Shown here: positions 1 through 64,000 of the stretch, piece by piece
Numbering within the stretch: the first letter of the stretch is position 1
Layout: the number at the start of each line of letters is the position of its first letter
Source: Flavobacterium sp. 123
GTDB lineage: Bacteria > Bacteroidota > Bacteroidia > Flavobacteriales > Flavobacteriaceae
DNA: 64,000 bases
NCBI RefSeq assembly: GCF_003634825.1
Contig: NZ_RBXD01000001.1
Coordinates: 518,501 to 582,500 of the forward strand
Direction of reading: 5' to 3'
The notes under the pieces: model-generated
What the model was told of the DNA's origin: nothing
Seen by the model: only the letters and a program-made list of their open reading frames with translations
Database searches by the model: none
Program-made: the position numbers and the translations under genes

Positions 1-369
1 TGAAATAACTTCGGCTGGAATCAGATTTTTATTTCGTCCAATTGTTGAAGAAAGCAAAATATTATCTGTAGCTCCTACACACAATAAATCATCAATATTC
101 ATAATTAAAGCATCTTGTGCAATGCCTTTCCAAACAGAAATATCAGCTGTTTCTTTCCAATACATGTATGCCAAAGAGGATTTAGTTCCAGCTCCATCAG
201 CATGCATGATTAAGCAATAATCTGTATCCTGAGTCAAATAATCAGGAACAATTTTACAAAATGCTTGAGGAAACAATCCTTTATCTATATTTTTTATAGC
301 ATTGTGCACATCTTCTTTCGATGCTGAAACACCACGCTGTGCGTATCTTTTTGAAGTATCTGAACTCAT
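1..369 (-). CDS. purM: Phosphoribosylformylglycinamidine cyclo-ligase (AIR synthetase), N-terminal part, cut by the window edge
   Basis: The reading frame starts at the ATG complementary to 367-369 and stays open for 123 codons to the window edge, so the C-terminal part lies outside. AIR synthetase catalyses the ATP-dependent ring closure of FGAM to AIR in de novo purine synthesis in the cytosol. The translation starts MSSDTSKRYAQRGVSASKED and contains HADGAGTKSSLAYM, matching the PurM DGxGTK loop, then VWKGIAQDALIMNIDDLL and VGATDNILLSS, which correspond to the PurM metal/ATP-binding region. A TAnnTTTG -7 box lies about 45 nt upstream. Identification is by family resemblance; I am fairly sure of the family and cannot judge the missing half. 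Confidence 0.85.
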   Translation of the reverse strand, partial: MSSDTSKRYAQRGVSASKEDVHNAIKNIDKGLFPQAFCKIVPDYLTQDTDYCLIMHADGAGTKSSLAYMYWKETADISVWKGIAQDALIMNIDDLLCVGATDNILLSSTIGRNKNLIPAEVIS

Positions 370-758
370 GTAAGGTAGTTGTGTAATCTGCTTTTGAGCA
401 AATAAATTTTTGGGGCAAATATAATTATTTTTTTTGGGTTTTGCCTATTGGCTTTCTAAGTGTTTTGTTAAATCCGCAATCTTCAAATTGAAAATAGATT
501 TATTTTATTAAATTTACATCAATGTTTTGTAAATCAATTATTTAAAAAATGATAGAATATATACAAATTGTTTATCACAATAAATTTTAGGCTAAATTAC
601 ACCTTCATTTTTATCAAAATTTAGCTTAAAACCTATTAAAAAACGAAACAAATTTCAAATTCATAATTTAAAGTAGAAAAGTGGAAACCAGAGACCACTA
701 TAAAAAACGGGGCATTACCGAAAAGCCATAAGAGTAGGAAACTAAAAACCTTAACATC
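370..758. other. Divergent intergenic region between purM and the DUF4242 gene
   Basis: A very A+T-rich region of 389 bp. It holds the purM -7 box (416-423). I see no ORF with coding character, no tRNA, and no strong hairpin except a short GTGG/CCAC pairing near 680-698. No clear TAnnTTTG box is visible for the rightward gene. Confidence 0.5.
416..423 (-). promoter_or_regulatory. Candidate -7 promoter element for purM
   Basis: The minus strand reads TATATTTG, an exact match to the Bacteroidota -7 consensus TAnnTTTG, placed to give a leader of about 40 nt before the purM ATG. No TTG is present at the usual -33 distance. Confidence 0.45.
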
Positions 759-1031
759 ATGCCTAAATATGTAATTGAAAGAGAGATTCCCGGTGCTGGT
801 AAATTTAATAGTGAACAATTAAAAACCATTTCACAAACATCTTGTGATGTACTAGGAAAAATGGGACCAAAAATTCAATGGGTTAACAGTCAGGTAACTG
901 CTAATAAAATCTATTGTACTTATATTGCTCCAAATGAGCAAATGATTCGAGATCACGCTCAGCTAGGCGGATTTCCCGCAAATTCAATAAATCAAGTAAT
1001 TGAAACTATTGACCCTACAACGGCAGAATAA
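759..1031 (+). CDS. DUF4242 (SCO4226-type nickel-binding) small protein
   Basis: A 90-residue soluble protein with no signal peptide. The start MPKYVIEREIPGAGKF, the central KIQWVNSQVT, and the segments KIYCTYIAPNE and HAQLGGFPAN are typical of DUF4242 proteins, small ferredoxin-like alpha/beta folds. One Streptomyces member (SCO4226) is described as a nickel-binding protein. Whether this copy binds a metal is unknown; one His (HAQLGG) and two Cys are present. The gene stands alone between purM, which is divergent, and the glutamine synthetase gene, which converges on it, and it ends before a bidirectional terminator. Start chosen at the only ATG in a suitable position. Confidence 0.75.
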   Translation: MPKYVIEREIPGAGKFNSEQLKTISQTSCDVLGKMGPKIQWVNSQVTANKIYCTYIAPNEQMIRDHAQLGGFPANSINQVIETIDPTTAE

Positions 1032-1090
1032 ACCATGAGTTACTCCTAATAAGTCCATTTTGTGTCAACTTATTTTAAAACGAGACAAAA

Positions 1091-1119
1091 AAAAGCCTAT
1101 CCAAAAAAGATAGGCTTTT
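1091..1119. terminator. Bidirectional intrinsic terminator
   Basis: Eleven-bp perfect stem (1091-1101 pairing with 1109-1119, core AAGCCTATC) with a 7-nt loop and A/T tracts on both sides. It lies between the convergent DUF4242 gene and the type III glutamine synthetase gene and can serve both. Confidence 0.8.
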
Positions 1120-1142
1120 ATAATTACGTAAAGTTGTAATCG

Positions 1143-3332
1143 TTATTTAGTAAACAACAATTCTCGATATTTAGTTAAAGTCCAATATTCATTATCCACT
1201 AGTAATTCCAGTTTATCACAGTGATTTCTAATGATTTCAAAATATGGTTTTACTTTATTGCAATATGCTTCTGCCATTTCTTGTGCATCAGTCAAATGAT
1301 TTGCTAGTTTTCTTTCTTCGGTCATGGCTTCAACTTTAGAATTGATTCCTTCGATATGACCTGAAATATCTTTAATCAAGTTAATTTGCTCTTTAGCAAG
1401 AACTTTAAATTCGTCTCCAAAAATATCTTTTAAGCCTTTTACATTCTCTATCAGGGTATTTTGATAACGAATAGCCGTTGGAATTACATGATTTTTCGAA
1501 ATATCTCCTAAAACTCTACCTTCAATTTGAATTTTCTTAGTGTACTCTTCTAGTTCTATTTCATAACGAGCTTCAACCTCAATATGATTCATAATTCCTA
1601 ATTCAGAGAACAAATCTAATGCTTGTTTTGAGGCTCTGGCTTTCAATGCTTCAGGAGTAGTTTTGAAATTACTTAATCCTCTTTTAGCAGCTTCTATTTC
1701 CCAAGCTTCGCTATAACCGTCTCCTTCAAAAAGAATTTTTTTAGATTGTTTGATATACTCTCTTAATACATTAAAGATAGCATCGTCTTTCTTCATGTCT
1801 TTAGAATCAATCAAATCATCGACTTCAATTTTGAAAGCTCTCAATTGTTTTGCAACAATAGCATTCAAAGTAGTCATTGCATTTGAACAGTTTGCAGAAG
1901 AACCTACAGCTCTAAACTCAAATTTATTTCCTGTAAAAGCAAATGGCGAAGTTCTATTTCTATCTGTATTATCAAGCAAAACGTCTGGAATTTTACCAAC
2001 AACGTTTAATTTCAAATCTGTTTTTTCTTCAGGAGATAATTTTCCAGAAGTTACCCCTTCTAATTCAGCCAAAACTTTAGTCAGCTGCTCTCCAATAAAT
2101 ACAGAAATAATTGCAGGTGGCGCTTCATTCGCACCTAATCTGTGATCATTACTTGCAGTTGCAATAGAAGCTCTTAATAAGGATTCATTATCATTAACCG
2201 CTTTTATAGTATTGATAAAGAAAGTCAAAAACTGCAAATTGCTCATCGGCGTTTTACTTGGACTCAACAAGTTAACTCCTGTATCTGTAGCTAATGACCA
2301 GTTATTATGCTTACCAGAACCGTTTACTCCTTTAAAAGGTTTTTCATGGAATAATACTTTGAAATTGTGACGTTCAGCCACTTTTTCCATAACATCCATT
2401 AACAAACAGTTATGATCTACTGCTAAATTTGTTTCTTCAAAGATAGGAGCCAACTCAAATTGATTTGGAGCTACTTCATTATGGCGTGTTTTAACAGGTA
2501 TTCCTAACAACATACATTCTTGCTCTAAATCCCTCATGTAAGTCAAAGCACGCGTAGGAATAGAACCAAAATAATGATCGTCTAATTGTTGCCCTTTGGC
2601 AGAAGTATGCCCTAGTAAAGTTCTTCCAGTCATCATAAGATCTGGGCGAGATCTAGCTAAAGACCTATCAACCAGGAAGTATTCTTGTTCCCAACCTAAT
2701 GTTGCAGTTACCTTTTTAACATTTTTATCAAAATATTTACAAACTTCTGTAGCCGCATCATCCATAACTGATAAAGCTCTCAATAATGGAATTTTATTGT
2801 CTAAAGCTTCTCCTGTATAAGAAATGAAAACTGTTGGAATGCATAAAGTTGTTCCATATATAAATGCTGGCGATGTAGGATCCCAAGCTGTATATCCTCT
2901 TGCTTCAAATGTATTTCGGATACCTCCATTTGGAAAACTTGACGCATCTGGTTCTTGTTGCACCAATTGTGCCCCTCCAAATTTTTCAACCGGATCACTT
3001 CCATCATAAGATGTTTCAAAAAAAGCATCATGTTTTTCAGCTGTTGTTCCAGTAAGTGGTTGAAACCAATGTGTATAATGTGTTACTCCTTTAGATAAGG
3101 CCCACTCTTTCATCCCCATCGCGATATAATCCGCTAACTTTCTGTCTATTTTAGTTCCATTCTGAACTGCACCCTGTACTCCCTTAAAAGCATCTGAAGT
3201 TAAATATTGCTTCATTGCCTTTTCATTAAAAACATTCGAACCAAAAATAGATGATTTTCTATCTGATTCTTCAAATTTAAACGGCTCTCTTGTGGAAGCT
3301 TCTCGCAAAGCTTGAAAACGTAATGTTGACAT
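1143..3332 (-). CDS. glnN: Glutamine synthetase type III
   Basis: Cytosolic enzyme that condenses glutamate and ammonia to glutamine at the cost of ATP. Length with the chosen start is 729 residues, the usual size of the large GSIII class known from Bacteroides. The TTG at 3341 extends the frame by three codons, but the ATG at 3330-3332 (MSTLRFQALREA) is the natural start. Visible motifs: NEVAPNQFELAP near residue 285 and HEKPFKGVNGSGKHNNWS near 330, the GSIII versions of the catalytic glutamate and Asn/Gly/His glutamate-binding segments. The C-terminal 200 residues are the helical extension typical of GSIII. It is transcribed divergently from a second, type II glutamine synthetase. A TATATTTG box lies about 47 nt upstream of the start. 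Confidence 0.93.
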   Translation of the reverse strand: MSTLRFQALREASTREPFKFEESDRKSSIFGSNVFNEKAMKQYLTSDAFKGVQGAVQNGTKIDRKLADYIAMGMKEWALSKGVTHYTHWFQPLTGTTAEKHDAFFETSYDGSDPVEKFGGAQLVQQEPDASSFPNGGIRNTFEARGYTAWDPTSPAFIYGTTLCIPTVFISYTGEALDNKIPLLRALSVMDDAATEVCKYFDKNVKKVTATLGWEQEYFLVDRSLARSRPDLMMTGRTLLGHTSAKGQQLDDHYFGSIPTRALTYMRDLEQECMLLGIPVKTRHNEVAPNQFELAPIFEETNLAVDHNCLLMDVMEKVAERHNFKVLFHEKPFKGVNGSGKHNNWSLATDTGVNLLSPSKTPMSNLQFLTFFINTIKAVNDNESLLRASIATASNDHRLGANEAPPAIISVFIGEQLTKVLAELEGVTSGKLSPEEKTDLKLNVVGKIPDVLLDNTDRNRTSPFAFTGNKFEFRAVGSSANCSNAMTTLNAIVAKQLRAFKIEVDDLIDSKDMKKDDAIFNVLREYIKQSKKILFEGDGYSEAWEIEAAKRGLSNFKTTPEALKARASKQALDLFSELGIMNHIEVEARYEIELEEYTKKIQIEGRVLGDISKNHVIPTAIRYQNTLIENVKGLKDIFGDEFKVLAKEQINLIKDISGHIEGINSKVEAMTEERKLANHLTDAQEMAEAYCNKVKPYFEIIRNHCDKLELLVDNEYWTLTKYRELLFTK

Positions 3333-3378
3333 TTTAGACAAATTTTAAGTTGTTAATAATTGATTTTATTACAAATAA

Positions 3379-3386
3379 CAAATATA
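3379..3386 (-). promoter_or_regulatory. Candidate -7 promoter element for glnN
   Basis: The minus strand reads TATATTTG (TAnnTTTG consensus), 47 nt upstream of the ATG. CAA triplets nearby do not give a good -33 spacing. Confidence 0.4.
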
Positions 3387-3556
3387 AACAATAAAAAACA
3401 ATTAAAATAAGCGCTAACAATTATGGAATTAATTTTTAATGACAGCTAAAATTATCATTTTTTAAATATACCCCCCTATAAAATACGCTTATGTGAAAAA
3501 TAAAGTCTTAAGTCACAAAAATCACCCCCTGATTTTTACCAACGAAAAAATTATTT

Positions 3557-3564
3557 TACATTTG
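3557..3564 (+). promoter_or_regulatory. Candidate -7 promoter element for the type II glutamine synthetase
   Basis: TACATTTG matches TAnnTTTG and would give a leader of about 28 nt before the ATG at 3599. No clear -33 TTG is seen. The region 3333-3598 is shared with the divergent glnN. Confidence 0.45.
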
Positions 3565-3598
3565 TAACCAGATAAATAAAGAATAAATATATAATATT

Positions 3599-4612
3599 AT
3601 GGCTAAAATAAAATTAGAATACCTTTGGTTAGATGGTTACGAACCAACACAAAATCTTAGAAGTAAAACTAAAGTTGAAGAACACGAAAATTTTCAAGGT
3701 ACTTTAGAAGAAATCGGAAACTGGTCATTTGATGGTTCATCAACTAGACAAGCAGAAGGTGGTTCATCAGATTGTTTATTAGTACCAGTTGCTATTTATC
3801 CAGATCCAACACGTATCAACGGATATTTAGTAATGACTGAAGTTATGAATGCAGATGGAACGCCTCACTCTTCTAATGGTAGATCTACTATTGATGATGA
3901 TGGAGATTTTTGGTTCGGTTTTGAACAAGAATATTTCATTATGGACAACCATACATTATTGCCTTTAGGATTCCCTATCGGTGGTTACCCTGCTCCACAA
4001 GGTATGTACTACTGTTCAGTAGGTGGAAAAAACACTCACGGTAGAGATATCGTTGAAGAGCATGCAGATTTATGTATTGCTGCAGGTATCAACTTTGAAG
4101 GTATTAATCAAGAAGTTGCTTGTGGTCAATGGGAATTCCAATTGTTTGCAAAAGGAGCTAAAAAAGCAGGTGACGAAATCTGGGTTGCTAGATACTTATT
4201 AGATCGTCTATCTGAAAAATATAACTGTTTTATTGAATATCACCCAAAACCTCTTGGAGATACTGACTGGAATGGTTCAGGAATGCACGCTAACTTCTCA
4301 AATGAAGTATTAAGAACATGTGGTTCTAAAGAAACATACGAAAAAATATGTGAAGCTTTCAGACCAGTTACTAAAGAGCATATTGCTGTTTACGGAGCTT
4401 ACAATGAGTTACGTTTAACTGGTAAACACGAAACTGCTTCTATCAATGATTTCTCTTATGGAGTATCTGATAGAGGATGTTCAATCCGTATTCCTTTAAT
4501 GACTGTTCAAAAAGGATGGAAAGGATGGTTAGAAGACAGAAGACCAGCTTCTAATGGTGATCCATACAAAATTGCAGCAAGAATTATAAAAACTGTTAAA
4601 TCAGCATTGTAA
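3599..4612 (+). CDS. Glutamine synthetase type II (eukaryote-like), beta-Grasp/catalytic
   Basis: A 337-residue glutamine synthetase of the GSII class, about the length of eukaryotic and plant enzymes and much shorter than bacterial GSI. Visible hallmarks: LEYLWLDGYEPTQNLRSK near the N-terminus, NWSFDGSSTRQAEG (substrate entry loop), FGFEQEYF near residue 107 (metal-binding Glu), EVACGQWEFQ, the NGSGMHANFS segment near 225-234, and DRGCSIRIP near 290. GSII lacks the adenylylation site of GSI, so control is probably transcriptional or allosteric. It lies head to head with GSIII, with 266 bp between them, and ends at a strong terminator. The family is certain; the division of labour with GSIII is unknown. 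Confidence 0.95.
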   Translation: MAKIKLEYLWLDGYEPTQNLRSKTKVEEHENFQGTLEEIGNWSFDGSSTRQAEGGSSDCLLVPVAIYPDPTRINGYLVMTEVMNADGTPHSSNGRSTIDDDGDFWFGFEQEYFIMDNHTLLPLGFPIGGYPAPQGMYYCSVGGKNTHGRDIVEEHADLCIAAGINFEGINQEVACGQWEFQLFAKGAKKAGDEIWVARYLLDRLSEKYNCFIEYHPKPLGDTDWNGSGMHANFSNEVLRTCGSKETYEKICEAFRPVTKEHIAVYGAYNELRLTGKHETASINDFSYGVSDRGCSIRIPLMTVQKGWKGWLEDRRPASNGDPYKIAARIIKTVKSAL

Positions 4613-4630
4613 TCCACTCTATTTATACTA

Positions 4631-4660
4631 AAAAGTGCCATTGTAATTAATGGCACTTTT
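4631..4660 (+). terminator. Intrinsic terminator after the type II glutamine synthetase
   Basis: Twelve-bp perfect stem (4631-4642 with 4649-4660, core AGTGCCATT), 6-nt loop, followed by a run of T. Confidence 0.85.
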
Positions 4661-4756
4661 TTTTGCTCTAAAAAACCCGACTTTTATCCCCAATAAATTT
4701 AGAAGTTAAATAATCAAAAAGTATCTTTACAAACCATTAATTTAATCACTTAAAAT

Positions 4757-5722
4757 ATGATTGTCTGGATATGTTTCTTAATAGCAATTTTTATATTCCT
4801 AGCACTTGACTTAGGTGTTTTCAACAAAACACCACATATAATAAGCTCTAAAGAAGCCGGAAAATGGACTTTTATCTGGGTTACGCTATCATTTCTTTTT
4901 TCTGGAGTTATTTATTGGTTGTATAGTAACAACTATATTGCTAATCCTGACGCTTTAAAACCAACTACGGCCGCTATAAAATTTATTACCGGTTATTTAA
5001 TTGAATTATCGCTGAGTGTCGATAATATATTTGTAATAGCCATCATTTTTTCTGCTTTCAAAATACCACAAAAATACCAACATCGCGTGCTATTTTGGGG
5101 AATTCTAGGAGCAATTATATTTAGAGGATTAATGATCTTTTTTGGTGTTTTACTTATTAATAAGTTTACTTGGACTACCTATATTTTTGGTGCTTTTTTA
5201 ATTTACACAGCGTTAAAAATGCTAATGAATGGGGAAGATGACAAATTTGAACCCAAAAAATCATTTGTCTATAAAAGTCTGAAAAAATTCATGCCTATTT
5301 CCAATCATATAGACCAAGAACATTTTTTTGTAAAAAGACGCCATATCACCGCGGCCACACCTCTTTTTGTAGCATTAGTTGTTATTGAAGTAATGGATGT
5401 AATCTTTGCAATTGATAGTGTTCCTGCCATTTTAGCCATTACAAACGATCCTTTTTTAGTTTTCAGTTCTAATATTTTTGCCATTTTAGGATTACGTTCT
5501 ATGTATTTCTTTTTAGCAAACATGCTAGCAAGATTCAATTATTTAGAGTACAGCCTTATTGCAATATTAAGCTTTGTTGGACTCAAAATGCTACTACATG
5601 ATTTTATAGAAATTCCTGAATGGGCTTCATTAGCATTTATTGCTACTGCTCTTTTAATTGGAATTATTGTTTCTTTAAAACTAAATAAAGAAGTAGAAGA
5701 AATGGAAGAAGAAACGAATTAA
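4757..5722 (+). CDS. TerC/Alx-family integral membrane protein
   Basis: A 321-residue polytopic inner-membrane protein with about eight or nine hydrophobic segments. TerC-family proteins include tellurite-resistance TerC and the Alx/MeeY-type manganese exporters. The family-defining acidic signatures are present: LSLSVDNIFVIAIIFSAF near residue 85 and EVMDVIFAIDSVPAILAIT near 215, each with an intramembrane Asp expected to sit in the ion path. The C-terminus ends in an acidic stretch (EVEEMEEETN). The gene is monocistronic, between two terminators. Manganese export is a reasonable inference from family work, but substrate cannot be read from sequence. Confidence 0.88.
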   Translation: MIVWICFLIAIFIFLALDLGVFNKTPHIISSKEAGKWTFIWVTLSFLFSGVIYWLYSNNYIANPDALKPTTAAIKFITGYLIELSLSVDNIFVIAIIFSAFKIPQKYQHRVLFWGILGAIIFRGLMIFFGVLLINKFTWTTYIFGAFLIYTALKMLMNGEDDKFEPKKSFVYKSLKKFMPISNHIDQEHFFVKRRHITAATPLFVALVVIEVMDVIFAIDSVPAILAITNDPFLVFSSNIFAILGLRSMYFFLANMLARFNYLEYSLIAILSFVGLKMLLHDFIEIPEWASLAFIATALLIGIIVSLKLNKEVEEMEEETN

Positions 5723-5743
5723 CATTTGGTTTATTAAAAAAAT

Positions 5744-5778
5744 AAAAAGGCTGTCAAAATAATTTTGACAGCCTTTTT
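5744..5778. terminator. Bidirectional intrinsic terminator
   Basis: Nearly perfect palindrome: 5744-5759 pairs with 5763-5778 (core AGGCTGTCAAAA) with a minimal loop and terminal A/T tracts. It lies between the convergent terC-like and lipoprotein genes. Confidence 0.82.
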
Positions 5779-5796
5779 AATAATAGTGCTAAAGAT

Positions 5797-6309
5797 TTAG
5801 TTCAAAACTTTAACTTTAGAATCATCAATACCATAAGCACTTATTACTGCATTGTAATCTGAAAATTTAACTTTACTAACCAATTTATTTGTTAGATATC
5901 CTGGAATAATTACAATTCTAAAAGTTTGATTAGATCTGTATTGGTCCAAAACTGATTGTAAATCATTACCAACCATATAAATATTCACATCATTCATAGT
6001 AAAATCAAAGTGATACGCAAAATCAAGTGTTCCATCTGAAAAATAATAACTTTCTGGCAACAACTTCCAGACATCCTGACCTTGGAAAATTCCAGATAAT
6101 CTATATACTAAAACCATATCCGAGGGATAGATAGCAGGTACAAGATCAACTCCTCTCGAATAAGCATTTAGTGAATTAAAGGAAACGCTATTAACTTCAA
6201 ATACTTCACTAATTGTATCATTGTCAACATAAGCCGTAGTATCATTTGTTGTGCAACCTTGTAAACTGAAGATTCCAACAATCGCTAAAAGTATAGTTAT
6301 TCTTTTCAT
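5797..6309 (-). CDS. Uncharacterised lipoprotein
   Basis: A 170-residue protein with a lipoprotein signal (MKRITILLAIVGIFSLQGC, lipobox LQGC at about residues 16-19), so it is probably anchored in the outer membrane or periplasm. The mature part begins with a Thr/Asp-rich tether (TTNDTTAYVDND) and is otherwise beta-rich, with paired hydrophobic strands such as DMVLVYRL and FRIVIIPGYL. I recognise no domain. It lies downstream of and in the same direction as the large adhesin gene's neighbourhood, but a terminator separates the two. Confidence 0.8.
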   Translation of the reverse strand: MKRITILLAIVGIFSLQGCTTNDTTAYVDNDTISEVFEVNSVSFNSLNAYSRGVDLVPAIYPSDMVLVYRLSGIFQGQDVWKLLPESYYFSDGTLDFAYHFDFTMNDVNIYMVGNDLQSVLDQYRSNQTFRIVIIPGYLTNKLVSKVKFSDYNAVISAYGIDDSKVKVLN

Positions 6310-6490
6310 AATATAAAGTGTTTAAGTTTAATGTGCTTACCCAAAAACCAAACCAAAAAATATTTTCACTAAAAATTATTTTCCTTTTTGGGAACAAAAC
6401 ACACTCAAAACCCAGCAAATATCTGGCAATTGACCCTTATAAAATATTTTTATTTTTTTTTAAATTTTAATGTTTAAAAAAATAAATACT

Positions 6491-6523
6491 AAAAAAGCAC
6501 CTGTTAAAAACAGATGCTTTTTT
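6491..6523 (-). terminator. Intrinsic terminator of the adhesin gene
   Basis: Stem of 15 bp with one mismatch (6491-6505 with 6509-6523, core GCA.CTGTT) ending in T tracts in both directions; placed just past the stop codon of the adhesin on the minus strand. Confidence 0.7.
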
Positions 6524-6543
6524 ATTTAGATTACTTCATAAAT

Positions 6544-9500
6544 TTATCTTGAAGACAACACTTTTTTAACGGTGCTTCCTTGATTAGTAGTTAATTTGAC
6601 AACATAAACTTGGCTTGAACCTTTGTTTACATTTAAGTTTAACGAAATTTCTTTATTCAAATAACCATCTGGATCTATTTTAGAGAATACCAAAATACCT
6701 CTTGAATTGAATACTTCAATTTTCACACTTGACATGTAATTAAAATTATATCTAAGTGTAAGAACATCTCTAAAAGGAACTGGGTAAGCACTAAAACCAG
6801 CTTTTTCTGTAGTAACCTCTGAAGTTTTAACATCAGGAGCGACTGTTTTAGTTGTTGTGGTTGTAGTTGCAACCTTAGATGTTGTCAAAATAGTATTAGT
6901 TAATACTGGACATGAAAGTCTTCCTACATTATACCCTATGAATATTCGACAACCATCGAAAGCATTATTGATTTTATCAACAACATCAGTCAAATCAGCA
7001 AGTGAAACCCCTACTGAATCTCCTCCTAATGCTTTATTAGCCAAATCAAATAATCCTCGAACTGTTTTATTAGATAAAGCATTTACAACACTAGATTTAA
7101 TATCAAAATATCCATAATCATTATTAACGGATCCATCTGGATTACATTCTCTTACCAAAGGAATTGTTGATCCACAACCACCCTCTGGAGCTGCTGTTGC
7201 TAATTCACCTCCTTGCAAAGCAAAATTACCGAGTTGTTCACTTATACCTAGATTAAGTCCTAAAGTAATAGTTTGTGCTAACAATGAATTATTAATTACT
7301 CCTTTTTTCAAATAATTTGGTGGCAAATCATTGATTGAAAAATTTCCTGTCATAAGTGATTTACTATTTCCACCTCCTGGCAACACCTTAATAACTGCAG
7401 TAATATCTATTTCAGTTTTTGACACTACTACGGAACGACCTAAAGAACCAATTCGCATAACATCACTAGGATATGCATCCAAAGCCATTTCGATAAGTTC
7501 TCTTGTAGTATGTGATCCATTATTCGCACATGAAATACCTCCTTCATTTCCATAATATCCCTGTGTATACGTACAATTTAGCTCACAAAGAATTAAACCA
7601 ACATTAATTTCTTTGCTCAACTCACAATCATTGAAATCTTTGACTAAAACGGTATGAAGTCCAGAGCTAAGATTAGAGAAAGTATATGGAGATGTTTGCT
7701 CTGTCAAAGTACCACCATCAATACTTACACGATAAACACCTGTTCCTCCAGAAAAAGTAGCTTCTATACTACCACTATCTGTTCCTTCGCAAGTTTCAGG
7801 TTGTGAAGTTAAACTAAGTTCAACTACCGCTGGAATGGTAACTTCTACTGTTCCTGTTTTGGTACAACCGTTTTCATCTCGAACTATCCAATTGTAAGTT
7901 CCTGCAGTAAGTCCAGTAAAAATTCCTGAGCTAACATAGTTCGATCCATTGTCTTTTGAATACTCCAAATCTCCTGTTCCGCCTGAAGCGGTGATGGTGA
8001 AACCTGTATTGGCTACGCCAAAACATAACGGATTATTTGCCACTGCCGAAGCAGTAATTTCATCTGGAATGGTAACTTCTACTGTTCCCGTTTTGGTACA
8101 ACCGTTTTCATCTCGAACTACCCAATTGTAAGTTCCTGCAGTAAGTCCAGTGAAAACTCCTGAACTAACATAGTTTGCGCCATTGTCTTTTGAATATTCT
8201 AAATCTCCTGTTCCGCCTGATGCTGTAATGGTAAAACCAGTATTGGCTACGCCAAAACACAACGGATTATTTGCCGCTGCCGAAGCAGTAATTGCATCTG
8301 GAATGGTGACTTCTACTGTTCCTGTTTTGGTACAACCGTTTTCATCTCGAACTACCCAATTATAAGTTCCTGCGGTAAGTCCAGTGAAAACGCCTGAGCT
8401 AACATAGTTCGCTCCATTATCTTTTGAATATTCTAAATCTCCTGTTCCACCTGAAGCTGTAATGGTAAAACCAGTATTGGCAACGCCAAAACACAACGGA
8501 TTATTTGCCTGAGCTGAAGCAGTAATTGCATCTGGAATGGTAACTTCTACTGTTCCCGTTTTGGTACAACCGTTTTCATCTCGAACTACCCAATTGTAAG
8601 TTCCTGCAGTAAGTCCAGTGAAAACTCCTGAACTAACATAGTTTGCGCCATTGTCTTTTGAATATTCTAAATCTCCTGTTCCGCCTGATGCTGTAATGGT
8701 AAAACCAGTATTGGCTACGCCAAAACACAACGGATTATTTGCCGCTGCCGAAGCAGTAATTGCATCTGGAATGGTGACTTCTACTGTTCCTGTTTTGGTA
8801 CAACCGTTTTCATCTCGAACTATCCAATTGTAAGTTCCTGCAGTAAGTCCAGTAAAAATTCCTGAGCTAACATAGTTCGATCCATTGTCTTTTGAATACT
8901 CCAAATCTCCTGTTCCGCCTGAAGCTGTAATGGTAAAACCAGTATTGGCAACGCCAAAACACAACGGATTATTTGCCTGAGCTGAAGCAGTAATTGCATC
9001 TGGAATGGTGACTTCTACTGTTCCTGTTTTGGTACAACCGTTTTCATCTCGAACTACCCAATTGTAAGTTCCTGCAGTAAGTCCAGTGAAAACTCCTGAA
9101 CTAACATAGTTTGCGCCATTGTCTTTTGAATATTCTAAATCTCCTGTTCCGCCTGATGCTGTAATGGTAAAACCAGTATTGGCTACGCCAAAACACAACG
9201 GATTATTTGCCGCTGCCGAAGCAGTAATTGCATCTGGAATGGTGACTTCTACTGTTCCTGTTTTGGTACAACCGTTTTCATCTCGAACTACCCAATTATA
9301 AGTTCCTGCGGTAAGTCCAGTGAAAACGCCTGAGCTAACATAGTTCGCTCCATTATCTTTTGAATATTCTAAATCTCCTGTTCCACCTGAAGCTGTAATG
9401 GTAAAACCAGTATTGGCAACGCCAAAACACAACGGATTATTTGCCTGAGCTGAAGCAGTAATTGCATCTGGAATGGTAACTTCTACTGTTCCCGTTTTGG

Positions 9501-11586
9501 TACAACCGTTTTCATCTCGAACTACCCAATTGTAAGTTCCTGCAGTAAGTCCAGTGAAAACTCCTGAACTAACATAGTTTGCGCCATTGTCTTTTGAATA
9601 TTCTAAATCTCCTGTTCCGCCTGATGCTGTAATGGTAAAACCAGTATTGGCTACGCCAAAACACAACGGATTATTTGCCGCTGCCGAAGCAGTAATTGCA
9701 TCTGGAATGGTGACTTCTACTGTTCCTGTTTTGGTACAACCGTTTTCATCTCGAACTACCCAATTATAAGTTCCTGCGGTAAGTCCAGTGAAAACGCCTG
9801 AGCTAACATAGTTCGCTCCATTATCTTTTGAATATTCTAAATCTCCTGTTCCACCTGAAGCTGTAATGGTAAAACCAGTATTGGCAACGCCAAAACACAA
9901 CGGATTATTTGCCTGAGCTGAAGCAGTAATTGCATCTGGAATGGTGACTTCTACTGTTCCTGTTTTGGTACAACCGTTTTCATCTCGAACTACCCAATTG
10001 TAAGTTCCTGCAGTAAGTCCAGTGAAAACTCCTGAACTAACATAGTTTGCGCCATTGTCTTTTGAATATTCTAAATCTCCTGTTCCGCCTGATGCTGTAA
10101 TGGTAAAACCAGTATTGGCTACGCCAAAACACAACGGATTATTTGCCACTGCCGAAGCGGTAATTGCACTAGGTTGAGTTATTTCTTTTGTCACACTTGC
10201 TGTACATCCTTTACTATCTGTTACTATTACAGTGTAAAACCCTGGAGCTAATACTGTTCTATCTTCCGAATCAATAGTTCCTACAACATCAGCCCAATCA
10301 TAAGTATAAGGACCTATTCCTCCGCTTGCTGTTACATTTATCGAACCATTATTGGCACCATTACAAGTTACATTAACTACAACTCCATCAATTGTTGGTA
10401 GTGCATTTACAACCCTTGTTACCTGAGTTCTTGGTCCCTCACAACCACCAACACTACAACTTACCCAGTAACTAGTTGTTCCTGTAATGCTAACATTATA
10501 TGTAGCACCAGTATAAACAAGATTTCCATTTGTAGCAGCATCATACCACTTAAGTTCAGTACCCTCTCCACTACATCCAGTAGCCGTAAAACTTACTGGC
10601 CCAGAACCACATCGTTCTCCTGTTGTAGCAACTGGTGCGCTTGGTACATTATTTAATTGTCCATTAGCAAAGTCTACTAATATTGAAGATAATGATTGTG
10701 ATTCTCTGGTTTCAAAAAGAAATGTAGTTGTACATGGATCAAGAGTTATTTCAGCAATCTTAAGATCAATAAATCCTTCAAAAAAAGAATTTGCAGGATA
10801 CACATCTGCAACACCACTTTTAGGAACATAATTCCAATCTGTTGGTGATGTTGGAGCTGCGACATCTGCAGTATTTACTATTGTATAAAGGCTAGCTATA
10901 TCTAAGGCAATAGGGGTTGTGTTTAAAGCTCCATTTTCCCAACGATACGCTTTTCTATCATCAACAGAACCTCCATTAACAAAATGGCTCACAATTAAAA
11001 CATCTCCATCTTGATGAACCCCAGAAAAAGGATCACCAGACCCAGAAGTTCCTGTACCCGAAGGAGACACTTTGTTTTGTAATATCCATATTCCTATAGC
11101 CGCATCGCCTGAATTAGAAAATCTATCGGCAAAGAAATACAATTTGTCACCTGATAAATACGCTCCTGCATTTTGGATATCCATTTTATCATTTTGCTGA
11201 CCTTGTTTCCATTTCCAACTTGAAAAATCGTTACCGTCTTTTGTTGTTCCTCCTGTATAACCACCATCATTTGAGGAATTTACAAGATCAAAAATATGAA
11301 CCCTATTAGCTCCTGGCACATCAACATAATTAGGCCAGTCAACAGGACTCCCATCAGTAACAACAGGTTGTGCCCAAGAAATAGTTCCATACAAAAACAA
11401 TGCAATTCCTATAAAAAAATGGAAGAAATTACGTTTGCTCCTATCTAGAACTTCTAGACAATAAATTGTTTTTTTTGTTTCAGAATTAAAAATATCTGAT
11501 TTAGAAATCGTTTTTTGGAATGAGAAAGAATTTTTAAAAACCCTTAATATTTGTTCCAAAAGCTGCGAAAAAGTACTGTTTTTCAT
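6544..11586 (-). CDS. Large T9SS-secreted adhesin with ten SprB-like repeats
   Basis: A 1680-residue cell-surface protein. Order: a 50-residue charged N-terminal extension; a hydrophobic segment (about 54-70) ending TISWAQ, probably an atypical signal peptide; an unrecognised beta-rich domain (about 75-310); an Ig-like domain with CGSGPVSFTATG and YWVSC (about 315-395); one divergent SprB-like repeat (about 398-472); ten near-identical 78-residue SprB-type repeats (about 473-1252); one further diverged repeat; a domain starting CTYTQGYYGNEGG; a Thr-rich linker; and a C-terminal T9SS type A sorting domain (AYPVPFRDVLTLRYNF, ending VKKVLSSR). SprB repeats are known from the gliding adhesin of F. 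johnsoniae. Export via Sec then T9SS and surface attachment follow from the C-terminal domain; the ligand is unknown. Confidence 0.9.
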   Translation of the reverse strand: MKNSTFSQLLEQILRVFKNSFSFQKTISKSDIFNSETKKTIYCLEVLDRSKRNFFHFFIGIALFLYGTISWAQPVVTDGSPVDWPNYVDVPGANRVHIFDLVNSSNDGGYTGGTTKDGNDFSSWKWKQGQQNDKMDIQNAGAYLSGDKLYFFADRFSNSGDAAIGIWILQNKVSPSGTGTSGSGDPFSGVHQDGDVLIVSHFVNGGSVDDRKAYRWENGALNTTPIALDIASLYTIVNTADVAAPTSPTDWNYVPKSGVADVYPANSFFEGFIDLKIAEITLDPCTTTFLFETRESQSLSSILVDFANGQLNNVPSAPVATTGERCGSGPVSFTATGCSGEGTELKWYDAATNGNLVYTGATYNVSITGTTSYWVSCSVGGCEGPRTQVTRVVNALPTIDGVVVNVTCNGANNGSINVTASGGIGPYTYDWADVVGTIDSEDRTVLAPGFYTVIVTDSKGCTASVTKEITQPSAITASAVANNPLCFGVANTGFTITASGGTGDLEYSKDNGANYVSSGVFTGLTAGTYNWVVRDENGCTKTGTVEVTIPDAITASAQANNPLCFGVANTGFTITASGGTGDLEYSKDNGANYVSSGVFTGLTAGTYNWVVRDENGCTKTGTVEVTIPDAITASAAANNPLCFGVANTGFTITASGGTGDLEYSKDNGANYVSSGVFTGLTAGTYNWVVRDENGCTKTGTVEVTIPDAITASAQANNPLCFGVANTGFTITASGGTGDLEYSKDNGANYVSSGVFTGLTAGTYNWVVRDENGCTKTGTVEVTIPDAITASAAANNPLCFGVANTGFTITASGGTGDLEYSKDNGANYVSSGVFTGLTAGTYNWVVRDENGCTKTGTVEVTIPDAITASAQANNPLCFGVANTGFTITASGGTGDLEYSKDNGSNYVSSGIFTGLTAGTYNWIVRDENGCTKTGTVEVTIPDAITASAAANNPLCFGVANTGFTITASGGTGDLEYSKDNGANYVSSGVFTGLTAGTYNWVVRDENGCTKTGTVEVTIPDAITASAQANNPLCFGVANTGFTITASGGTGDLEYSKDNGANYVSSGVFTGLTAGTYNWVVRDENGCTKTGTVEVTIPDAITASAAANNPLCFGVANTGFTITASGGTGDLEYSKDNGANYVSSGVFTGLTAGTYNWVVRDENGCTKTGTVEVTIPDEITASAVANNPLCFGVANTGFTITASGGTGDLEYSKDNGSNYVSSGIFTGLTAGTYNWIVRDENGCTKTGTVEVTIPAVVELSLTSQPETCEGTDSGSIEATFSGGTGVYRVSIDGGTLTEQTSPYTFSNLSSGLHTVLVKDFNDCELSKEINVGLILCELNCTYTQGYYGNEGGISCANNGSHTTRELIEMALDAYPSDVMRIGSLGRSVVVSKTEIDITAVIKVLPGGGNSKSLMTGNFSINDLPPNYLKKGVINNSLLAQTITLGLNLGISEQLGNFALQGGELATAAPEGGCGSTIPLVRECNPDGSVNNDYGYFDIKSSVVNALSNKTVRGLFDLANKALGGDSVGVSLADLTDVVDKINNAFDGCRIFIGYNVGRLSCPVLTNTILTTSKVATTTTTTKTVAPDVKTSEVTTEKAGFSAYPVPFRDVLTLRYNFNYMSSVKIEVFNSRGILVFSKIDPDGYLNKEISLNLNVNKGSSQVYVVKLTTNQGSTVKKVLSSR
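7831..10170 (-). repeat. Ten tandem 234-bp repeats with a 468-bp higher-order period
   Basis: Exactly ten in-frame 234-bp units (boundaries at 7831, 8065, 8299 and so on) inside the adhesin gene. Each encodes one SprB-like module containing NPLCFGVANTGF, GGTGDLEYSKDNG and DENGCTKTG. Eight inner units alternate between encoding ASAQANN and ASAAANN, giving a 468-bp period. Units beginning at 8065 and 9469 look identical along their length, and units at 7831 and 8767 share a distinctive variant block but differ outside it. This is the pattern left by recombination between repeats. Confidence 0.95.
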
Positions 11587-12200
11587 AATAATAGTATTTT
11601 AAAAATACCATTAATTAGAGGGAATAAAAAAGTTTACAGACCCGGGGCGAGGCAAATTTTAAGAAAAACCTATAAACCATCTTCAAGATATTCTTGAAGT
11701 AAAATGTCAAAAACCTTTATTACAAAGATTTTTCAGTCAAACAACTGACAATAAATAACTTAAATATCAACATAATAAAATTAATTAATAAAATTCAATT
11801 TGATTTACAAATAGCAACATACTCGACAACATTCGTATTTAATCGACAAAGCGCACCTGTAAAAAACTACAACCGTTTAATTTACAAATAGTTATATTTC
11901 ATTTAAATTACACTTTATAATAATGATGGTACTACAAGGCTAATTTCTGTTTAAATTTTTTTTTAATCTGCAAAAGGTTTGTTAGTTTCTAATTGCTAAG
12001 AAGTCGCACACTTTTTTTAATTATAATTTATCGACCTATTCTTATTTACCCCAAATACATATTCAATTAACCCTCAAGTAACTACAACGATATTGAAAGG
12101 GTAAAATAGTGCTTAAATCAGAAAATACGCTGTCTTTTAATCTTAAATCAAAAAGTAATTTTACAATAGAAATTTTAAGTATTAATTTAAAACTAGAATT
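11587..12200. other. 614-bp divergent intergenic region
   Basis: Very A+T-rich and without coding character on either strand. It contains a short GC-rich patch (CCCGGGGCGAGGC starting at 11641) out of keeping with its surroundings, and a perfect inverted repeat at 11681-11699. It must hold the promoters of the adhesin (leftward) and of the small secreted protein (rightward), but I find no clean TAnnTTTG box for either. Confidence 0.5.
11681..11699. promoter_or_regulatory. Inverted repeat, possible operator for the adhesin gene
   Basis: CTTCAAGA-TAT-TCTTGAAG: 8-bp perfect arms with a 3-bp spacer, 95 nt upstream of the adhesin start. Size and symmetry suit a dimeric regulator, but it could equally be a chance palindrome in A+T-rich DNA. 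Confidence 0.3.
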
Positions 12201-12599
12201 ATGAAAAACATTTTAAAATTTAGTTTATTGTTGGTAGTAACAATGACTAGTATGAGTTCGTATGCAATCGATGGCGATTTTTTACTTAATGTAAAAAAAG
12301 GTAAAGGAAATGAAATTAGCTTTTCTATGAATGAAATCAAAAAAGTTAATGTATCTATTTATGATGATGAAAAAAACTTAATCTTCACTGAAATAGCAAA
12401 AGGTGAAAAAGGGATTTTGAGAACTTATAACTTAGATGAACTTCCTGCTGGAACGTACTATTTAGTTGTAGAAAACGAGCTAAAAAGTGTAAAACATGAA
12501 ATCATTATTGCTGAAGAAAAGTCAATTTTGACTACAAAAGTAATTTCAGAAGTTTACAAACCGGCTATGAAAAATAAAAATGTAGCCAATGTTAATTAG
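12201..12599 (+). CDS. Small secreted beta-sandwich protein, function unknown
   Basis: A 132-residue protein with a Sec signal peptide (MKNILKFSLLLVVTMTSMSSYA, cleavage near residue 22). The mature part resembles the fold of T9SS C-terminal domains and DUF3244-type proteins: a strand run KKVNVSIYDDEKNLIFTE, then LDELPAGTYYLVVENE and KHEIIIAEE. It lacks the YPNP-type start of a real sorting domain, so it is likely periplasmic or surface-exposed. It is divergent from the adhesin and ends at a terminator. No function can be assigned. Confidence 0.75.
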   Translation: MKNILKFSLLLVVTMTSMSSYAIDGDFLLNVKKGKGNEISFSMNEIKKVNVSIYDDEKNLIFTEIAKGEKGILRTYNLDELPAGTYYLVVENELKSVKHEIIIAEEKSILTTKVISEVYKPAMKNKNVANVN

Positions 12600-12634
12600 A
12601 TTATTAGAAAAAATAATTCCAAAATGTAATGTTT

Positions 12635-12666
12635 AAGAGGCTGTCCTTTATCATAGAACAGCCTCT
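12635..12666 (+). terminator. Intrinsic terminator after the small secreted protein gene
   Basis: Ten-bp stem (12635-12644 with 12657-12666, AAGAGGCTGT) with a 12-nt loop and a long T run on the plus strand. Confidence 0.75.
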
Positions 12667-12696
12667 TTTTTTTATAAAAAAATATAATTTTTGCAA

Positions 12697-15600
12697 TTAC
12701 ATATTTCGTCTATATTGACCTCCAACTTCAAATAAAGCAGTGGTAATTTGACCTAAAGAACACACTTTTGTTGCTTCCATTAAGCGCTCAAATAAATTTT
12801 CATTTTTGATAGCAGCTTCTTGAATTGAATCTAATTGTTCTTTTACTTTATCTGTATTGGCTTTATGTAAATTATTCAGCATTTTAATTTGGTATTGTTT
12901 TTCTTCTTCAGTGGCACGAATCACTTCCGCAGGAATAATTGTTGGTGAACCTTTAGAACTTAAGAACATATTCACTCCGATAATTGGAAACTCACCGGTA
13001 TGTTTCAAAGTCTCATAATACAAACTTTCTTCCTGAATTTTACTTCGTTGATACATCGTTTCCATAGCGCCAAGCACACCACCACGCTCGGTTATTCTGT
13101 CAAATTCTTCTAAAACAGCCGCTTCAACTAAATCTGTTAATTCTTCTATGATAAACGAACCTTGAATTGGATTTTCATTTTTAGCAAGTCCTAATTCTTT
13201 ATTGATTATCAATTGAATCGCCATTGCTCGTCGCACAGATTCTTCTGTAGGTGTTGTAATTGCTTCATCATATGCATTGGTATGCAAGGAATTACAATTG
13301 TCATAAATAGCGTACAAAGCCTGTAAAGTGGTACGAATGTCATTGAAATCAATTTCTTGCGCATGAAGGGAACGGCCTGATGTCTGAATATGGTATTTAA
13401 GCATTTGAGCACGTTCGTTAGCACCGTATTTATTTTTCATGGCTTTCGCCCAAATTTTACGAGCTACACGACCAATAACAGCATATTCAGGATCAACACC
13501 ATTCGAAAAGAAGAAGGATAAATTGGGTCCAAAATCATTAATATTCATTCCACGACTCAAATAATATTCTACGTAAGTAAATCCATTAGAAAGTGTGAAA
13601 GCCAATTGTGTGATTGGATTTGCTCCTGCCTCAGCAATATGATAGCCTGAAATAGAAACCGAATAAAAATTCCTTACATTATTAGTAATAAAATATTCCT
13701 GCACATCGCCCATTAATCGCAACGCAAATTCCGTAGAGAAAATACAGGTATTTTGCGCTTGATCTTCTTTCAAAATATCAGCTTGAACTGTTCCTCGAAC
13801 TTGGGACAGCGTTCTGGCTTTAATTTCATTATAAATATCCAAAGGCAAAACTTGATCTCCTGTCACGCCCAAAAGCATCAACCCTAAACCATTATTCCCT
13901 TCGGGTAAATCTCCCTGGTAATGTGGTCTTTCAACTCCTTTTTTAGAATAAATAGCATTGATTTTTTTGGTAACTCCAGCTTCAAGATTATTTTCTTTGA
14001 TGTAAAACTCACATTGTTGATCAATTGCTGCATTCATAAAAAACCCTAACAACATTGGAGCTGAACCATTAATTGTCATACTCACCGATGTCATAGCATG
14101 AACCAAATCAAAACCAGAATATAATTTCTTAGCATCATCTAAACAACAAATCGAAACTCCTGCATTTCCTATTTTTCCATAAATATCAGGGCGTAAATGT
14201 GGATCATTTCCATACAAAGTAACACTATCAAAAGCTGTTGACAATCGCTTTGCGGGCAATCCTGCACTTACATAATGAAAACGCTTGTTAGTTCTTTCTG
14301 GTCCTCCTTCACCTGCAAACATTCGTGATGGATCTTCACCTTCTCGTTTAAATGGATACAAACCTGCAGTAAAAGGAAATTCTCCAGGAACATTTTCCTG
14401 TAAGCACCAACGCAGAATATCGCCCCAAGCTTGATACTTTGGTAACGCTATTTTCGGAATTTGAGAATGTGAAAGCGACTCCGTATGTGTAGCCATTTTT
14501 ATTTCTCTGTCGCGAACTTTGAATGTATAAACTGGATTTTTGTATTTATTTACTTTTTCATTCCAAGTCAAAATAATTTCCCAGTTGTAAGGATCCAAAT
14601 CCATTTTTACTTTATCAAACTGGTTCAGCAAAAGATTCAAAAATATTTTATCTTCAGTGGCACCCGATTTTTCAGCTTCTAAAGCAGTTGGCAAAACCGA
14701 ATCGTCATTAATTCCAGTTTTGTTCAATTCGGGATTTTTTTTAGCAACCGATTCAATCGTTTTAAAAATTCCGTATAATTTTTGAGCAACTTGTTCTTGG
14801 CTAAGAGCCGTAACATCATATTTTCTGTTGTTTTCGGCAATTTCAGATAAGTAACGCGTTCTGTGTGGCGGAATAACAAAAATCTTCTCGCTCATTTCAC
14901 GCGTGATTTGGAATGTTGATTTCAAATCAGAATTTGTTTTCTCCTGGATTTTATCCATAATCGCTTTGTAAAGCGTATTCATTCCAGGATCATTGAACTG
15001 CGAAGCAATTGTCCCAAAAACTGGAAGTGTATCTAAATCTGCATCCCAAAGATTGTGGTTGCGTTGGTATTGTTTTTTCACGTCTCTTAACGCATCAAGA
15101 GAACCACGTTTGTCAAATTTATTTATCGCTACTAAGTCGGCAAAATCGAGCATATCGATTTTCTCTAATTGAGTTGCGGCACCAAATTCTGGTGTCATTA
15201 CATATAAAGAAACATCCGAATGGTCCATAATTTCCGTATCAGATTGCCCGATTCCAGAAGTCTCCAAGATGATGATATCATATTTAGCTGCTTTAATCAC
15301 TTGAATAGCATCAGCAACATATTTTGACAAAGCTAAATTGGATTGGCGTGTAGCCAATGAACGCATATAAACACGAGGACTATTGATGGCATTCATCCTA
15401 ATTCTATCTCCTAGAAGTGCCCCACCCGTTTTACGTTTTGATGGATCAACAGAAATTATTCCGATGGTTTTTTCTGGAAAATCAATTAAAAAACGACGCA
15501 CTAATTCGTCTACCAAAGATGATTTTCCTGCACCACCCGTTCCTGTAATTCCAAGGACAGGAGTATCCCCTCCCAACCTCCCCGAAGGGGAGGAGTTAGC

Positions 15601-16239
15601 ATTATTATCCTTTATTTGAGGACTAAAAACTTTATGAAAATCATCAGGATTATTTTCCGCAAGTGAAATTAATCTAGCGATTGTGTTTACATTTTTCTCT
15701 TCAAGACTTTTTAAAACACCTGCATTTCCTAGCTTTATCAAAGCAGAGGCATCAGTGTTAGGATTTATTATATCCTTTCCTAGCTCCCTTCCTTCGGAGG
15801 GGTTGGGGGAGGATTTCTCCACTAAATCATTTATCATTCCTTGTAAACCCATGGCACGACCATCATCAGGAGAATAAATTCTTGTGATTCCATAAGTTTG
15901 TAATGCTGCTATTTCAGAAGGTAGGATTACTCCACCACCACCTCCAAATATCTTAATTTGTCCAGCTCCTTTTTCTTGAAGCAAGTCGTACATATATTTA
16001 AAATATTCGTTGTGACCGCCTTGATATGATGTTATTGCAATTGCATTAGCATCTTCTTGAATAGCAGTGTTTACAACTTCTTCCACGCTTCTATCATGAC
16101 CTAAATGAATCACCTCAACACCTGTAGATTGAATGATTCTACGCATGATATTTATGGCTGCATCATGGCCATCAAAAAGTGCGGCAGCAGTAACAATTCT
16201 TACTTTATTAGTGGGTATATACGGTTTTATATGTTCCAT
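12697..16239 (-). CDS. icmF: Fused isobutyryl-CoA mutase / G-protein chaperone (IcmF)
   Basis: A 1180-residue cytosolic enzyme. IcmF uses adenosylcobalamin to interconvert isobutyryl-CoA and n-butyryl-CoA, and some members also take isovaleryl- or pivalyl-CoA. Domain order is diagnostic: B12-binding domain (about 12-140; DGHDAAI at 23-29 with the B12-ligand His25), MeaB-like GTPase (Walker [10 protein letters not shown] near 232; [15 protein letters not shown] near 265), linker, then the mutase barrel (about 550-1180; [28 protein letters not shown]). Ordinary methylmalonyl-CoA mutases have the B12 domain at the C-terminus and no fused GTPase. The protein is roughly 90 residues longer than characterised IcmFs as I recall them. 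The excess sits between the B12 and GTPase domains (about 141-225), where two GC-rich palindromic elements are read through in frame. Confidence 0.92.
15566..15599 (+). repeat. GC-rich palindromic element, copy A, inside icmF
   Basis: Core CCTCCCC-GAA-GGGGAGG (15577-15593) flanked by CCCCTCCCAA on the left and AGTTAG on the right. It is read in frame by icmF as [11 protein letters not shown]. Same family as the copies near 15.8, 36.7 and 36.8 kb; it forms an inward-facing pair with copy B. Confidence 0.8.
15777..15818 (-). repeat. GC-rich palindromic element, copy B, inside icmF
   Basis: On the minus strand: CCTCCCCCAACCCCTCC, then GAA, then GGAAGGGAGCTAG; the stem around GAA has one G-T mismatch. 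It is read in frame by icmF as [12 protein letters not shown]. Orientation is opposite to copy A, about 180 bp away. Confidence 0.78.
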
Positions 16240-16420
16240 TTTACGAATATGATAATTTAATAGCGCAATTTACGATTTATTTTTAATAATTACTTAATCT
16301 TAGATGCTGTTATTGATAAAAAAGCAATCCGGCTTTATTACAAGTCCAATAAAAAAAATAGCACTTTCGATGAATCTTTTGTTCCTAAATAAAATTAGAA
16401 CTTTATTTTTGAATAAATAG

Positions 16421-16428
16421 TACTTTTG
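16421..16428 (+). promoter_or_regulatory. Candidate -7 promoter element for the DUF4197 gene
   Basis: TACTTTTG, exact TAnnTTTG match, about 50 nt before the ATG at 16479. The nearest upstream TTG is too close for a -33 element. Confidence 0.4.
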
Positions 16429-16478
16429 GCACGAACTTTAGGGTGAACTGAGGAACTAACATATAAAAACAATTTAAG

Positions 16479-17186
16479 ATGAAAAAAATTTTAATTTTGG
16501 TAGTCGCAGTCTCCCTTTCAAGTTGTGCAGAAATGCAACAAGTTCTTAATCAATTACCGCAAAAACAAGGAATTGGAGGGGTTGATATTGCTGGAGGACT
16601 GAGAGAAGCATTGAATAATGGCATTTCAAAACAGGTAACAAAATTGACCGCTGTAGACGGCTTTTACAAAAATGAAGCTGTAAAAATTTTATTACCAGAA
16701 GAATTAAGAAAAGTAGATTCTGGTTTGAGAAAAATGGGTTTGAGTGCATTGGCCGATGAAGGTTTAAAAGTATTAAACCGTGCTGCCGAAGATGCCGTTA
16801 AAGAATCTACTCCTATATTTGTTGATGCGGTAAGAAACATAACTTTTACAGATGCCAAAACCATTTTGATGGGTAATGAAAATTCAGCGACTACCTATTT
16901 GCAAAATAGTACTTCAACTGCGCTATACGGGAAATTTAATCCTGTAATTAAAAATTCATTTAATAAAGTTGGAGCCGATAAAGTTTGGACTAACATTATA
17001 ACAAAATACAACAGCATTCCATTAGTAAATAAAGTAAACCCTGATTTAACTGATTATGTTACCAATCAAGCGATGAATGGCGTTTTCAAAATGATTGCAG
17101 TGGAAGAAAAAAACATCCGAACAAATTTAAGTTCAAGAACATCCGTTTTATTGCAAAAAGTTTTTGCGATGCAGGATAAAATCTAA
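16479..17186 (+). CDS. DUF4197 lipoprotein
   Basis: A 235-residue predicted lipoprotein: signal MKKILILVVAVSLSSC with lipobox LSSC at about 13-16. The mature, mostly helical part matches the DUF4197 family: GGLREALNNGISKQVTKLTAVDGFYKNE, VKILLPEELRKV, the segment ENSATTYLQNSTSTALYGKF, and DLTDYVTNQAMNGVF near the C-terminus. The family is widespread in Gram-negative bacteria and has no established function. The gene is followed by purU after about 125 bp with no terminator between, so co-transcription is possible. Confidence 0.82.
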   Translation: MKKILILVVAVSLSSCAEMQQVLNQLPQKQGIGGVDIAGGLREALNNGISKQVTKLTAVDGFYKNEAVKILLPEELRKVDSGLRKMGLSALADEGLKVLNRAAEDAVKESTPIFVDAVRNITFTDAKTILMGNENSATTYLQNSTSTALYGKFNPVIKNSFNKVGADKVWTNIITKYNSIPLVNKVNPDLTDYVTNQAMNGVFKMIAVEEKNIRTNLSSRTSVLLQKVFAMQDKI

Positions 17187-17312
17187 TTTGAATTTTAGCC
17201 ATTTTAAAAACACAAAACAGACAAATCAAATTTTGTTATAAAAAGAAATAAGTTTAGTTTTGAAAAATACAATTCTGTACAATACAGACTAAAGCTGAAA
17301 GAGATACATAAA

Positions 17313-18167
17313 ATGCAAAAAATTACCATACTTATACATTGCGAAGACCAAAAAGCAATTATTTCCTCTGTTACCAATTACATTGCCTCTATTGATGGTA
17401 ATATTATTTATCTAGACCAACATGTTGATGCTGATGAAAATGTATTTTTCATGCGTTTGGAATGTGAGTTCAGTGCAAAAAATTGGGATATTGAAGCCAT
17501 AAAAACTGATTTTCAAGCTAATTTAGCCACTCCATTTAATATGTCTTGGGAAATATATACCCAAGACGAAAAACCAAAAATGGCTTTGTTTATTTCTAAA
17601 TATGACCATTGTTTATATGATATTTTAGGACGCTATAGCGCTGGAGAATTACCTCTCGAAATCCCTTTAATCATAAGCAATCATGAAGATTTAAAATCAG
17701 TTGCCGAACGTTTTTCCATTCCTTTTCATTATGTTCCTTTTACGAAAGAAATAAAAATTGAAGGAGAACAAAAGCAGATGGATTTGTTGAAGCAATATAA
17801 AATTGACTTCATCGTTTTAGCACGCTATATGCAAATTATTACACCTAATTTGATTGCAAAATACAAGAATCAAATTATTAATATTCATCATTCCTTTCTA
17901 CCTGCATTTCCTGGAGCAAAACCATACCATTCTGCTTTTAAACGTGGCGTAAAAATTATTGGTGCCACCAGCCACTATGTAACGGAAGGATTAGATGAAG
18001 GTCCAATTATCGAGCAAGATATTGCCCGAGTTTCACACAGCCATTCTATAGAAGATTTTATTATGAAAGGACGTGATTTAGAACGCATGGTTTTGGCAAG
18101 AGCCATAAAATTGCATGCGGAAAGAAAAACAATGGTTTACAATAATAAAACTGTGGTGTTTTCATAA
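17313..18167 (+). CDS. purU: Formyltetrahydrofolate deformylase
   Basis: A 284-residue cytosolic enzyme hydrolysing 10-formyl-THF to THF and formate; it balances one-carbon pools and supplies formate for PurT-type purine synthesis. An N-terminal ACT domain (residues about 1-85, ITILIHCEDQKAIISSVTNY) is followed by a formyltransferase domain with FISKYDHCLYDIL near 92, and INIHHSFLPAFPGAKPYHSAF near 195 carrying the catalytic-site His/Pro pattern, then GATSHYVTEGLDEGPIIEQ with the conserved Asp. Length is the family norm. It is followed directly by a terminator. Confidence 0.93.
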   Translation: MQKITILIHCEDQKAIISSVTNYIASIDGNIIYLDQHVDADENVFFMRLECEFSAKNWDIEAIKTDFQANLATPFNMSWEIYTQDEKPKMALFISKYDHCLYDILGRYSAGELPLEIPLIISNHEDLKSVAERFSIPFHYVPFTKEIKIEGEQKQMDLLKQYKIDFIVLARYMQIITPNLIAKYKNQIINIHHSFLPAFPGAKPYHSAFKRGVKIIGATSHYVTEGLDEGPIIEQDIARVSHSHSIEDFIMKGRDLERMVLARAIKLHAERKTMVYNNKTVVFS

Positions 18168-18190
18168 AAAAATAACACATTCACTTATAT

Positions 18191-18220
18191 AAAAATGCTC
18201 CTTAAATAAGGAGCATTTTT
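18191..18220. terminator. Bidirectional intrinsic terminator
   Basis: Fourteen-bp perfect inverted repeat (18191-18204 with 18207-18220, core ATGCTCCTTA) between the convergent purU and catalase genes. Confidence 0.85.
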
Positions 18221-18228
18221 TATTTAAA

Positions 18229-19713
18229 CTATCGTTCTAACATATCAACATCTACACCCAGTCCATCAGCAACTGCGGCACCTAATCTTCCATCAACTCT
18301 ATACCAATGACACAATTGTCGGTTGATAATTTCAGATTTTTTAGGACCTTCTATTCCTGACATAGCGCTAATAATATTGTGTACAGTATTTTCTTGTTGT
18401 TTTGGAGTCATTATTTTGAATAAATTCCCAGGTTGGGTATAATGATCATTTTCGCCTTCACAGTTTCTATCATACCAATCCGCAATGGTACTTTGTACTT
18501 CTAATGGTGGTTCTTTGTACGCTGGATCGATTTTCATATCATCAAAACTATTTGGATAATAATTTGGATTTTCGCCACCATTTCCGTCTATTCTCATTTG
18601 ACCGTCTCTTTGATAATTATTAGTTGCAAATGGACAGCGATTTACAGGAATCTGCTCATAATTTGCACCCAACCGATACCGATGCGCATCAGGATAGGAA
18701 AGCAAACGACCTTGCAACATTTTATCAGGCGAATAGCCAATACCATTTACAATATGTGCTGGCGCAAAAGCTGCTTGCTCAATATCTTGAAAATAGTTAT
18801 GAGGATTTTGATTGAGTTCTAAAACCCCAACATCAATTAAAGGAAAATCAGCATGAGGCCAGACTTTTGTTAAATCAAATGGATTAAAATAGTATTCTTG
18901 AGAATTTGCTTGTGCCTCAGTCATTACTTGAATCTTAAGATTCCATTTTGGAAAATTACCAGCATCGATATTTTCAATCAAATCACGTTGTGAAAAGTCC
19001 ATATCATGCGCTTTCATTTGGGCTGCTTCTTCATTAGTAAAATTCTTAATCCCTTGCGCCGTTTTAAAATGAAATTTCACATAAAAACGTTCGTTGGCAT
19101 TATTAATCATCGAAAAAGTATGACTTCCATATCCATTCATATGACGATATCCATAAGGAGTTCCTCTATCCGACATTAGTATCAAAACTTGATGCAAACT
19201 TTCTGGATTTAGTGACCAATAATCCCACATCATTGTTGGTGACTTCATATTCGTATAAGGATCTCGTTTTTGAGTATGAATAAAATCGCCAAACTTTTTT
19301 GGATCTTTTATAAAGAAAACTGGCGTATTGTTACCTACTAAATCCCAATTCCCATCTTCTGTATAAAATTTTATAGCAAATCCCCTAGGATCACGTTCTG
19401 TATCTGCCGAACCTTTTTCTCCACCAACAGTCGAAAACCGAAGCAATACTTTAGTTTCCTTACCTATTCCTGAAAAGACTTTTGCTTTCGTATATTTAGT
19501 AATATCATGGGTTACTGTAAAAGTTCCAAACGCTCCAGAACCTTTTGCATGAACCACTCTTTCTGGAATACGCTCCCTGTTGAAATGGGCCATTTTTTCG
19601 TGAAGAATATAATCTTGAAGCAACAATGGACCTCGCGGACCTATTGATTGTGAATTTTCATTTTCTACAAAAGGTCTTCCAGACGCCGTTGTAAGTTTAT
19701 TATGTGATTTCAT
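18229..19713 (-). CDS. Monofunctional heme catalase (small-subunit, clade 3 type)
   Basis: A 494-residue enzyme that dismutates hydrogen peroxide. Visible signature segments: the start GRPFVENENSQSIGPRGPLLLQDY, the distal-side motif RVVHAKGSGAFGTF with the catalytic His near residue 55, FSTVGGEKGSADTERDPRGFA, NTPVFFIKDPKKFGDFIH, and the proximal heme-ligand motif RLLSYPDAHRYRLGAN with the Tyr near 340. No signal peptide, so cytosolic. The size fits the small-subunit class that also binds NADPH. It is monocistronic; the upstream 330 bp contains two hairpin-forming sequences. Confidence 0.95.
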   Translation of the reverse strand: MKSHNKLTTASGRPFVENENSQSIGPRGPLLLQDYILHEKMAHFNRERIPERVVHAKGSGAFGTFTVTHDITKYTKAKVFSGIGKETKVLLRFSTVGGEKGSADTERDPRGFAIKFYTEDGNWDLVGNNTPVFFIKDPKKFGDFIHTQKRDPYTNMKSPTMMWDYWSLNPESLHQVLILMSDRGTPYGYRHMNGYGSHTFSMINNANERFYVKFHFKTAQGIKNFTNEEAAQMKAHDMDFSQRDLIENIDAGNFPKWNLKIQVMTEAQANSQEYYFNPFDLTKVWPHADFPLIDVGVLELNQNPHNYFQDIEQAAFAPAHIVNGIGYSPDKMLQGRLLSYPDAHRYRLGANYEQIPVNRCPFATNNYQRDGQMRIDGNGGENPNYYPNSFDDMKIDPAYKEPPLEVQSTIADWYDRNCEGENDHYTQPGNLFKIMTPKQQENTVHNIISAMSGIEGPKKSEIINRQLCHWYRVDGRLGAAVADGLGVDVDMLER

Positions 19714-20043
19714 AATTGTAAAATATAATAGTTACATCCAAAAGTGGCTTACTTAAAATTATAAATGAGTAGATAGTTTTTGTTTCAAGACAAAAACTAT
19801 TTATCGATTTTTACAACACATAAAAGAATAAGAAAATAATCTGATTTTCAGGGGCAAAAAAGGGTATTGAAAGTCAACATAATAAAGTTAAGAAACTTAA
19901 CTTATTAACAACAAAGTAATAACAAAATCTTAACAGCCAACAAAGGCTTTATGTTTCATCTTTGTAGTGTAATAAACTGGTTATTTATTACTTTGGTTTT
20001 GGTTAGTTATAAAAATGCTGATATCTTTTGATATCGGCATTTT
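19714..20043. other. Intergenic region upstream of catalase
   Basis: 330 bp, A+T-rich, no ORF. It contains an 11-bp perfect inverted repeat (19772-19782 with 19789-19799, ATAGTTTTTGT) and a second imperfect one around GTTAAG-AAA-CTTAAC (19881-19906), plus the terminator of the neighbouring hydrolase gene at its right end. The catalase promoter must lie here, but no exact TAnnTTTG box is visible. Confidence 0.5.
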
Positions 20044-20044
20044 T
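20011..20044 (-). terminator. Intrinsic terminator of the alpha/beta hydrolase gene
   Basis: Fifteen-bp stem with one mismatch (20011-20025 with 20030-20044, core ATGCTGATATC) and T tracts. One arm reaches the hydrolase stop codon. Confidence 0.75.
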
Positions 20045-20829
20045 TATTTTGTAGTATTTATAAAAGACAGTACTGCGGAGTTAAATGCCAGTGGCTGTTC
20101 AACGTTTACAACGTGTCCACAATTAGCAATAACAAATAATTGAGAGGAACGATAATGGCTTTCAACTACTTTACGAACAGAGGGTAAAAACATATAATCT
20201 TCCTCGCCCATTACGTATAAAGTAGGAATACTTAATTCTACTTGTCTAAACCATTTCAGCACTGGATTAATTTCGGCAGTTAGTTTAAACCATTTTATAA
20301 ATTCTTTTTGGTATAATTTCTTCGCTTCATTTATAAAAAGCAACCTAGATTGTTTATGGCTTTTTTTAGGCATTATTACAAAAGCAAAAAATCGATACAA
20401 AACTAAATACGGCAGCACATACTTGAACATGTTGCCTAGTCTCATTAATACCTGAGAACGAAAATTCATTTTAAGAATTGCTCCTCCTAAAATCATGCTT
20501 TGAACGCGCTCCGGATACATTTCTGCTAATTGTCTAATTAGAATTGTTCCTAAAGAAATTCCAACAAAATGTGATTTTTCTATCTTCAAAAAATCTAAAA
20601 CCTCCAAAATATCATGCGATAATGCAGCAAAGGTATATTTTTGTTTAAAAGCTGTTTTTATTGTTGTTTTCGAATTTCCATGTCCTCTTAAATCTAAAAG
20701 GAGAACATTATATTGTTTCTGAAAATCCCGAATTTGTTTAAACCAAATAGAAGAACTACCACCTGCACCATGCACAAAAGTTACCCATTGTGTGCTGGTT
20801 TCATTTTTATAAATGGTGTAATTAATCAT
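20044..20829 (-). CDS. Alpha/beta hydrolase
   Basis: A 261-residue cytosolic alpha/beta-hydrolase. The fold's catalytic triad can be placed: nucleophile Ser92 in GISLG, Asp211 in GEEDYMF, and His239 in NCGHVVNVEQP. The oxyanion-hole segment VHGAGGSSSIW and the LRGHGNS strand-loop are also present. A basic cap region lies around residues 125-180. Related enzymes include esterases, lipases and epoxide hydrolases. No substrate can be assigned, and the neighbours (catalase and a metal-receptor-like protein) give no clear hint. Confidence 0.85.
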   Translation of the reverse strand: MINYTIYKNETSTQWVTFVHGAGGSSSIWFKQIRDFQKQYNVLLLDLRGHGNSKTTIKTAFKQKYTFAALSHDILEVLDFLKIEKSHFVGISLGTILIRQLAEMYPERVQSMILGGAILKMNFRSQVLMRLGNMFKYVLPYLVLYRFFAFVIMPKKSHKQSRLLFINEAKKLYQKEFIKWFKLTAEINPVLKWFRQVELSIPTLYVMGEEDYMFLPSVRKVVESHYRSSQLFVIANCGHVVNVEQPLAFNSAVLSFINTTK

Positions 20830-20913
20830 ATTTGTTTTTTTGGTAAAAATAGAATTTTAATTTTAATTGTCAATCTTAACATAAAATAATGCTCATTTAA
20901 AGATTGTATAACG

Positions 20914-20921
20914 TAAATTTG
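20914..20921 (+). promoter_or_regulatory. Candidate -7 promoter element for the Lacal_2735-like gene
   Basis: TAAATTTG (TAnnTTTG), ending 15 nt before the ATG at 20937. This position argues for the ATG rather than the upstream in-frame TTG at 20904 as start. Confidence 0.45.
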
Positions 20922-20936
20922 CAAAAAATTACACTC

Positions 20937-21086
20937 ATGCAAGGATTATTGAAAGAGAAAAGTGAAATAGAAAGACTACAAAGAGAGTTTAAAATTCTTT
21001 CGGAACAAATTTCAAAAACAGACAAACGTACTACCGAGTCAAATATTCAAACAGAAGAATTAATTCTGGAGGAATGTGAAGCCTAA
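20937..21086 (+). CDS. Small helical protein resembling the Lacal_2735 family
   Basis: A 49-residue protein starting MQGLLKEKSEIERLQREFKI. The N-terminal pattern (short hydrophobic start, then KxSEIExLQxxYK) and the acidic end (TEELILEECEA) resemble the small flavobacterial Lacal_2735 proteins, whose function is unknown. It is expected to be one long charged helix. The frame can extend to a TTG at 20904, but a -7 box sits between, so the ATG is preferred. Its last 27 nt overlap the end of the convergent metal-receptor gene. Annotation is moderate because the sequence diverges from the family members I remember. Confidence 0.6.
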   Translation: MQGLLKEKSEIERLQREFKILSEQISKTDKRTTESNIQTEELILEECEA

Positions 21087-21887
21087 TTCTTGATGTATTT
21101 TCTTAAAATAATCAAACGCTTTTAATAACCGACTTCCATACCAAGAAAACATTTCTCCATCTACTAAAATTACTTTTACATGATGGGTTAATTGTTCTAT
21201 CTCTAAAGCATCCGATTCTTTAAAAGGAAATGGCTCTGAGGAAAGAAAAATTATATCTGGATTTTCTTCTGATTTTATTTTTCTTAAATCAATTTCAGGA
21301 TAACGCCCCGAAATCTCAGGATTTTTATCATACATGTTATTGAAGTGATTCAGTTTCAACAATTCATTGATAAAATTATCTGAACCAGCAACCATATAAG
21401 GATCTTTCCAAATAAAATAAGCAACTTTTTTAAATGGCTTATCTTTTATGAAGTCCTTAAAATCATTCAAAGCAAAAGCCAATTTATCATTCCATTTTTG
21501 TGCTTCTACTCGGCAATTAAATAATTGACCAAAGTCAAAAATCATCTTAAAATTATCCTCAACAGTAATAATATCAGTTACCCAAACAGGACATATTTTA
21601 CGCAATTCGTTAACCATTTCTCGCGTATTCTCTTCTTTGTTGCAAATGATAATATCTGGAAATAATTCTTTTATTTTATCGAAATGAACCTGCTTAGTTC
21701 CTCCAACAATTTTCTTTGTTGATTTGAAATGATACGGATGAACACAAAACTTCGTAATCCCAACAATTCTGTCCTCCAACCCTAAATCAGATAACAATTC
21801 TGTTTGTGATGGGACTAGTGAAACGATTCTTTTTGGGGCAGTTTCAAAAAAATGAGAAACACCTAATTGGTCTTTAAAAATTTTCAT
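21060..21887 (-). CDS. Helical-backbone metal receptor (BtuF/TroA-like) without signal peptide
   Basis: A 275-residue protein of the periplasmic-binding-protein fold used for B12 and siderophores. Visible: PKRIVSLVPSQTELLSDLGLEDRIVGITKFC, VGGTKQVHFDKIKELFPDIIICN, YFIWKDPYMVAGSDNFINELL, and VDGEMFSWYGSRLLKAFDY. These match BtuF-like proteins. It starts directly at MKIFKDQLGVSHFF with no export signal, so it may act in the cytoplasm; the family includes such proteins in Bacteroidota. There is no permease or ATPase next to it. The 3' end overlaps the convergent small gene. Ligand unknown. Confidence 0.78.
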   Translation of the reverse strand: MKIFKDQLGVSHFFETAPKRIVSLVPSQTELLSDLGLEDRIVGITKFCVHPYHFKSTKKIVGGTKQVHFDKIKELFPDIIICNKEENTREMVNELRKICPVWVTDIITVEDNFKMIFDFGQLFNCRVEAQKWNDKLAFALNDFKDFIKDKPFKKVAYFIWKDPYMVAGSDNFINELLKLNHFNNMYDKNPEISGRYPEIDLRKIKSEENPDIIFLSSEPFPFKESDALEIEQLTHHVKVILVDGEMFSWYGSRLLKAFDYFKKIHQELGFTFLQN

Positions 21888-21938
21888 TTATAATGGATTT
21901 TTAACCGTTTAATAATAATAACATCCATACTATTTTTT

Positions 21939-21946
21939 TATCTTTG
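21939..21946 (+). promoter_or_regulatory. Candidate -7 promoter element for the YceI-like gene
   Basis: TATCTTTG (TAnnTTTG) ends 4 nt before the ATG at 21951, which would give a leaderless or nearly leaderless transcript. Confidence 0.45.
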
Positions 21947-21950
21947 CAGT

Positions 21951-22568
21951 ATGAAAACATGTATTAAAATAGCCCTCCTTTTTTTTATAGTTTCTACTTC
22001 TATATTCGCACAACCTTTAGTTAATGTTAGCTTACAAAAAAACAGTTCTTTAACAATTACAGGAACAACAAATGTAGTTTCTTTTAAAATTTTTCAGAAT
22101 GGAGACAAGCTTTCTAACAAGAAAATGTCTTTTACCACTACACAAAATCAAAATAAAATAGCCTTAAGTGATAATAAGCTTTCTGTTATTGTAAAAGACT
22201 TTACTTCAAATAACAAAATGGCTTTAAGAGATTTTTTAAAACTTTTAAAATCAGAAACGTATCCTACTTTACTCGTACAAATAAATTATCTTGACTTAGA
22301 TTCTTCAACAGACAAATCAGAATCAAATGGTGGAAATGCTGTTGTAAGCATTACAATTACTGGAGTCAAAAGACATTACATGATTCCTATTTCATTTGAT
22401 AGTGATGGAGATACCTATTTCATCAAAGGTAAAAAGAAACTGAGTATTCGTGATTTTGGACTCACTCCAGTAAGCCAAATGATGGGCTTAATCAAAGTGA
22501 GCGAATGGATCGATATTGACTTCAATATGATATGCAAAATTAAAGTCACTAATACCGAGGAAATCTAA
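21951..22568 (+). CDS. YceI-like secreted protein
   Basis: A 205-residue protein with a Sec signal peptide (ending SIFAQ, cleavage near residue 20). The mature part looks like the YceI lipocalin-like barrel: SLTITGTTNVVSFKIF resembles the SxLxVxGTTNVHxF start of many flavobacterial YceI proteins, MALRDFLKLLKSETYPTLLVQI corresponds to the central helix-strand unit, and ITGVKRHYMIPISFD and LSIRDFGLTPVSQMMGLIKV match the C-terminal half. YceI proteins bind isoprenoid-like lipids in the periplasm. It converges on pyrF. Confidence 0.75.
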   Translation: MKTCIKIALLFFIVSTSIFAQPLVNVSLQKNSSLTITGTTNVVSFKIFQNGDKLSNKKMSFTTTQNQNKIALSDNKLSVIVKDFTSNNKMALRDFLKLLKSETYPTLLVQINYLDLDSSTDKSESNGGNAVVSITITGVKRHYMIPISFDSDGDTYFIKGKKKLSIRDFGLTPVSQMMGLIKVSEWIDIDFNMICKIKVTNTEEI

Positions 22569-22598
22569 GATTTAGTATTGAATACTTTCTCTAAAAAT

Positions 22599-22620
22599 AT
22601 CTTGGGATTTAACCCAAGAT
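22599..22620 (-). terminator. Intrinsic terminator overlapping the pyrF stop codon
   Basis: On the minus strand ATCTTGGG-TTAAAT-CCCAAGAT followed by ATTTTT. The loop contains the pyrF TAA, so the 5' arm is coding sequence. Confidence 0.7.
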
Positions 22621-23421
22621 TGCTTCCATTTCTTGTTGCATTTTTAAAGCTTCTTCTCTTGCCTTTACAATATAATCTTTTCCGTTTGAAGCATAAATTA
22701 TAGCTCTAGATGAATTGATTAGCAACCCAACATTAGCATTCATTCCATATTTACAAACCTCAGAAAGACTTCCACCTTGAGCTCCAACACCAGGAACTAA
22801 CAAGAAACTATCTGGAACAATCTTACGGATTTCTGTAAAATATTCTGCTTTAGTAGCACCAACTACATACATTAAGTTTTCGCTATTTTTCCATGCTTTA
22901 GAAGTTTCCAACACTTGTTTGTACAACTCTTTCCCATTTGTATTCAAAGTCTGGAAATCAAAAGCCCCTTCATTTGAAGTTAGGGCTAATACTATAGTGT
23001 GCTTATTTTCAAAAGCTAAAAAAGGCTCTACAGAATCTTTACCCATATATGGAGCAACAGTAACACTATCAAAATTCATGTCTTCAAAAAAAGCTTTTGC
23101 ATACATCGATGAAGTATTACCAATATCGCCTCTTTTTGCATCTGCAATAGTGAAGATTTCAGGATGATTCTGATTAATATAATCAATCGTTTTTTGCAAA
23201 GACAACCACCCTTTTATTCCATAAGCTTCATAAAAAGCAGTATTGGGTTTATAAGCAACCGCTAAATCATGAGTAGCGTCAATAATAGCCTTATTAAATT
23301 CAAAAATAGGATCTTCTAATTCAAGTAAATGCTGCGGAATTTTATTCAAATCAACATCTAATCCTACACATAGAAACGATTTTTTGATTTTAATTTGGTC
23401 AATAAGTTGTAGTGTCGTCAT
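22609..23421 (-). CDS. pyrF: Orotidine 5'-phosphate decarboxylase (type 2)
   Basis: A 270-residue TIM-barrel enzyme converting OMP to UMP, the last step of de novo pyrimidine synthesis. The catalytic segment [20 protein letters not shown] near residue 92 carries the Asp/Lys/Asp network. [13 protein letters not shown] near the N-terminus and [17 protein letters not shown] (phosphate-binding) near 205 agree with the longer type 2 enzymes, about 270 residues against about 230 for the E. coli type. It lies downstream of prfA in the same direction, separated by a terminator. Confidence 0.94.
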
Positions 23422-23510
23422 TTGATTGAAAAGGTTAAAGTTTGAAGTTTAAGATTGCTATACTTTTCACTTAATAGTATTGGCTTTTGTTTTTTTCAAA
23501 ATTAAAAAAA

Positions 23511-23539
23511 ATACCATGCTAACTAATTTAGTATGGTAT
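23511..23539 (-). terminator. Intrinsic terminator of prfA
   Basis: Twelve-bp stem with one mismatch (23511-23522 with 23528-23539, core ATACCAT..TAA) followed on the minus strand by a run of T. Confidence 0.72.
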
Positions 23540-23568
23540 CTTTCTTTTTATTCATGCTTTCGATTAGT

Positions 23569-24645
23569 TTAAAAAACTTCGCTAGCTTCTTTTAGTTTCT
23601 CCATATTATTCACCAACTGAAGTTCGTCAACAATTTTTTGGATATCACCATTCATAATATTTCCTAAATCATATAAGGTTAAACCCACTCTATGATCTGT
23701 AACACGTCCTTGCGCATAATTATACGTACGGATTTTAGCAGAACGGTCACCTGAACTTACTTGAGAAGTACGTTTTGAAGCATCTTGTTCTTGTTTTTTA
23801 GCTAATTCCTGTTCGTACAAACGAGAACGCAAAACTGTTAATGCTTTATCTTTATTTTTATGTTGCGATTTTTGATCTTGACATTGCGCCACTAATCCTG
23901 TAGGAATGTGTGTCAAACGAACTGCTGATTTAGTTGTATTTACAGATTGTCCACCTGGTCCTGAAGAACAGAAGAAATCCACACGCACATCATTCATATC
24001 AATTTGAACATCAAATTCCTCTGCTTCTGGAAGCACCATAACAGTTGCTGCTGATGTATGTACACGCCCTTGAGTTTCTGTTTGAGGAACACGTTGTACA
24101 CGGTGAACTCCAGCTTCAAACTTAAGCGTTCCATAAACATCCTCACCAGTAACTTCAAAAATAACCTCTTTAAATCCTCCTGATGTACCCTCGTTCATAT
24201 CTACAACCGAAGTTCTCCAACCGCGATTTTCACAATATTTAGTATACATACGGAATAAATCTCCAGCAAAAATACTTGCCTCATCACCACCTGTTCCAGC
24301 ACGAATCTCAACCATGACATTCTTTGCATCTTCTGGATCTTTAGGAATCAACATAAACTTGATTTCTTCTTCTAATTCTGGCAATCTTTCTTTTGCTTCA
24401 TCAAGTTGCATTTTAGCCATTTCGGTCATATCTGCATCACTCCCATCAGCAATTATTTCATTCGCTTCATCAATATTTGCCATCAAAAGCACATATTCAT
24501 CTCGCTTTTCAGCTAAAGCTTTTAAGTTTTTATACTCTTGATTCAATTGCACATAACGTTTCTGATCCGCAATAACATCCGGCTGGATTATTAAATCCGA
24601 AATCTCATCAAAACGTTGTTTTACTATTTGAAGTCTATCTAACAT
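23569..24645 (-). CDS. prfA: Peptide chain release factor 1
   Basis: A 358-residue class I release factor that reads UAA and UAG and triggers peptide release. The GGQ motif is present in [21 protein letters not shown] near residue 230; its Gln is the usual methylation site. The RF1-type segment [22 protein letters not shown] and the C-terminal [16 protein letters not shown] are intact. Length is the family norm. A TAAATTTG -7 box lies 25 nt upstream. A dispersed hairpin element lies further upstream. Confidence 0.96.
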
Positions 24646-24669
24646 ATTCTTGATCCTTTATTTGGAGTG

Positions 24670-24677
24670 CAAATTTA
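24670..24677 (-). promoter_or_regulatory. Candidate -7 promoter element for prfA
   Basis: The minus strand reads TAAATTTG (TAnnTTTG), placed for a leader under 20 nt. Confidence 0.45.
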
Positions 24678-24723
24678 GTGAAAAGATTGCACATTTTAGA
24701 TTGCTGATTTCAGATTTTTTTTC

Positions 24724-24810
24724 TGGAGCTATTTCCTGCTATTCGCTATATCTTTTTCTGCCAAAAAAAGCAGAAAAAGGATGTCGCTGCTATCAGGGCT
24801 AGGGAAATTG
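24724..24810. repeat. Dispersed hairpin repeat of about 90 bp
   Basis: Inner stem TTTTTCTGC / GCAGAAAAA (about 24752-24780) with an A-rich loop, flanked by GGAGCTATTTCC on the left and GGGCTAGGGAAAT on the right, whose TTTCC/GGAAA parts also pair. The flanks (GCTATATC.TTTTT and CAGGGCTAGGGAAAT) resemble a repeat I remember as common between genes in Flavobacterium genomes. It is not coding. A single copy is in this window, so the repeat status rests on memory. Confidence 0.6.
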
Positions 24811-24895
24811 TATCAAAAACTGCGTTTATGGATTTAGATTTTTTTATACTTTTATCAAAACAAAAAAATCACTTTATTTTTAAAACTAAATAATA

Positions 24896-25534
24896 ATGAA
24901 TCCTAAAGTTGATGCCTTTATTAGTGATGCCAAAAAATGGCAGGCAGAAATAGAACATTTGAGACAATTACTACTTGATTGCGGACTAACCGAAGAATTC
25001 AAGTGGCGCGCACCTTGTTATAGCTTTCAAGGAAACAATGTAGTTCTTATAGGCTGTTTCAAAAACTATTGTACGCTTAGTTTTTTCAAAGGAACTTTGT
25101 TACAAGACAGTAAAGGTTTTCTAAGTAAACCTGGAGAAAATAGTCAAGCAATGCGCTTTTTTAAATTTACGAATGCGCAAGAAATTCAAGAACTGAAACC
25201 CATCATAAAAAATTACATTTATGAAGCCATTGAGATAGAAAAAGCAGGCTTGAAAGTAGTTTTCAAAAGCAACACAGCACTTGAATTAGTAGAGGAATTC
25301 CAAATCGTTTTAGACAAAAACCCTTCTTTGAATACCGCTTTCAAAGCCTTAACACCTGGACGACAACGAGCCTATAACTTATATTTTTCAGCCGCCAAAC
25401 AATCAAAAAAGAGGCAAACTAGAATAGAAAATTACATACCACGAATTCTTAATGGAAAAGGAATCAACGATTGCGTTTGTGGAATGTCTAAAAAAATGCC
25501 CAGCTGCGACGGTTCTCACAAACACATTTCATAA
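24896..25534 (+). CDS. DUF1801 / YdeI-type protein with a C-terminal CDGSH iron-sulfur motif
   Basis: A 212-residue cytosolic protein. Residues about 1-120 are a DUF1801/YdhG-like domain (LTEEFKWRAPCYSFQGNNVVLIGCFKN, FFKGTLLQDSKG). Residues about 125-190 are the helical OmdA/YdeI part (ALTPGRQRAYNLYFSAAKQSKKRQTRIENYIPRIL). The last 20 residues are CVCGMSKKMPSCDGSH plus a short tail, an exact match to CxCxxSxxxPxCDGSH, which in mitoNEET-type proteins ligates a 2Fe-2S cluster through three Cys and one His. YdeI relatives have been linked to bacteriocin or peptide resistance; I do not know the role here. It stands after a repeat element and before a lipoprotein gene. Confidence 0.82.
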   Translation: MNPKVDAFISDAKKWQAEIEHLRQLLLDCGLTEEFKWRAPCYSFQGNNVVLIGCFKNYCTLSFFKGTLLQDSKGFLSKPGENSQAMRFFKFTNAQEIQELKPIIKNYIYEAIEIEKAGLKVVFKSNTALELVEEFQIVLDKNPSLNTAFKALTPGRQRAYNLYFSAAKQSKKRQTRIENYIPRILNGKGINDCVCGMSKKMPSCDGSHKHIS

Positions 25535-25635
25535 TATTAGGAATCCCTTAATCTTGTCTTTTTTATCAACGCTAGTTGCAATCTTTTTCATAATATTGTA
25601 TTGTTTTCATCCTAAACCATTATTCATAATTCATC

Positions 25636-26109
25636 ATGAAAAAAATAATTCTGCCACTTTTACTAATTTTTTCTTTGGCTTCTTGCAAAGACTCCAATAA
25701 AAACAACAAAATTAAAGCTGCGCAATGGCTTATTGGAAAATGGGAGAACAAATCAGCCGATGGAAATCTTCAAGAAACTTGGAAAAAAACAAATGACAGT
25801 ACCTTTTTGGGTGAATCCTATTTTATCAAAGAGGAAGATACTATTCATTTTGAAACCATAATTTTACAGCAAAACGGCGAAGAACTGAAATACAACACTA
25901 CCATAAAAGGGCAAAATGACGATGAACCCGTTACTTTTATTCTAACGAATGAAGTAGAGAAAGAGCTCGTTTTTGAAAACAAGAAACACAATTACCCCCA
26001 AAAAATTAGCTATAGACTACTAAATCCAAAGAGTTTAGTTGCTAAAATATCTGGAACACTACAAGGAAAACCAAGTTCTGAGCAATATACTATGACAAAA
26101 ACAGAATAA
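25636..26109 (+). CDS. DUF6265 lipoprotein
   Basis: A 157-residue predicted lipoprotein (MKKIILPLLLIFSLASC, lipobox LASC about residues 14-17). The mature domain has the DUF6265 pattern: QWLIGKWENKSADGNLQETWKK, then GESYFIKEED, FETIILQQNGEEL, and the closing FENKKHNYPQKISYRL, a version of the usual F-N-x-x-H-D-F-P-Q motif. The fold is probably a small lipocalin-like barrel. Function unknown. It ends at a terminator. Confidence 0.8.
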   Translation: MKKIILPLLLIFSLASCKDSNKNNKIKAAQWLIGKWENKSADGNLQETWKKTNDSTFLGESYFIKEEDTIHFETIILQQNGEELKYNTTIKGQNDDEPVTFILTNEVEKELVFENKKHNYPQKISYRLLNPKSLVAKISGTLQGKPSSEQYTMTKTE

Positions 26110-26137
26110 ATAAACTGATAATTTCTGTCAAAGATTT

Positions 26138-26162
26138 AAACCTTGCTACATAAGCAAGGTTT
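26138..26162 (+). terminator. Intrinsic terminator after the DUF6265 gene
   Basis: Ten-bp stem (26138-26147 with 26153-26162, AAACCTTGCT), 5-nt loop, T run. Confidence 0.85.
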
Positions 26163-26239
26163 TTTATTTTGCAAAAAACTGAAATTCAATACTGTTAAAA
26201 TTATTTTAAAATATTATTCATATTTAATCTAAATAAGTT

Positions 26240-26269
26240 TTGTCAATTCAAAAGAGGGTTTTATATTTG
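26240..26269 (+). promoter_or_regulatory. Bacteroidota promoter of the TonB-dependent receptor gene
   Basis: -33 TTG at 26240-26242 (within TTTTG) and -7 TATATTTG at 26262-26269, 19 nt apart; a textbook arrangement about 35 nt before the ATG at 26304. I recognise no Fur-type box with confidence. Confidence 0.65.
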
Positions 26270-26303
26270 CATCGTTATTTTTAATTATTCCAAATAAACG
26301 ATT

Positions 26304-28667
26304 ATGAAAATCCAAATTAAATTACTTTTTATACTGTTAATTCACTCCTTTTATTCGCAAGCTCAAGATAACGGAACTATAAAAGGAAAGATAATTTCAT
26401 CTGATGGAATTCCTCTTTCAGGTATATCCATAAAATTAGGAAAAGCATCTTATACTAATAAAACGAACAACCAAGGAGAATTTACCTTTCTTAATTTCCC
26501 AACAGGAATTCACACAATCACATTAGACGGAGAAGGTTTAAAAAGACAATCTAAAGAAATAAAAGTAGTGGCTAACGAAACTACTTTTGTAGAATTTAAA
26601 TTAGTTGAAGACATTCAAACTTTACAAGAAATTGTAATTGTAATCAAGGAAAGTCCAAATAAAAGAAAAGAAACTGTTTTATCTGGTTTAGAAATAAAAC
26701 CTTTAGATCTTCCTCAAAGTGTACAGATAATAGGAAGCAAAATAATTGAACAACAACAAACTATTCGTCTAAGTGACGTTATAAAAAATGTAAATGGAAT
26801 CTATGTTGGTTCAGCTCGTGGAGGCGCTCAAGAATCATTTTGGTCTAGAGGATACGATATGTCATCGAACAATATGTTCAAAAACGGATTCCGTTTTAAT
26901 AGTGGTTCAATGCCTGAAGTAGCCTCTTTAGACAAAGTAGAAGTCTTAAAAGGAAGTTCAGCATTGTTATTTGGAAATGTTGCACCAGGCGGAATTATGA
27001 ATATGGTTACAAAATCCCCTTCTTTCAAAAAAGGAGGAGAAGCTGCTATGCAAATCGGGAGTTACTCGTTTTACAAACCTTCTTTGGATATTTACGGTCC
27101 ATTAACTAAAAGCATTGCTTACCGTTTAATAGGCTCTTATGAAAATTCCGAAAGTTTCCGTGATGTAGTCAAAAAAGAACGTTATTACATCAATCCATCT
27201 CTTTTATTTAAAGCAAGTGATAAAACTGAAATTGTTTTACAAGGAGATTATTTAAAAGACAATTGGACACCCGATTTTGGAACTGGAGCTATTGGACAAG
27301 AAGTTGCTGCTGTGCCGCGTAATACATATTTAGGTGCTGCATGGTCAAACGGTTTAACAAAACAAACTACAGCTTCTGGATTATTAAAACATAAATTCAA
27401 TGACAATTGGAAATTAAATTTTAATTCTTCTTTTCAAGATTACAGCAGAATTTCAAAAGGAACAGAACGTGTTCAGCCATCAGCTAACGGAGACTGGAAT
27501 AGACCTTTGGGACAAAACAAATCATTGGAACAAATCATTGGAGACCAAATAAATCTACAAGGGAATTTTGCTACAGGCAAACTAAAACACCAATTATTTA
27601 CAGGAATTGATGCTGAAAATGCGGTTTTACAAGCCTATACATACACGTTCAGCCCTACAACTTATGATGTAATTAATATTTTTGATTTAGACAAATACCA
27701 ACAAAGAACTGATATTCCTGATGGAAACGTTACTAAAATAATTAAAACATCAACAAACCGTTTTGGAATATACGCACAGGATTTAATCTCTGTAACTGAA
27801 AAATTTAAAGTTTTAACGGGATTACGTTGGTCTTGGCAAGAAGCAAAAGCAGTTACAACTATAACACAAGCACCTACAACAAAACGTTTAGATGAAGCTT
27901 TTTCACCAAAATTAGGTTTAGTGTATCAGCCTACAAAAAACATGGCCTTGTTTACAAGTTATGCTAGTTCATTTACACCAAACACAGGGAATACAATTTA
28001 TGGAGCGCCAATAGCAGCTTCAATCATTGATCAATATGAAGTAGGTGTTAAAAAAGATTTTTGGAAAGGAATGTTGAGCACAAACGTAACGCTTTACCAA
28101 ATTATCAATAGCAACTTAGCGCAAACAGCCGAATTAAAAGCAGATGGCTCAACAAACACTGATACAAACGTAAAAACTTTGAGCGGAGAAACAACTAGTA
28201 AAGGAATTGAAATTGACATTAATGCAAAACCTATCGAAGGCTTAAGCATCATGGCAGGATATAGTTACAATGATATGCGTTATACAAAAACCTCTGGTAA
28301 AACAGGAAGTTTCATTGAAGGTGATCGATTAGTAAGAACCCCAGCAACTACAGCAAATTTAAGTTTCTTCTATACTATCCCTTCAGGAATCCTTAAAGGA
28401 ATTGCATTAGGTAGTATGGCAAATTATGTTGGCGAACGATTAGCAGGATGGAACAATACCGTAGCTCAAACCATTCCAGATAGAACAATTCCCTTAAAAG
28501 CATATACAACAATTGATGTTTCTGCAGGATATACTTGGAATAAATTATCTGTATTATGTAAGCTGTCAAATGTTGCTAATGTACTGAATTACACCATCCA
28601 TGAAAACTATAGTGTAAACCCAATTGCACCGCGTCAAATCATGACAACATTAAAATACAAATTCTAA
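26304..28667 (+). CDS. TonB-dependent siderophore receptor
   Basis: A 787-residue outer-membrane receptor importing ferric siderophores with TonB energy. Order: signal peptide (ends SFYSQAQ, about residue 21), a carboxypeptidase-D-like regulatory domain (about 24-110; GTIKGKIISSDGIPLSGISI) typical of Bacteroidota receptors, a plug (about 120-240; LPQSVQIIGSKIIEQQQTIR, VEVLKGSSALLFGNVAPGGIMNMVTK), and a 22-strand barrel ending in the aromatic TLKYKF. The plug resembles the FhuE/FoxA hydroxamate group. It forms an operon with the following PepSY membrane protein, a pair often seen for ferric-siderophore uptake and reduction. The exact siderophore is unknown. Confidence 0.92.
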   Translation: MKIQIKLLFILLIHSFYSQAQDNGTIKGKIISSDGIPLSGISIKLGKASYTNKTNNQGEFTFLNFPTGIHTITLDGEGLKRQSKEIKVVANETTFVEFKLVEDIQTLQEIVIVIKESPNKRKETVLSGLEIKPLDLPQSVQIIGSKIIEQQQTIRLSDVIKNVNGIYVGSARGGAQESFWSRGYDMSSNNMFKNGFRFNSGSMPEVASLDKVEVLKGSSALLFGNVAPGGIMNMVTKSPSFKKGGEAAMQIGSYSFYKPSLDIYGPLTKSIAYRLIGSYENSESFRDVVKKERYYINPSLLFKASDKTEIVLQGDYLKDNWTPDFGTGAIGQEVAAVPRNTYLGAAWSNGLTKQTTASGLLKHKFNDNWKLNFNSSFQDYSRISKGTERVQPSANGDWNRPLGQNKSLEQIIGDQINLQGNFATGKLKHQLFTGIDAENAVLQAYTYTFSPTTYDVINIFDLDKYQQRTDIPDGNVTKIIKTSTNRFGIYAQDLISVTEKFKVLTGLRWSWQEAKAVTTITQAPTTKRLDEAFSPKLGLVYQPTKNMALFTSYASSFTPNTGNTIYGAPIAASIIDQYEVGVKKDFWKGMLSTNVTLYQIINSNLAQTAELKADGSTNTDTNVKTLSGETTSKGIEIDINAKPIEGLSIMAGYSYNDMRYTKTSGKTGSFIEGDRLVRTPATTANLSFFYTIPSGILKGIALGSMANYVGERLAGWNNTVAQTIPDRTIPLKAYTTIDVSAGYTWNKLSVLCKLSNVANVLNYTIHENYSVNPIAPRQIMTTLKYKF

Positions 28668-28721
28668 TTAAACCTTTTATGTAAGAATAAGTCTTATATT
28701 AATAAAACTAAAAACTTAAAC

Positions 28722-29270
28722 ATGAAAAAAATCAACTTTAGAAATTTACATCGCGATTTGGGCTATTTTTATATTGGTCTTATTGTTTCATTTGCATTCT
28801 CAGGACTTATGATGAATCACCGAGAAATGTGGCATCCAGAAAAATATACTACCGAAACAAAAGCCATTGAAGTAAAGCTTCCTGAAGAAAGTAAAATTAC
28901 TGAAGAATTTGCTAAAAACTTAGGAAAACAATTGGGAATTGATGACAAAATGAGACGCCAAATGGTGAGAGAAGGAAAATTTAGAATTTCTTTTGAAAAC
29001 AATGATGTTGAAATTGATACTAAAACTGGAAAAGGAGAAATTGTAACCTTCAAGAAAACTCCAATCATCAGTCAAGCCATGAATTTACACAAAAACAACT
29101 CAAATTTTTGGATTTACTATTCTGATATTTTTGCTTTAAGTTTAATAACAATTGCTTTAACTGGAACAATAATGGTGAAAGCTGGTAAATTTAGTTGGAA
29201 ACAACGTGGCTGGAAGCTAGCAGTAGCAGGTGTTATTTTTCCTCTATTATTTTTAATACTATTTGGTTAA
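28722..29270 (+). CDS. PepSY-associated transmembrane protein
   Basis: A 182-residue inner-membrane protein with an N-terminal membrane segment (HRDLGYFYIGLIVSFAFSGLMM), a periplasmic PepSY-like part (about 45-120, VEIDTKTGKGEIVTFKKTP), and two C-terminal membrane segments (SDIFALSLITIALTGTIMV and VAGVIFPLLFLILFG). The conserved His residues (LHRD, MNHRE, NLHKN) are typical of PepSY_TM proteins thought to help reduce iron siderophores. It follows the receptor gene by 54 nt with no terminator, and a strong terminator closes the unit, so it is co-transcribed. Confidence 0.85.
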   Translation: MKKINFRNLHRDLGYFYIGLIVSFAFSGLMMNHREMWHPEKYTTETKAIEVKLPEESKITEEFAKNLGKQLGIDDKMRRQMVREGKFRISFENNDVEIDTKTGKGEIVTFKKTPIISQAMNLHKNNSNFWIYYSDIFALSLITIALTGTIMVKAGKFSWKQRGWKLAVAGVIFPLLFLILFG

Positions 29271-29290
29271 ACCAAAAAAAATATACTCAT

Positions 29291-29320
29291 AAAAAAATCC
29301 GTATTAGTACGGATTTTTTT
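29291..29320. terminator. Bidirectional intrinsic terminator
   Basis: Thirteen-bp perfect stem (29291-29303 with 29308-29320, core ATCCGTA) with TTAG loop. Confidence 0.88.
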
Positions 29321-29344
29321 ATTGGTAACAAGAAAGCAAAAAGC

Positions 29345-29728
29345 TTAATTTATTTGAATTCCCTGTTGTTCTAGTATTTCAAAAAGATAGACACTTTGTT
29401 TCGGATCGTATTTTTCAATGCCGCTTTTATACCATTCTGCGATAATATTTATCTGATGAGTAGTATACCCATCAGTATCTACTTTTAAGCCAAGCAAACC
29501 AGAAACAAGAAAATCCTCTAAGACTTTATTCGTCACAATACGTCTCGGAATTCCATCAGCTACGTTTCCATTCATTCTCTCATAATCAGCCCTTCCAGAA
29601 TTAAATCCCGTAACAAATGCTTCATTCTTTTTTGAACTATTAAATAGTAAAAATGGATTTAACCCTGTAGAATATCCATCGAAATAATCTTGTCTATAAG
29701 CTGGACTAAATATTTTTTTCATTTCCAT
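29345..29728 (-). CDS. Hypothetical protein
   Basis: A 127-residue soluble protein, no signal peptide or membrane segment. Start at the ATG complementary to 29726-29728 (MEMKKIF); an internal ATG two codons on is equally possible. Aromatic- and Gly-rich N-terminal half (FSPAYRQDYFDGYSTGLNPF, AFVTGFNSGRADYERMNG), then a probable helical half (NKVLEDFLVSGLLGLK, HQINIIAEWYKSGIEKY). I do not recognise a family. It lies downstream of valS in the same direction, across a terminator. Confidence 0.65.
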   Translation of the reverse strand: MEMKKIFSPAYRQDYFDGYSTGLNPFLLFNSSKKNEAFVTGFNSGRADYERMNGNVADGIPRRIVTNKVLEDFLVSGLLGLKVDTDGYTTHQINIIAEWYKSGIEKYDPKQSVYLFEILEQQGIQIN

Positions 29729-29868
29729 ATTAATGTGGTATTTGAGAATTATATTTCAAACATATCAACAATATTTAAGTAACCATCCAAAAATCGATAA
29801 AAGGATAAAATACTCTTTAAATCACAAGCGAAGTGACGTTCATCGATAAAAAAAATTATAAAAACTAA

Positions 29869-29903
29869 AAAATCCCATTCATTTTTCAACGAAATGGGAT
29901 TTT
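29869..29903 (-). terminator. Intrinsic terminator of valS
   Basis: Eleven-bp stem (29869-29879 with 29893-29903, AAAATCCCATT), 13-nt loop, followed on the minus strand by T-rich DNA. Confidence 0.75.
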
Positions 29904-29922
29904 ATATTTTAGAAAAAAATCT

Positions 29923-32556
29923 CTATTTCAATCCAGCTAAACTGTGTTCTATAGTTTCAATTTTTGCTAGAGCATCTGCTTCTTTTTGCTTTTCATTTGC
30001 CAAAACTTTCTCTGGCGCACCAGCCACAAATTTCTCATTTGCCAGTTTATTTTGAACTGATTTCAAGAAACCTTGCGTATAAACTAACTCAGTAGTCAGT
30101 TTTGCAATTTCCTCTTCAACGTTTATATTTCCTGTAATCGGAATGAAATACTCATTTGATTTTACACGGAAAGATAATGCTCCTTCTACTTTATCCGAAA
30201 CATATTCTAATGAAGTAATGTTCCCTAATTTAGTCACAACCGAATCAAAATAAGTAGACACTTTATCATTGTTTACCGCTTTCAATTCGATTGTATCTTT
30301 AAACGGAATATTCTTGTCTTTACGAATCGTTCTGATTCCAGAAATAACTTCAATTGTATTTTCAAAATCTGAAATTAAACCAGCATCAAAAGATTTTATT
30401 TCTGGCCAAGTTGAAACGATTAACGCTTCTTCCGGAGTTCTTTCAGCAAGTAATTGCCAAATTTCCTCTGTCAAGAACGGCATAAAAGGATGTAACAATT
30501 TCAAGTTGTTTTCAAGCATTTCTATGGCTTTCGCCAAAGTTAGGCTGTCAATTGGTTTTTGATATGCTGGTTTTATCATTTCGAGAAACCAAGAACAGAA
30601 ATCGTCCCAAACTAATTTGTAAATCCCCATTAAAGCATCTGAAATTCTGTATTTCTCAAAATTATCTTCAATTTCCAAAAGTGTTTGTTGCAACTTAGCT
30701 TCATACCATTCAATCGCCACTTTTGAAGATTCTGGTTGTGGAATTGTATCTGAAACTTCCCATCCTTTAATCAATTTGAAAGCATTCCAGATTTTATTGG
30801 TAAACGCTTTTCCTTGGTTGCACAATTCTTCGTCAAACATAATATCATTCCCTGCAGAAGCACTCAAAAGTAATCCTACACGAACACCATCAGCACCAAA
30901 TTTCTCTATTAATTCTAAAGGTTCAGGTGAATTTCCTAAAGATTTAGACATTTTACGTCTTTGTTTGTCACGAACTAAACCAGTCAAATACACATTTGTA
31001 AATGGTTTTTTGCCTGTATATTCATACCCCGCGATAATCATTCTCGCCACCCAGAAAAACAAAATATCCGGGCCTGTCACTAAGTCGTTTGTTGGATAAT
31101 AGTATTTAAAGTCTTCACTTTCAGGATCCATAATTCCTCCAAAAACAGACATTGGCCACAGCCAAGATGAAAACCATGTATCAAGAGCATCAACATCTTG
31201 AGTTAAGTCTGAAGTTGTAAGTTGTAAGTTGTTGGTTTTGGCTTTTGCCAAAACTAAAGCTTCTTCTATAGTTGAAGCAACTACAAAATCTTCTTTTCCA
31301 TCTCCATAGAAATAAGCTGGAATTTGTTGTCCCCACCATAATTGACGAGAAATATTCCAATCGCGAATGTTATTTAACCAATGTGCATACGTATTATCAA
31401 AACGTTTTGGATGCAATTTAATTTCTCCATCTACTAACACTGATTTTATAGCAGGTTTAACCAAATCTTCCATTTTCAAGAACCATTGATCTGATAAACG
31501 AGGTTCAATAACTGCTTTAGTTCGTTCAGAAGTTCCTACCTTATTCAAGTGGATTTCTGTTTTTGCCAAAGCCCCAATTGTTTCTAATTCTTTGGCTATT
31601 TCTTCTCGAACCACAAAACGATCTTTCCCTTGATAATGCAATCCAAAACTATTCAAAGTTGCATCTTCATTGAAAATATCAATAATTTCCAAATTATGTT
31701 TCTCGCCCAAAGTCTTATCATTCATATCGTGAGCAGGAGTTACTTTCAAACATCCTGTACCAAATTCGATATCCACATAATCATCTTCAATGATAGGAAT
31801 GATTCTTCCGCAAATAGGGACAATTGCGTTTTTGCCTTTCAAATGAGCAAAACGTTCGTCATTTGGATTAATACAAATTGCTGTATCTCCAAAAATAGTT
31901 TCCGGACGCGTCGTTGCAATCGTTAGGAAATCTTCACTTCCTTCAATTTTATATTTTAGAAAATATAATTTTCCTTGTTGTTCTTCGTAAATTACTTCCT
32001 CATCAGACAAAGTAGTTTTTGCTTCTGGGTCCCAATTTACCATTCGGTATCCTCTATAAATCAACCCTTTATTATATAAATCGACAAATGATTTAATTAC
32101 TGAAGCGGACATGTCAGGATCCATGGTAAACTTGGTTCTTTCCCAATCACAAGAAGCACCTAATTTTTTTAATTGGTCTAAAATTACACCACCATATTTA
32201 TCAGTCCATTCCCAAGCATGAGCCAAAAACTCTTCACGTGTTAAATCATTTTTATTAATTCCTTCCGCCTTTAATTTAGCTACAACTTTAGCTTCCGTAG
32301 CTATAGAAGCATGATCCGTTCCCGGAACCCAACATGCGTTGAACCCTTTAAGACGAGCTCTTCGTATCAATACATCCTGAATAGTATTATTCAACATATG
32401 CCCCATGTGCAAAACTCCAGTCACATTAGGTGGAGGAATTACGATGGTATAGGGCGTTCTATGATCGGGCTCCGAATGAAAATAATTATTTTTCATCCAA
32501 TAGTCATACCACTTATTCTCAATAGTTTTAGCGTCAAATTGTGCAGGAATTGTCAT
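29923..32556 (-). CDS. valS: Valyl-tRNA synthetase
   Basis: An 877-residue class I synthetase charging tRNA(Val). Visible: the HIGH variant HMGH in PPNVTGVLHMGHMLN near residue 45, the editing domain (about 190-340; ATTRPETIFGDTAI), WDISRQLWWG-like NISRQLWWGQQIPA, the KMSKS loop (RRKMSKSLGNSPEP near 530), an anticodon-binding helical domain, and the C-terminal coiled coil (about 810-877) that marks ValRS. A heptanucleotide tandem repeat (31212-31232) is read in frame near residue 445. Leader is about 115 nt from the putative promoter. Confidence 0.96.
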   Translation of the reverse strand: MTIPAQFDAKTIENKWYDYWMKNNYFHSEPDHRTPYTIVIPPPNVTGVLHMGHMLNNTIQDVLIRRARLKGFNACWVPGTDHASIATEAKVVAKLKAEGINKNDLTREEFLAHAWEWTDKYGGVILDQLKKLGASCDWERTKFTMDPDMSASVIKSFVDLYNKGLIYRGYRMVNWDPEAKTTLSDEEVIYEEQQGKLYFLKYKIEGSEDFLTIATTRPETIFGDTAICINPNDERFAHLKGKNAIVPICGRIIPIIEDDYVDIEFGTGCLKVTPAHDMNDKTLGEKHNLEIIDIFNEDATLNSFGLHYQGKDRFVVREEIAKELETIGALAKTEIHLNKVGTSERTKAVIEPRLSDQWFLKMEDLVKPAIKSVLVDGEIKLHPKRFDNTYAHWLNNIRDWNISRQLWWGQQIPAYFYGDGKEDFVVASTIEEALVLAKAKTNNLQLTTSDLTQDVDALDTWFSSWLWPMSVFGGIMDPESEDFKYYYPTNDLVTGPDILFFWVARMIIAGYEYTGKKPFTNVYLTGLVRDKQRRKMSKSLGNSPEPLELIEKFGADGVRVGLLLSASAGNDIMFDEELCNQGKAFTNKIWNAFKLIKGWEVSDTIPQPESSKVAIEWYEAKLQQTLLEIEDNFEKYRISDALMGIYKLVWDDFCSWFLEMIKPAYQKPIDSLTLAKAIEMLENNLKLLHPFMPFLTEEIWQLLAERTPEEALIVSTWPEIKSFDAGLISDFENTIEVISGIRTIRKDKNIPFKDTIELKAVNNDKVSTYFDSVVTKLGNITSLEYVSDKVEGALSFRVKSNEYFIPITGNINVEEEIAKLTTELVYTQGFLKSVQNKLANEKFVAGAPEKVLANEKQKEADALAKIETIEHSLAGLK
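31212..31232. repeat. Three tandem heptanucleotides inside valS
   Basis: AAGTTGT repeated three times without interruption on the plus strand (ACAACTT on the coding strand), encoding part of TNNLQLTTSDL. The 21-bp block keeps the valS frame; one unit more or less would not. Confidence 0.75.
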
Positions 32557-32675
32557 TTTATTGTGGATTCGTTTAATCGTTAAATTCGATTGTTTGTTTT
32601 TTCAGTTAAACGAATAACCAAGTCAACAAATAACCTTTTAAAATTTGGTTTGATTTTTGTGATTCTAATAAGGCA

Positions 32676-32683
32676 CAAAAGTA
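32676..32683 (-). promoter_or_regulatory. Candidate -7 promoter element for valS
   Basis: The minus strand reads TACTTTTG (TAnnTTTG), 120 nt upstream of the valS ATG, implying a long leader. Confidence 0.35.
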
Positions 32684-32718
32684 AATAATTAAGTACACTA
32701 TAAAAAGGGAAATAAAAA

Positions 32719-32749
32719 TTTGTACGTTAATTAAAACGAAGTACATTTA
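32719..32749 (+). promoter_or_regulatory. Candidate promoter of the DUF1573 gene
   Basis: TTTG at 32719-32722 and TACATTTA at 32742-32749, 19 nt apart; the -7 differs from TAnnTTTG only in its last base. About 25 nt before the ATG. Confidence 0.45.
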
Positions 32750-32773
32750 CTAAACGATTTAAAATCATTAAAA

Positions 32774-33160
32774 ATGAAAAAGATAATCACTTTAATAGCG
32801 TTTGCATTGATTAGCAGCTTAGGTTTTGCGCAATCTGGTCCAAAAATTGAATTTTTAGCCAAAGACAATACTATTGATTACGGAAAAGTATCTAAAAGTA
32901 ATGATAATGGTATTCGGATTTTTGAATTCAAAAACACTGGTGATGCCCCATTAATCATCACTGAGGTGCTATCTACCTGTGGCTGTACAGTTCCTACAAA
33001 ACCTAATGAACCTATAATGCCTGGGAAAACAGGAAAAATAGAAGTTAAATATAATATGGCTCCAGGTCCAATTCGTAAAACCATAACTGTTGAATCAAAT
33101 GCAGTTAATTACGAAAGCGGAAGGGTCGCATTAAAAATAAAAGGAGAAGTAATTCCTTAA
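32774..33160 (+). CDS. DUF1573 secreted protein
   Basis: A 128-residue protein with a signal peptide (ISSLGFAQ, cleavage near residue 19) and one DUF1573 domain, an Ig-like ASH/MSP-type beta-sandwich: DYGKVSKSNDNGIRIFEFKNTGDAPLIITEV, then the signature STCGCTVPTKPNEPIMPGKTG. The family is abundant in Bacteroidota and usually periplasmic; function is not established. It is monocistronic, ending in a perfect palindromic terminator shared with the convergent protease-like gene. Confidence 0.88.
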   Translation: MKKIITLIAFALISSLGFAQSGPKIEFLAKDNTIDYGKVSKSNDNGIRIFEFKNTGDAPLIITEVLSTCGCTVPTKPNEPIMPGKTGKIEVKYNMAPGPIRKTITVESNAVNYESGRVALKIKGEVIP

Positions 33161-33164
33161 ACCG

Positions 33165-33196
33165 AAAAGGCTTTTTGAAATTTCAAAAAGCCTTTT
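33165..33196. terminator. Bidirectional intrinsic terminator
   Basis: Perfect 32-bp palindrome (33165-33180 with 33181-33196, AAAAGGCTTTTTGAAA) between two convergent genes. Confidence 0.85.
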
Positions 33197-33200
33197 TTTT

Positions 33201-34529
33201 TTATAAAACATCTTTAAGTTGAAATTTGAATTTCAAAATTTGACTATCTCTCTCCACTTCAATTGCAATCCATTTATCATCCTCTGATTTTAAAAGCGAA
33301 TTGATTTGCTGTAGCGAATATCTATATGCTTTTGCACCATTGATACTAATAACAACATCTCCTTTTTGTAACCCAGAATTAGCTGCTGGAGAATTTTCTC
33401 TAAGATTTGAAATCTGATAAATAGGCTTTAATTCAAATTTATACCTGAAATTATTGGTTATATTAATTGCATTTTTATCTATTCCTGTTGATTCTGAAGG
33501 AATTGTTTCAAGCTTAACCGTTTCTTGAACCCATTGCAAACCATTATGTTGCATTTCAATACCACTTTTATTATACATAAAAGGAGTATTAAATTCTTTG
33601 TTTTTTTTCAAGTACAAAAACTGATTCGGATAATCAAAAACCAATGTAAATCTTCTTAATATTTCTCCACCAACTGACCCTAATCGACCAGAAACCATTT
33701 TTACATTTTTTATCGAAGAACTATCTGGAAAAGCAACTATAGGATTTTTAAATTCAAATCCATTCATAGAAAATCTATCCATTCGACCTCTTTTTCCAAA
33801 AACATCTCCACTAAAACCCTGCCCTAAATAATCATTGAAATTTTTTTCGGGAATTTTTATAGATTCTGAAAGATTTTGAAAAAGCCAAAGCGCATCACTA
33901 TTTCCAATATCAATTAATAATTTAGCCGGAAAATTATTTCCTTCAAGTGACATTTGAGTTACAACATAGGGCTTATTTCTTTCTAAAGTAATTGGAACTT
34001 CATTGAATTTTTGTTTTAACCTCTTTCTATTTTTCTCGTTATTTTTATAAACAATAAGTTTCTTTTTATCATAATTAATTTCGACGAGATTCGTTTTCAA
34101 AAAATGGTAACCAATGATTCCATTAACTGGTATCCCAACATGAGAAGAGAGATTAAACGACTGATCTAAAATAACATATAACGAATAGTTCGTAGCTTGA
34201 ATTCCGTGTGTTTCTAGCACATTATTAGTAGATTTTAAACCTTCAACTGCATCAGAGCTACCTAAACCGCGCAGGGTTATTTTTTCAATATTGTAAAAAT
34301 TAATTTCTTTTTTGTCTTCTAGACTAAACAAAATAGTTTCCTCTACTCCGGAATCGAGTAAAAAATTCAACTCTATTCCGTTAACTTTAATGGGAATAAA
34401 TAGTAGATTATTGATAAATTTAAAAGGAATACTTACTTTTTCTTTTCCATCAACAAAATGAAAACCTTCTTGTGCAAAAAGAGGAATAGCAAAAACAAGC
34501 AATAAAAATATTGAAATTGAATTTTTCAT
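33201..34529 (-). CDS. Secreted retropepsin-like aspartyl protease with PDZ domain
   Basis: A 442-residue protein with a signal peptide (FAIPLFAQ, cleavage near residue 19). Two retropepsin-like halves follow: the first has the catalytic-type motif NFLLDSGVEETILF near residue 56, the second has AKLLIDIGNSDALWLF near 205, where DIG replaces the usual DTG/DSG. A C-terminal PDZ domain (about 365-440; RENSPAANSGLQKGDVVISINGA) would bind peptide ends. The architecture is common in Bacteroidota 'aspartyl protease family' proteins, few of which have been tested. Divergent from the aminotransferase. Confidence 0.82.
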   Translation of the reverse strand: MKNSISIFLLLVFAIPLFAQEGFHFVDGKEKVSIPFKFINNLLFIPIKVNGIELNFLLDSGVEETILFSLEDKKEINFYNIEKITLRGLGSSDAVEGLKSTNNVLETHGIQATNYSLYVILDQSFNLSSHVGIPVNGIIGYHFLKTNLVEINYDKKKLIVYKNNEKNRKRLKQKFNEVPITLERNKPYVVTQMSLEGNNFPAKLLIDIGNSDALWLFQNLSESIKIPEKNFNDYLGQGFSGDVFGKRGRMDRFSMNGFEFKNPIVAFPDSSSIKNVKMVSGRLGSVGGEILRRFTLVFDYPNQFLYLKKNKEFNTPFMYNKSGIEMQHNGLQWVQETVKLETIPSESTGIDKNAINITNNFRYKFELKPIYQISNLRENSPAANSGLQKGDVVISINGAKAYRYSLQQINSLLKSEDDKWIAIEVERDSQILKFKFQLKDVL

Positions 34530-34655
34530 TTGGAATCATTTTAATAAAATTACACAAAAAATGAATAATTTGTATGGATTTTATAACAAATACGTTTTAG
34601 TTTTATCAAAATTTTCGAAAAAAAAAATGCACTTTTGCACTTCAATAATTGTAAC

Positions 34656-35861
34656 ATGCCAAATATATCCAACAGAGGCAAACTAATGCCCGAATCACCC
34701 ATACGAAAATTGGCTCCTTTTGCTGAAATGGCAAAAAAAAAGGGTCATAAAGTATACCATTTGAATATAGGTCAACCCGATATAAAAAGTCCAGAAATAG
34801 CCATTGAAGCCATTAAAAATATTGACTTAACTATTATTGAATACGGCCCTTCTGCTGGTTATGAAAGTTATAGAAAAAAATTAGCGGGATTTTACACCAA
34901 ACAAAACGTAAAAGTAGCTACTGAGGATATCATGATAACCACAGGTGGATCTGAAGCGCTTTTATTTGCTTTAGGAAGCATAATGGATCAGGGAGATGAA
35001 ATCATTATTCCAGAACCTTTTTACGCTAATTATAGTGCCTTTTCAGCAGAATCTGGCGCTACCGTAATACCCGCAGTTTCAACAATTGAAAACGGATTTG
35101 CGTTGCCTCCAATTGAAGAATTTGAGAAACTTATTACGCCTAAAACAAAAGCAATTTTAATTTGTAATCCAAGTAACCCAACTGGGCATTTATATTCTGA
35201 ATCAGAAATCCTACAATTAGGAAAACTGGCTAAACAATATGATTTGTTTTTGATTGCGGATGAAGTTTATAGAGAATTCATATACGATGAAGACATTCAT
35301 TATTCCGTTATGAATCTTGAAGGATTAGAACAAAATGTCATCATGATAGATTCAGTTTCCAAGCGTTACAGCATGTGTGGAGCAAGAATTGGGTGCATGG
35401 TTACAAAAAACAAAGAGGTAATTTCAGCAGCTATGAAATTTGCTCAGGCTCGTTTGTGTCCGCCAACAATTGAGCAAATAGCTTGTGAAGCAGCAATCGA
35501 CACACCTCAAAGTTATTTTGACGAGGTAATTTCAGAATATAAAGAAAGAAGAGATACTCTAATTTCAGAATTGAATAAAATAGAAGGTGTAATTGTGACT
35601 AAACCTAAAGCTGCATTTTACTGTATTGCGCAACTTCCAGTTGACAATACAGATGATTTTGCACAATGGCTTTTAGAAAGTTATGATTTGAATGGCGAAA
35701 CTGTTATGGTTGCTCCTGCAGCTGGTTTTTATTCGACACCAGGAATTGGGACAAATCAAGTACGTATTGCTTATGTCCTTAACAAGGAGGATTTAACTAG
35801 TGCTGTTCGCATTCTAAAAGAAGCAATTCCTGCTTACAATTCGAGAGCTACCAAAAATTAA
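34656..35861 (+). CDS. Pyridoxal-phosphate-dependent aminotransferase (aspartate aminotransferase family)
   Basis: A 401-residue class I/II aminotransferase. PLP Lys is Lys236 in IDSVSKRYSMCGARIGCM; other family features are YHLNIGQPDIKSP, TTGGSEALLFALGS (phosphate-binding), CNPSNPTGHLYS with the Asn that stacks on PLP, and VRIAYVLNKEDL containing the carboxylate-binding Arg. Substrate, aspartate or another amino acid, cannot be fixed. The frame can be extended seven codons to a TTG at 34635, but the ATG at 34656 (MPNISNRGKLMPESP) is the better start. It ends at a terminator. Confidence 0.9.
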   Translation: MPNISNRGKLMPESPIRKLAPFAEMAKKKGHKVYHLNIGQPDIKSPEIAIEAIKNIDLTIIEYGPSAGYESYRKKLAGFYTKQNVKVATEDIMITTGGSEALLFALGSIMDQGDEIIIPEPFYANYSAFSAESGATVIPAVSTIENGFALPPIEEFEKLITPKTKAILICNPSNPTGHLYSESEILQLGKLAKQYDLFLIADEVYREFIYDEDIHYSVMNLEGLEQNVIMIDSVSKRYSMCGARIGCMVTKNKEVISAAMKFAQARLCPPTIEQIACEAAIDTPQSYFDEVISEYKERRDTLISELNKIEGVIVTKPKAAFYCIAQLPVDNTDDFAQWLLESYDLNGETVMVAPAAGFYSTPGIGTNQVRIAYVLNKEDLTSAVRILKEAIPAYNSRATKN

Positions 35862-35880
35862 CACTTCAAATTTTGAATAA

Positions 35881-35914
35881 AAAAAGGCAATAGCAAGAAT
35901 GTTATTGCCTTTTT
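35881..35914 (+). terminator. Intrinsic terminator after the aminotransferase
   Basis: Twelve-bp stem (35881-35892 with 35903-35914, core GGCAATA), 10-nt loop, T run. Confidence 0.82.
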
Positions 35915-36028
35915 TAGTTTAAGTTCTTAAGTACTATTGATTAAATAGTATAAGCATAGAAATTGTTTCCTTTTTATTAATTATCTTTACCCCTTAAATT
36001 TACATACCCAATAAAACAGAAGCTTTTA

Positions 36029-36700
36029 ATGATAAATAACGAAGAATTTCAAGACGAAATAGGAAACAATCATATCGGAACGAGTGCAAAAAATCCAATC
36101 CGAGATGATGCATTTGCTATTGCTGATGAAGAAAAAATTGAAAAAATAAAAAAAGATGTTGAAAACATTCTAGTTACACTTGGAATGGATTTGACAGATG
36201 ATAGTTTGAAAGGCACTCCTAATCGTGTGGCTAAAATGTTTGTAAAAGAGATTTTTGGAGGTTTAAATCCAAATAAAAAGCCAAAAGCTTCTACATTCGA
36301 GAACAACTATAAATATGGCGAAATGTTAGTTGAAAAAAACATTATCGTCTACTCTACATGTGAACATCATTTATTACCAATTATAGGAAGAGCACATGTG
36401 GCTTATATTTCTAATGGAACTGTAATTGGACTTTCAAAAATGAATCGAATAGTTGAATATTATTCAAAAAGACCTCAAGTTCAAGAGCGTTTAACCATGC
36501 AAATTGTACAGGAATTACAAATCGCTTTAGGAACAGAAGATGTGGCTTGCGTTATTGATGCCAAACATCTTTGTGTGAATTCAAGAGGAATCAACGATAT
36601 TGAAAGTAGCACCGTGACTTCAGAATTTGGTGGAAAATTTAAAGATGTTCAAACAAAAAGAGAGTTTTTGGATTACATTAAATTAGAAACAAAATTCTAG
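36029..36700 (+). CDS. folE: GTP cyclohydrolase I
   Basis: A 223-residue enzyme making dihydroneopterin triphosphate from GTP, the first step of folate/pterin synthesis; forms a homodecamer. The zinc-site motif STCEHHLLPIIGRAHVAYI near residue 110, GLSKMNRIVEYYSKRPQVQERL, and the second zinc Cys in AKHLCVNSRGIND are all present. The first 35 residues are a variable tail. It heads a same-strand group folE-cysS-yidD-lgt; a pair of GC-rich palindromic elements fills the gap to cysS, the first starting at the base after the stop codon. Confidence 0.95.
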   Translation: MINNEEFQDEIGNNHIGTSAKNPIRDDAFAIADEEKIEKIKKDVENILVTLGMDLTDDSLKGTPNRVAKMFVKEIFGGLNPNKKPKASTFENNYKYGEMLVEKNIIVYSTCEHHLLPIIGRAHVAYISNGTVIGLSKMNRIVEYYSKRPQVQERLTMQIVQELQIALGTEDVACVIDAKHLCVNSRGINDIESSTVTSEFGGKFKDVQTKREFLDYIKLETKF

Positions 36701-36701
36701 T

Positions 36702-36738
36702 CCTCTCTCCGACCCTCCCCAAAGGGGAGGGAGCCTAG
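36702..36738 (+). repeat. GC-rich palindromic element, copy C
   Basis: CCCTCCCC-AAA-GGGGAGGG (36713-36731) followed by AGCCTAG. Starts immediately after the folE stop codon. Inward-facing partner of copy D. Same family as the two copies inside icmF. Confidence 0.85.
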
Positions 36739-36789
36739 TCTGGTATTATTGGGGCAAAGGAATCAATTATTAACAACACATTCACCTCT

Positions 36790-36826
36790 CGGCTCCCTCC
36801 CTTTTGGGGAGGGCTGGGGTGGGGAA
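36790..36826 (-). repeat. GC-rich palindromic element, copy D
   Basis: On the plus strand CGGCTCCCTCCC-TTTT-GGGGAGGG then CTGGGGTGGGG; the reverse complement aligns with copy C over about 30 bp. About 50 bp separate C and D. Ends 15 bp before cysS. Confidence 0.85.
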
Positions 36827-36840
36827 AACAATAAACTACA

Positions 36841-38319
36841 ATGCCATTATATAAAAGCCAAACCCTAAAAATATACAATTCTCTTTCAGGAGAAAAGGAA
36901 ACATTTACACCCATTCATGAAGGCAATGTTGGAATGTATGTTTGCGGACCGACGGTGTACAGTAATGTGCATCTAGGAAATGTGCGAACATTCATGTCTT
37001 TTGATATGATTTTTAGGTATTTTTTGCATTTGGATTACAAAGTACGTTATGTTAGAAACATCACTGACGTGGGGCATATTGTGGATGATGTTGATGAAGG
37101 CGAAGATAAAATTGCTAAAAAAGCACGTTTAGAACAGCTCGAACCGATGGAAGTTGTACAGCGTTATACGGTAGATTTTCATGATATTTTGAATGCTTTT
37201 AATTTTTTACCACCAAGCATTGAACCTACTGCAACAGGTCATATCATTGAGCAAATTGAAATTATCAAAAAAATAATTGATAAAGGAATTGGTTATGAAG
37301 CCAATGGATCTGTGTATTTTGATGTTGTAAAATTCAACGAGACCAATCATTACGGACGCTTAAGTGGCCGAAATATTGAAGATATGCTTGCCAATACTCG
37401 TGATCTTGATGGACAATCTGATAAAAGAAACCCTCAGGATTTTGCACTTTGGAAAAAGGCAGAACCGCAACATATTATGCGTTGGCCTTCGCCTTGGAGC
37501 GATGGTTTTCCAGGCTGGCATTTAGAATGTACCGCTATGAGTACTAAATATTTAGGCAATCATTTTGACATTCACGGAGGAGGAATGGATTTGAAATTCC
37601 CTCATCACGAATGCGAAATTGCGCAAAATGAGGCGTGTACTGGTCAAACTCCAGTTAATTATTGGATGCATGCCAATATGTTAACTTTGAACGGAAAGAA
37701 AATGGCCAAGTCTACTGGAAATAATATTTTGCCAAGAGAAATATTGACTGGTGAAAATACAATTTTGAGTAAAGCTTTTTCGGCTTCGGTAGCACGATTC
37801 TTCATGTTACAAGCCCATTACCGTAGTATTCTTGACTTTTCTGACGACGCTATTGTGGCTGCCGAAAAAGGATACAAACGATTAATGGAAGCCCTATCTA
37901 CATTAAAAGACATTACAGCAGGAACTTCAAGTTCTATAGATATTGTAGGTTGGAAACAACAGTGTTACGACGCCATGAATGATGATTTTAACTCTCCTAT
38001 ATTAATTGCACAATTATTTGAAGGGGTTCGATTCATCAATCTATTAAAGGACGGAAAAGAAACCCTAAACTCTGAAGATTTAAAATCTTTTGCAAAAACA
38101 ATAAATGCCTTTGTATTTGATGTTTTAGGATTGGAAGATGAAAAAGTATCTGACAGTAGTAATGATAAATTAGAAGGCACTATCAATATGCTTATTGAAA
38201 TGCGCAAGCAAGCAAGAGATAACAAAAACTTTGCCCTTTCTGACCAAATTAGAGATCAATTAATTGCATTAGGAATACAATTAAAGGACGGAAAAGAAGG
38301 AACTACTTTTAGTATTTAG
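36841..38319 (+). CDS. cysS: Cysteinyl-tRNA synthetase
   Basis: A 492-residue class Ia synthetase. The zinc/active-site start [18 protein letters not shown] near residue 30 contains the HIGH variant [19 protein letters not shown] and [17 protein letters not shown] carry further zinc ligands; [13 protein letters not shown] near 280 is the KMSKS loop. The C-terminal DALR-type helical domain follows. It lies 140 bp after folE and 70 bp before yidD on the same strand. Confidence 0.96.
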
Positions 38320-38389
38320 ATTAATCTTTGAATAAAAGATGTCAAATTTTGGATTGAAATAAAGAAATTGAAGATTTAAATTACGCATC

Positions 38390-38638
38390 ATGTTATCAAA
38401 AATAGTTATCTATCCTTTTGTGCTTTTAGTTCGTTTTTATCAAGTTGCCATTTCCCCCTTTACGCCCGCAGCTTGTAGATTTGAACCTACTTGTTCTTCC
38501 TATATGTTAGAAGCTTTACAAACCCACGGCTTGATTTACGGTGGTTTTTTAGGAATGAAACGAATTCTTAGCTGTCACCCTTGGGGGAAAAGCGGATATG
38601 ATCCAGTTCCAAAAAAAAATTGCAATCATAAACATTAA
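38390..38638 (+). CDS. yidD: Membrane protein insertion efficiency factor
   Basis: An 82-residue YidD protein: an amphipathic N-terminal helix ([17 protein letters not shown]), then the Cys-containing [19 protein letters not shown] and [24 protein letters not shown], all typical. YidD is a peripheral inner-membrane protein that assists YidC-dependent insertion. Here it is apart from rpmH, rnpA and yidC and instead sits upstream of lgt, another membrane-biogenesis gene. Confidence 0.92.
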
Positions 38639-38700
38639 CGTATTATAAGGATATTTTTTACATTAAATTTTTATTTTTACATCACATAAAAAAATAATAA

Positions 38701-39627
38701 ATGACACATGCTTTAAACATCGTTTGGAATCCATCTGAAGGAATAGATTTAGGTTTTTTTGTAATTAGATATTACAGCCTAATGTTTGTAATTGCTTTTG
38801 GATTGGGTTGGTACATTATGAAAAATATTTTCGAAAGAGAAAATGAATCAATAGATAAATTAGATTCCTTATTCATCTGGACTGTACTAGCCACATTGAT
38901 AGGCGCTAGATTAGGACATGTGTTTTTTTACGATTGGGAATACTATCGAAATCATTTGATGGAAATTATTTTACCCTTCCGATTCAATCCAAATTTTGAA
39001 TTTACCGGATATCAAGGTTTAGCAAGTCACGGAGCTGCAATCTCAATTATAATTGCTATGTATTTTTATAGCAAAAATGTTTTAAAAAGACCCCAATTAT
39101 GGATTTTAGATCGAGTAGTTATTCCTGTTGCGAGCGGTGCCATTTTTGTTAGATTAGGAAACTTTTTTAACTCAGAAATTATTGGTCATGAAACCACATC
39201 TCCTTTTGGAATTAGATTTGTAAGAGATCAGTTCAGCCCTAGAGATGCTGTGAATGCAACACAAATACCAAATTCAAAAGAGGCTTATCACGCTATAGCA
39301 ACGGACCCTAAATTTGCTTCTTTATTAGAACAAGTTCCCGCAAAACATCCTACACAATTGTACGAAGCTTTCTGCTATATTTTTGTTTTCGCTATATTGT
39401 ATTTTTTATATTGGAAGACAGAAAAAAGAAAAAGTCAAGGATTTTTATTTGGTATGTTTTTGATTCTTTTATTTAGTGTTCGTATGGTTGTAGAATCTGT
39501 GAAAGAAAGTCAAGGTGGATTCGAAAGTGCATTAGGATTACTATCAACAGGACAATGGTTAAGTATTCCTTTTATTCTTGTGGGATTCTATTTTGTCTTT
39601 ACTGCTGAAAAACCTGTTGAAGAATAA
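38701..39627 (+). CDS. lgt: Prolipoprotein diacylglyceryl transferase
   Basis: A 308-residue inner-membrane enzyme with about seven membrane segments. It transfers diacylglycerol to the lipobox Cys of prolipoproteins, fitting the many lipoproteins encoded in this window. Visible: IRYYSLMFVIAFGLGWYIM, the segment GARLGHVFFYDWEYY, YQGLASHGAAISIIIAMY with the essential-type His, and VRLGNFFNSEIIGHETTSPFG, the lineage version of the GRIGNFxNxE signature. Followed by a terminator. Confidence 0.94.
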   Translation: MTHALNIVWNPSEGIDLGFFVIRYYSLMFVIAFGLGWYIMKNIFERENESIDKLDSLFIWTVLATLIGARLGHVFFYDWEYYRNHLMEIILPFRFNPNFEFTGYQGLASHGAAISIIIAMYFYSKNVLKRPQLWILDRVVIPVASGAIFVRLGNFFNSEIIGHETTSPFGIRFVRDQFSPRDAVNATQIPNSKEAYHAIATDPKFASLLEQVPAKHPTQLYEAFCYIFVFAILYFLYWKTEKRKSQGFLFGMFLILLFSVRMVVESVKESQGGFESALGLLSTGQWLSIPFILVGFYFVFTAEKPVEE

Positions 39628-39673
39628 AATAAATAAAAGTCCGTCCAAAACTATATAGATTTTAAAAATATAT

Positions 39674-39704
39674 AACAGTAGCAAAAAACATTTTTGCTAC
39701 TGTT
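39674..39704 (+). terminator. Intrinsic terminator of lgt
   Basis: Fourteen-bp perfect stem (39674-39687 with 39691-39704, AACAGTAGCAAAAA), minimal loop, T run. Confidence 0.8.
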
Positions 39705-39907
39705 TTTTTTGCTTTATAATGAGTTGTAAAAATTTAATTATGAAATATATCCCACTTAAAACCTTGCCCTATGAAGACTTTCACGGTACTAATCATAGTT
39801 AATTTCTTCTCTAAATACAACTCAAGTATTTGTGTTTATTCTGATTTCTAATCTACATGCCAGCAATATAAATAACAGGTATTTATGCTTAGATAAATAG
39901 TAAAAAA

Positions 39908-39937
39908 AAAAGGATTCAACTTTAGTTGAATCCTTTT
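39908..39937 (-). terminator. Intrinsic terminator of secDF
   Basis: Thirteen-bp perfect stem (39908-39920 with 39925-39937, core AGGATTCAAC), TTTA loop, followed on the minus strand by ten T. Confidence 0.86.
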
Positions 39938-39956
39938 AAATATATTAAAGTTATTT

Positions 39957-42929
39957 CTAGCTTTCTTGATGTTGTTTTACAACCAAGTCTTTATCAGCTT
40001 TTGAAATTGTATCTACCAATACTGGAGTTGCAATGAACAATGAAGAATATGTTCCAACAACAATACCTACTAACATAGCAAATATAAATCCTCTAATTGA
40101 TTCTCCACCAAAAATAAACATAGTCAACAATACTAATATCATCATTAATGAAGTATTCAACGTTCTTGATAAAGTAGTATTAATAGAAGCATTTACAATC
40201 TCTTCAAAAGTACCTTTACGTTTACCCATGATAAACTCTCTAATTCTATCAAATACAATAACGGTATCATTCATAGAATATCCAATTACTGTTAAAATAG
40301 CAGCGATAAAATGCTGATCCATTTCCATGTGGAAAGGCATGAATTTATAACATAAAGAGTAAATTCCTAATACAAATATTACGTCATGTGCAACAGCTGC
40401 AATTGCACCTAATGAATATTGCCATTTACGGAAAGAGATCATTAAGTATAAGAAAATAACAGCCATAGCACCAAGAACAGCCCAATATGAATTTGTTTTA
40501 ATATCCTCAGAAATAGAAGCACCAACTTTAGAAGCTTGTAATACACCTATTTTTTTACCATCATAAGAATTGATAAATTTATCATAAGTCATACTAGAAT
40601 AATGTTTTTGTAAAGCAGCGAATAATTTCTCATTTACTTCTTTATCAACATTAACACCTTCTTCTTTTATCTTGTATTTTGTTGTGATTTTCAATTGATT
40701 ATCATCACCAAAAACTTTAGCTTCAACAGTAGTACCAAATGCAGCAGATAATTCTTCTGAAATTTTTGTTGCATCAACTGGCTTGTCAAACTTCACTTGA
40801 AAAGTTCTACCTCCAACAAAATCTACACCTTCATCTAATCCATTTACAAAGAAAATAGAGATTAAACTTACTAGAACAACTATAGAAGAGAAAACATAAG
40901 TCACTTTCTTCATTCCAATAAAATCAAAATGGAAGTTAGTAAACCAGTTTTTAGTAGTTGAAGTAGAGAATGTTAAATTACTGTTTGAAGCAATATTTTT
41001 ATCAATAAAGATTCTAGCTATAAATATAGAAGTAAACAATGAGGTTACAATACCAATTAATAACGTTAAAGCAAATCCTTTAATTAACCCTGTTCCAAAA
41101 GTAAACAAAATTGCACCTGTAAGTATGTGAGTTACATTCGCATCAATGATAGAACGCATTGCACCATGCCATCCATAAGATGCTGCTACAGCTTCTGCCA
41201 ATGTTTTACCTTCACGTAATTCCTCTTTTGCTCTTTCGTAAATAATGATATTCGCATCAACAGCAGTTCCTAATGTCAGTACGATACCTGCAATACCTGG
41301 TAATGTTAATACAAAACCAAAACTTGCCATAATACCAAATAAGAAAAGTAAATTTAACAACAAAGCAAGATTTGCATACCAACCTGCTCTACCATAATAG
41401 AACACCATCCAGAGACAAACTAATAAAAATCCAACAATTGAAGAAGTTGTCCCTGCATCAATTGCAGCTTGACCTAAGGATGGACCTACCACTTCTGATT
41501 GGATAATATCCGCAGAAGCTGGCAATTTACCTGCTTTCAATACGTTAGCTAAATCTTTAGTTTCTGTTACATCAAAAACACCAGAGATTTCAGATCTACC
41601 ACCTGAAATTGGACCACTAGAAACTCCTGGAGCAGAATAAACAACATCATCCAAAACAATAGCAATATTGCTTTTTTGAGTGTATGCTCTTCCTGTTAAC
41701 TCTTCCCAAGCTTTAGCACCTTGTCCGTTCATTTGCATAGAAACAGCTGGTTTTCCTAATTGATCAAATGTATCACTTGCATCAGTAACAACACCACCGC
41801 TCATTGCAGCTACATTATCACGGTTTCCTTTTAATGCATATAATTCTACTGCTTCAACATCTTTAGCTTTAGCATCTTTTACAGTTGTTGGTTTTCCCCA
41901 AACAAATTTTGCGTAACGTTGATCTGCAGCTAATAAAATTCTAATATCAGCTCTTTTAAAATAACTGTTTACAACTGCAGTATCTTTTGGAGCGAAAAGT
42001 CCTAAAACTGGACCACCACCTTGACCAATGATTTTATCTAATAAAGGATTATTCCCTTTTTTAGTTTCAGCTGAATCTTTACCGTCTGTCAATAAAGCAC
42101 TCAAAGAGTCTTTTGCAACTGTTTTTGTAGCAACTTTATTAATTTCAGTTTTTTTCAATGCCTCATTTGCAGCCATTAAAAAATTACCTATTTCGTCAAT
42201 TTTGTATGTTTCCCAAAATTCTAATTGCGCAGTACTTTGCAATAATTTTTTAATTCTGTCCACATCTTTAGCACCAGGAAGTTCAACAAGAATTCTTCCT
42301 GACTCTCCTAATTTTTGGATATTAGGTTGTGTTACACCAAATTTATCGATACGTTTTCTTAGTACTCCAAAAGCACTTTCAACAGACTCGTTAACTTTTC
42401 TTTTGATTACTTTTTGAACTTGAGCATCTGTCATTTGGAAATCAATTCCACCTTCACCTTGTAAACTTCTGTTTGCAAAAATATCAGGAGATGCTAATTT
42501 TACACTACCTTTTGAATTTGCTTCAAACGCTTCGAAAAACTTATCGATATACGTTTTATTCCCCTCCATGTTTGCAGTTGCATCAGCCAAAGATTTATTA
42601 AAAACTGGATTTTTTGAATTATTAGATAATCCTTTTAAGATGTCTTTAACCGAAACTTGAAGTATAACATTAATACCTCCTTCTAAGTCAAGACCTTTAT
42701 TGATTTGCTTGTCTTTTACTTCATTAAAAGTAAAATCAGTAAATCCAAGATTAAATACTTTTTCTTTACCAATAGAATCTAAATATTTTACTTCTTTCTC
42801 AGGATTGCCACCAGCAAAAGATTTTGCATCACTTGCTACCTTATTAGAAACAAAAGTGAAAGAAAGTTGGTAAATACTTACCAATGCAAATAGAATTGCG
42901 AAAAATTTAATAAGTCCTTTATTCTGCAT
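39957..42929 (-). CDS. secDF: Protein translocase SecDF fusion
   Basis: A 990-residue inner-membrane protein combining SecD and SecF, which use the proton gradient to pull exported proteins through SecYEG. The SecD half starts with one membrane segment and a large periplasmic P1 domain (GLDLEGGINVILQVSV, VELPGAKDVDRIKKLLQSTAQLEF), then the membrane bundle with GIAGIVLTLGTAVDANIIIYERAKEE. The SecF half starts near residue 660 (DEGVDFVGGRTFQVKF) and has TVIGYSMNDTVIVFDRIRE. The P1 domain is longer than in E. coli SecD, as usual in Bacteroidota. Fusion of the two is normal in this phylum. Confidence 0.95.
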   Translation of the reverse strand: MQNKGLIKFFAILFALVSIYQLSFTFVSNKVASDAKSFAGGNPEKEVKYLDSIGKEKVFNLGFTDFTFNEVKDKQINKGLDLEGGINVILQVSVKDILKGLSNNSKNPVFNKSLADATANMEGNKTYIDKFFEAFEANSKGSVKLASPDIFANRSLQGEGGIDFQMTDAQVQKVIKRKVNESVESAFGVLRKRIDKFGVTQPNIQKLGESGRILVELPGAKDVDRIKKLLQSTAQLEFWETYKIDEIGNFLMAANEALKKTEINKVATKTVAKDSLSALLTDGKDSAETKKGNNPLLDKIIGQGGGPVLGLFAPKDTAVVNSYFKRADIRILLAADQRYAKFVWGKPTTVKDAKAKDVEAVELYALKGNRDNVAAMSGGVVTDASDTFDQLGKPAVSMQMNGQGAKAWEELTGRAYTQKSNIAIVLDDVVYSAPGVSSGPISGGRSEISGVFDVTETKDLANVLKAGKLPASADIIQSEVVGPSLGQAAIDAGTTSSIVGFLLVCLWMVFYYGRAGWYANLALLLNLLFLFGIMASFGFVLTLPGIAGIVLTLGTAVDANIIIYERAKEELREGKTLAEAVAASYGWHGAMRSIIDANVTHILTGAILFTFGTGLIKGFALTLLIGIVTSLFTSIFIARIFIDKNIASNSNLTFSTSTTKNWFTNFHFDFIGMKKVTYVFSSIVVLVSLISIFFVNGLDEGVDFVGGRTFQVKFDKPVDATKISEELSAAFGTTVEAKVFGDDNQLKITTKYKIKEEGVNVDKEVNEKLFAALQKHYSSMTYDKFINSYDGKKIGVLQASKVGASISEDIKTNSYWAVLGAMAVIFLYLMISFRKWQYSLGAIAAVAHDVIFVLGIYSLCYKFMPFHMEMDQHFIAAILTVIGYSMNDTVIVFDRIREFIMGKRKGTFEEIVNASINTTLSRTLNTSLMMILVLLTMFIFGGESIRGFIFAMLVGIVVGTYSSLFIATPVLVDTISKADKDLVVKQHQES

Positions 42930-43054
42930 TATTACTAAAAATTAATTATTTTATTCATTTATTTTTTGCTTTAAACCCTATGAAATATGGCGTAACGTTA
43001 TTTTTTATTTCAAAAAAAGAACACAAATCTCTATCCCATTTTTTTTAAATCGAG

Positions 43055-43085
43055 CAAATATATAATTAAGGAAAAGATTAACCAA
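43055..43085 (-). promoter_or_regulatory. Candidate promoter of secDF
   Basis: Minus strand: -33 TTG (43083-43085) and -7 TATATTTG (43055-43062), 20 nt apart, giving a leader of about 120 nt. Confidence 0.5.
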
Positions 43086-43111
43086 TTTATTTATTGATTA
43101 ATCTCAAAAAA

Positions 43112-43133
43112 AAGACTGCAAAAATGCAGTCTT
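43112..43133 (-). terminator. Intrinsic terminator of mdh
   Basis: Nine-bp perfect stem AAGACTGCA / TGCAGTCTT with AAAA loop, followed on the minus strand by a T run. Confidence 0.82.
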
Positions 43134-43154
43134 CCTTATATATGGCATAAAAAA

Positions 43155-44090
43155 TTATGCTAAAACCGATTTTAAGTCTGCATTCATGTTTCTAACAGCA
43201 TCTGCACTTTTAGCAAATAATGCTTTTTCAGCATCATTCAACTCAATGTCAAGAATTTGTTCTACTCCATTTTTACCAATAATACATGGCACACCTATAC
43301 AGATATCACTTTGTCCATATTCTCCTTCTAAGAACACCGAGCAAGCAATCATTTTCTTTTGATCATTCAAAATACTATCAACTAAATACGCTACAGAAGC
43401 TCCAGGAGCATACCATGCAGACGTACCTAAAAGTCCCGTTAAAGTAGCTCCTCCAACCATAGTTGAAGCGGCAACTTTAGCTAATTCGTCTTCTGAAAGA
43501 AATTTAGAAACCGGAATACCATTATAAGAAGCTAATCTAGTTAACGGAATCATGGTAGTATCGCCATGTCCTCCAATAACCATAGCTGAAACATCATTTG
43601 ATGGTTTATCTAAAGCTTTTGATAAATAATATCTAAAACGAGAACTATCTAAAGCTCCTCCCATACCAATAATTCTATTTTTAGGCAATCCTGTAGATTT
43701 CAATGCTAAATAAGTCATTGTATCCATCGGATTTGACACTACAACTACAATTGTATTTGGAGAATGTACCAATACATTTTCAGCAACAGTTTTTACAATT
43801 CCAGCATTGATACCAATTAATTCTTCACGAGTCATTCCTGGTTTTCTTGGAATTCCTGATGTAATTACCACTACATCGCTATTAGCCGTTTTAGAATAAT
43901 CATTTGTAACACCAGATACTTGCGTGTTAAAACCAGTATTTGTAGCACATTGCATAATATCCATAGCTTTACCTTCGGCAAAACCTTCTCTAATATCCAA
44001 TAATACTACTTCACTTGCAATTCCTCTATAAGAAATTACATCTGCACAGGTTGCTCCCACATTTCCTGCTCCTACGATGGTAACTTTCAT
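43155..44090 (-). CDS. mdh: Malate dehydrogenase (LDH-like class)
   Basis: A 311-residue NAD-dependent TCA-cycle enzyme interconverting malate and oxaloacetate. Rossmann motif VGAGNVGATCADVI at residues 6-20, substrate-binding arginines in TSGIPRKPGMTREELIG, VVSNPMDTMTYLALK, and the catalytic His in VIGGHGDTTMIPLTRLAS. The Arg in the mobile loop (RKPGMTRE) marks malate rather than lactate specificity. It lies 55 nt downstream of gyrB on the same strand with no terminator between, so the two may share a transcript. Confidence 0.95.
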   Translation of the reverse strand: MKVTIVGAGNVGATCADVISYRGIASEVVLLDIREGFAEGKAMDIMQCATNTGFNTQVSGVTNDYSKTANSDVVVITSGIPRKPGMTREELIGINAGIVKTVAENVLVHSPNTIVVVVSNPMDTMTYLALKSTGLPKNRIIGMGGALDSSRFRYYLSKALDKPSNDVSAMVIGGHGDTTMIPLTRLASYNGIPVSKFLSEDELAKVAASTMVGGATLTGLLGTSAWYAPGASVAYLVDSILNDQKKMIACSVFLEGEYGQSDICIGVPCIIGKNGVEQILDIELNDAEKALFAKSADAVRNMNADLKSVLA

Positions 44091-44145
44091 GATATTTATA
44101 TATTTATTAATTCCTTTAGTATAGAATTATGATTAAGCCACTAAT

Positions 44146-46119
<1,974 letters not shown>

Positions 46120-46127
46120 CTAACACG

Positions 46128-46135
46128 CAAATATA
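46128..46135 (-). promoter_or_regulatory. Candidate -7 promoter element for gyrB
   Basis: The minus strand reads TATATTTG (TAnnTTTG), about 40 nt upstream of the gyrB ATG. Confidence 0.45.
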
Positions 46136-46340
46136 TAAAAACGCAAAGTATTTACAGTTTAAAATACTGTTTTAAGTAGTTAAGTTATTAACAAAAAATG
46201 TCAATTTCAATAGTAAAAAAACAATTTCAACGATAATAAAAAACAGACTTAAAAACATCAATGACAAATATTTCTTTTTTATTTACATTATTTTTCTTAC
46301 AATTTAATTAACTTAGTTCTTTAATTTTAAAAGAAAAAAA

Positions 46341-47204
46341 ATGAAAAATACAGCAACACTACTCTTCCTTATAATCTTTGGATGTTCTTTTGGACAATAT
46401 AAAAATTTAAAAATTGATAGATCACTACTACTCCAACTTCCGATGAATGGAAACATAAAAGACAGTAGTCCTTTAGCACTAAAAACCACTTGTCATAATT
46501 TAGAAACCGTTCCTGATAAAAACAATAACGAAAACGGTGCTTTTTCATTTGAAAACAGTGGTTACATCCAAATTGAAAACATTGAAGCTTTTAGAAACTT
46601 ACAAACATTTAGCTTTTGCAGTTGGGTGTACTTAACCACGTATTCTGGGCATGGAAATATCTTTTCTAAAGCCTCTCCAGGTAGAGATTTTAATTTGCAA
46701 ATTGACGAAAACGGGCAGGTAAATTTTCATTTTTATGATGAAAATTATTATCACTGGTATTCCAAAGCCAAACTAGATTTAAAAAAATGGTATCATATAG
46801 TATTGGTTTTTGATAAAAATGAAGTTAATCTATTCATAAATGGCAAGAAAGCTCAAACTAACACCTATTTTCCAGATACTTATGACAATAAAATTCCTTT
46901 TTACAAAAAAATAAAATGGGAAGGGCAAGAATTATTCATTGGCAATATTGGCACTTATGCTGGTGAATGTTTTCCTGGCTATCTCGACGATGCAAGAATT
47001 TATGAAAAGGCGATTACTCCAATAGAAATAACAGATATAATGAAATTGAAAAATTTAGAAAATAACAAAAAATATGTTTCGGATTTTGAAAGTTACGAAA
47101 CCCAATATAAGCAATCAACGGAAGAGAGGATAGGAACCAAAGAGAATTGGACTGAACCAATGATGGAAATGCCAAGAAATGAAACAATAAAATCTTCAAA
47201 ATAA
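46341..47204 (+). CDS. Secreted LamG-like (concanavalin A-fold) domain protein
   Basis: A 287-residue protein with a signal peptide (IIFGCSFGQ, cleavage near residue 18; a C is present but is not a good lipobox). A LamG/pentraxin-like jelly roll spans about residues 28-235: LLLQLPMNGNIKDSSPLALK, FSFENSGYIQIENIEAFRNLQTFSFCSWVYL, KWYHIVLVFDKNEVNLFINGK, and PGYLDDARIYEKAITPIEI. The end is a charged tail with no T9SS sorting domain, so it is probably periplasmic. Such domains often bind glycans; no ligand is suggested by context. Confidence 0.82.
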   Translation: MKNTATLLFLIIFGCSFGQYKNLKIDRSLLLQLPMNGNIKDSSPLALKTTCHNLETVPDKNNNENGAFSFENSGYIQIENIEAFRNLQTFSFCSWVYLTTYSGHGNIFSKASPGRDFNLQIDENGQVNFHFYDENYYHWYSKAKLDLKKWYHIVLVFDKNEVNLFINGKKAQTNTYFPDTYDNKIPFYKKIKWEGQELFIGNIGTYAGECFPGYLDDARIYEKAITPIEITDIMKLKNLENNKKYVSDFESYETQYKQSTEERIGTKENWTEPMMEMPRNETIKSSK

Positions 47205-47281
47205 AATCAAATTGATTTCTATAACAAAAACATAAGTAACTGCTAAAATTTAATGTCGTATTAGTGAAGTTACTAAATTTA

Positions 47282-47364
47282 TTTGCCACAGATTTCACAG
47301 ATTAGCACAGATTAATTCGTCACCTAGCTTAAAAATCTTTTTAATCCTTCAAATCTGTGGCAAA
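47282..47364. repeat. Inverted-repeat element with internal CACAGATT direct repeats
   Basis: TTTGCCACAGATTT (47282-47295) is repeated perfectly inverted as AAATCTGTGGCAAA (47351-47364). CACAGATT occurs three times at the left end (47287, 47296, 47306), spaced 9-10 bp. I remember closely similar sequences scattered in flavobacterial genomes; only one copy is in this window. Confidence 0.75.
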
Positions 47365-47452
47365 AACTCTTATTAATAATTGTTGTCGTATTTTAATATT
47401 GCGCAATATATTTTTCTAATTACTTAGTATCGTTTTACTAGCTTATATTCAT

Positions 47453-47486
47453 AAAAAAACGCTCTCAAAATAGAGAGCGTTTTTTT
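47453..47486 (-). terminator. Intrinsic terminator of the gatCAB::aspS operon
   Basis: Stem ACGCTCTC / GAGAGCGT (47459-47466 with 47473-47480) extended by A/T pairs on both sides, 6-nt loop, T tract on the minus strand. Confidence 0.85.
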
Positions 47487-47510
47487 ACAAGTTTTAGATT
47501 ATGAAGTCAA

Positions 47511-50500
47511 TTATTTCATAATTCGAACATTCATTTCTTCTACCTTTTTATCCGATAAAAGCGATGGCGCTCCAAATAATAAATCTTCACTACTTCCTGT
47601 TTTCGGAAAAGCCATAACTTCTCTAATGGATGCTTTTTTCTCTAAAATCATCATCAAACGGTCTATTCCCCAAGCAATTCCTCCGTGTGGTGGTGCGCCG
47701 TATTGAAAAGCTTTATGCATTGTTCCAACACTTTTCATCATTTCTTCTTTATTGTAACCCATATTTCTATAAGTTGCTTCCAGAATTTCAGATTTGTGCG
47801 CACGAACTGAACCTCCACCAATTTCGTAACCGTTTAAGATGATGTCGTATTGCTGCGCGATAATAGTTCCAATTTCTTCATCATCTCCTTTCATATGCTT
47901 TTCTAAATCATAAATCGCAGGCATCGAGAACGGATTGTGTGTAAAAGTCCATCTACCTTCGTCTGTTCTTTCAAACATTGGAAAATCAACAACCCAAGCC
48001 GGACATAATTCTTTCGGATTAATCAAGTGTAGCATTCTACCCAACTCCTGACGAACAGCATCTAAAGCTTTATTAGCAGTAGCATAATCTGCTGCCGAAA
48101 AGAACACAATATCGCCTACTTGTGCGCCAGTTGCTTTTATAATTCCTGCCGCAATTTCTTCACCTAAAAACTTAATAATCGGCGACTGCAACTCTTCTTC
48201 ATTTACAATAATATAAGCCAATCCACCTAAACCGTGCTGTTGCGCAATAGCGGTAAGGTTTTCAATTTGACCTTTAGACATACGTTTGTTTCCTTGTTCC
48301 TTAGCCGAAACCTTGATACATTTCACAATTCCGCCATCTTCAATTGGTTTGCTAAATACTTGGAAAGTCGTATCTTTTACAATATTAGTAATATCCTGCA
48401 TTTTCAATCCGTAACGCAAATCAGGTCGATCACAACCGTAGAAATCCATTGCATCCTTATAGGTAATAACTTCAAACGGACGTAAAATCCACTTGTTACC
48501 GTATATTTTCTTCACTACTTCATTAAACATTTTTGTGTTTAAATCTATAATTTGCTGCATACTTGCGTAGGCCATTTCTAAATCCAATTGCGTAAATTCT
48601 GGTTGACGATCTCCACGAGAATCTTCATCTCTAAAACAACGTGCAATTTGGAAATACTTTTCATAACCACTTACCATCAACATCTGTTTGAATTGTTGAG
48701 GCGCTTGTGGCAAGGTATAAAACAAACCAGAACCTTTACGTGTTGGAACAATAAATTCGCGCGCTCCTTCATCCGTACCTGCACTTAAAATTGGCGTTTC
48801 AATTTCCAAAAATTCTTCTTCATCCAAAATGTCACGCAATAATTTAATTACTTTATGACGGTTTACGATGGCTCTTCTAACCTCTTCATTTCTATGATCC
48901 AAAAACTTGTATTGGAAACGAATTGCTTCGTTCGTTTTGGCCGCTCTTTTAATCTCAAAAGGCAATGTTTTCGATAAGTTTAAAATCTCTAAAGCTGAAG
49001 TTTCCAACTCAATTTTACCTGTACGCAAACCGGCATTATAATCATCTTCATTACGTCCAACAACAATCCCCGTTACCGAAATCACTGATTCTGGTTTCAA
49101 TTTCACCAACTCATCAATATTAGGAAACGATTCTCTACTAATTCGTACTTGAAAAATCTCAAAACTTGAATCACGCAAATCAATAAACATCAATTCACCG
49201 TGATCTCGAACACTCGCAATCCAACCGGATAACATCACTTCTTGACTGATGCTTTCTTCAGATAACTGTGAAATTTTATGCGTTCTATACGTATCTTTTA
49301 TAATAATCGGAATTTCAGGAAGTGATTCTTCTTGACTTTCTTTATTTTCAACAATCGTTTCTATCGAAAATTTTTCCGACGCTTCTTTCTTTTCCAAAAT
49401 AGCATCAGCACCTAATTTGTCTAAAATAATTTGACGAATTACTTTACCATTAGCGCCTTTCCCAATAACCCCTAAAACTTTACCAACTAAAATACCAGCT
49501 TTTCCTTGGTCACCCGCTTTGATATCATTGGCAACAGCCTCATTTTCTGAAATTACAGTCGAAATCACTTCTTGGATTGTATCTTCAGAAATAGTGTTGT
49601 CTTCAAAATACTTGTTGTAGTCAAAAGTTCGGTCTTTTAAATACCCCGTAATCGCATTTTGGACTAAAACTGCCGTGATTTTTTCAGCCTTGAATAATTT
49701 AAAAATATCCGTTAAATGGGCAATACTATGGATTTCTGCATAGTCTTCAGCCTTAATATTGTTTGCCAAAGTTTTAGCAACAAACGAAGGGTCTTTGATT
49801 TCATTATTTATTTCTACAAATGTTTGCGAACGCAATTTATCTGCAGTGAAAAACTTAGCATCTTGAGGCAAAACACCACCGTTAATCAAAATAGATTCCA
49901 CAGCATAAGGCAATGCACTTGTATCCACTTTTATCGCTTCAATCTCCGCTTTAATATTTACAAAAGGTAAATCTGGTTCCGAAATAAAACGATAATCCGC
50001 TTCAAATTCTTTTTTTCGCATTACTTTGGTTTGCTTCAAATCAGCATCCCATAATACAGTTGTTTGATCAGGTCTAAATTCTTTGTGCTCAATAAAATAA
50101 TTGAATTGTTTTTCAACCTCTTCTTTCAAAGCTTCCACCATAAACTTAAACGAGTTCAAGTTTTTGATCTCCGTTCTTGGGTTTAATTCGTAACTATGTT
50201 TTTTGCGCAAAGACACCGAAACATCCGATTTGAATTCTCCTTTTTCCAAATTCGCTTCAGAGATTCCTAAGTTTTGAACAATACGTTGAATGTATTGCGC
50301 GTAGGTAGATGCGTCTTCAATATTACGGATACAAGGCTCCGTAACAATTTCTATCAACGGAACACCCGCTTTATTAAAATCGACTAAGGAAATTTTCTTT
50401 TCGTGAACCAATTTCGCAGCATCTTCTTCAATATGAACCTGAGTTAAATTTACAGTAAATTGAGTACCGTCATTTCTATAACAAGAAACGTGTCCGTCAG

Positions 50501-50840
50501 GAATGATAGGATTATGAAATTGCGTTATTTGAATATTTTTTGGATTATCCGGATATTCGTAATGCTTTCTATCCCAAGAGATAATTTCATTACTGAATGA
50601 CGAATCCACCGCTTTTCCAAAATAAATCGCTTTTGTAATTGCTTCTTTGTTTAAGGCAGGCAAAACGCCCATTTGTCCCGTACAAACCGAACATATGTTT
50701 TGGTTAGGTGTTTCTATTTCTTGATTTGGACAAGAACAAAACAACTTGGTTTTGGTATTCAATCGAACGTGAGTTTCTAGTCCAATTACCAATTCTAAAT
50801 CGTGGGCTTTTAAAGCCGCAGTTAATTGCTCCAATTCCAT
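47511..50840 (-). CDS. gatB/aspS: Fusion of GatB (tRNA amidotransferase) and aspartyl-tRNA synthetase
   Basis: A 1109-residue protein in one open frame. Residues 1 to about 478 are a complete GatB: LELVIGLETHVRLNTKTKLFCSC with the CxC...CxxC zinc site, HIEEDAAKL, KAGVPLIEIVTEP, and the YqeY-like tail ending VLGVIGKGANGKVIRQI. A roughly 37-residue Glu/Ser-rich linker follows. Residues about 516-1109 are a complete bacterial AspRS: OB anticodon domain (VMLSGWIASVRDHGELMFID), motif 2 (CFRDEDSRGDRQPEFTQ near 732), the GAD insertion, and motif 3 (GGIAWGIDRLMMIL near 1050). GatB supplies the kinase and tRNA platform that converts misacylated Asp-tRNA(Asn) or Glu-tRNA(Gln). Its start overlaps the gatA stop by 1 nt (TAATG). 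Both halves look functional. Confidence 0.95.
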   Translation of the reverse strand: MELEQLTAALKAHDLELVIGLETHVRLNTKTKLFCSCPNQEIETPNQNICSVCTGQMGVLPALNKEAITKAIYFGKAVDSSFSNEIISWDRKHYEYPDNPKNIQITQFHNPIIPDGHVSCYRNDGTQFTVNLTQVHIEEDAAKLVHEKKISLVDFNKAGVPLIEIVTEPCIRNIEDASTYAQYIQRIVQNLGISEANLEKGEFKSDVSVSLRKKHSYELNPRTEIKNLNSFKFMVEALKEEVEKQFNYFIEHKEFRPDQTTVLWDADLKQTKVMRKKEFEADYRFISEPDLPFVNIKAEIEAIKVDTSALPYAVESILINGGVLPQDAKFFTADKLRSQTFVEINNEIKDPSFVAKTLANNIKAEDYAEIHSIAHLTDIFKLFKAEKITAVLVQNAITGYLKDRTFDYNKYFEDNTISEDTIQEVISTVISENEAVANDIKAGDQGKAGILVGKVLGVIGKGANGKVIRQIILDKLGADAILEKKEASEKFSIETIVENKESQEESLPEIPIIIKDTYRTHKISQLSEESISQEVMLSGWIASVRDHGELMFIDLRDSSFEIFQVRISRESFPNIDELVKLKPESVISVTGIVVGRNEDDYNAGLRTGKIELETSALEILNLSKTLPFEIKRAAKTNEAIRFQYKFLDHRNEEVRRAIVNRHKVIKLLRDILDEEEFLEIETPILSAGTDEGAREFIVPTRKGSGLFYTLPQAPQQFKQMLMVSGYEKYFQIARCFRDEDSRGDRQPEFTQLDLEMAYASMQQIIDLNTKMFNEVVKKIYGNKWILRPFEVITYKDAMDFYGCDRPDLRYGLKMQDITNIVKDTTFQVFSKPIEDGGIVKCIKVSAKEQGNKRMSKGQIENLTAIAQQHGLGGLAYIIVNEEELQSPIIKFLGEEIAAGIIKATGAQVGDIVFFSAADYATANKALDAVRQELGRMLHLINPKELCPAWVVDFPMFERTDEGRWTFTHNPFSMPAIYDLEKHMKGDDEEIGTIIAQQYDIILNGYEIGGGSVRAHKSEILEATYRNMGYNKEEMMKSVGTMHKAFQYGAPPHGGIAWGIDRLMMILEKKASIREVMAFPKTGSSEDLLFGAPSLLSDKKVEEMNVRIMK

Positions 50841-52237
50841 TATATTGTATCTTTTAAGAAGTTTGCGAACTTCAACACTAATTCATCATTATTTTTTGCT
50901 GCCGTAATTTGCAGTCCAGTGCTTGTTCCTTGTGGTACGGTCAACGTTGGCAATTGCCCCAAACTAAAACCAACTGTATACGCATCGGACAAATACATCG
51001 CCAATGGATCTTTTAAACTGTCTCCAATTTTAGGCGGAGTACTTGGTGTAACTGGCGATAAAATAATATCAACTTCTTGAAAATCTTTACTAAAATTCTC
51101 CGAAATTTGATCTCTTAAAGCCAATCCTTTCAAATATATTTCATCTGAAAAACCTTGAGACAACACTTGATTTCCACCAACAATTCTACGTTTTGTTTCT
51201 TCCGAAAAATTCTCAGAACGGGTAACAGCATAGGTTTCAATTAAATTTTCTGCTTCAATTCGGTTTCCATAATTAGTACCGTCCAAACGAGACAAATTAG
51301 AAGCCGTTTCAGCCATTGCTAATGTATAGTAAGTTGAAACTAAAATTTCCGATTTGAAAAAATCCAATTCTTTTACCACAATTCCATTGGCTTTCAACTT
51401 TTCGATAGTTGCCAAAAAATCAGCTTTTATCTGTGCATCGATAGCGTCACTTTCGATAAAGTTTTTAAAATAACCAACTGTTTTCACAGTAGAAGTTGCA
51501 ATCGAATCTTCACTAATTTCTGATGATGAGATTGAAGTTTGATCTTTTGGATCTTTTCCGCTCATTATATTCAACACAATTCGAATATCTTCAATTGATT
51601 TCGCCAATGGACCAACACAATCCGTAGAAGACGCATAAGCCATAAGACCAAATCGAGAAATTCTTCCGTAAGTAGGTTTAAAACCATAAATATGATTGTA
51701 ACCTGCAGGCTGACGTATAGAACCGCCGGTATCGCCTCCAATAGAAAACGCAGTATACTCTTTTGCCACGTTAACCGCAGATCCGCCGCTTGAACCTCCA
51801 GCAACTAATTCTGGATTGATAGCGTTTTTTACAGCTCCAAAAATGGTATTCTCACTAGATGAACCATGTCCAAAACTATCGCAGTTTTCTTTTACCAACG
51901 GAATAGCACCCGCATCCAATAATTTTTGAATGGCAGTTGCCGTGTAAGGTGATTTGTAATTTTTCAACAAATCAGAACTTGCAGTCGTGTAAGTTCCTTG
52001 CACCATATACACATCTTTAATTCCAAAAGGAATTCCTTCTAACAAACCTATTGTTTCTCCGTTTGCAATTTTAGCATCCACTTTTGCAGCTAAATCTAGT
52101 GCCAAAGTATCCAACAAAGAATTTACTGAATTGTAAGTATTTTGTTTAAGTACCTCTAATTTTTCTTGTACCAAAGCGGTGCAAGTTATTTGTTTTGACA
52201 CCAATTGTTGGTGTATTTTTTTTATCTGAGAATCCAT
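50840..52237 (-). CDS. gatA: Glutamyl-tRNA(Gln)/aspartyl-tRNA(Asn) amidotransferase subunit A
   Basis: A 465-residue amidase-signature protein, slightly shorter than the usual 480-490. It releases ammonia from glutamine for GatB. The Ser-cisSer-Lys triad can be placed: Lys in LEGIPFGIKDVYMVQG near residue 75, cis-Ser in AGGSSGGSAVNVA near 148, nucleophile Ser in GGDTGGSIRQPAGYN near 172. It sits between gatC (1 nt gap) and gatB::aspS (1 nt overlap), so the three are surely translated together. A stand-alone amidase would be the alternative, but context decides for GatA. Confidence 0.93.
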   Translation of the reverse strand: MDSQIKKIHQQLVSKQITCTALVQEKLEVLKQNTYNSVNSLLDTLALDLAAKVDAKIANGETIGLLEGIPFGIKDVYMVQGTYTTASSDLLKNYKSPYTATAIQKLLDAGAIPLVKENCDSFGHGSSSENTIFGAVKNAINPELVAGGSSGGSAVNVAKEYTAFSIGGDTGGSIRQPAGYNHIYGFKPTYGRISRFGLMAYASSTDCVGPLAKSIEDIRIVLNIMSGKDPKDQTSISSSEISEDSIATSTVKTVGYFKNFIESDAIDAQIKADFLATIEKLKANGIVVKELDFFKSEILVSTYYTLAMAETASNLSRLDGTNYGNRIEAENLIETYAVTRSENFSEETKRRIVGGNQVLSQGFSDEIYLKGLALRDQISENFSKDFQEVDIILSPVTPSTPPKIGDSLKDPLAMYLSDAYTVGFSLGQLPTLTVPQGTSTGLQITAAKNNDELVLKFANFLKDTI

Positions 52238-52238
52238 T

Positions 52239-52511
52239 TTATCCTTCTATAACTTTAGCAACGACTAAAAAACCATTTTTTTTGTTCGGGAAATTTTCTA
52301 AAATAAGTTGTTTCTCCATAGCCGAACTTTCTATCACAACATCTTCTCTTAAATCATTTACTGACACACAATTATGATTGACATTATTTGCAGCATTATT
52401 ATTATTTGATGGGATTGCATTTTTAATTACATCAAATAATTTGTTCACGCTCTCAGAGGGTTGTGCTCCTTTAATACTCGACAAAATGTCGACTGTCATT
52501 ATTTTACTCAT
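52239..52511 (-). CDS. gatC: Amidotransferase subunit C, divergent N-terminal half
   Basis: A 90-residue protein. The C-terminal third (LREDVVIESSAMEKQLILENFPNKKNGFLVVAKVIEG, about residues 55-90) is clearly GatC, matching the LRxD...NxP...FxVPKVI pattern that wraps around GatA. The first half (SKIMTVDILSSIKGAQPSES and an Asn-rich NNNNAANNVNHN stretch) does not show the usual AxLARLxLSxxE helix. GatC normally staples GatA to GatB. Start at the ATG complementary to 52509-52511; a TTG 24 nt further upstream is unlikely, and an ATG four codons on is possible. First gene of the operon. Confidence 0.8.
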   Translation of the reverse strand: MSKIMTVDILSSIKGAQPSESVNKLFDVIKNAIPSNNNNAANNVNHNCVSVNDLREDVVIESSAMEKQLILENFPNKKNGFLVVAKVIEG

Positions 52512-52739
52512 AATTTTAATTCGTTTTAAAGTCAAACTTTTAAGGTGGCGAATTTACAAAAGTTTTATTTGGGAATATCATTTTTTTAATGATTTAGATG
52601 GTTTTCAACCAAAGAAGATACTAATTTAACATTATGTTTAATTTTGTTATAATATGTAGCCTTGTTGTGAAATAGTAGTCAAGTTAAGAGGAAGAGAAAA
52701 CAGATAAAATGAATGCAAGTATCGCAGATTTTAATGGAT

Positions 52740-53189
52740 TTACTGAATAGTCTCAATCACATATTTCGTTCCATTAATTTCAAAAGTAAACCCCACTTCA
52801 TTTCCCATTAATTTATTTCCCAAAGGAGATTGTGGAGATAAAGCAATAACATTGATTCCTTCGACACTGATTTTTGGAAGTGCCACACTCAAGTATAAAT
52901 AAATTCCATTGGCTTTGACCAAACTACCAACAATAATAGTCTCTGCTATGGTATTAGAATCTATTTTGTCTAAAATGGCTTTTTGCTGAAGCACTTCTCT
53001 AAGTTTTGCATTTAGTTTTTCCTGCTCAATATGCATCATAGACAAAGCGGTTTCGTGTTTATCACCAGCTGAACCTTTGGCATCATTCTTAGAATCTTCC
53101 GTTAAAGCCTCAATCATGTCTCTAAAAACATCGATTCGATCTTGAACTAATTGCAAGTAATAACTATGTGTTTTTTGTTTAAAAGTCAT
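52740..53189 (-). CDS. GreA/GreB-like protein
   Basis: A 149-residue protein with an N-terminal coiled-coil hairpin (about 1-75, KTHSYYLQLVQDRIDVFRDM to KLREVLQQKAIL) and a C-terminal FKBP-like GreA domain (about 85-149; GSLVKANGIYLYLSVALP, ISPQ-type ALSPQSPLGNKLMGNEVGF). GreA/B factors enter the RNA polymerase secondary channel and restart backtracked complexes. The acidic tip residues of true Gre factors are not obvious in the hairpin, so this may be a Gre-fold regulator rather than a cleavage factor. It is last in a same-strand group with the barrel, PhzF and TPR genes. Confidence 0.75.
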   Translation of the reverse strand: MTFKQKTHSYYLQLVQDRIDVFRDMIEALTEDSKNDAKGSAGDKHETALSMMHIEQEKLNAKLREVLQQKAILDKIDSNTIAETIIVGSLVKANGIYLYLSVALPKISVEGINVIALSPQSPLGNKLMGNEVGFTFEINGTKYVIETIQ

Positions 53190-53220
53190 GTTGTTATATA
53201 AACCAAAAGTTTACAAATAA

Positions 53221-54987
53221 TTAAAAATCAAATTTATAATTCGCACCTATAACTATTTGAAATCCCTGAACCGGATAATTCAAAGATCTTTCATAGGCTT
53301 GATTTGTTATATTATTTGCTCTTAAATAAGTTGTTAGTTGGTCACTATATTTGAATCCAACATGCGCATTAACATCAAAATAAGATTTTAAAGTAACAGG
53401 AACGTAATTTGGAGCGATTATATTAATAATATCCATGTTTATTTTTTGATCTTTTCGTTCTCCCACATAAAAAACATCTGTTCCTACAAACCATTTTGGA
53501 CTTATCGTATAATTAAGAGTTGAACTCAATTTAATTTTAGGCAAATTCCATGCTTCACTTTGCACCTTATTGGTATAATTATTAAAAGTTCCGTTAATTC
53601 CAAAAGTCACATTTTCGGACACATCTGCTTTTAATTCTCCAAAAAAACTAAGCGTTTTCATATCATCATAAACTACTTGTAAAGAGTTCCCAAAAGCATA
53701 ATCTTCGTTAGCACTATTTACCGTATAATCATTGCTTTTAAACAAAGCTTTATTTCTTTCATTGATATAAGACGCTCTCATATTGTAACTCACATTATCC
53801 GCTAACTTTCCTTTTAAACCTGCAAAAACATCATATTGTTTATCTGTAGGAGTGATGTATAAAGTTGGTGAAACAAACGGATTTTCAGCAACAAAATCTA
53901 AGTAGGTATTTTGCTTTAAATCTCCTTCGGCACCTGCATAAAAAATCATCAAATCGCTAACTACTTTATAGGAAGCATTAATTTGCGGATAAATCAAAAA
54001 CTTACTGTCATTATTTTTCGAATCCATACTATAAAATACACCAGCTCCAATGTTCAAAGTCCAATCATTTTCTGTGATTACAAAGCTTGGTACGATTCCA
54101 AAATTAGAAAACCCATATTTTATAGGTTCCGTATTGGTATTCAAATAATTTTTTTTGAAACTTCCTCCTAAATAATCTACAACTGCTTTCACTAGTACCT
54201 TTTGGTCCATTACATCCAATTGAAAAGAGGGTTTTACATAAAACCTGTTTTCTGAAGAACCATATGCATCTGAAAAATGATTGAATTTTATACTTGCGTC
54301 GTTGAAAAGACTCTCGTCAAAACCAATTTTACCTCCAACAGAAATCGTATTATACGATTGCTGCGGCTTAATTCCAGCCATGAAAACAGCTCTATCCTCC
54401 GCTGAAAATCCACTTGCAAAATTAGTAGGTAAGCCATACCAATTATAAATTTGGTTTTGATAACCTAAATCAAAACTCCACGACATATCCTTATCATTTG
54501 AGCCATAAGCCACATCAATCGAAGTGTCAAAAAACGCATTTTCTAATTCAACATCTTTAATTCCGCCTTGTGAAGATAAATGACGAAACTTCCCTGCAAC
54601 ATATTCAGTACTATTTAAATCCTCGGTAACAAATAATTCTGCATTCAAAGTTCCATAATTTCCTCCTCCAAATGTAGCATAATTCTTAAACAAATGCCCT
54701 TGTTCTTCTTTATCAACACCTTCTGCATTGCCTTTTGATGGCGTAAAAGTTGAGGCTACTGGAAATGGAAAAATCGAGTATTTTATCATTTCTTTCTTTG
54801 AGGTTTCTTCATCATCAAGTGATGGCGTTTCTTTTACTTTAAATGCGTCCGAAATAGTCGGCGTATAAGGCTTTACCACATTCACTACTTCGGTTCCTAT
54901 ATTTTCTTGTTTTTTTTGAGCCAAAGAAAATTGGAAAACGATTAATAATACTGAAATAGCTATTCTATTTTGGAAATTGATTTTCAT
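53221..54987 (-). CDS. TonB-dependent-receptor-like outer-membrane barrel lacking a plug
   Basis: A 588-residue outer-membrane protein. Signal peptide (FQFSLAQ, about residue 23), then a conserved N-terminal stretch VVNVVKPYTPTISDAFKVKETP, then barrel-type strands from about residue 100 to the C-terminus, which ends QIVIGANYKFDF with the final aromatic needed for barrel assembly. It is shorter than real receptors, and I see no plug domain or regulatory domain, so it is probably a barrel related to the C-terminal part of TonB-dependent receptors. It follows phzF-like and TPR genes at 45-60 nt spacing and may be a partner of the large TPR protein. Substrate unknown. Confidence 0.8.
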   Translation of the reverse strand: MKINFQNRIAISVLLIVFQFSLAQKKQENIGTEVVNVVKPYTPTISDAFKVKETPSLDDEETSKKEMIKYSIFPFPVASTFTPSKGNAEGVDKEEQGHLFKNYATFGGGNYGTLNAELFVTEDLNSTEYVAGKFRHLSSQGGIKDVELENAFFDTSIDVAYGSNDKDMSWSFDLGYQNQIYNWYGLPTNFASGFSAEDRAVFMAGIKPQQSYNTISVGGKIGFDESLFNDASIKFNHFSDAYGSSENRFYVKPSFQLDVMDQKVLVKAVVDYLGGSFKKNYLNTNTEPIKYGFSNFGIVPSFVITENDWTLNIGAGVFYSMDSKNNDSKFLIYPQINASYKVVSDLMIFYAGAEGDLKQNTYLDFVAENPFVSPTLYITPTDKQYDVFAGLKGKLADNVSYNMRASYINERNKALFKSNDYTVNSANEDYAFGNSLQVVYDDMKTLSFFGELKADVSENVTFGINGTFNNYTNKVQSEAWNLPKIKLSSTLNYTISPKWFVGTDVFYVGERKDQKINMDIINIIAPNYVPVTLKSYFDVNAHVGFKYSDQLTTYLRANNITNQAYERSLNYPVQGFQIVIGANYKFDF

Positions 54988-55032
54988 ATTTTTTTATTCT
55001 TATTATTTAATTACGAATGCTAAACCTCTTCT

Positions 55033-55896
55033 TTATATTTCCCATTCGCCTTTTGCAACGAATTGCGTTTCTCCTCCAATTTTTATATCAAAATGGTTTT
55101 CAACTAATTTACCTTCAAAATAAAGCTGTGAAGGTCTCCCTATAAAATCCCCCTGATGATTTACCATTTGGATTTCACTTGAATAATATTTTAATAGAAA
55201 AGCCTGTAAACAGGTACTTGCACTTCCAGTTGCAGCATCTTCCTTAAGTTGATTATTCTCAATATACAACATTCTGCTATGCAGTTTTCCTTCTTCCAAA
55301 CAATAAAAGTAAATAGCTCTAAATTTTGTTTTACAATGACTAGACAACCATTCATTCATTTTAACATGATCCAGAATTAAGTGTTCAAGTGCTTTTATAT
55401 TTTGAAGAGGAACAATTACAAAGGCACTTCCCGTACTCACTTCTTGAATAGGAAATTGACTGTCAAAATCTGAAACACTCAAATTAGTAAAAGATAGAAA
55501 ATCTTCTGCTGAAAAAACATCGAAAAACTGAGGTTGAGCTGCTTGTAACCAAACTAAATCTCCCGATTGATTAATTGGAATTTGCCCAATTGGAACTGTC
55601 AGAAGAATATTTTGTGGCTGATCTTGAAATATTTTATTCATCAAAACCCAAGAAGTACCTATAATAGGATGCCCAGCAAACTGCATTTCATATTCGGGTG
55701 TGAAAATTCTAATATCTGCTTCTTTAGTTTCTGTATTGTATCTAGTTATAAAGGTGCTTTCTGCAAAGTTGATTTCAGTTGCTATTTTCTGCATTTGTTC
55801 AGTACTTAAGACCTCTGCATCTAAGAAAACAGCCAGTTGATTGCCCTCATATTTTTTCTCGGCAAAAACATCAACTATGTAAAAAGGTATATTCAT
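55033..55896 (-). CDS. PhzF-family isomerase/epimerase-like protein
   Basis: A 287-residue cytosolic protein of the PhzF (diaminopimelate-epimerase fold) family. The start MNIPFYIVDVFAEKKYEGNQLAVF, the catalytic-Glu motif INFAESTFI near residue 46, FTPEYEMQFAGHPIIGTSWVL near 68-85 and the C-terminal EDAATGSASTCLQAFLLKYY are all characteristic. Outside phenazine producers the substrates are unknown, and no phenazine genes are near. It sits between a TPR gene and an outer-membrane barrel gene on the same strand, with short gaps, so it is probably co-transcribed with them. Confidence 0.9.
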   Translation of the reverse strand: MNIPFYIVDVFAEKKYEGNQLAVFLDAEVLSTEQMQKIATEINFAESTFITRYNTETKEADIRIFTPEYEMQFAGHPIIGTSWVLMNKIFQDQPQNILLTVPIGQIPINQSGDLVWLQAAQPQFFDVFSAEDFLSFTNLSVSDFDSQFPIQEVSTGSAFVIVPLQNIKALEHLILDHVKMNEWLSSHCKTKFRAIYFYCLEEGKLHSRMLYIENNQLKEDAATGSASTCLQAFLLKYYSSEIQMVNHQGDFIGRPSQLYFEGKLVENHFDIKIGGETQFVAKGEWEI

Positions 55897-55956
55897 TCTG
55901 CTTATTTTTTGTTTTCAATTATGTGAAAATTTCTCTGTCTGCGTTATTAATTTCAA

Positions 55957-58900
55957 CTAATTATCTATTGAAGAATTTGTTTTAGACTCTTCTGCTTTAA
56001 TAGCATCTAATTCTTTTTGAGCTTCAGCAACTACTTCTGGAAAATCTTTGAAATTTTGTATAACATTATCTAATATATAGGTAGCTTGGTAACTGTCTTT
56101 CAATCCATAAAAGTTTTTTGCCATAAGAATTAAACCTTTGGCTCCAAAATATTTATATCCCGAATAATCCTTTGCTAATTTTTGCACCGTAACATTCGAT
56201 TCCTCAAATTTTGAATCTTTATTTTTGAAATATGCATCATAATATAATGTTTCAGCTGCTAATTCACCTTTGGCTATCCCAAGTAATTTTGCGTAAGCAG
56301 TTCTAGCTTTACTTTCGTCACCCGTTTGTATTGCTGCTCTTGCTACAATAATTTGAGCATCACTTTTAACCGTATTATCTACTTTAGGATTTGCTAGAAC
56401 CTTGTCAGCATAAATTACTGAATTCGAATAATCCTTTTTCTCATAGTAACATTTCATCAAATTAGACTGAGCAAATGTTTTGTTTTGTGGCAAATCAGCT
56501 TCATTCTCTAAACGAGATAATACTGGAATAGCTTTGTCAAATTCATTTGCTTTCAAGAAAATCTGAGCCAATCTAGATAGTGATTGTTCTGTAAATTCAG
56601 AACGCGGCTCGGCAATTACATATTCGTAATTAGGAATTGATTTGTCTTCTGATCCTTCTGAAAAATACAATTGTGCCAAATAAAAATTAGCTTGTAATGC
56701 GTGAATTCCTTTTGGAAAAGCTGCGATATATCCTCTAAAACCAACTATTGCTTGTTTAGAATTGCTTTGTTGAAATTGTTTTTCAGCTGCTTCATAAGTA
56801 TCATTATCCAATTCTGCATCCGTAACTGCAACAAAATCTAATGTTCTAACCCAAGATGCATATTCATCAACTTTCCCATTATCAACATAGATTAATCTAG
56901 CAGTTGCAACGGCTTCTAGAGCTTCTTCGGTTTTAGGGAAATCAGCAGCAACTTTCTTGAATTTTTGCAAAGCCAATTCATCTCTATCTGAATTATAATA
57001 AATCAAGCCTTGTCTTAAAATTGCTTTGGATGTAAAAGAACCATTTTTAAACTCTGCATTCAATCGGTCATACGTTTTTGTAGCAAGATCTGATTTACCT
57101 GAAGCAACATAGGTATTTCCTAGTTCGTAAAGTGCGTCATCACGGTATTCTGATTTTGGATATACTTGCAAAAACGAGTTAAGTTCTTCCGTTTTTTTAT
57201 CATTTTTAGAAATAAAACCATAACAAATCGCTTTTTGGTAATAGGCATAATCTGAATCAACGCTCTTCAATTCAATTACTTTGCTATAAGCGTCCATAGC
57301 AGGCCAATATTTTGATGTTACGAAACGACAATCCGCCAATCGCAAATAGGCATCATTCAATCGAACTTTTTCCGAACTCCCTTTTTCAATCTGTGCTTGA
57401 AAATAATTGCCCGCTTGATTGTAATCTTTCAGTTTAAAATAGGCGTATGCAATATTGTAATTACTGTTTTTATATTCAGGAGTTGAAGCTGCATTTCCTA
57501 GAGCCATAAACTGTTTGTAGCTTGATAAAGCGCTTTTGAAATCATCCAAAACATATTCGGCTTCTGCCTTCCAGAAAGTTGCTCTTGCCGTAATACCATT
57601 ATCTTGTTGTTCTGCAATTGACTTGGCAAACATCTTTAAAGCTTCTTGATAATCATTATCCGTATACAACTCTAATCCGGTATAAAATAACACTTTTTGA
57701 TACGCTAACTTATTCTCTGGCTTTCTGTTTTTCTCTAATAAAAGTAAAGCTTCTTTATAGTTTTTTGATGAAATATAAGAATCAATCAGAAGCCTTTCTA
57801 ATTCAGAATTGTTTGGGTTATTAGGATATTTTTCAATAAAATTCATTAAAACAACAGGGACACTTTGATACGAATTCCCTATTTCATAACTCAATTTAGC
57901 ATAATTCAAACTCGCTTCTTCTTCTAAAGAAGCATCAAAACTCATTTCAGATGCATTTTTGAACGCATTCAAAGCTTCTTGTTTTTTATTTAATTTCAAA
58001 TAGCTTTGACCTAAATGATAATACCCATTTTGCGCTACAAAATCTTTCCCTCCAATGATTTTATTGAATTGCGAAATTGCATTTTCATAATCATTTTGCT
58101 GATAATAAGCATATCCCAATTGGTAAAAATCGGTATTATTCCATTTTCTGTTTTTACCATTATAGGCCACTAGATAAGGAATTGCTTCGTTATATGCTTT
58201 TAAATTAAAATAGCTTTCGCCAATGATTTTATTCAATTCAGATATTTCAGCAGGAGTTGATTTAGCCATCGCTTTTTTACCTAAATCAATTGCCTTTTGG
58301 AAATTTCCAAGCTTAAAATTCATATCCGCTTGATAATACGAAAGTTTCTCTTTGTATTTTTCTTCACCAGAAACAGCATCAAAATACTTGGTTGCTGCTT
58401 TGTAATCATCTCCTTCATAAGCCATAAAACCGAGGTAATATTTAGCTTGAGAACCATATTCCTCTGAATCGATTACTTTATTAAAGTAGGTTGTAGCTTC
58501 TTTTTTATTTTTAGAATTAAAAAAACTATAGCCTTTTTGGAAATTAAACGTATCGCGATCGCTTCTACTCAAATTACTTTCGTCAACTTTATCAAACCAT
58601 TCTAAAGACTGAGGATAGCTGCCTTGATTAAAATAATAATGGGCAATTGCAATGTAGGCTTGATTTTGTTTTACACTCGTAGGATAATCCGAAACAAACC
58701 GTTCCATCAATTCATTACCATTTGATTGGTTCATAAAAATGGCGCAACTAGCGGCATAATAAGCACAATCTGATTTTAAATCTTCGGTTGTTGCAGTCGC
58801 TTTTACATCGTCAAAAATAGTTTTGGCAGACGCATATTGTGCGGCATTGTATAAAGAAAGAGCACTCTCAAAGTCTTTTAAATCATGGGTATAAATGGTT

Positions 58901-58971
58901 GATTTTTGCGCCGATACAGGAGCAATTACAATAAAAAAAAGGAAAAATAAAAACCCTGAAAATTTATGCAT
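55957..58971 (-). CDS. Large secreted TPR-repeat protein
   Basis: A 1004-residue protein with a signal peptide (FLFFLFFIVIAPVSAQ, cleavage near residue 22) and an almost continuous array of tetratricopeptide repeats over residues about 30-990, in Sel1/YfgC-like 34-37-residue periods (for example FQKGYSFFNSKNKKEATTYF, YYLGFMAYEGDDYKAATKYF, YQLGYAYYQQNDYENAISQF). It is expected in the periplasm as a scaffold. It heads a four-gene group with PhzF, an outer-membrane barrel and a GreA-like gene. Such long exported TPR proteins are common in Bacteroidota; its partners are likely the barrel or envelope enzymes (inference). Confidence 0.88.
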   Translation of the reverse strand: MHKFSGFLFFLFFIVIAPVSAQKSTIYTHDLKDFESALSLYNAAQYASAKTIFDDVKATATTEDLKSDCAYYAASCAIFMNQSNGNELMERFVSDYPTSVKQNQAYIAIAHYYFNQGSYPQSLEWFDKVDESNLSRSDRDTFNFQKGYSFFNSKNKKEATTYFNKVIDSEEYGSQAKYYLGFMAYEGDDYKAATKYFDAVSGEEKYKEKLSYYQADMNFKLGNFQKAIDLGKKAMAKSTPAEISELNKIIGESYFNLKAYNEAIPYLVAYNGKNRKWNNTDFYQLGYAYYQQNDYENAISQFNKIIGGKDFVAQNGYYHLGQSYLKLNKKQEALNAFKNASEMSFDASLEEEASLNYAKLSYEIGNSYQSVPVVLMNFIEKYPNNPNNSELERLLIDSYISSKNYKEALLLLEKNRKPENKLAYQKVLFYTGLELYTDNDYQEALKMFAKSIAEQQDNGITARATFWKAEAEYVLDDFKSALSSYKQFMALGNAASTPEYKNSNYNIAYAYFKLKDYNQAGNYFQAQIEKGSSEKVRLNDAYLRLADCRFVTSKYWPAMDAYSKVIELKSVDSDYAYYQKAICYGFISKNDKKTEELNSFLQVYPKSEYRDDALYELGNTYVASGKSDLATKTYDRLNAEFKNGSFTSKAILRQGLIYYNSDRDELALQKFKKVAADFPKTEEALEAVATARLIYVDNGKVDEYASWVRTLDFVAVTDAELDNDTYEAAEKQFQQSNSKQAIVGFRGYIAAFPKGIHALQANFYLAQLYFSEGSEDKSIPNYEYVIAEPRSEFTEQSLSRLAQIFLKANEFDKAIPVLSRLENEADLPQNKTFAQSNLMKCYYEKKDYSNSVIYADKVLANPKVDNTVKSDAQIIVARAAIQTGDESKARTAYAKLLGIAKGELAAETLYYDAYFKNKDSKFEESNVTVQKLAKDYSGYKYFGAKGLILMAKNFYGLKDSYQATYILDNVIQNFKDFPEVVAEAQKELDAIKAEESKTNSSIDN

Positions 58972-58991
58972 TGTGATTTTTGTTTAATATT

Positions 58992-58999
58992 CAAATGTA
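58992..58999 (-). promoter_or_regulatory. Candidate -7 promoter element for the TPR gene
   Basis: The minus strand reads TACATTTG (TAnnTTTG), 21 nt upstream of the TPR ATG. It would drive the group TPR-phzF-barrel-greA-like. Confidence 0.45.
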
Positions 59000-59084
59000 T
59001 CATATTATAAGGTCTATAACGAAATGCTTTCTGTATTTATTATGAACAAATGTTTTAACAAAAAAATTAAAATAATTGAAGTTT

Positions 59085-59112
59085 GATAATTGATAATTGA
59101 TAATTGATAATT
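59085..59112 (+). repeat. Four tandem GATAATT heptanucleotides in the ftsE promoter region
   Basis: Four perfect GATAATT copies in tandem (59085, 59092, 59099, 59106), 28 bp, ending 28 nt before the ftsE ATG. Each junction creates a TTG every 7 bp. Confidence 0.9.
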
Positions 59113-59119
59113 ACTTTTA
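59090..59119 (+). promoter_or_regulatory. Candidate ftsE promoter embedded in a heptad repeat
   Basis: TTG at 59090-59092 (inside the heptad array) and TACTTTTA at 59112-59119 are 19 nt apart, the usual Bacteroidota spacing; the -7 differs from TAnnTTTG in its last base. Confidence 0.4.
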
Positions 59120-59140
59120 CAACATAAACAAATACCTATT

Positions 59141-59824
59141 ATGTCACAACCCATATTGTCTTTAAAAAACGTTGCTATTTATCAAGAAGGAAAAACCATT
59201 TTATCTAGTGTGAACTTAGACGTACATCGTGGTGAGTTTATTTACATCATTGGAAAAACAGGTTCTGGTAAAAGTAGTTTAATGAAAACTTTATATGCAG
59301 ATTTACCATTAACTGAAGGCGAAGGACATGTAGTTGACTTTGATTTAGCCACTTTAAAAGAAGATGACATTCCGTTTTTAAGACGAAAAATCGGGATTGT
59401 TTTTCAAGATTTCAAATTACTTCCGGATCGTTCTATAAAAGATAATATGTTGTTTGTTTTGAAGGCTACAGGCTGGATTGACAACAATGAAATGGAACGA
59501 AAAATAGAAGAAGTTTTAGACAAAGTTGGTATGAAAGAATTTGCAAATAAAATGCCTCACCAACTCTCTGGCGGAGAACAACAACGTGTTGCTATTGCAA
59601 GAGCTTTATTAAATGATCCTGAACTTATTCTTGCTGATGAACCAACTGGAAATCTTGACCCACAAACCAGCACTGAAGTTCTTGATGTATTGCGAAAAAT
59701 TAATGCCAATGGAAAAACAATTCTTATGGCTACGCATGACTACGCGCTATTGATGAAATTTCCTTCTAAAACATTGAAATGTGAGGATGAACGAATTTTT
59801 GAAGTAGTTCAGAAAACAGCCTAA
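59141..59824 (+). CDS. ftsE: Cell division ATP-binding protein FtsE
   Basis: A 227-residue ABC ATPase. Walker [15 protein letters not shown] near residue 39, Q-loop [17 protein letters not shown], signature [18 protein letters not shown] near 145, Walker [15 protein letters not shown], and switch His in ATHDYAL. With the membrane protein FtsX it activates peptidoglycan hydrolases during division. FtsX is not adjacent; the next gene is a glycosyltransferase whose ATG overlaps the ftsE stop by 1 nt. The alternative is a LolD-like or MacB-like ATPase, but the sequence ([40 protein letters not shown]) fits FtsE best. Confidence 0.88.
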
Positions 59825-60717
59825 TGATTTCAATACTTGTTCCAATTTTCAATTACAATGCCTATCCGCTTGTATTTGAATTGCAGAAACAATGTACCAA
59901 ATGCAATATAAATTTTGAGATTTTATGCCAGGATGACGCCTCAAAATCTCCTTTAAATAAATTTAATGAGGCTATAAATGCACTCCCAAATTGCAGTTTT
60001 GTTTCTTTAAATGAAAACCTAGCTCATCGAGAAAACAGAAACTCGCTTGCTGAAAAAGCCATATACGATTATTTGCTTTTTATAGATGGTGACTCTATTA
60101 TAATTGACAACAATTATATCCAAAAATACATCAATACCATTCCTCATTTTGATGTTGTTTACGGCGGCAGAAGACATCCTGAAAAATATCCTTCTTCACA
60201 ACAAAAACTAAGATGGAAATATGGTAAATTTATTGAAGATAAATCTGCTAAGCTTAGAAAAAAAGCCCCATTCAAATCGCTTCTTTTCAACAATACTCTG
60301 ATTAGAAAAGTCTGTTTTGACAAAGTAAAATTTGATAAGACTACAAAAAAATATGGTCATGATGACACTCAACTTTCCTATGAATTAAGCCTATCGCCTA
60401 TTAAGTTACTCCACATAAACAATCCTGTAGAACATGGAGATATTGATTCTAATTCAGCTTATTTGAACAAAACCAAAGAATCGCTTGAGAATTTAATGTC
60501 TTTGTATGAAGAACAAAAAATAAGCACGGAATTTATACGTTTAATTAGCTTATATCATTTTTTAATACAAACTAAATCAAGGCTAATTATTGCAAAATTA
60601 TATGCTCTTTTTAAAGGACTTATTTATCGAAATCTAACCGGTAAAAATCCCAATTTATTAATTTTCAATATCTTTAGAATTGGATATTTGTGTTCATTAA
60701 AATCAAAAAAAGTATAA
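59824..60717 (+). CDS. Family 2 glycosyltransferase
   Basis: A 297-residue GT-A-fold transferase. Start ISILVPIFNYNAYPLVFELQ, substrate-binding CQDDASKSPLNKF, NENLAHRENRNSLAEKA, and the DxD motif in LLFIDGDSIIID near residue 95; GHDDTQLSYELSLSP near 180 resembles the acceptor-site ED motif. The C-terminal 90 residues are basic and may touch the membrane. Translation is coupled to ftsE through a TAATG overlap. It ends 1 bp from the convergent GT4 gene. Probably works on cell-surface glycans; donor and acceptor are unknown. Confidence 0.88.
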   Translation: MISILVPIFNYNAYPLVFELQKQCTKCNINFEILCQDDASKSPLNKFNEAINALPNCSFVSLNENLAHRENRNSLAEKAIYDYLLFIDGDSIIIDNNYIQKYINTIPHFDVVYGGRRHPEKYPSSQQKLRWKYGKFIEDKSAKLRKKAPFKSLLFNNTLIRKVCFDKVKFDKTTKKYGHDDTQLSYELSLSPIKLLHINNPVEHGDIDSNSAYLNKTKESLENLMSLYEEQKISTEFIRLISLYHFLIQTKSRLIIAKLYALFKGLIYRNLTGKNPNLLIFNIFRIGYLCSLKSKKV

Positions 60718-60718
60718 T

Positions 60719-61819
60719 CTAATTGTTTTTTATTTCCCTAAAAAACTGATTCCAACTTTGCATAATTTCATCTAGATTATACTCTGATATGACAGATTTT
60801 GCAGTTTCTCCCATGCGAATTCGCAGTTCTTTATCTTCAATCAAAGTTTTGACAGCATTTATGTAATCCTTATCATTATTGTTCTGAATCAAAAATCCAT
60901 TCTTTTCACTATCAATAATATTTCTTGGGCCACACGGACAATCATAAGCAACACAGGGCAAACCAGCTGCCATTGCTTCAATTAACACCATACCAAAACC
61001 TTCAAATCTAGATGTCATTAAATAAAAAGAAGCTTCTGAATATTTCTCATTAATATTCTGTACAGGCTCATGGAAAACAATATTTTCAGTCAGATTTAGA
61101 TTTTCAGCTAATTCTTTCAACTCAAATTTTTCATCGGATTTGCCATAGATTTCTAATACCCAATCTGGATAATCCTCTACTACTTTTTTCCAAATTTTAA
61201 GCAAATTATCAAATCCCTTTTCATAAGCATGGCGTCCAACAGCTATGACTTTTTTGCTGGATTGATCACTTAATTTCTTTGGAAAATCATATAACGGATT
61301 TGTAATTACTACTCCATTAGTTATACGCCACTCTTTTAAACTTTCATCAGACAAGGCTACAAAATGAGTATATTTTTTGGCTCCAAATTCTTTTATAAAT
61401 AGTTTGAACTTCATTTTTAATTTAGACCAAACATGCTCACTTTGCTTTTGCTCTGCTATAAATTTAGAACCATGACTTTCAAAAACAAGGGGTGTCTTTT
61501 TATCTAAAAAAAAAGGAACCAAATATGCTTTTAACCCATTATCAGCAACAATAATTACATCTGGATTTATTTGCTTACAATGCTTTTGAAGTTCATTTTT
61601 ATAATTCAAAAGATAGTTCATTTTATTCCCATCCAAAATCATATCGTGCAATACAATTTTAGGATTGAAAAAATAAAACAAGGATGAGTTTCCTTTATTT
61701 TGGGTTAAAATATGAATCTCATAACCCCATTTTTCAATAAGATAATTAGTTTTAGTAGAAAGAACTCTCGCCACTCCGCCTGCATCATTTATACTGGGAA
61801 CTATATAAAGTAATTTCAC
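60719..61819 (-). CDS. Family 4 glycosyltransferase
   Basis: A 366-residue GT-B retaining transferase. N-terminal half LLYIVPSINDAGGVARVLSTK; C-terminal nucleotide-sugar domain with KKVIAVGRHAYEKGFDNLLKIW, the helix LAENLNLTENIVFHEPVQNI, and the EX7E motif region SRFEGFGMVLIEAMAAGLPCVAYDCPCGPRNII. Start is a GTG (complementary to 61817-61819) that overlaps the stop of the upstream fdtA-like gene as GTGA, so translation is coupled. Part of a leftward glycan operon: GT2, fdtA-like, this gene. Confidence 0.9.
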   Translation of the reverse strand: MKLLYIVPSINDAGGVARVLSTKTNYLIEKWGYEIHILTQNKGNSSLFYFFNPKIVLHDMILDGNKMNYLLNYKNELQKHCKQINPDVIIVADNGLKAYLVPFFLDKKTPLVFESHGSKFIAEQKQSEHVWSKLKMKFKLFIKEFGAKKYTHFVALSDESLKEWRITNGVVITNPLYDFPKKLSDQSSKKVIAVGRHAYEKGFDNLLKIWKKVVEDYPDWVLEIYGKSDEKFELKELAENLNLTENIVFHEPVQNINEKYSEASFYLMTSRFEGFGMVLIEAMAAGLPCVAYDCPCGPRNIIDSEKNGFLIQNNNDKDYINAVKTLIEDKELRIRMGETAKSVISEYNLDEIMQSWNQFFREIKNN

Positions 61820-62223
61820 TTTTTCGATTTCAAAAATTCATCAAAATCCCTGATATAATCAGCTTCATCAAAAACATCTTGAGCCAAAACCAAACAAACA
61901 GAACCCGAAGAAAAATTTTGGAGTTCGCGCCAAATCCCTGTTGGAATATACAATCCGACATTTGGTTTATTCAAAAGAAATGATTTTTTTTCGAATCCAT
62001 CGTGAAGCACAACTTCAAAACTCCCGCTTAACGCAATCAACGTTTCTTGCTGATTAATATGAGAATGCCCGCCTCTAAAGGAATTACTGGGCACATCAAA
62101 AAGATAATATACCCGTTTAAAATCAAATGGCAAAAACCCATTTTGGACAAACCCTAAATTACCTCTAAAGTCTTCCACAACAGGAATTTTTATCAATTGA
62201 ATTTCACTAAGTGTTGTTTTCAT
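61816..62223 (-). CDS. FdtA/WxcM-like sugar 3,4-ketoisomerase
   Basis: A 135-residue cupin. The family converts dTDP-4-keto-6-deoxyglucose to the 3-keto isomer, on the way to dTDP-Fuc3NAc or Qui3NAc. Visible: IPVVEDFRGNLGFVQNGFLPFDFKRVYYLFDVP, then the catalytic His cluster FRGGHSHINQQETLIALSGSFEVVL near residue 50-75, and the closing YIPTGIWRELQNFSSGSVCLVLA. The partner aminotransferase (FdtB) and acyltransferase are not in the window. Its presence says that a 3-amino-3,6-dideoxyhexose is likely part of the surface glycan. Tightly packed between GT2 and GT4 genes. Confidence 0.85.
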   Translation of the reverse strand: MKTTLSEIQLIKIPVVEDFRGNLGFVQNGFLPFDFKRVYYLFDVPSNSFRGGHSHINQQETLIALSGSFEVVLHDGFEKKSFLLNKPNVGLYIPTGIWRELQNFSSGSVCLVLAQDVFDEADYIRDFDEFLKSKK

Positions 62224-63063
62224 TTAATAATTTAAAAAATCATTTTTACCTCTATTCGCATTTTTAATTGCACCAAAAACCTGACTCATTTTAATCTTAT
62301 TCTGTTTAAGATCAAAAAACACTTTCAAAAATAATCCTAAATAATAATTGATGTTCTTAACTCTTTTAAAAAATGCTCCCTGAATATAATATCTTTCCTC
62401 AAAACTTATGGTATCGTCTGTTGAGACAGGAGGATGGACTACTACAACCTGTGGTTCAATAATTAATTGTTGGTTTTTACTTTTGACATCGGACAAGAAA
62501 ATAGCTTCTTCACCCATTTTAAACCGACTTCCTAATCCAAAATTTTCATCAAACTGAAGCTCTAATTTTGCTAACATCTCGCTATTAAAAGTCATTTCAA
62601 TTGACAAAATATTAAAAAGTTCTAGCTGACTTATCTTTTCTTTTGTCTTTGATAAACTGCTTTTAAATAATGTTCCGTCTGGTTTTTCGGCATAAAAACA
62701 TATGCAAGTTGCGGAGGGAAATTTATTGTATGTATCAATTATAATAGAATCAAAATCATTTTTAAAAACAACATCATCATCTGCAATCAAAAGGACTTTT
62801 CCTTGAGCGTTTTTTAATCCTAAATTTCTACTTTTTGACAACCCTTTTTCAAATAAATTTATCACTCTAACAGACGGAAATTCTGAAATTAAAAGATTGT
62901 TTTCTTGAGTTTGATTAACAATTAGTATCGAAAAATTAGAAAAATCAGAAAAGGGAAACATTGGAATCAAAAAATCTAGAGAATTCCTGTTCATTGTAGC
63001 CAATACTATTTCCAGATCTTCTTTTTTGAATGCTGTATCCAATTTGTCATTATATTTACACAA
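62224..63063 (-). CDS. Family 2 glycosyltransferase, start codon uncertain
   Basis: A GT-A transferase of up to 279 residues. Core: LEIVLATMNRNSLDFLIPMFP, FEKGLSKSRNLGLKNAQGKVLLIADDDVVF (DxD as DDD near residue 96), FDENFGLGSRFKMGEEAIFLSDV near 180 (the ED acceptor motif). The frame as given starts at a TTG (63061-63063), but a TATATTTG promoter box covers the same bases. A TTG seven codons on (63040-63042) would fit a transcript starting near 63055; the first ATG is inside the first beta strand and is too late. First gene of the leftward GT2-fdtA-GT4 operon. Confidence 0.82.
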   Translation of the reverse strand: MCKYNDKLDTAFKKEDLEIVLATMNRNSLDFLIPMFPFSDFSNFSILIVNQTQENNLLISEFPSVRVINLFEKGLSKSRNLGLKNAQGKVLLIADDDVVFKNDFDSIIIDTYNKFPSATCICFYAEKPDGTLFKSSLSKTKEKISQLELFNILSIEMTFNSEMLAKLELQFDENFGLGSRFKMGEEAIFLSDVKSKNQQLIIEPQVVVVHPPVSTDDTISFEERYYIQGAFFKRVKNINYYLGLFLKVFFDLKQNKIKMSQVFGAIKNANRGKNDFLNY

Positions 63064-63068
63064 ATATA
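63061..63068 (-). promoter_or_regulatory. Candidate -7 promoter element for the GT2-fdtA-GT4 operon
   Basis: The minus strand reads TATATTTG (TAnnTTTG). It overlaps the most upstream possible start codon of the GT2 gene. Confidence 0.4.
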
Positions 63069-63086
63069 AAAAATTACGCTTTGTAA

Positions 63087-64000
63087 ATGAAAATACTTTT
63101 GATAGGTGAATACAGTCGCTTACACAACTCCCTAAAAGAAGGATTAATAAGCAACGGACATGCTGTCACATTGGTCTCATCCGGTGATCATTTCAAAAAG
63201 TTTGATTCAGATTTCTCTTTTCAAGCTTCTACAATAAGTAAGTATTGGTTTCTCACAAAAGTCAAAAACGCAATTCATAAACTTTCAGGAATTGATATAG
63301 AAAAAGCAGAAAGAGGGTTTCGATTTTATCTTTTAGTACCCAAATTATATGCTTTTGACCATGTGCAACTCATTAATTCAGATGCCATTGAAACGTTCCC
63401 TTGGCTTACAAAAATACTTTTGAGAAGAGTTTTCAAAAAAATTAAAAGTCGCAGTTTGTTAATTTGTGGTGATGAAACTCCTGTGATTGATTTTTTACTA
63501 AAAAAAGAATTTGATTATTCTACTTTGACACCTTATTTTGAATCACATTCTTTGAAAAAACATTTTGAGTATTCTTTAAAATACAGCACCAAAAGCTACC
63601 GAAAAACATTCGATTGGTTAAGCAAAAACTGTCAAAATTTAATTGTTTCAGATTTAGATTATAAAATTCCGATGGAAAAAATGGGATATTCTGTTGCTTT
63701 TATTCCAAACCCAATAAACACTGAAAAATTAGAATTTCAAGTTCCAAAAATGGAAGATAAAATCATTATTTTCTTGGGAATAAACCGTTTGAGTTATATA
63801 AAAAAAGGAATTGTTTTTTTCGAAAAAGCTTTAGCAATAATTGAAAAAAAATACCCAAAAGTTGAGATTATCACAACCGAAAATAACCCTTATAAAACCT
63901 ATATCAAACTAACCGAAAAAGCTACTATTATATTAGATCAAGTATATTCATTTGACCAAGGTTATAATGCTCTTGAGGCTATGGCCAAAGGAAAAGTTAT
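63087..64000 (+). CDS. Family 4 glycosyltransferase, cut by the window end
   Basis: The frame opens at the ATG 63087-63089 and stays open for 304 codons to the edge. Translation starts MKILLIGEYSRLHNSLKEGL, followed by SNGHAVTLVSSGDHFKKF, the typical N-terminal lobe of GT-B enzymes. FIPNPINTEKLEF, the donor-domain start IIIFLGINRLSYIKKGIVFFEKAL, and the DQGYNALEAMAKGKV segment correspond to the GT4 EX7E region. Divergent from the GT2 gene with only 23 bp between. The remaining 50 or so residues lie outside. Another enzyme of the surface glycan cluster. Confidence 0.85.
   Translation, partial: MKILLIGEYSRLHNSLKEGLISNGHAVTLVSSGDHFKKFDSDFSFQASTISKYWFLTKVKNAIHKLSGIDIEKAERGFRFYLLVPKLYAFDHVQLINSDAIETFPWLTKILLRRVFKKIKSRSLLICGDETPVIDFLLKKEFDYSTLTPYFESHSLKKHFEYSLKYSTKSYRKTFDWLSKNCQNLIVSDLDYKIPMEKMGYSVAFIPNPINTEKLEFQVPKMEDKIIIFLGINRLSYIKKGIVFFEKALAIIEKKYPKVEIITTENNPYKTYIKLTEKATIILDQVYSFDQGYNALEAMAKGKV

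Follow-up and report, generated by a model that had tools for sequence, protein, structure and literature searches.

A gatC-gatA-gatB::aspS operon is encoded on the minus strand of the window, the stretch of 64,000 nucleotides from Flavobacterium sp. 123 analyzed here (Table 1). A preliminary description of this DNA had claimed a full GatB fused to a full AspRS within a gatCA operon, and open reading frame and Pfam analyses bear this out, with a fusion frame that is intact over 1109 residues.

Table 1. Genes, protein regions and sequence elements of the operon (positions within the window)
Feature	Position	Strand	Remarks
gatC	52239..52511	-	ORF, 90 aa; weak GatC match
gatA	50840..52237	-	465 aa; Pfam Amidase E 1.5e-114
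gatB::aspS fusion	47511..50840	-	1109 aa
GatB half, residues 1-476	49413..50840	-	
Putative GatB zinc site, Cys35, Cys37, Cys50, Cys53	50682..50738	-	Invariant in 56 aligned fusions
Linker, residues 477-510	49311..49412	-	Variable, predicted disordered
AspRS half, residues 511-1109 (OB anticodon domain, catalytic domain, GAD)	47514..49310	-	
His547 of AspRS half	49200..49202	-	RDHG His of P. aeruginosa ND-AspRS by equivalence
Inverted repeat with T runs, directly past the fusion stop	47453..47486		Read from sequence
Conserved block 5' of gatC, contains TAAATTCG	52512..52563	-	Alignment of ten Flavobacterium-type loci

The inverted repeat is probably an intrinsic terminator, perhaps a bidirectional one, as judged from its sequence; it was absent from the output of a consensus terminator scan. 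At the other end of the operon, TAAATTCG upstream of gatC resembles a Bacteroidota -7 element. Of the Bacteroidota -7 motif TANNTTTG itself, the window has no exact copy upstream of gatC but a variant. An RNA leader or T-box was considered and rejected, as the search returned just two microRNA-family matches, both far under the gathering score. A tRNA search of the window found none.

The GatCAB set is complete: gatC, gatA and gatB are all encoded, the GatB half has its catalytic and YqeY domains, and Pfam cut-offs are passed. GatC scores 23.8 bits with Pfam GatC (gathering score 23) and 23.7 bits with NCBIfam gatC, under the cut-off of 47.1. When synteny of neighboring genes was scored by tblastn across 90 loci, gatC accompanied the fusion in 89. 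The protein consists of two conserved blocks with an Asn-rich stretch separating them; this stretch was considered as a general sensor, but it is missing from L103-L105 and hence not general. GatA reaches 431 bits with NCBIfam gatA, under the cut-off of 481, and its top PDB match by sequence is 4wj3_A, the GatA of the P. aeruginosa Asn-transamidosome (E 2.7e-96). It contains GIPFGIKD, AGGSSGGS and GGDTGGS, which we take to supply the Lys-Ser-Ser triad of the amidase. Similarly, the four cysteines of the GatB half presumably serve to bind zinc.

Fusion is the rule for GatB in the genomes compared. GatB was fused in all 59 GatB-bearing genomes of a family sample (365 genomes) and in 35 of the 36 in a genus sample (298 genomes), so that the fusion is neither a frameshift nor the peculiarity of one strain. 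The lone unfused case, a stand-alone GatB of 488 aa on a 10.5-kb contig that is 37% identical to the fused half, is likely a contaminant, and its genome was scored as fusion-negative; a genome with a contig ending within the AspRS half was scored as fused. Among the matches listed (at least 120), relatives of the fusion are 1109-1111 aa long, contain all five domains and share 93-97% identity with it; where an organism is named, it is mostly a Flavobacterium. The fusions of the genus sample fall into one clade. The statement in the preliminary description that such fusions occur in flavobacterial annotation is supported: the protein has an NCBI product name, and the fusion is widespread in the two samples.

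The two halves are joined by a linker of 31-47 residues (56 fusions). Its majority-residue fraction is 0.30, versus 0.75 for GatB and 0.82 for AspRS in the same fusions, and pLDDT is below 50 at residues 478-510. The AspRS half has a class II core (PF00152, E 2e-103) and a GAD insertion (PF02938, residues 829-926). In the non-discriminating (ND) AspRS of P. aeruginosa, we take the anticodon-domain specificity residues to be His31 and a nearby Gly, and the equivalent His547 may have the same role. The His was present in 89/89 distinct fused AspRS halves versus 0/21 distinct stand-alone Bacteroidota AspRSs (99 and 22 rows, respectively, before merging of duplicates; L163, in which the start motif was not found, was omitted). 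At the second position, the fused halves have Asp (84), Ser (4) or Glu (1). The fused AspRS is 40% identical to the resident stand-alone AspRS. In a tree with 23 of the 99 fused rows (L070, a copy of L001, was omitted), fused halves form a single clade apart from the resident AspRS clade, and an origin as a duplicate of the resident enzyme finds no support. The tree also took in 15 CPR-like rows, among which P0359 and P0360 group outside the fusions. The GatB halves likewise form a single clade.

The genome of Flavobacterium sp. 123 also encodes stand-alone AspRS, AsnRS, GlnRS and GluRS. The preliminary description had regarded separate canonical aspS and gatB genes as speaking against its reading; aspS was found, and no GatB besides the fused copy. 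The fusion is therefore a second AspRS and not the only one of the cell. With GlnRS (full, TIGR00440 720 bits) and the other synthetases present, the cell can do without GatCAB for making Gln-tRNA(Gln). Searches of this genome found no AsnA and no AsnB above the NF006949 cut-off. They did find two AsnB-family proteins above the broad TIGR01536 cut-off (L008 and L009), both of which adjoin sugar or polysaccharide genes. These two proteins could make asparagine, and they weaken the case for the fusion as asparagine source.

U1-A72 of tRNA(Asn) is described as the determinant for bacterial GatCAB in PMC4206432 and PMC9976931. The pair is present in the tRNA(Asn) of Flavobacterium sp. 123 and in all 24 tRNA-Asn loci compared (14 fusion-positive and 10 fusion-negative genomes, from 30 genomes scanned; an odd 99-nt tRNA-Asn call was set aside). 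As it is equally present in fusion-negative genomes, U1-A72 does not discriminate between the two groups.

Fusion and AsnB nearly exclude each other. With AsnB called as a match to NF006949 over its cut-off, which is so strict that it leaves other types of asparagine synthetase uncounted (3/14 control genomes passed, though 13/14 matched), AsnB was present in 0/59 fusion-positive versus 277/306 fusion-negative genomes of the family sample (Fisher 2e-46). The genus sample gave 2/35 versus 223/263 (Fisher 3e-21), counts that are not independent events because the genus fusions are one clade; the two genomes with both fusion and AsnB are G519 and G529. At most 4 (genus) or 3 (family) AsnB candidates were scored per genome. 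No scored match to the AsnB model better than E 1e-20 was obtained for 35/59 fusion-positive versus 18/306 fusion-negative family genomes, and for 14/33 genus genomes with fusion and without AsnB. AsnA, searched in the genus sample only, was found in 0/35 fusion-positive genomes and in 14/40 genomes without fusion and AsnB. Fusion, AsnB and AsnA were all missing from 26/298 genus genomes, so that a missing AsnB need not mean another source. Five genera of mixed state were taken as a stand-in for counting switches on a species tree, and the switch between fusion and AsnB ran the same way in all five. The exclusion is a new finding. It points to replacement of asparagine synthetase, a function absent from what the preliminary description proposed. 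Since the fusion, in these samples, occurs mostly where AsnB is missing, it is probably the asparagine source of those flavobacteria.

We propose that GatC, GatA and the GatB::AspRS chain would assemble as an asparagine transamidosome with a covalent tether between synthetase and amidotransferase. Its AspRS half, a second enzyme of the non-discriminating type, would put Asp on tRNA(Asn), while tRNA(Asp) would be charged by the resident AspRS and tRNA(Gln) by GlnRS; AsnRS may recycle free asparagine. The unit would then supply the asparagine of the cell and stand in for AsnB. We give this proposal, asparagine made on tRNA(Asn) by a covalent Asn-transamidosome instead of AsnB, a probability of about 0.83; for the assembly we infer tRNA specificity, catalysis, the fixed 1:1 stoichiometry and direct channeling put forward in the preliminary description, and a benefit of the tether for fidelity or channeling. 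There is precedent for asparagine formation on tRNA by ND-AspRS and GatCAB alongside AsnRS and GlnRS (PMC4206432). A more ambitious version is tentative, and we lean against it as a whole: the covalent Asn-transamidosome would be obligate, with an AspRS related to those of Patescibacteria (Gracilibacteria/Peregrinibacteria) joined once to GatB. Within Bacteroidota, the unit and asparagine synthetase would have replaced each other repeatedly, the tether would allow a misacylating AspRS to coexist safely with discriminating AspRS, AsnRS and GlnRS, and the AspRS half would by now prefer tRNA(Asn).

Alternatively, the fusion might be a redundant back-up that only supplements Asn-tRNA(Asn), with asparagine coming from AsnB-like proteins of other types or from uptake. 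L008 and L009, the synthetase types overlooked by NF006949 and the 26 genus genomes that must manage otherwise all fit such a role. Yet a back-up does not explain why the fusion and NF006949-type AsnB so strongly exclude each other, and it sits poorly with the majority of fusion-positive family genomes in which no scored AsnB match passed E 1e-20; we consider it unlikely.

GatCAB acting on Glu-tRNA(Gln), or an ordinary discriminating AspRS fused incidentally, appears more improbable still. The NCBIfam label for bacterial GatCAB, Asp-tRNA(Asn)/Glu-tRNA(Gln) amidotransferase, accommodates the former, and the latter gains from the fact that the specificity of the fused AspRS is read from sequence. 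The full GlnRS makes a role in Gln-tRNA(Gln) formation unlikely, however, and the ND-type His, the 40% identity to the resident enzyme and the different clade argue against an ordinary AspRS. An artefact of sequencing, assembly or annotation is refuted by the conservation of the fusion and can be dismissed in practice: the frame is open on a single 2.92-Mb contig, both halves share one frame in 80/80 named loci, and length and domains are conserved in relatives.

The NCBI entry 'Bifunctional amidotransferase subunit GatB/aspartate--tRNA ligase AspS' is the same protein and is a database name only; no experiment or discussion on a GatB/AspS fusion was found in open-licence PMC full text. The covalent asparagine transamidosome proposed above would give this bare name a likely function, and from our survey one can predict in which flavobacteria tRNA is the site of asparagine synthesis. 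Like the Asn-transamidosomes of P. aeruginosa (4WJ3) and mycobacteria (PMC8406222), the predicted unit combines a bacterial-type ND-AspRS with GatCAB. Those systems are built from separate chains, whereas here AspRS and GatB are one chain, a physically joined part of the predicted transamidosome, and unlike them the host also has a stand-alone AspRS besides the fused one, along with AsnRS and GlnRS. The mycobacterial complex forms only with tRNA and was stabilized with trehalose in the fidelity study (PMC8406222); given the permanent link between GatB and AspRS, cutting the linker would be a direct test of tethering.

Other fusions are related in principle. NF009460/PRK12820 also joins AspRS with an amidotransferase subunit, but the subunit is another one (GatC) with AspRS at the opposite end, and our fusion reaches 463 bits with this model, whose cut-off is 1379. 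ErdS (AspRS-DUF2156) and LysX (LysRS-MprF) likewise fuse a synthetase to an enzyme using aminoacyl-tRNA, but they modify lipids and do not convert an amino acid on tRNA for translation (PMC9437257). Similar in gene content are Thermus and Deinococcus, with two AspRSs, AsnRS, GlnRS, GatCAB and, according to PMC4206432, no Asn synthetase (versus two AsnB-family proteins here). Their second AspRS is archaeal-type and separate, whereas the one described here is of bacterial type, contains GAD and shares its chain with GatB. The main text of that 547-genus survey names Deinococcus-Thermus, Actinobacteria and Clostridiaceae as two-AspRS groups, and the flavobacterial fusion adds a case outside all three.

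The fusion of GatB to AspRS is real and widespread, and it had been named in databases beforehand. An artefact was ruled out: the genome is assembled as a single 2.92-Mb contig, the 120 proteins listed among 5,527 relatives found by protein search are full-length (1109-1111 residues, five Pfam domains each), and both halves lie in a single frame in all 80 loci kept of 253 matching genome loci. These span Flavobacterium, Polaribacter, Algibacter, Tamlana, Aquimarina, Lutibacter, Wenyingzhuangia and others. The claim of one open frame encoding both proteins thus stands, the same architecture recurring in the listed relatives, and the fusion is carried by many genera rather than by one strain. 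Such fusions also appear in flavobacterial annotation, where NCBI uses the name 'bifunctional amidotransferase subunit GatB/aspartate--tRNA ligase AspS'. Directly upstream, gatA was present in 90/90 loci examined (88 distinct), itself preceded by gatC in 89/90.

The GatC protein contains an Asn-rich stretch, as do the GatCs of many of the fusion operons, among them eight other loci (L108, L110, L111, L170, L209, L217, L220 and L226), weaker in Aquimarina and missing in L103-L105. It may be a plain linker, or could render gatC translation responsive to Asn-tRNA supply.

Position of the Asn-rich stretch in gatC
Feature	Sequence	Coordinates	Location
gatC Asn-rich stretch	PSNNNNAANNVNHN	within 52242-52511	between conserved blocks

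The survey of the fusion across Bacteroidota proposed in the preliminary description was carried out on genus, family and class-wide samples, the first two taken as Flavobacterium and Flavobacteriaceae from the names of near-identical proteins. GatB was detected in 36/298 genomes of the genus sample, 34 of these GatBs sitting in frames of at least 1069 residues; the frame of G348 reaches into the AspRS half and ends with its 4.8-kb contig. The sole stand-alone GatB of this sample (genome G329, 10.5-kb contig) is encoded by a gatA-gatB pair (L071/L101), is the longest branch among 44 GatBs compared, and is likely contamination. All 59 GatBs of the family sample (59/365 genomes, 38 of 203 genera) were within frames of 1115-1130 residues. 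Class-wide, GatB was found in 228/296 genomes; among 28 followed up, the fused ones were the window's own and eight from one other family (58-70% identity), and a stand-alone AspRS was seen in all nine. Fusions in metagenome-assembled genomes labelled Marinilabiliaceae, Bacteroidales or Bacteroidia (L150, L161, L163, L186) may represent a range beyond Flavobacteriaceae or mislabelled bins.

The distribution of asparagine synthetases was analyzed in the same genomes. With scoring restricted to the best three or four candidates per genome and a strict curated cut-off (exceeded by 3/14 control genomes though 13/14 match), AsnB was found in 0/59 genomes with versus 277/306 without the fusion in the family sample (Fisher test, 2e-46), and in 2/35 versus 223/263 in the genus sample (3e-21), where all fusions form one clade and the counts therefore overstate independence. 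A looser family count, of genomes in which none of the scored candidates matched better than E 1e-20, gave 35/59 versus 18/306 (4e-20), weaker in contrast but in the same direction. In all five family-sample genera of mixed state, members with the fusion lacked AsnB and members without it had AsnB (sign test, 0.03). AsnA, searched in the genus sample only, occurred in 0/35 fusion genomes, in 14/40 lacking both fusion and AsnB, and in none of five AsnB-positive genomes added as a check. Fusion, AsnB (over the cut-off) and AsnA were all absent from 26/298 genus genomes (for example G314, G319 and G328). The only fusion genomes of the genus with AsnB, G519 and G529, matched at E about 1e-203, compared with about 1e-285 for the commonest type.

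On a plain reading of these gene distributions, the fused system and AsnB would be alternative asparagine sources. We consider a covalent Asn-transamidosome, whose tethered GatB::AspRS unit would make asparagine and take the place of AsnB, the probable source in the cell (probability about 0.83). It is improbable that the fusion is a mere back-up, with asparagine coming from AsnB-like proteins of other types or from uptake. This explanation draws on how strict the AsnB model is and on two AsnB-family proteins in the window's genome, which pass the broad model TIGR01536, fail the curated NF006949, and are encoded next to an epimerase-like and a glycosyltransferase-like gene, respectively (labels assigned from sequence); for these reasons our estimate for the transamidosome was lowered from 0.85, and that for the back-up slightly raised. 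Besides these proteins, the genome search suggested earlier recovered AsnRS and GlnRS; a separate gatB was absent, and a stand-alone AspRS (583 residues) was present, along with LysRS and GluRS. The fused AspRS is therefore a second one, GatCAB is not required for Gln-tRNA(Gln) given GlnRS, and AsnRS is available to use free asparagine.

Residues that we take to be determinants of tRNA choice differ between the two AspRS types. At the site of the RDHG-motif His of the non-discriminating P. aeruginosa AspRS, His is found in 89/89 distinct fused halves and in 0/21 distinct stand-alone Bacteroidota AspRSs, which carry Lys (10), Leu (9), Met (1) or Phe (1) instead; Leu occupies this site in the E. 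coli and T. thermophilus enzymes. A second, nearby site, occupied by Gly in P. aeruginosa, is Asp in 84 fusions, Ser in 4 and Glu in 1, and Lys in all 21 stand-alone enzymes. A tRNA(Asn) pattern matched a single gene in the window's genome, with U1-A72 and G73. Thirty genomes were scanned, six without a tRNA locus fetched, and U1-A72 was present in all 24 fetched tRNA-Asn loci; being common to genomes with (14) and without (10) the fusion, it allows the amidation reaction and has no discriminating power.

Phylogenetic trees suggest that the fusion most likely arose once. Fused AspRS halves (SH-aLRT 97) and fused GatB halves (100, in a tree of 13 fused and 30 stand-alone GatBs plus that of G329) each form a single clade, which argues for one fusion event and not duplication of the resident AspRS; the latter is disfavoured since the stand-alone AspRSs of Bacteroidota group apart in a clade of their own (99). 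The AspRS tree, a quick one with long branches flagged, was built from 62 sequences: 23 fused halves, 21 stand-alone enzymes, 15 CPR-like ones and 3 references. The closest stand-alone relative was P0318, labelled Peregrinibacteria (62% identity), followed by twelve proteins without a label in which Trp stands where Gly is conserved; we infer these to be Gracilibacteria-like with code 25, TGA (Gly) being misread as Trp. Patescibacteria-like AspRSs among P0318 and P0341-P0358 were closest to the fused half, several of them showing this replacement of Gly by Trp. Two more candidates, P0359 and P0360, were placed on the opposite side of the tree, although P0360 likewise carries a Peregrinibacteria label.

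Bdellovibrio forms Asn-tRNA(Asn) with one non-discriminating AspRS and GatCAB alongside AsnRS and GlnRS, and a 547-genus survey assigns a second AspRS with AsnRS, GlnRS and GatCAB, without Asn synthetase, to Deinococcus-Thermus only, and extra AspRSs to 15 other genera (PMC4206432). In the main text of that paper, 'Flavo' is absent and 'fus' occurs once, for a construct. No study of a GatB::AspRS fusion was found in open-licence PMC full text, nor was its likely tethered role in place of AsnB met there. The mycobacterial transamidosome requires tRNA to assemble, and the stability of the complex goes hand in hand with fidelity (PMC8406222). The Asn-transamidosome is a known kind of complex of which the window's fusion would be a variant form, providing a natural test of whether togetherness of AspRS and amidotransferase matters.
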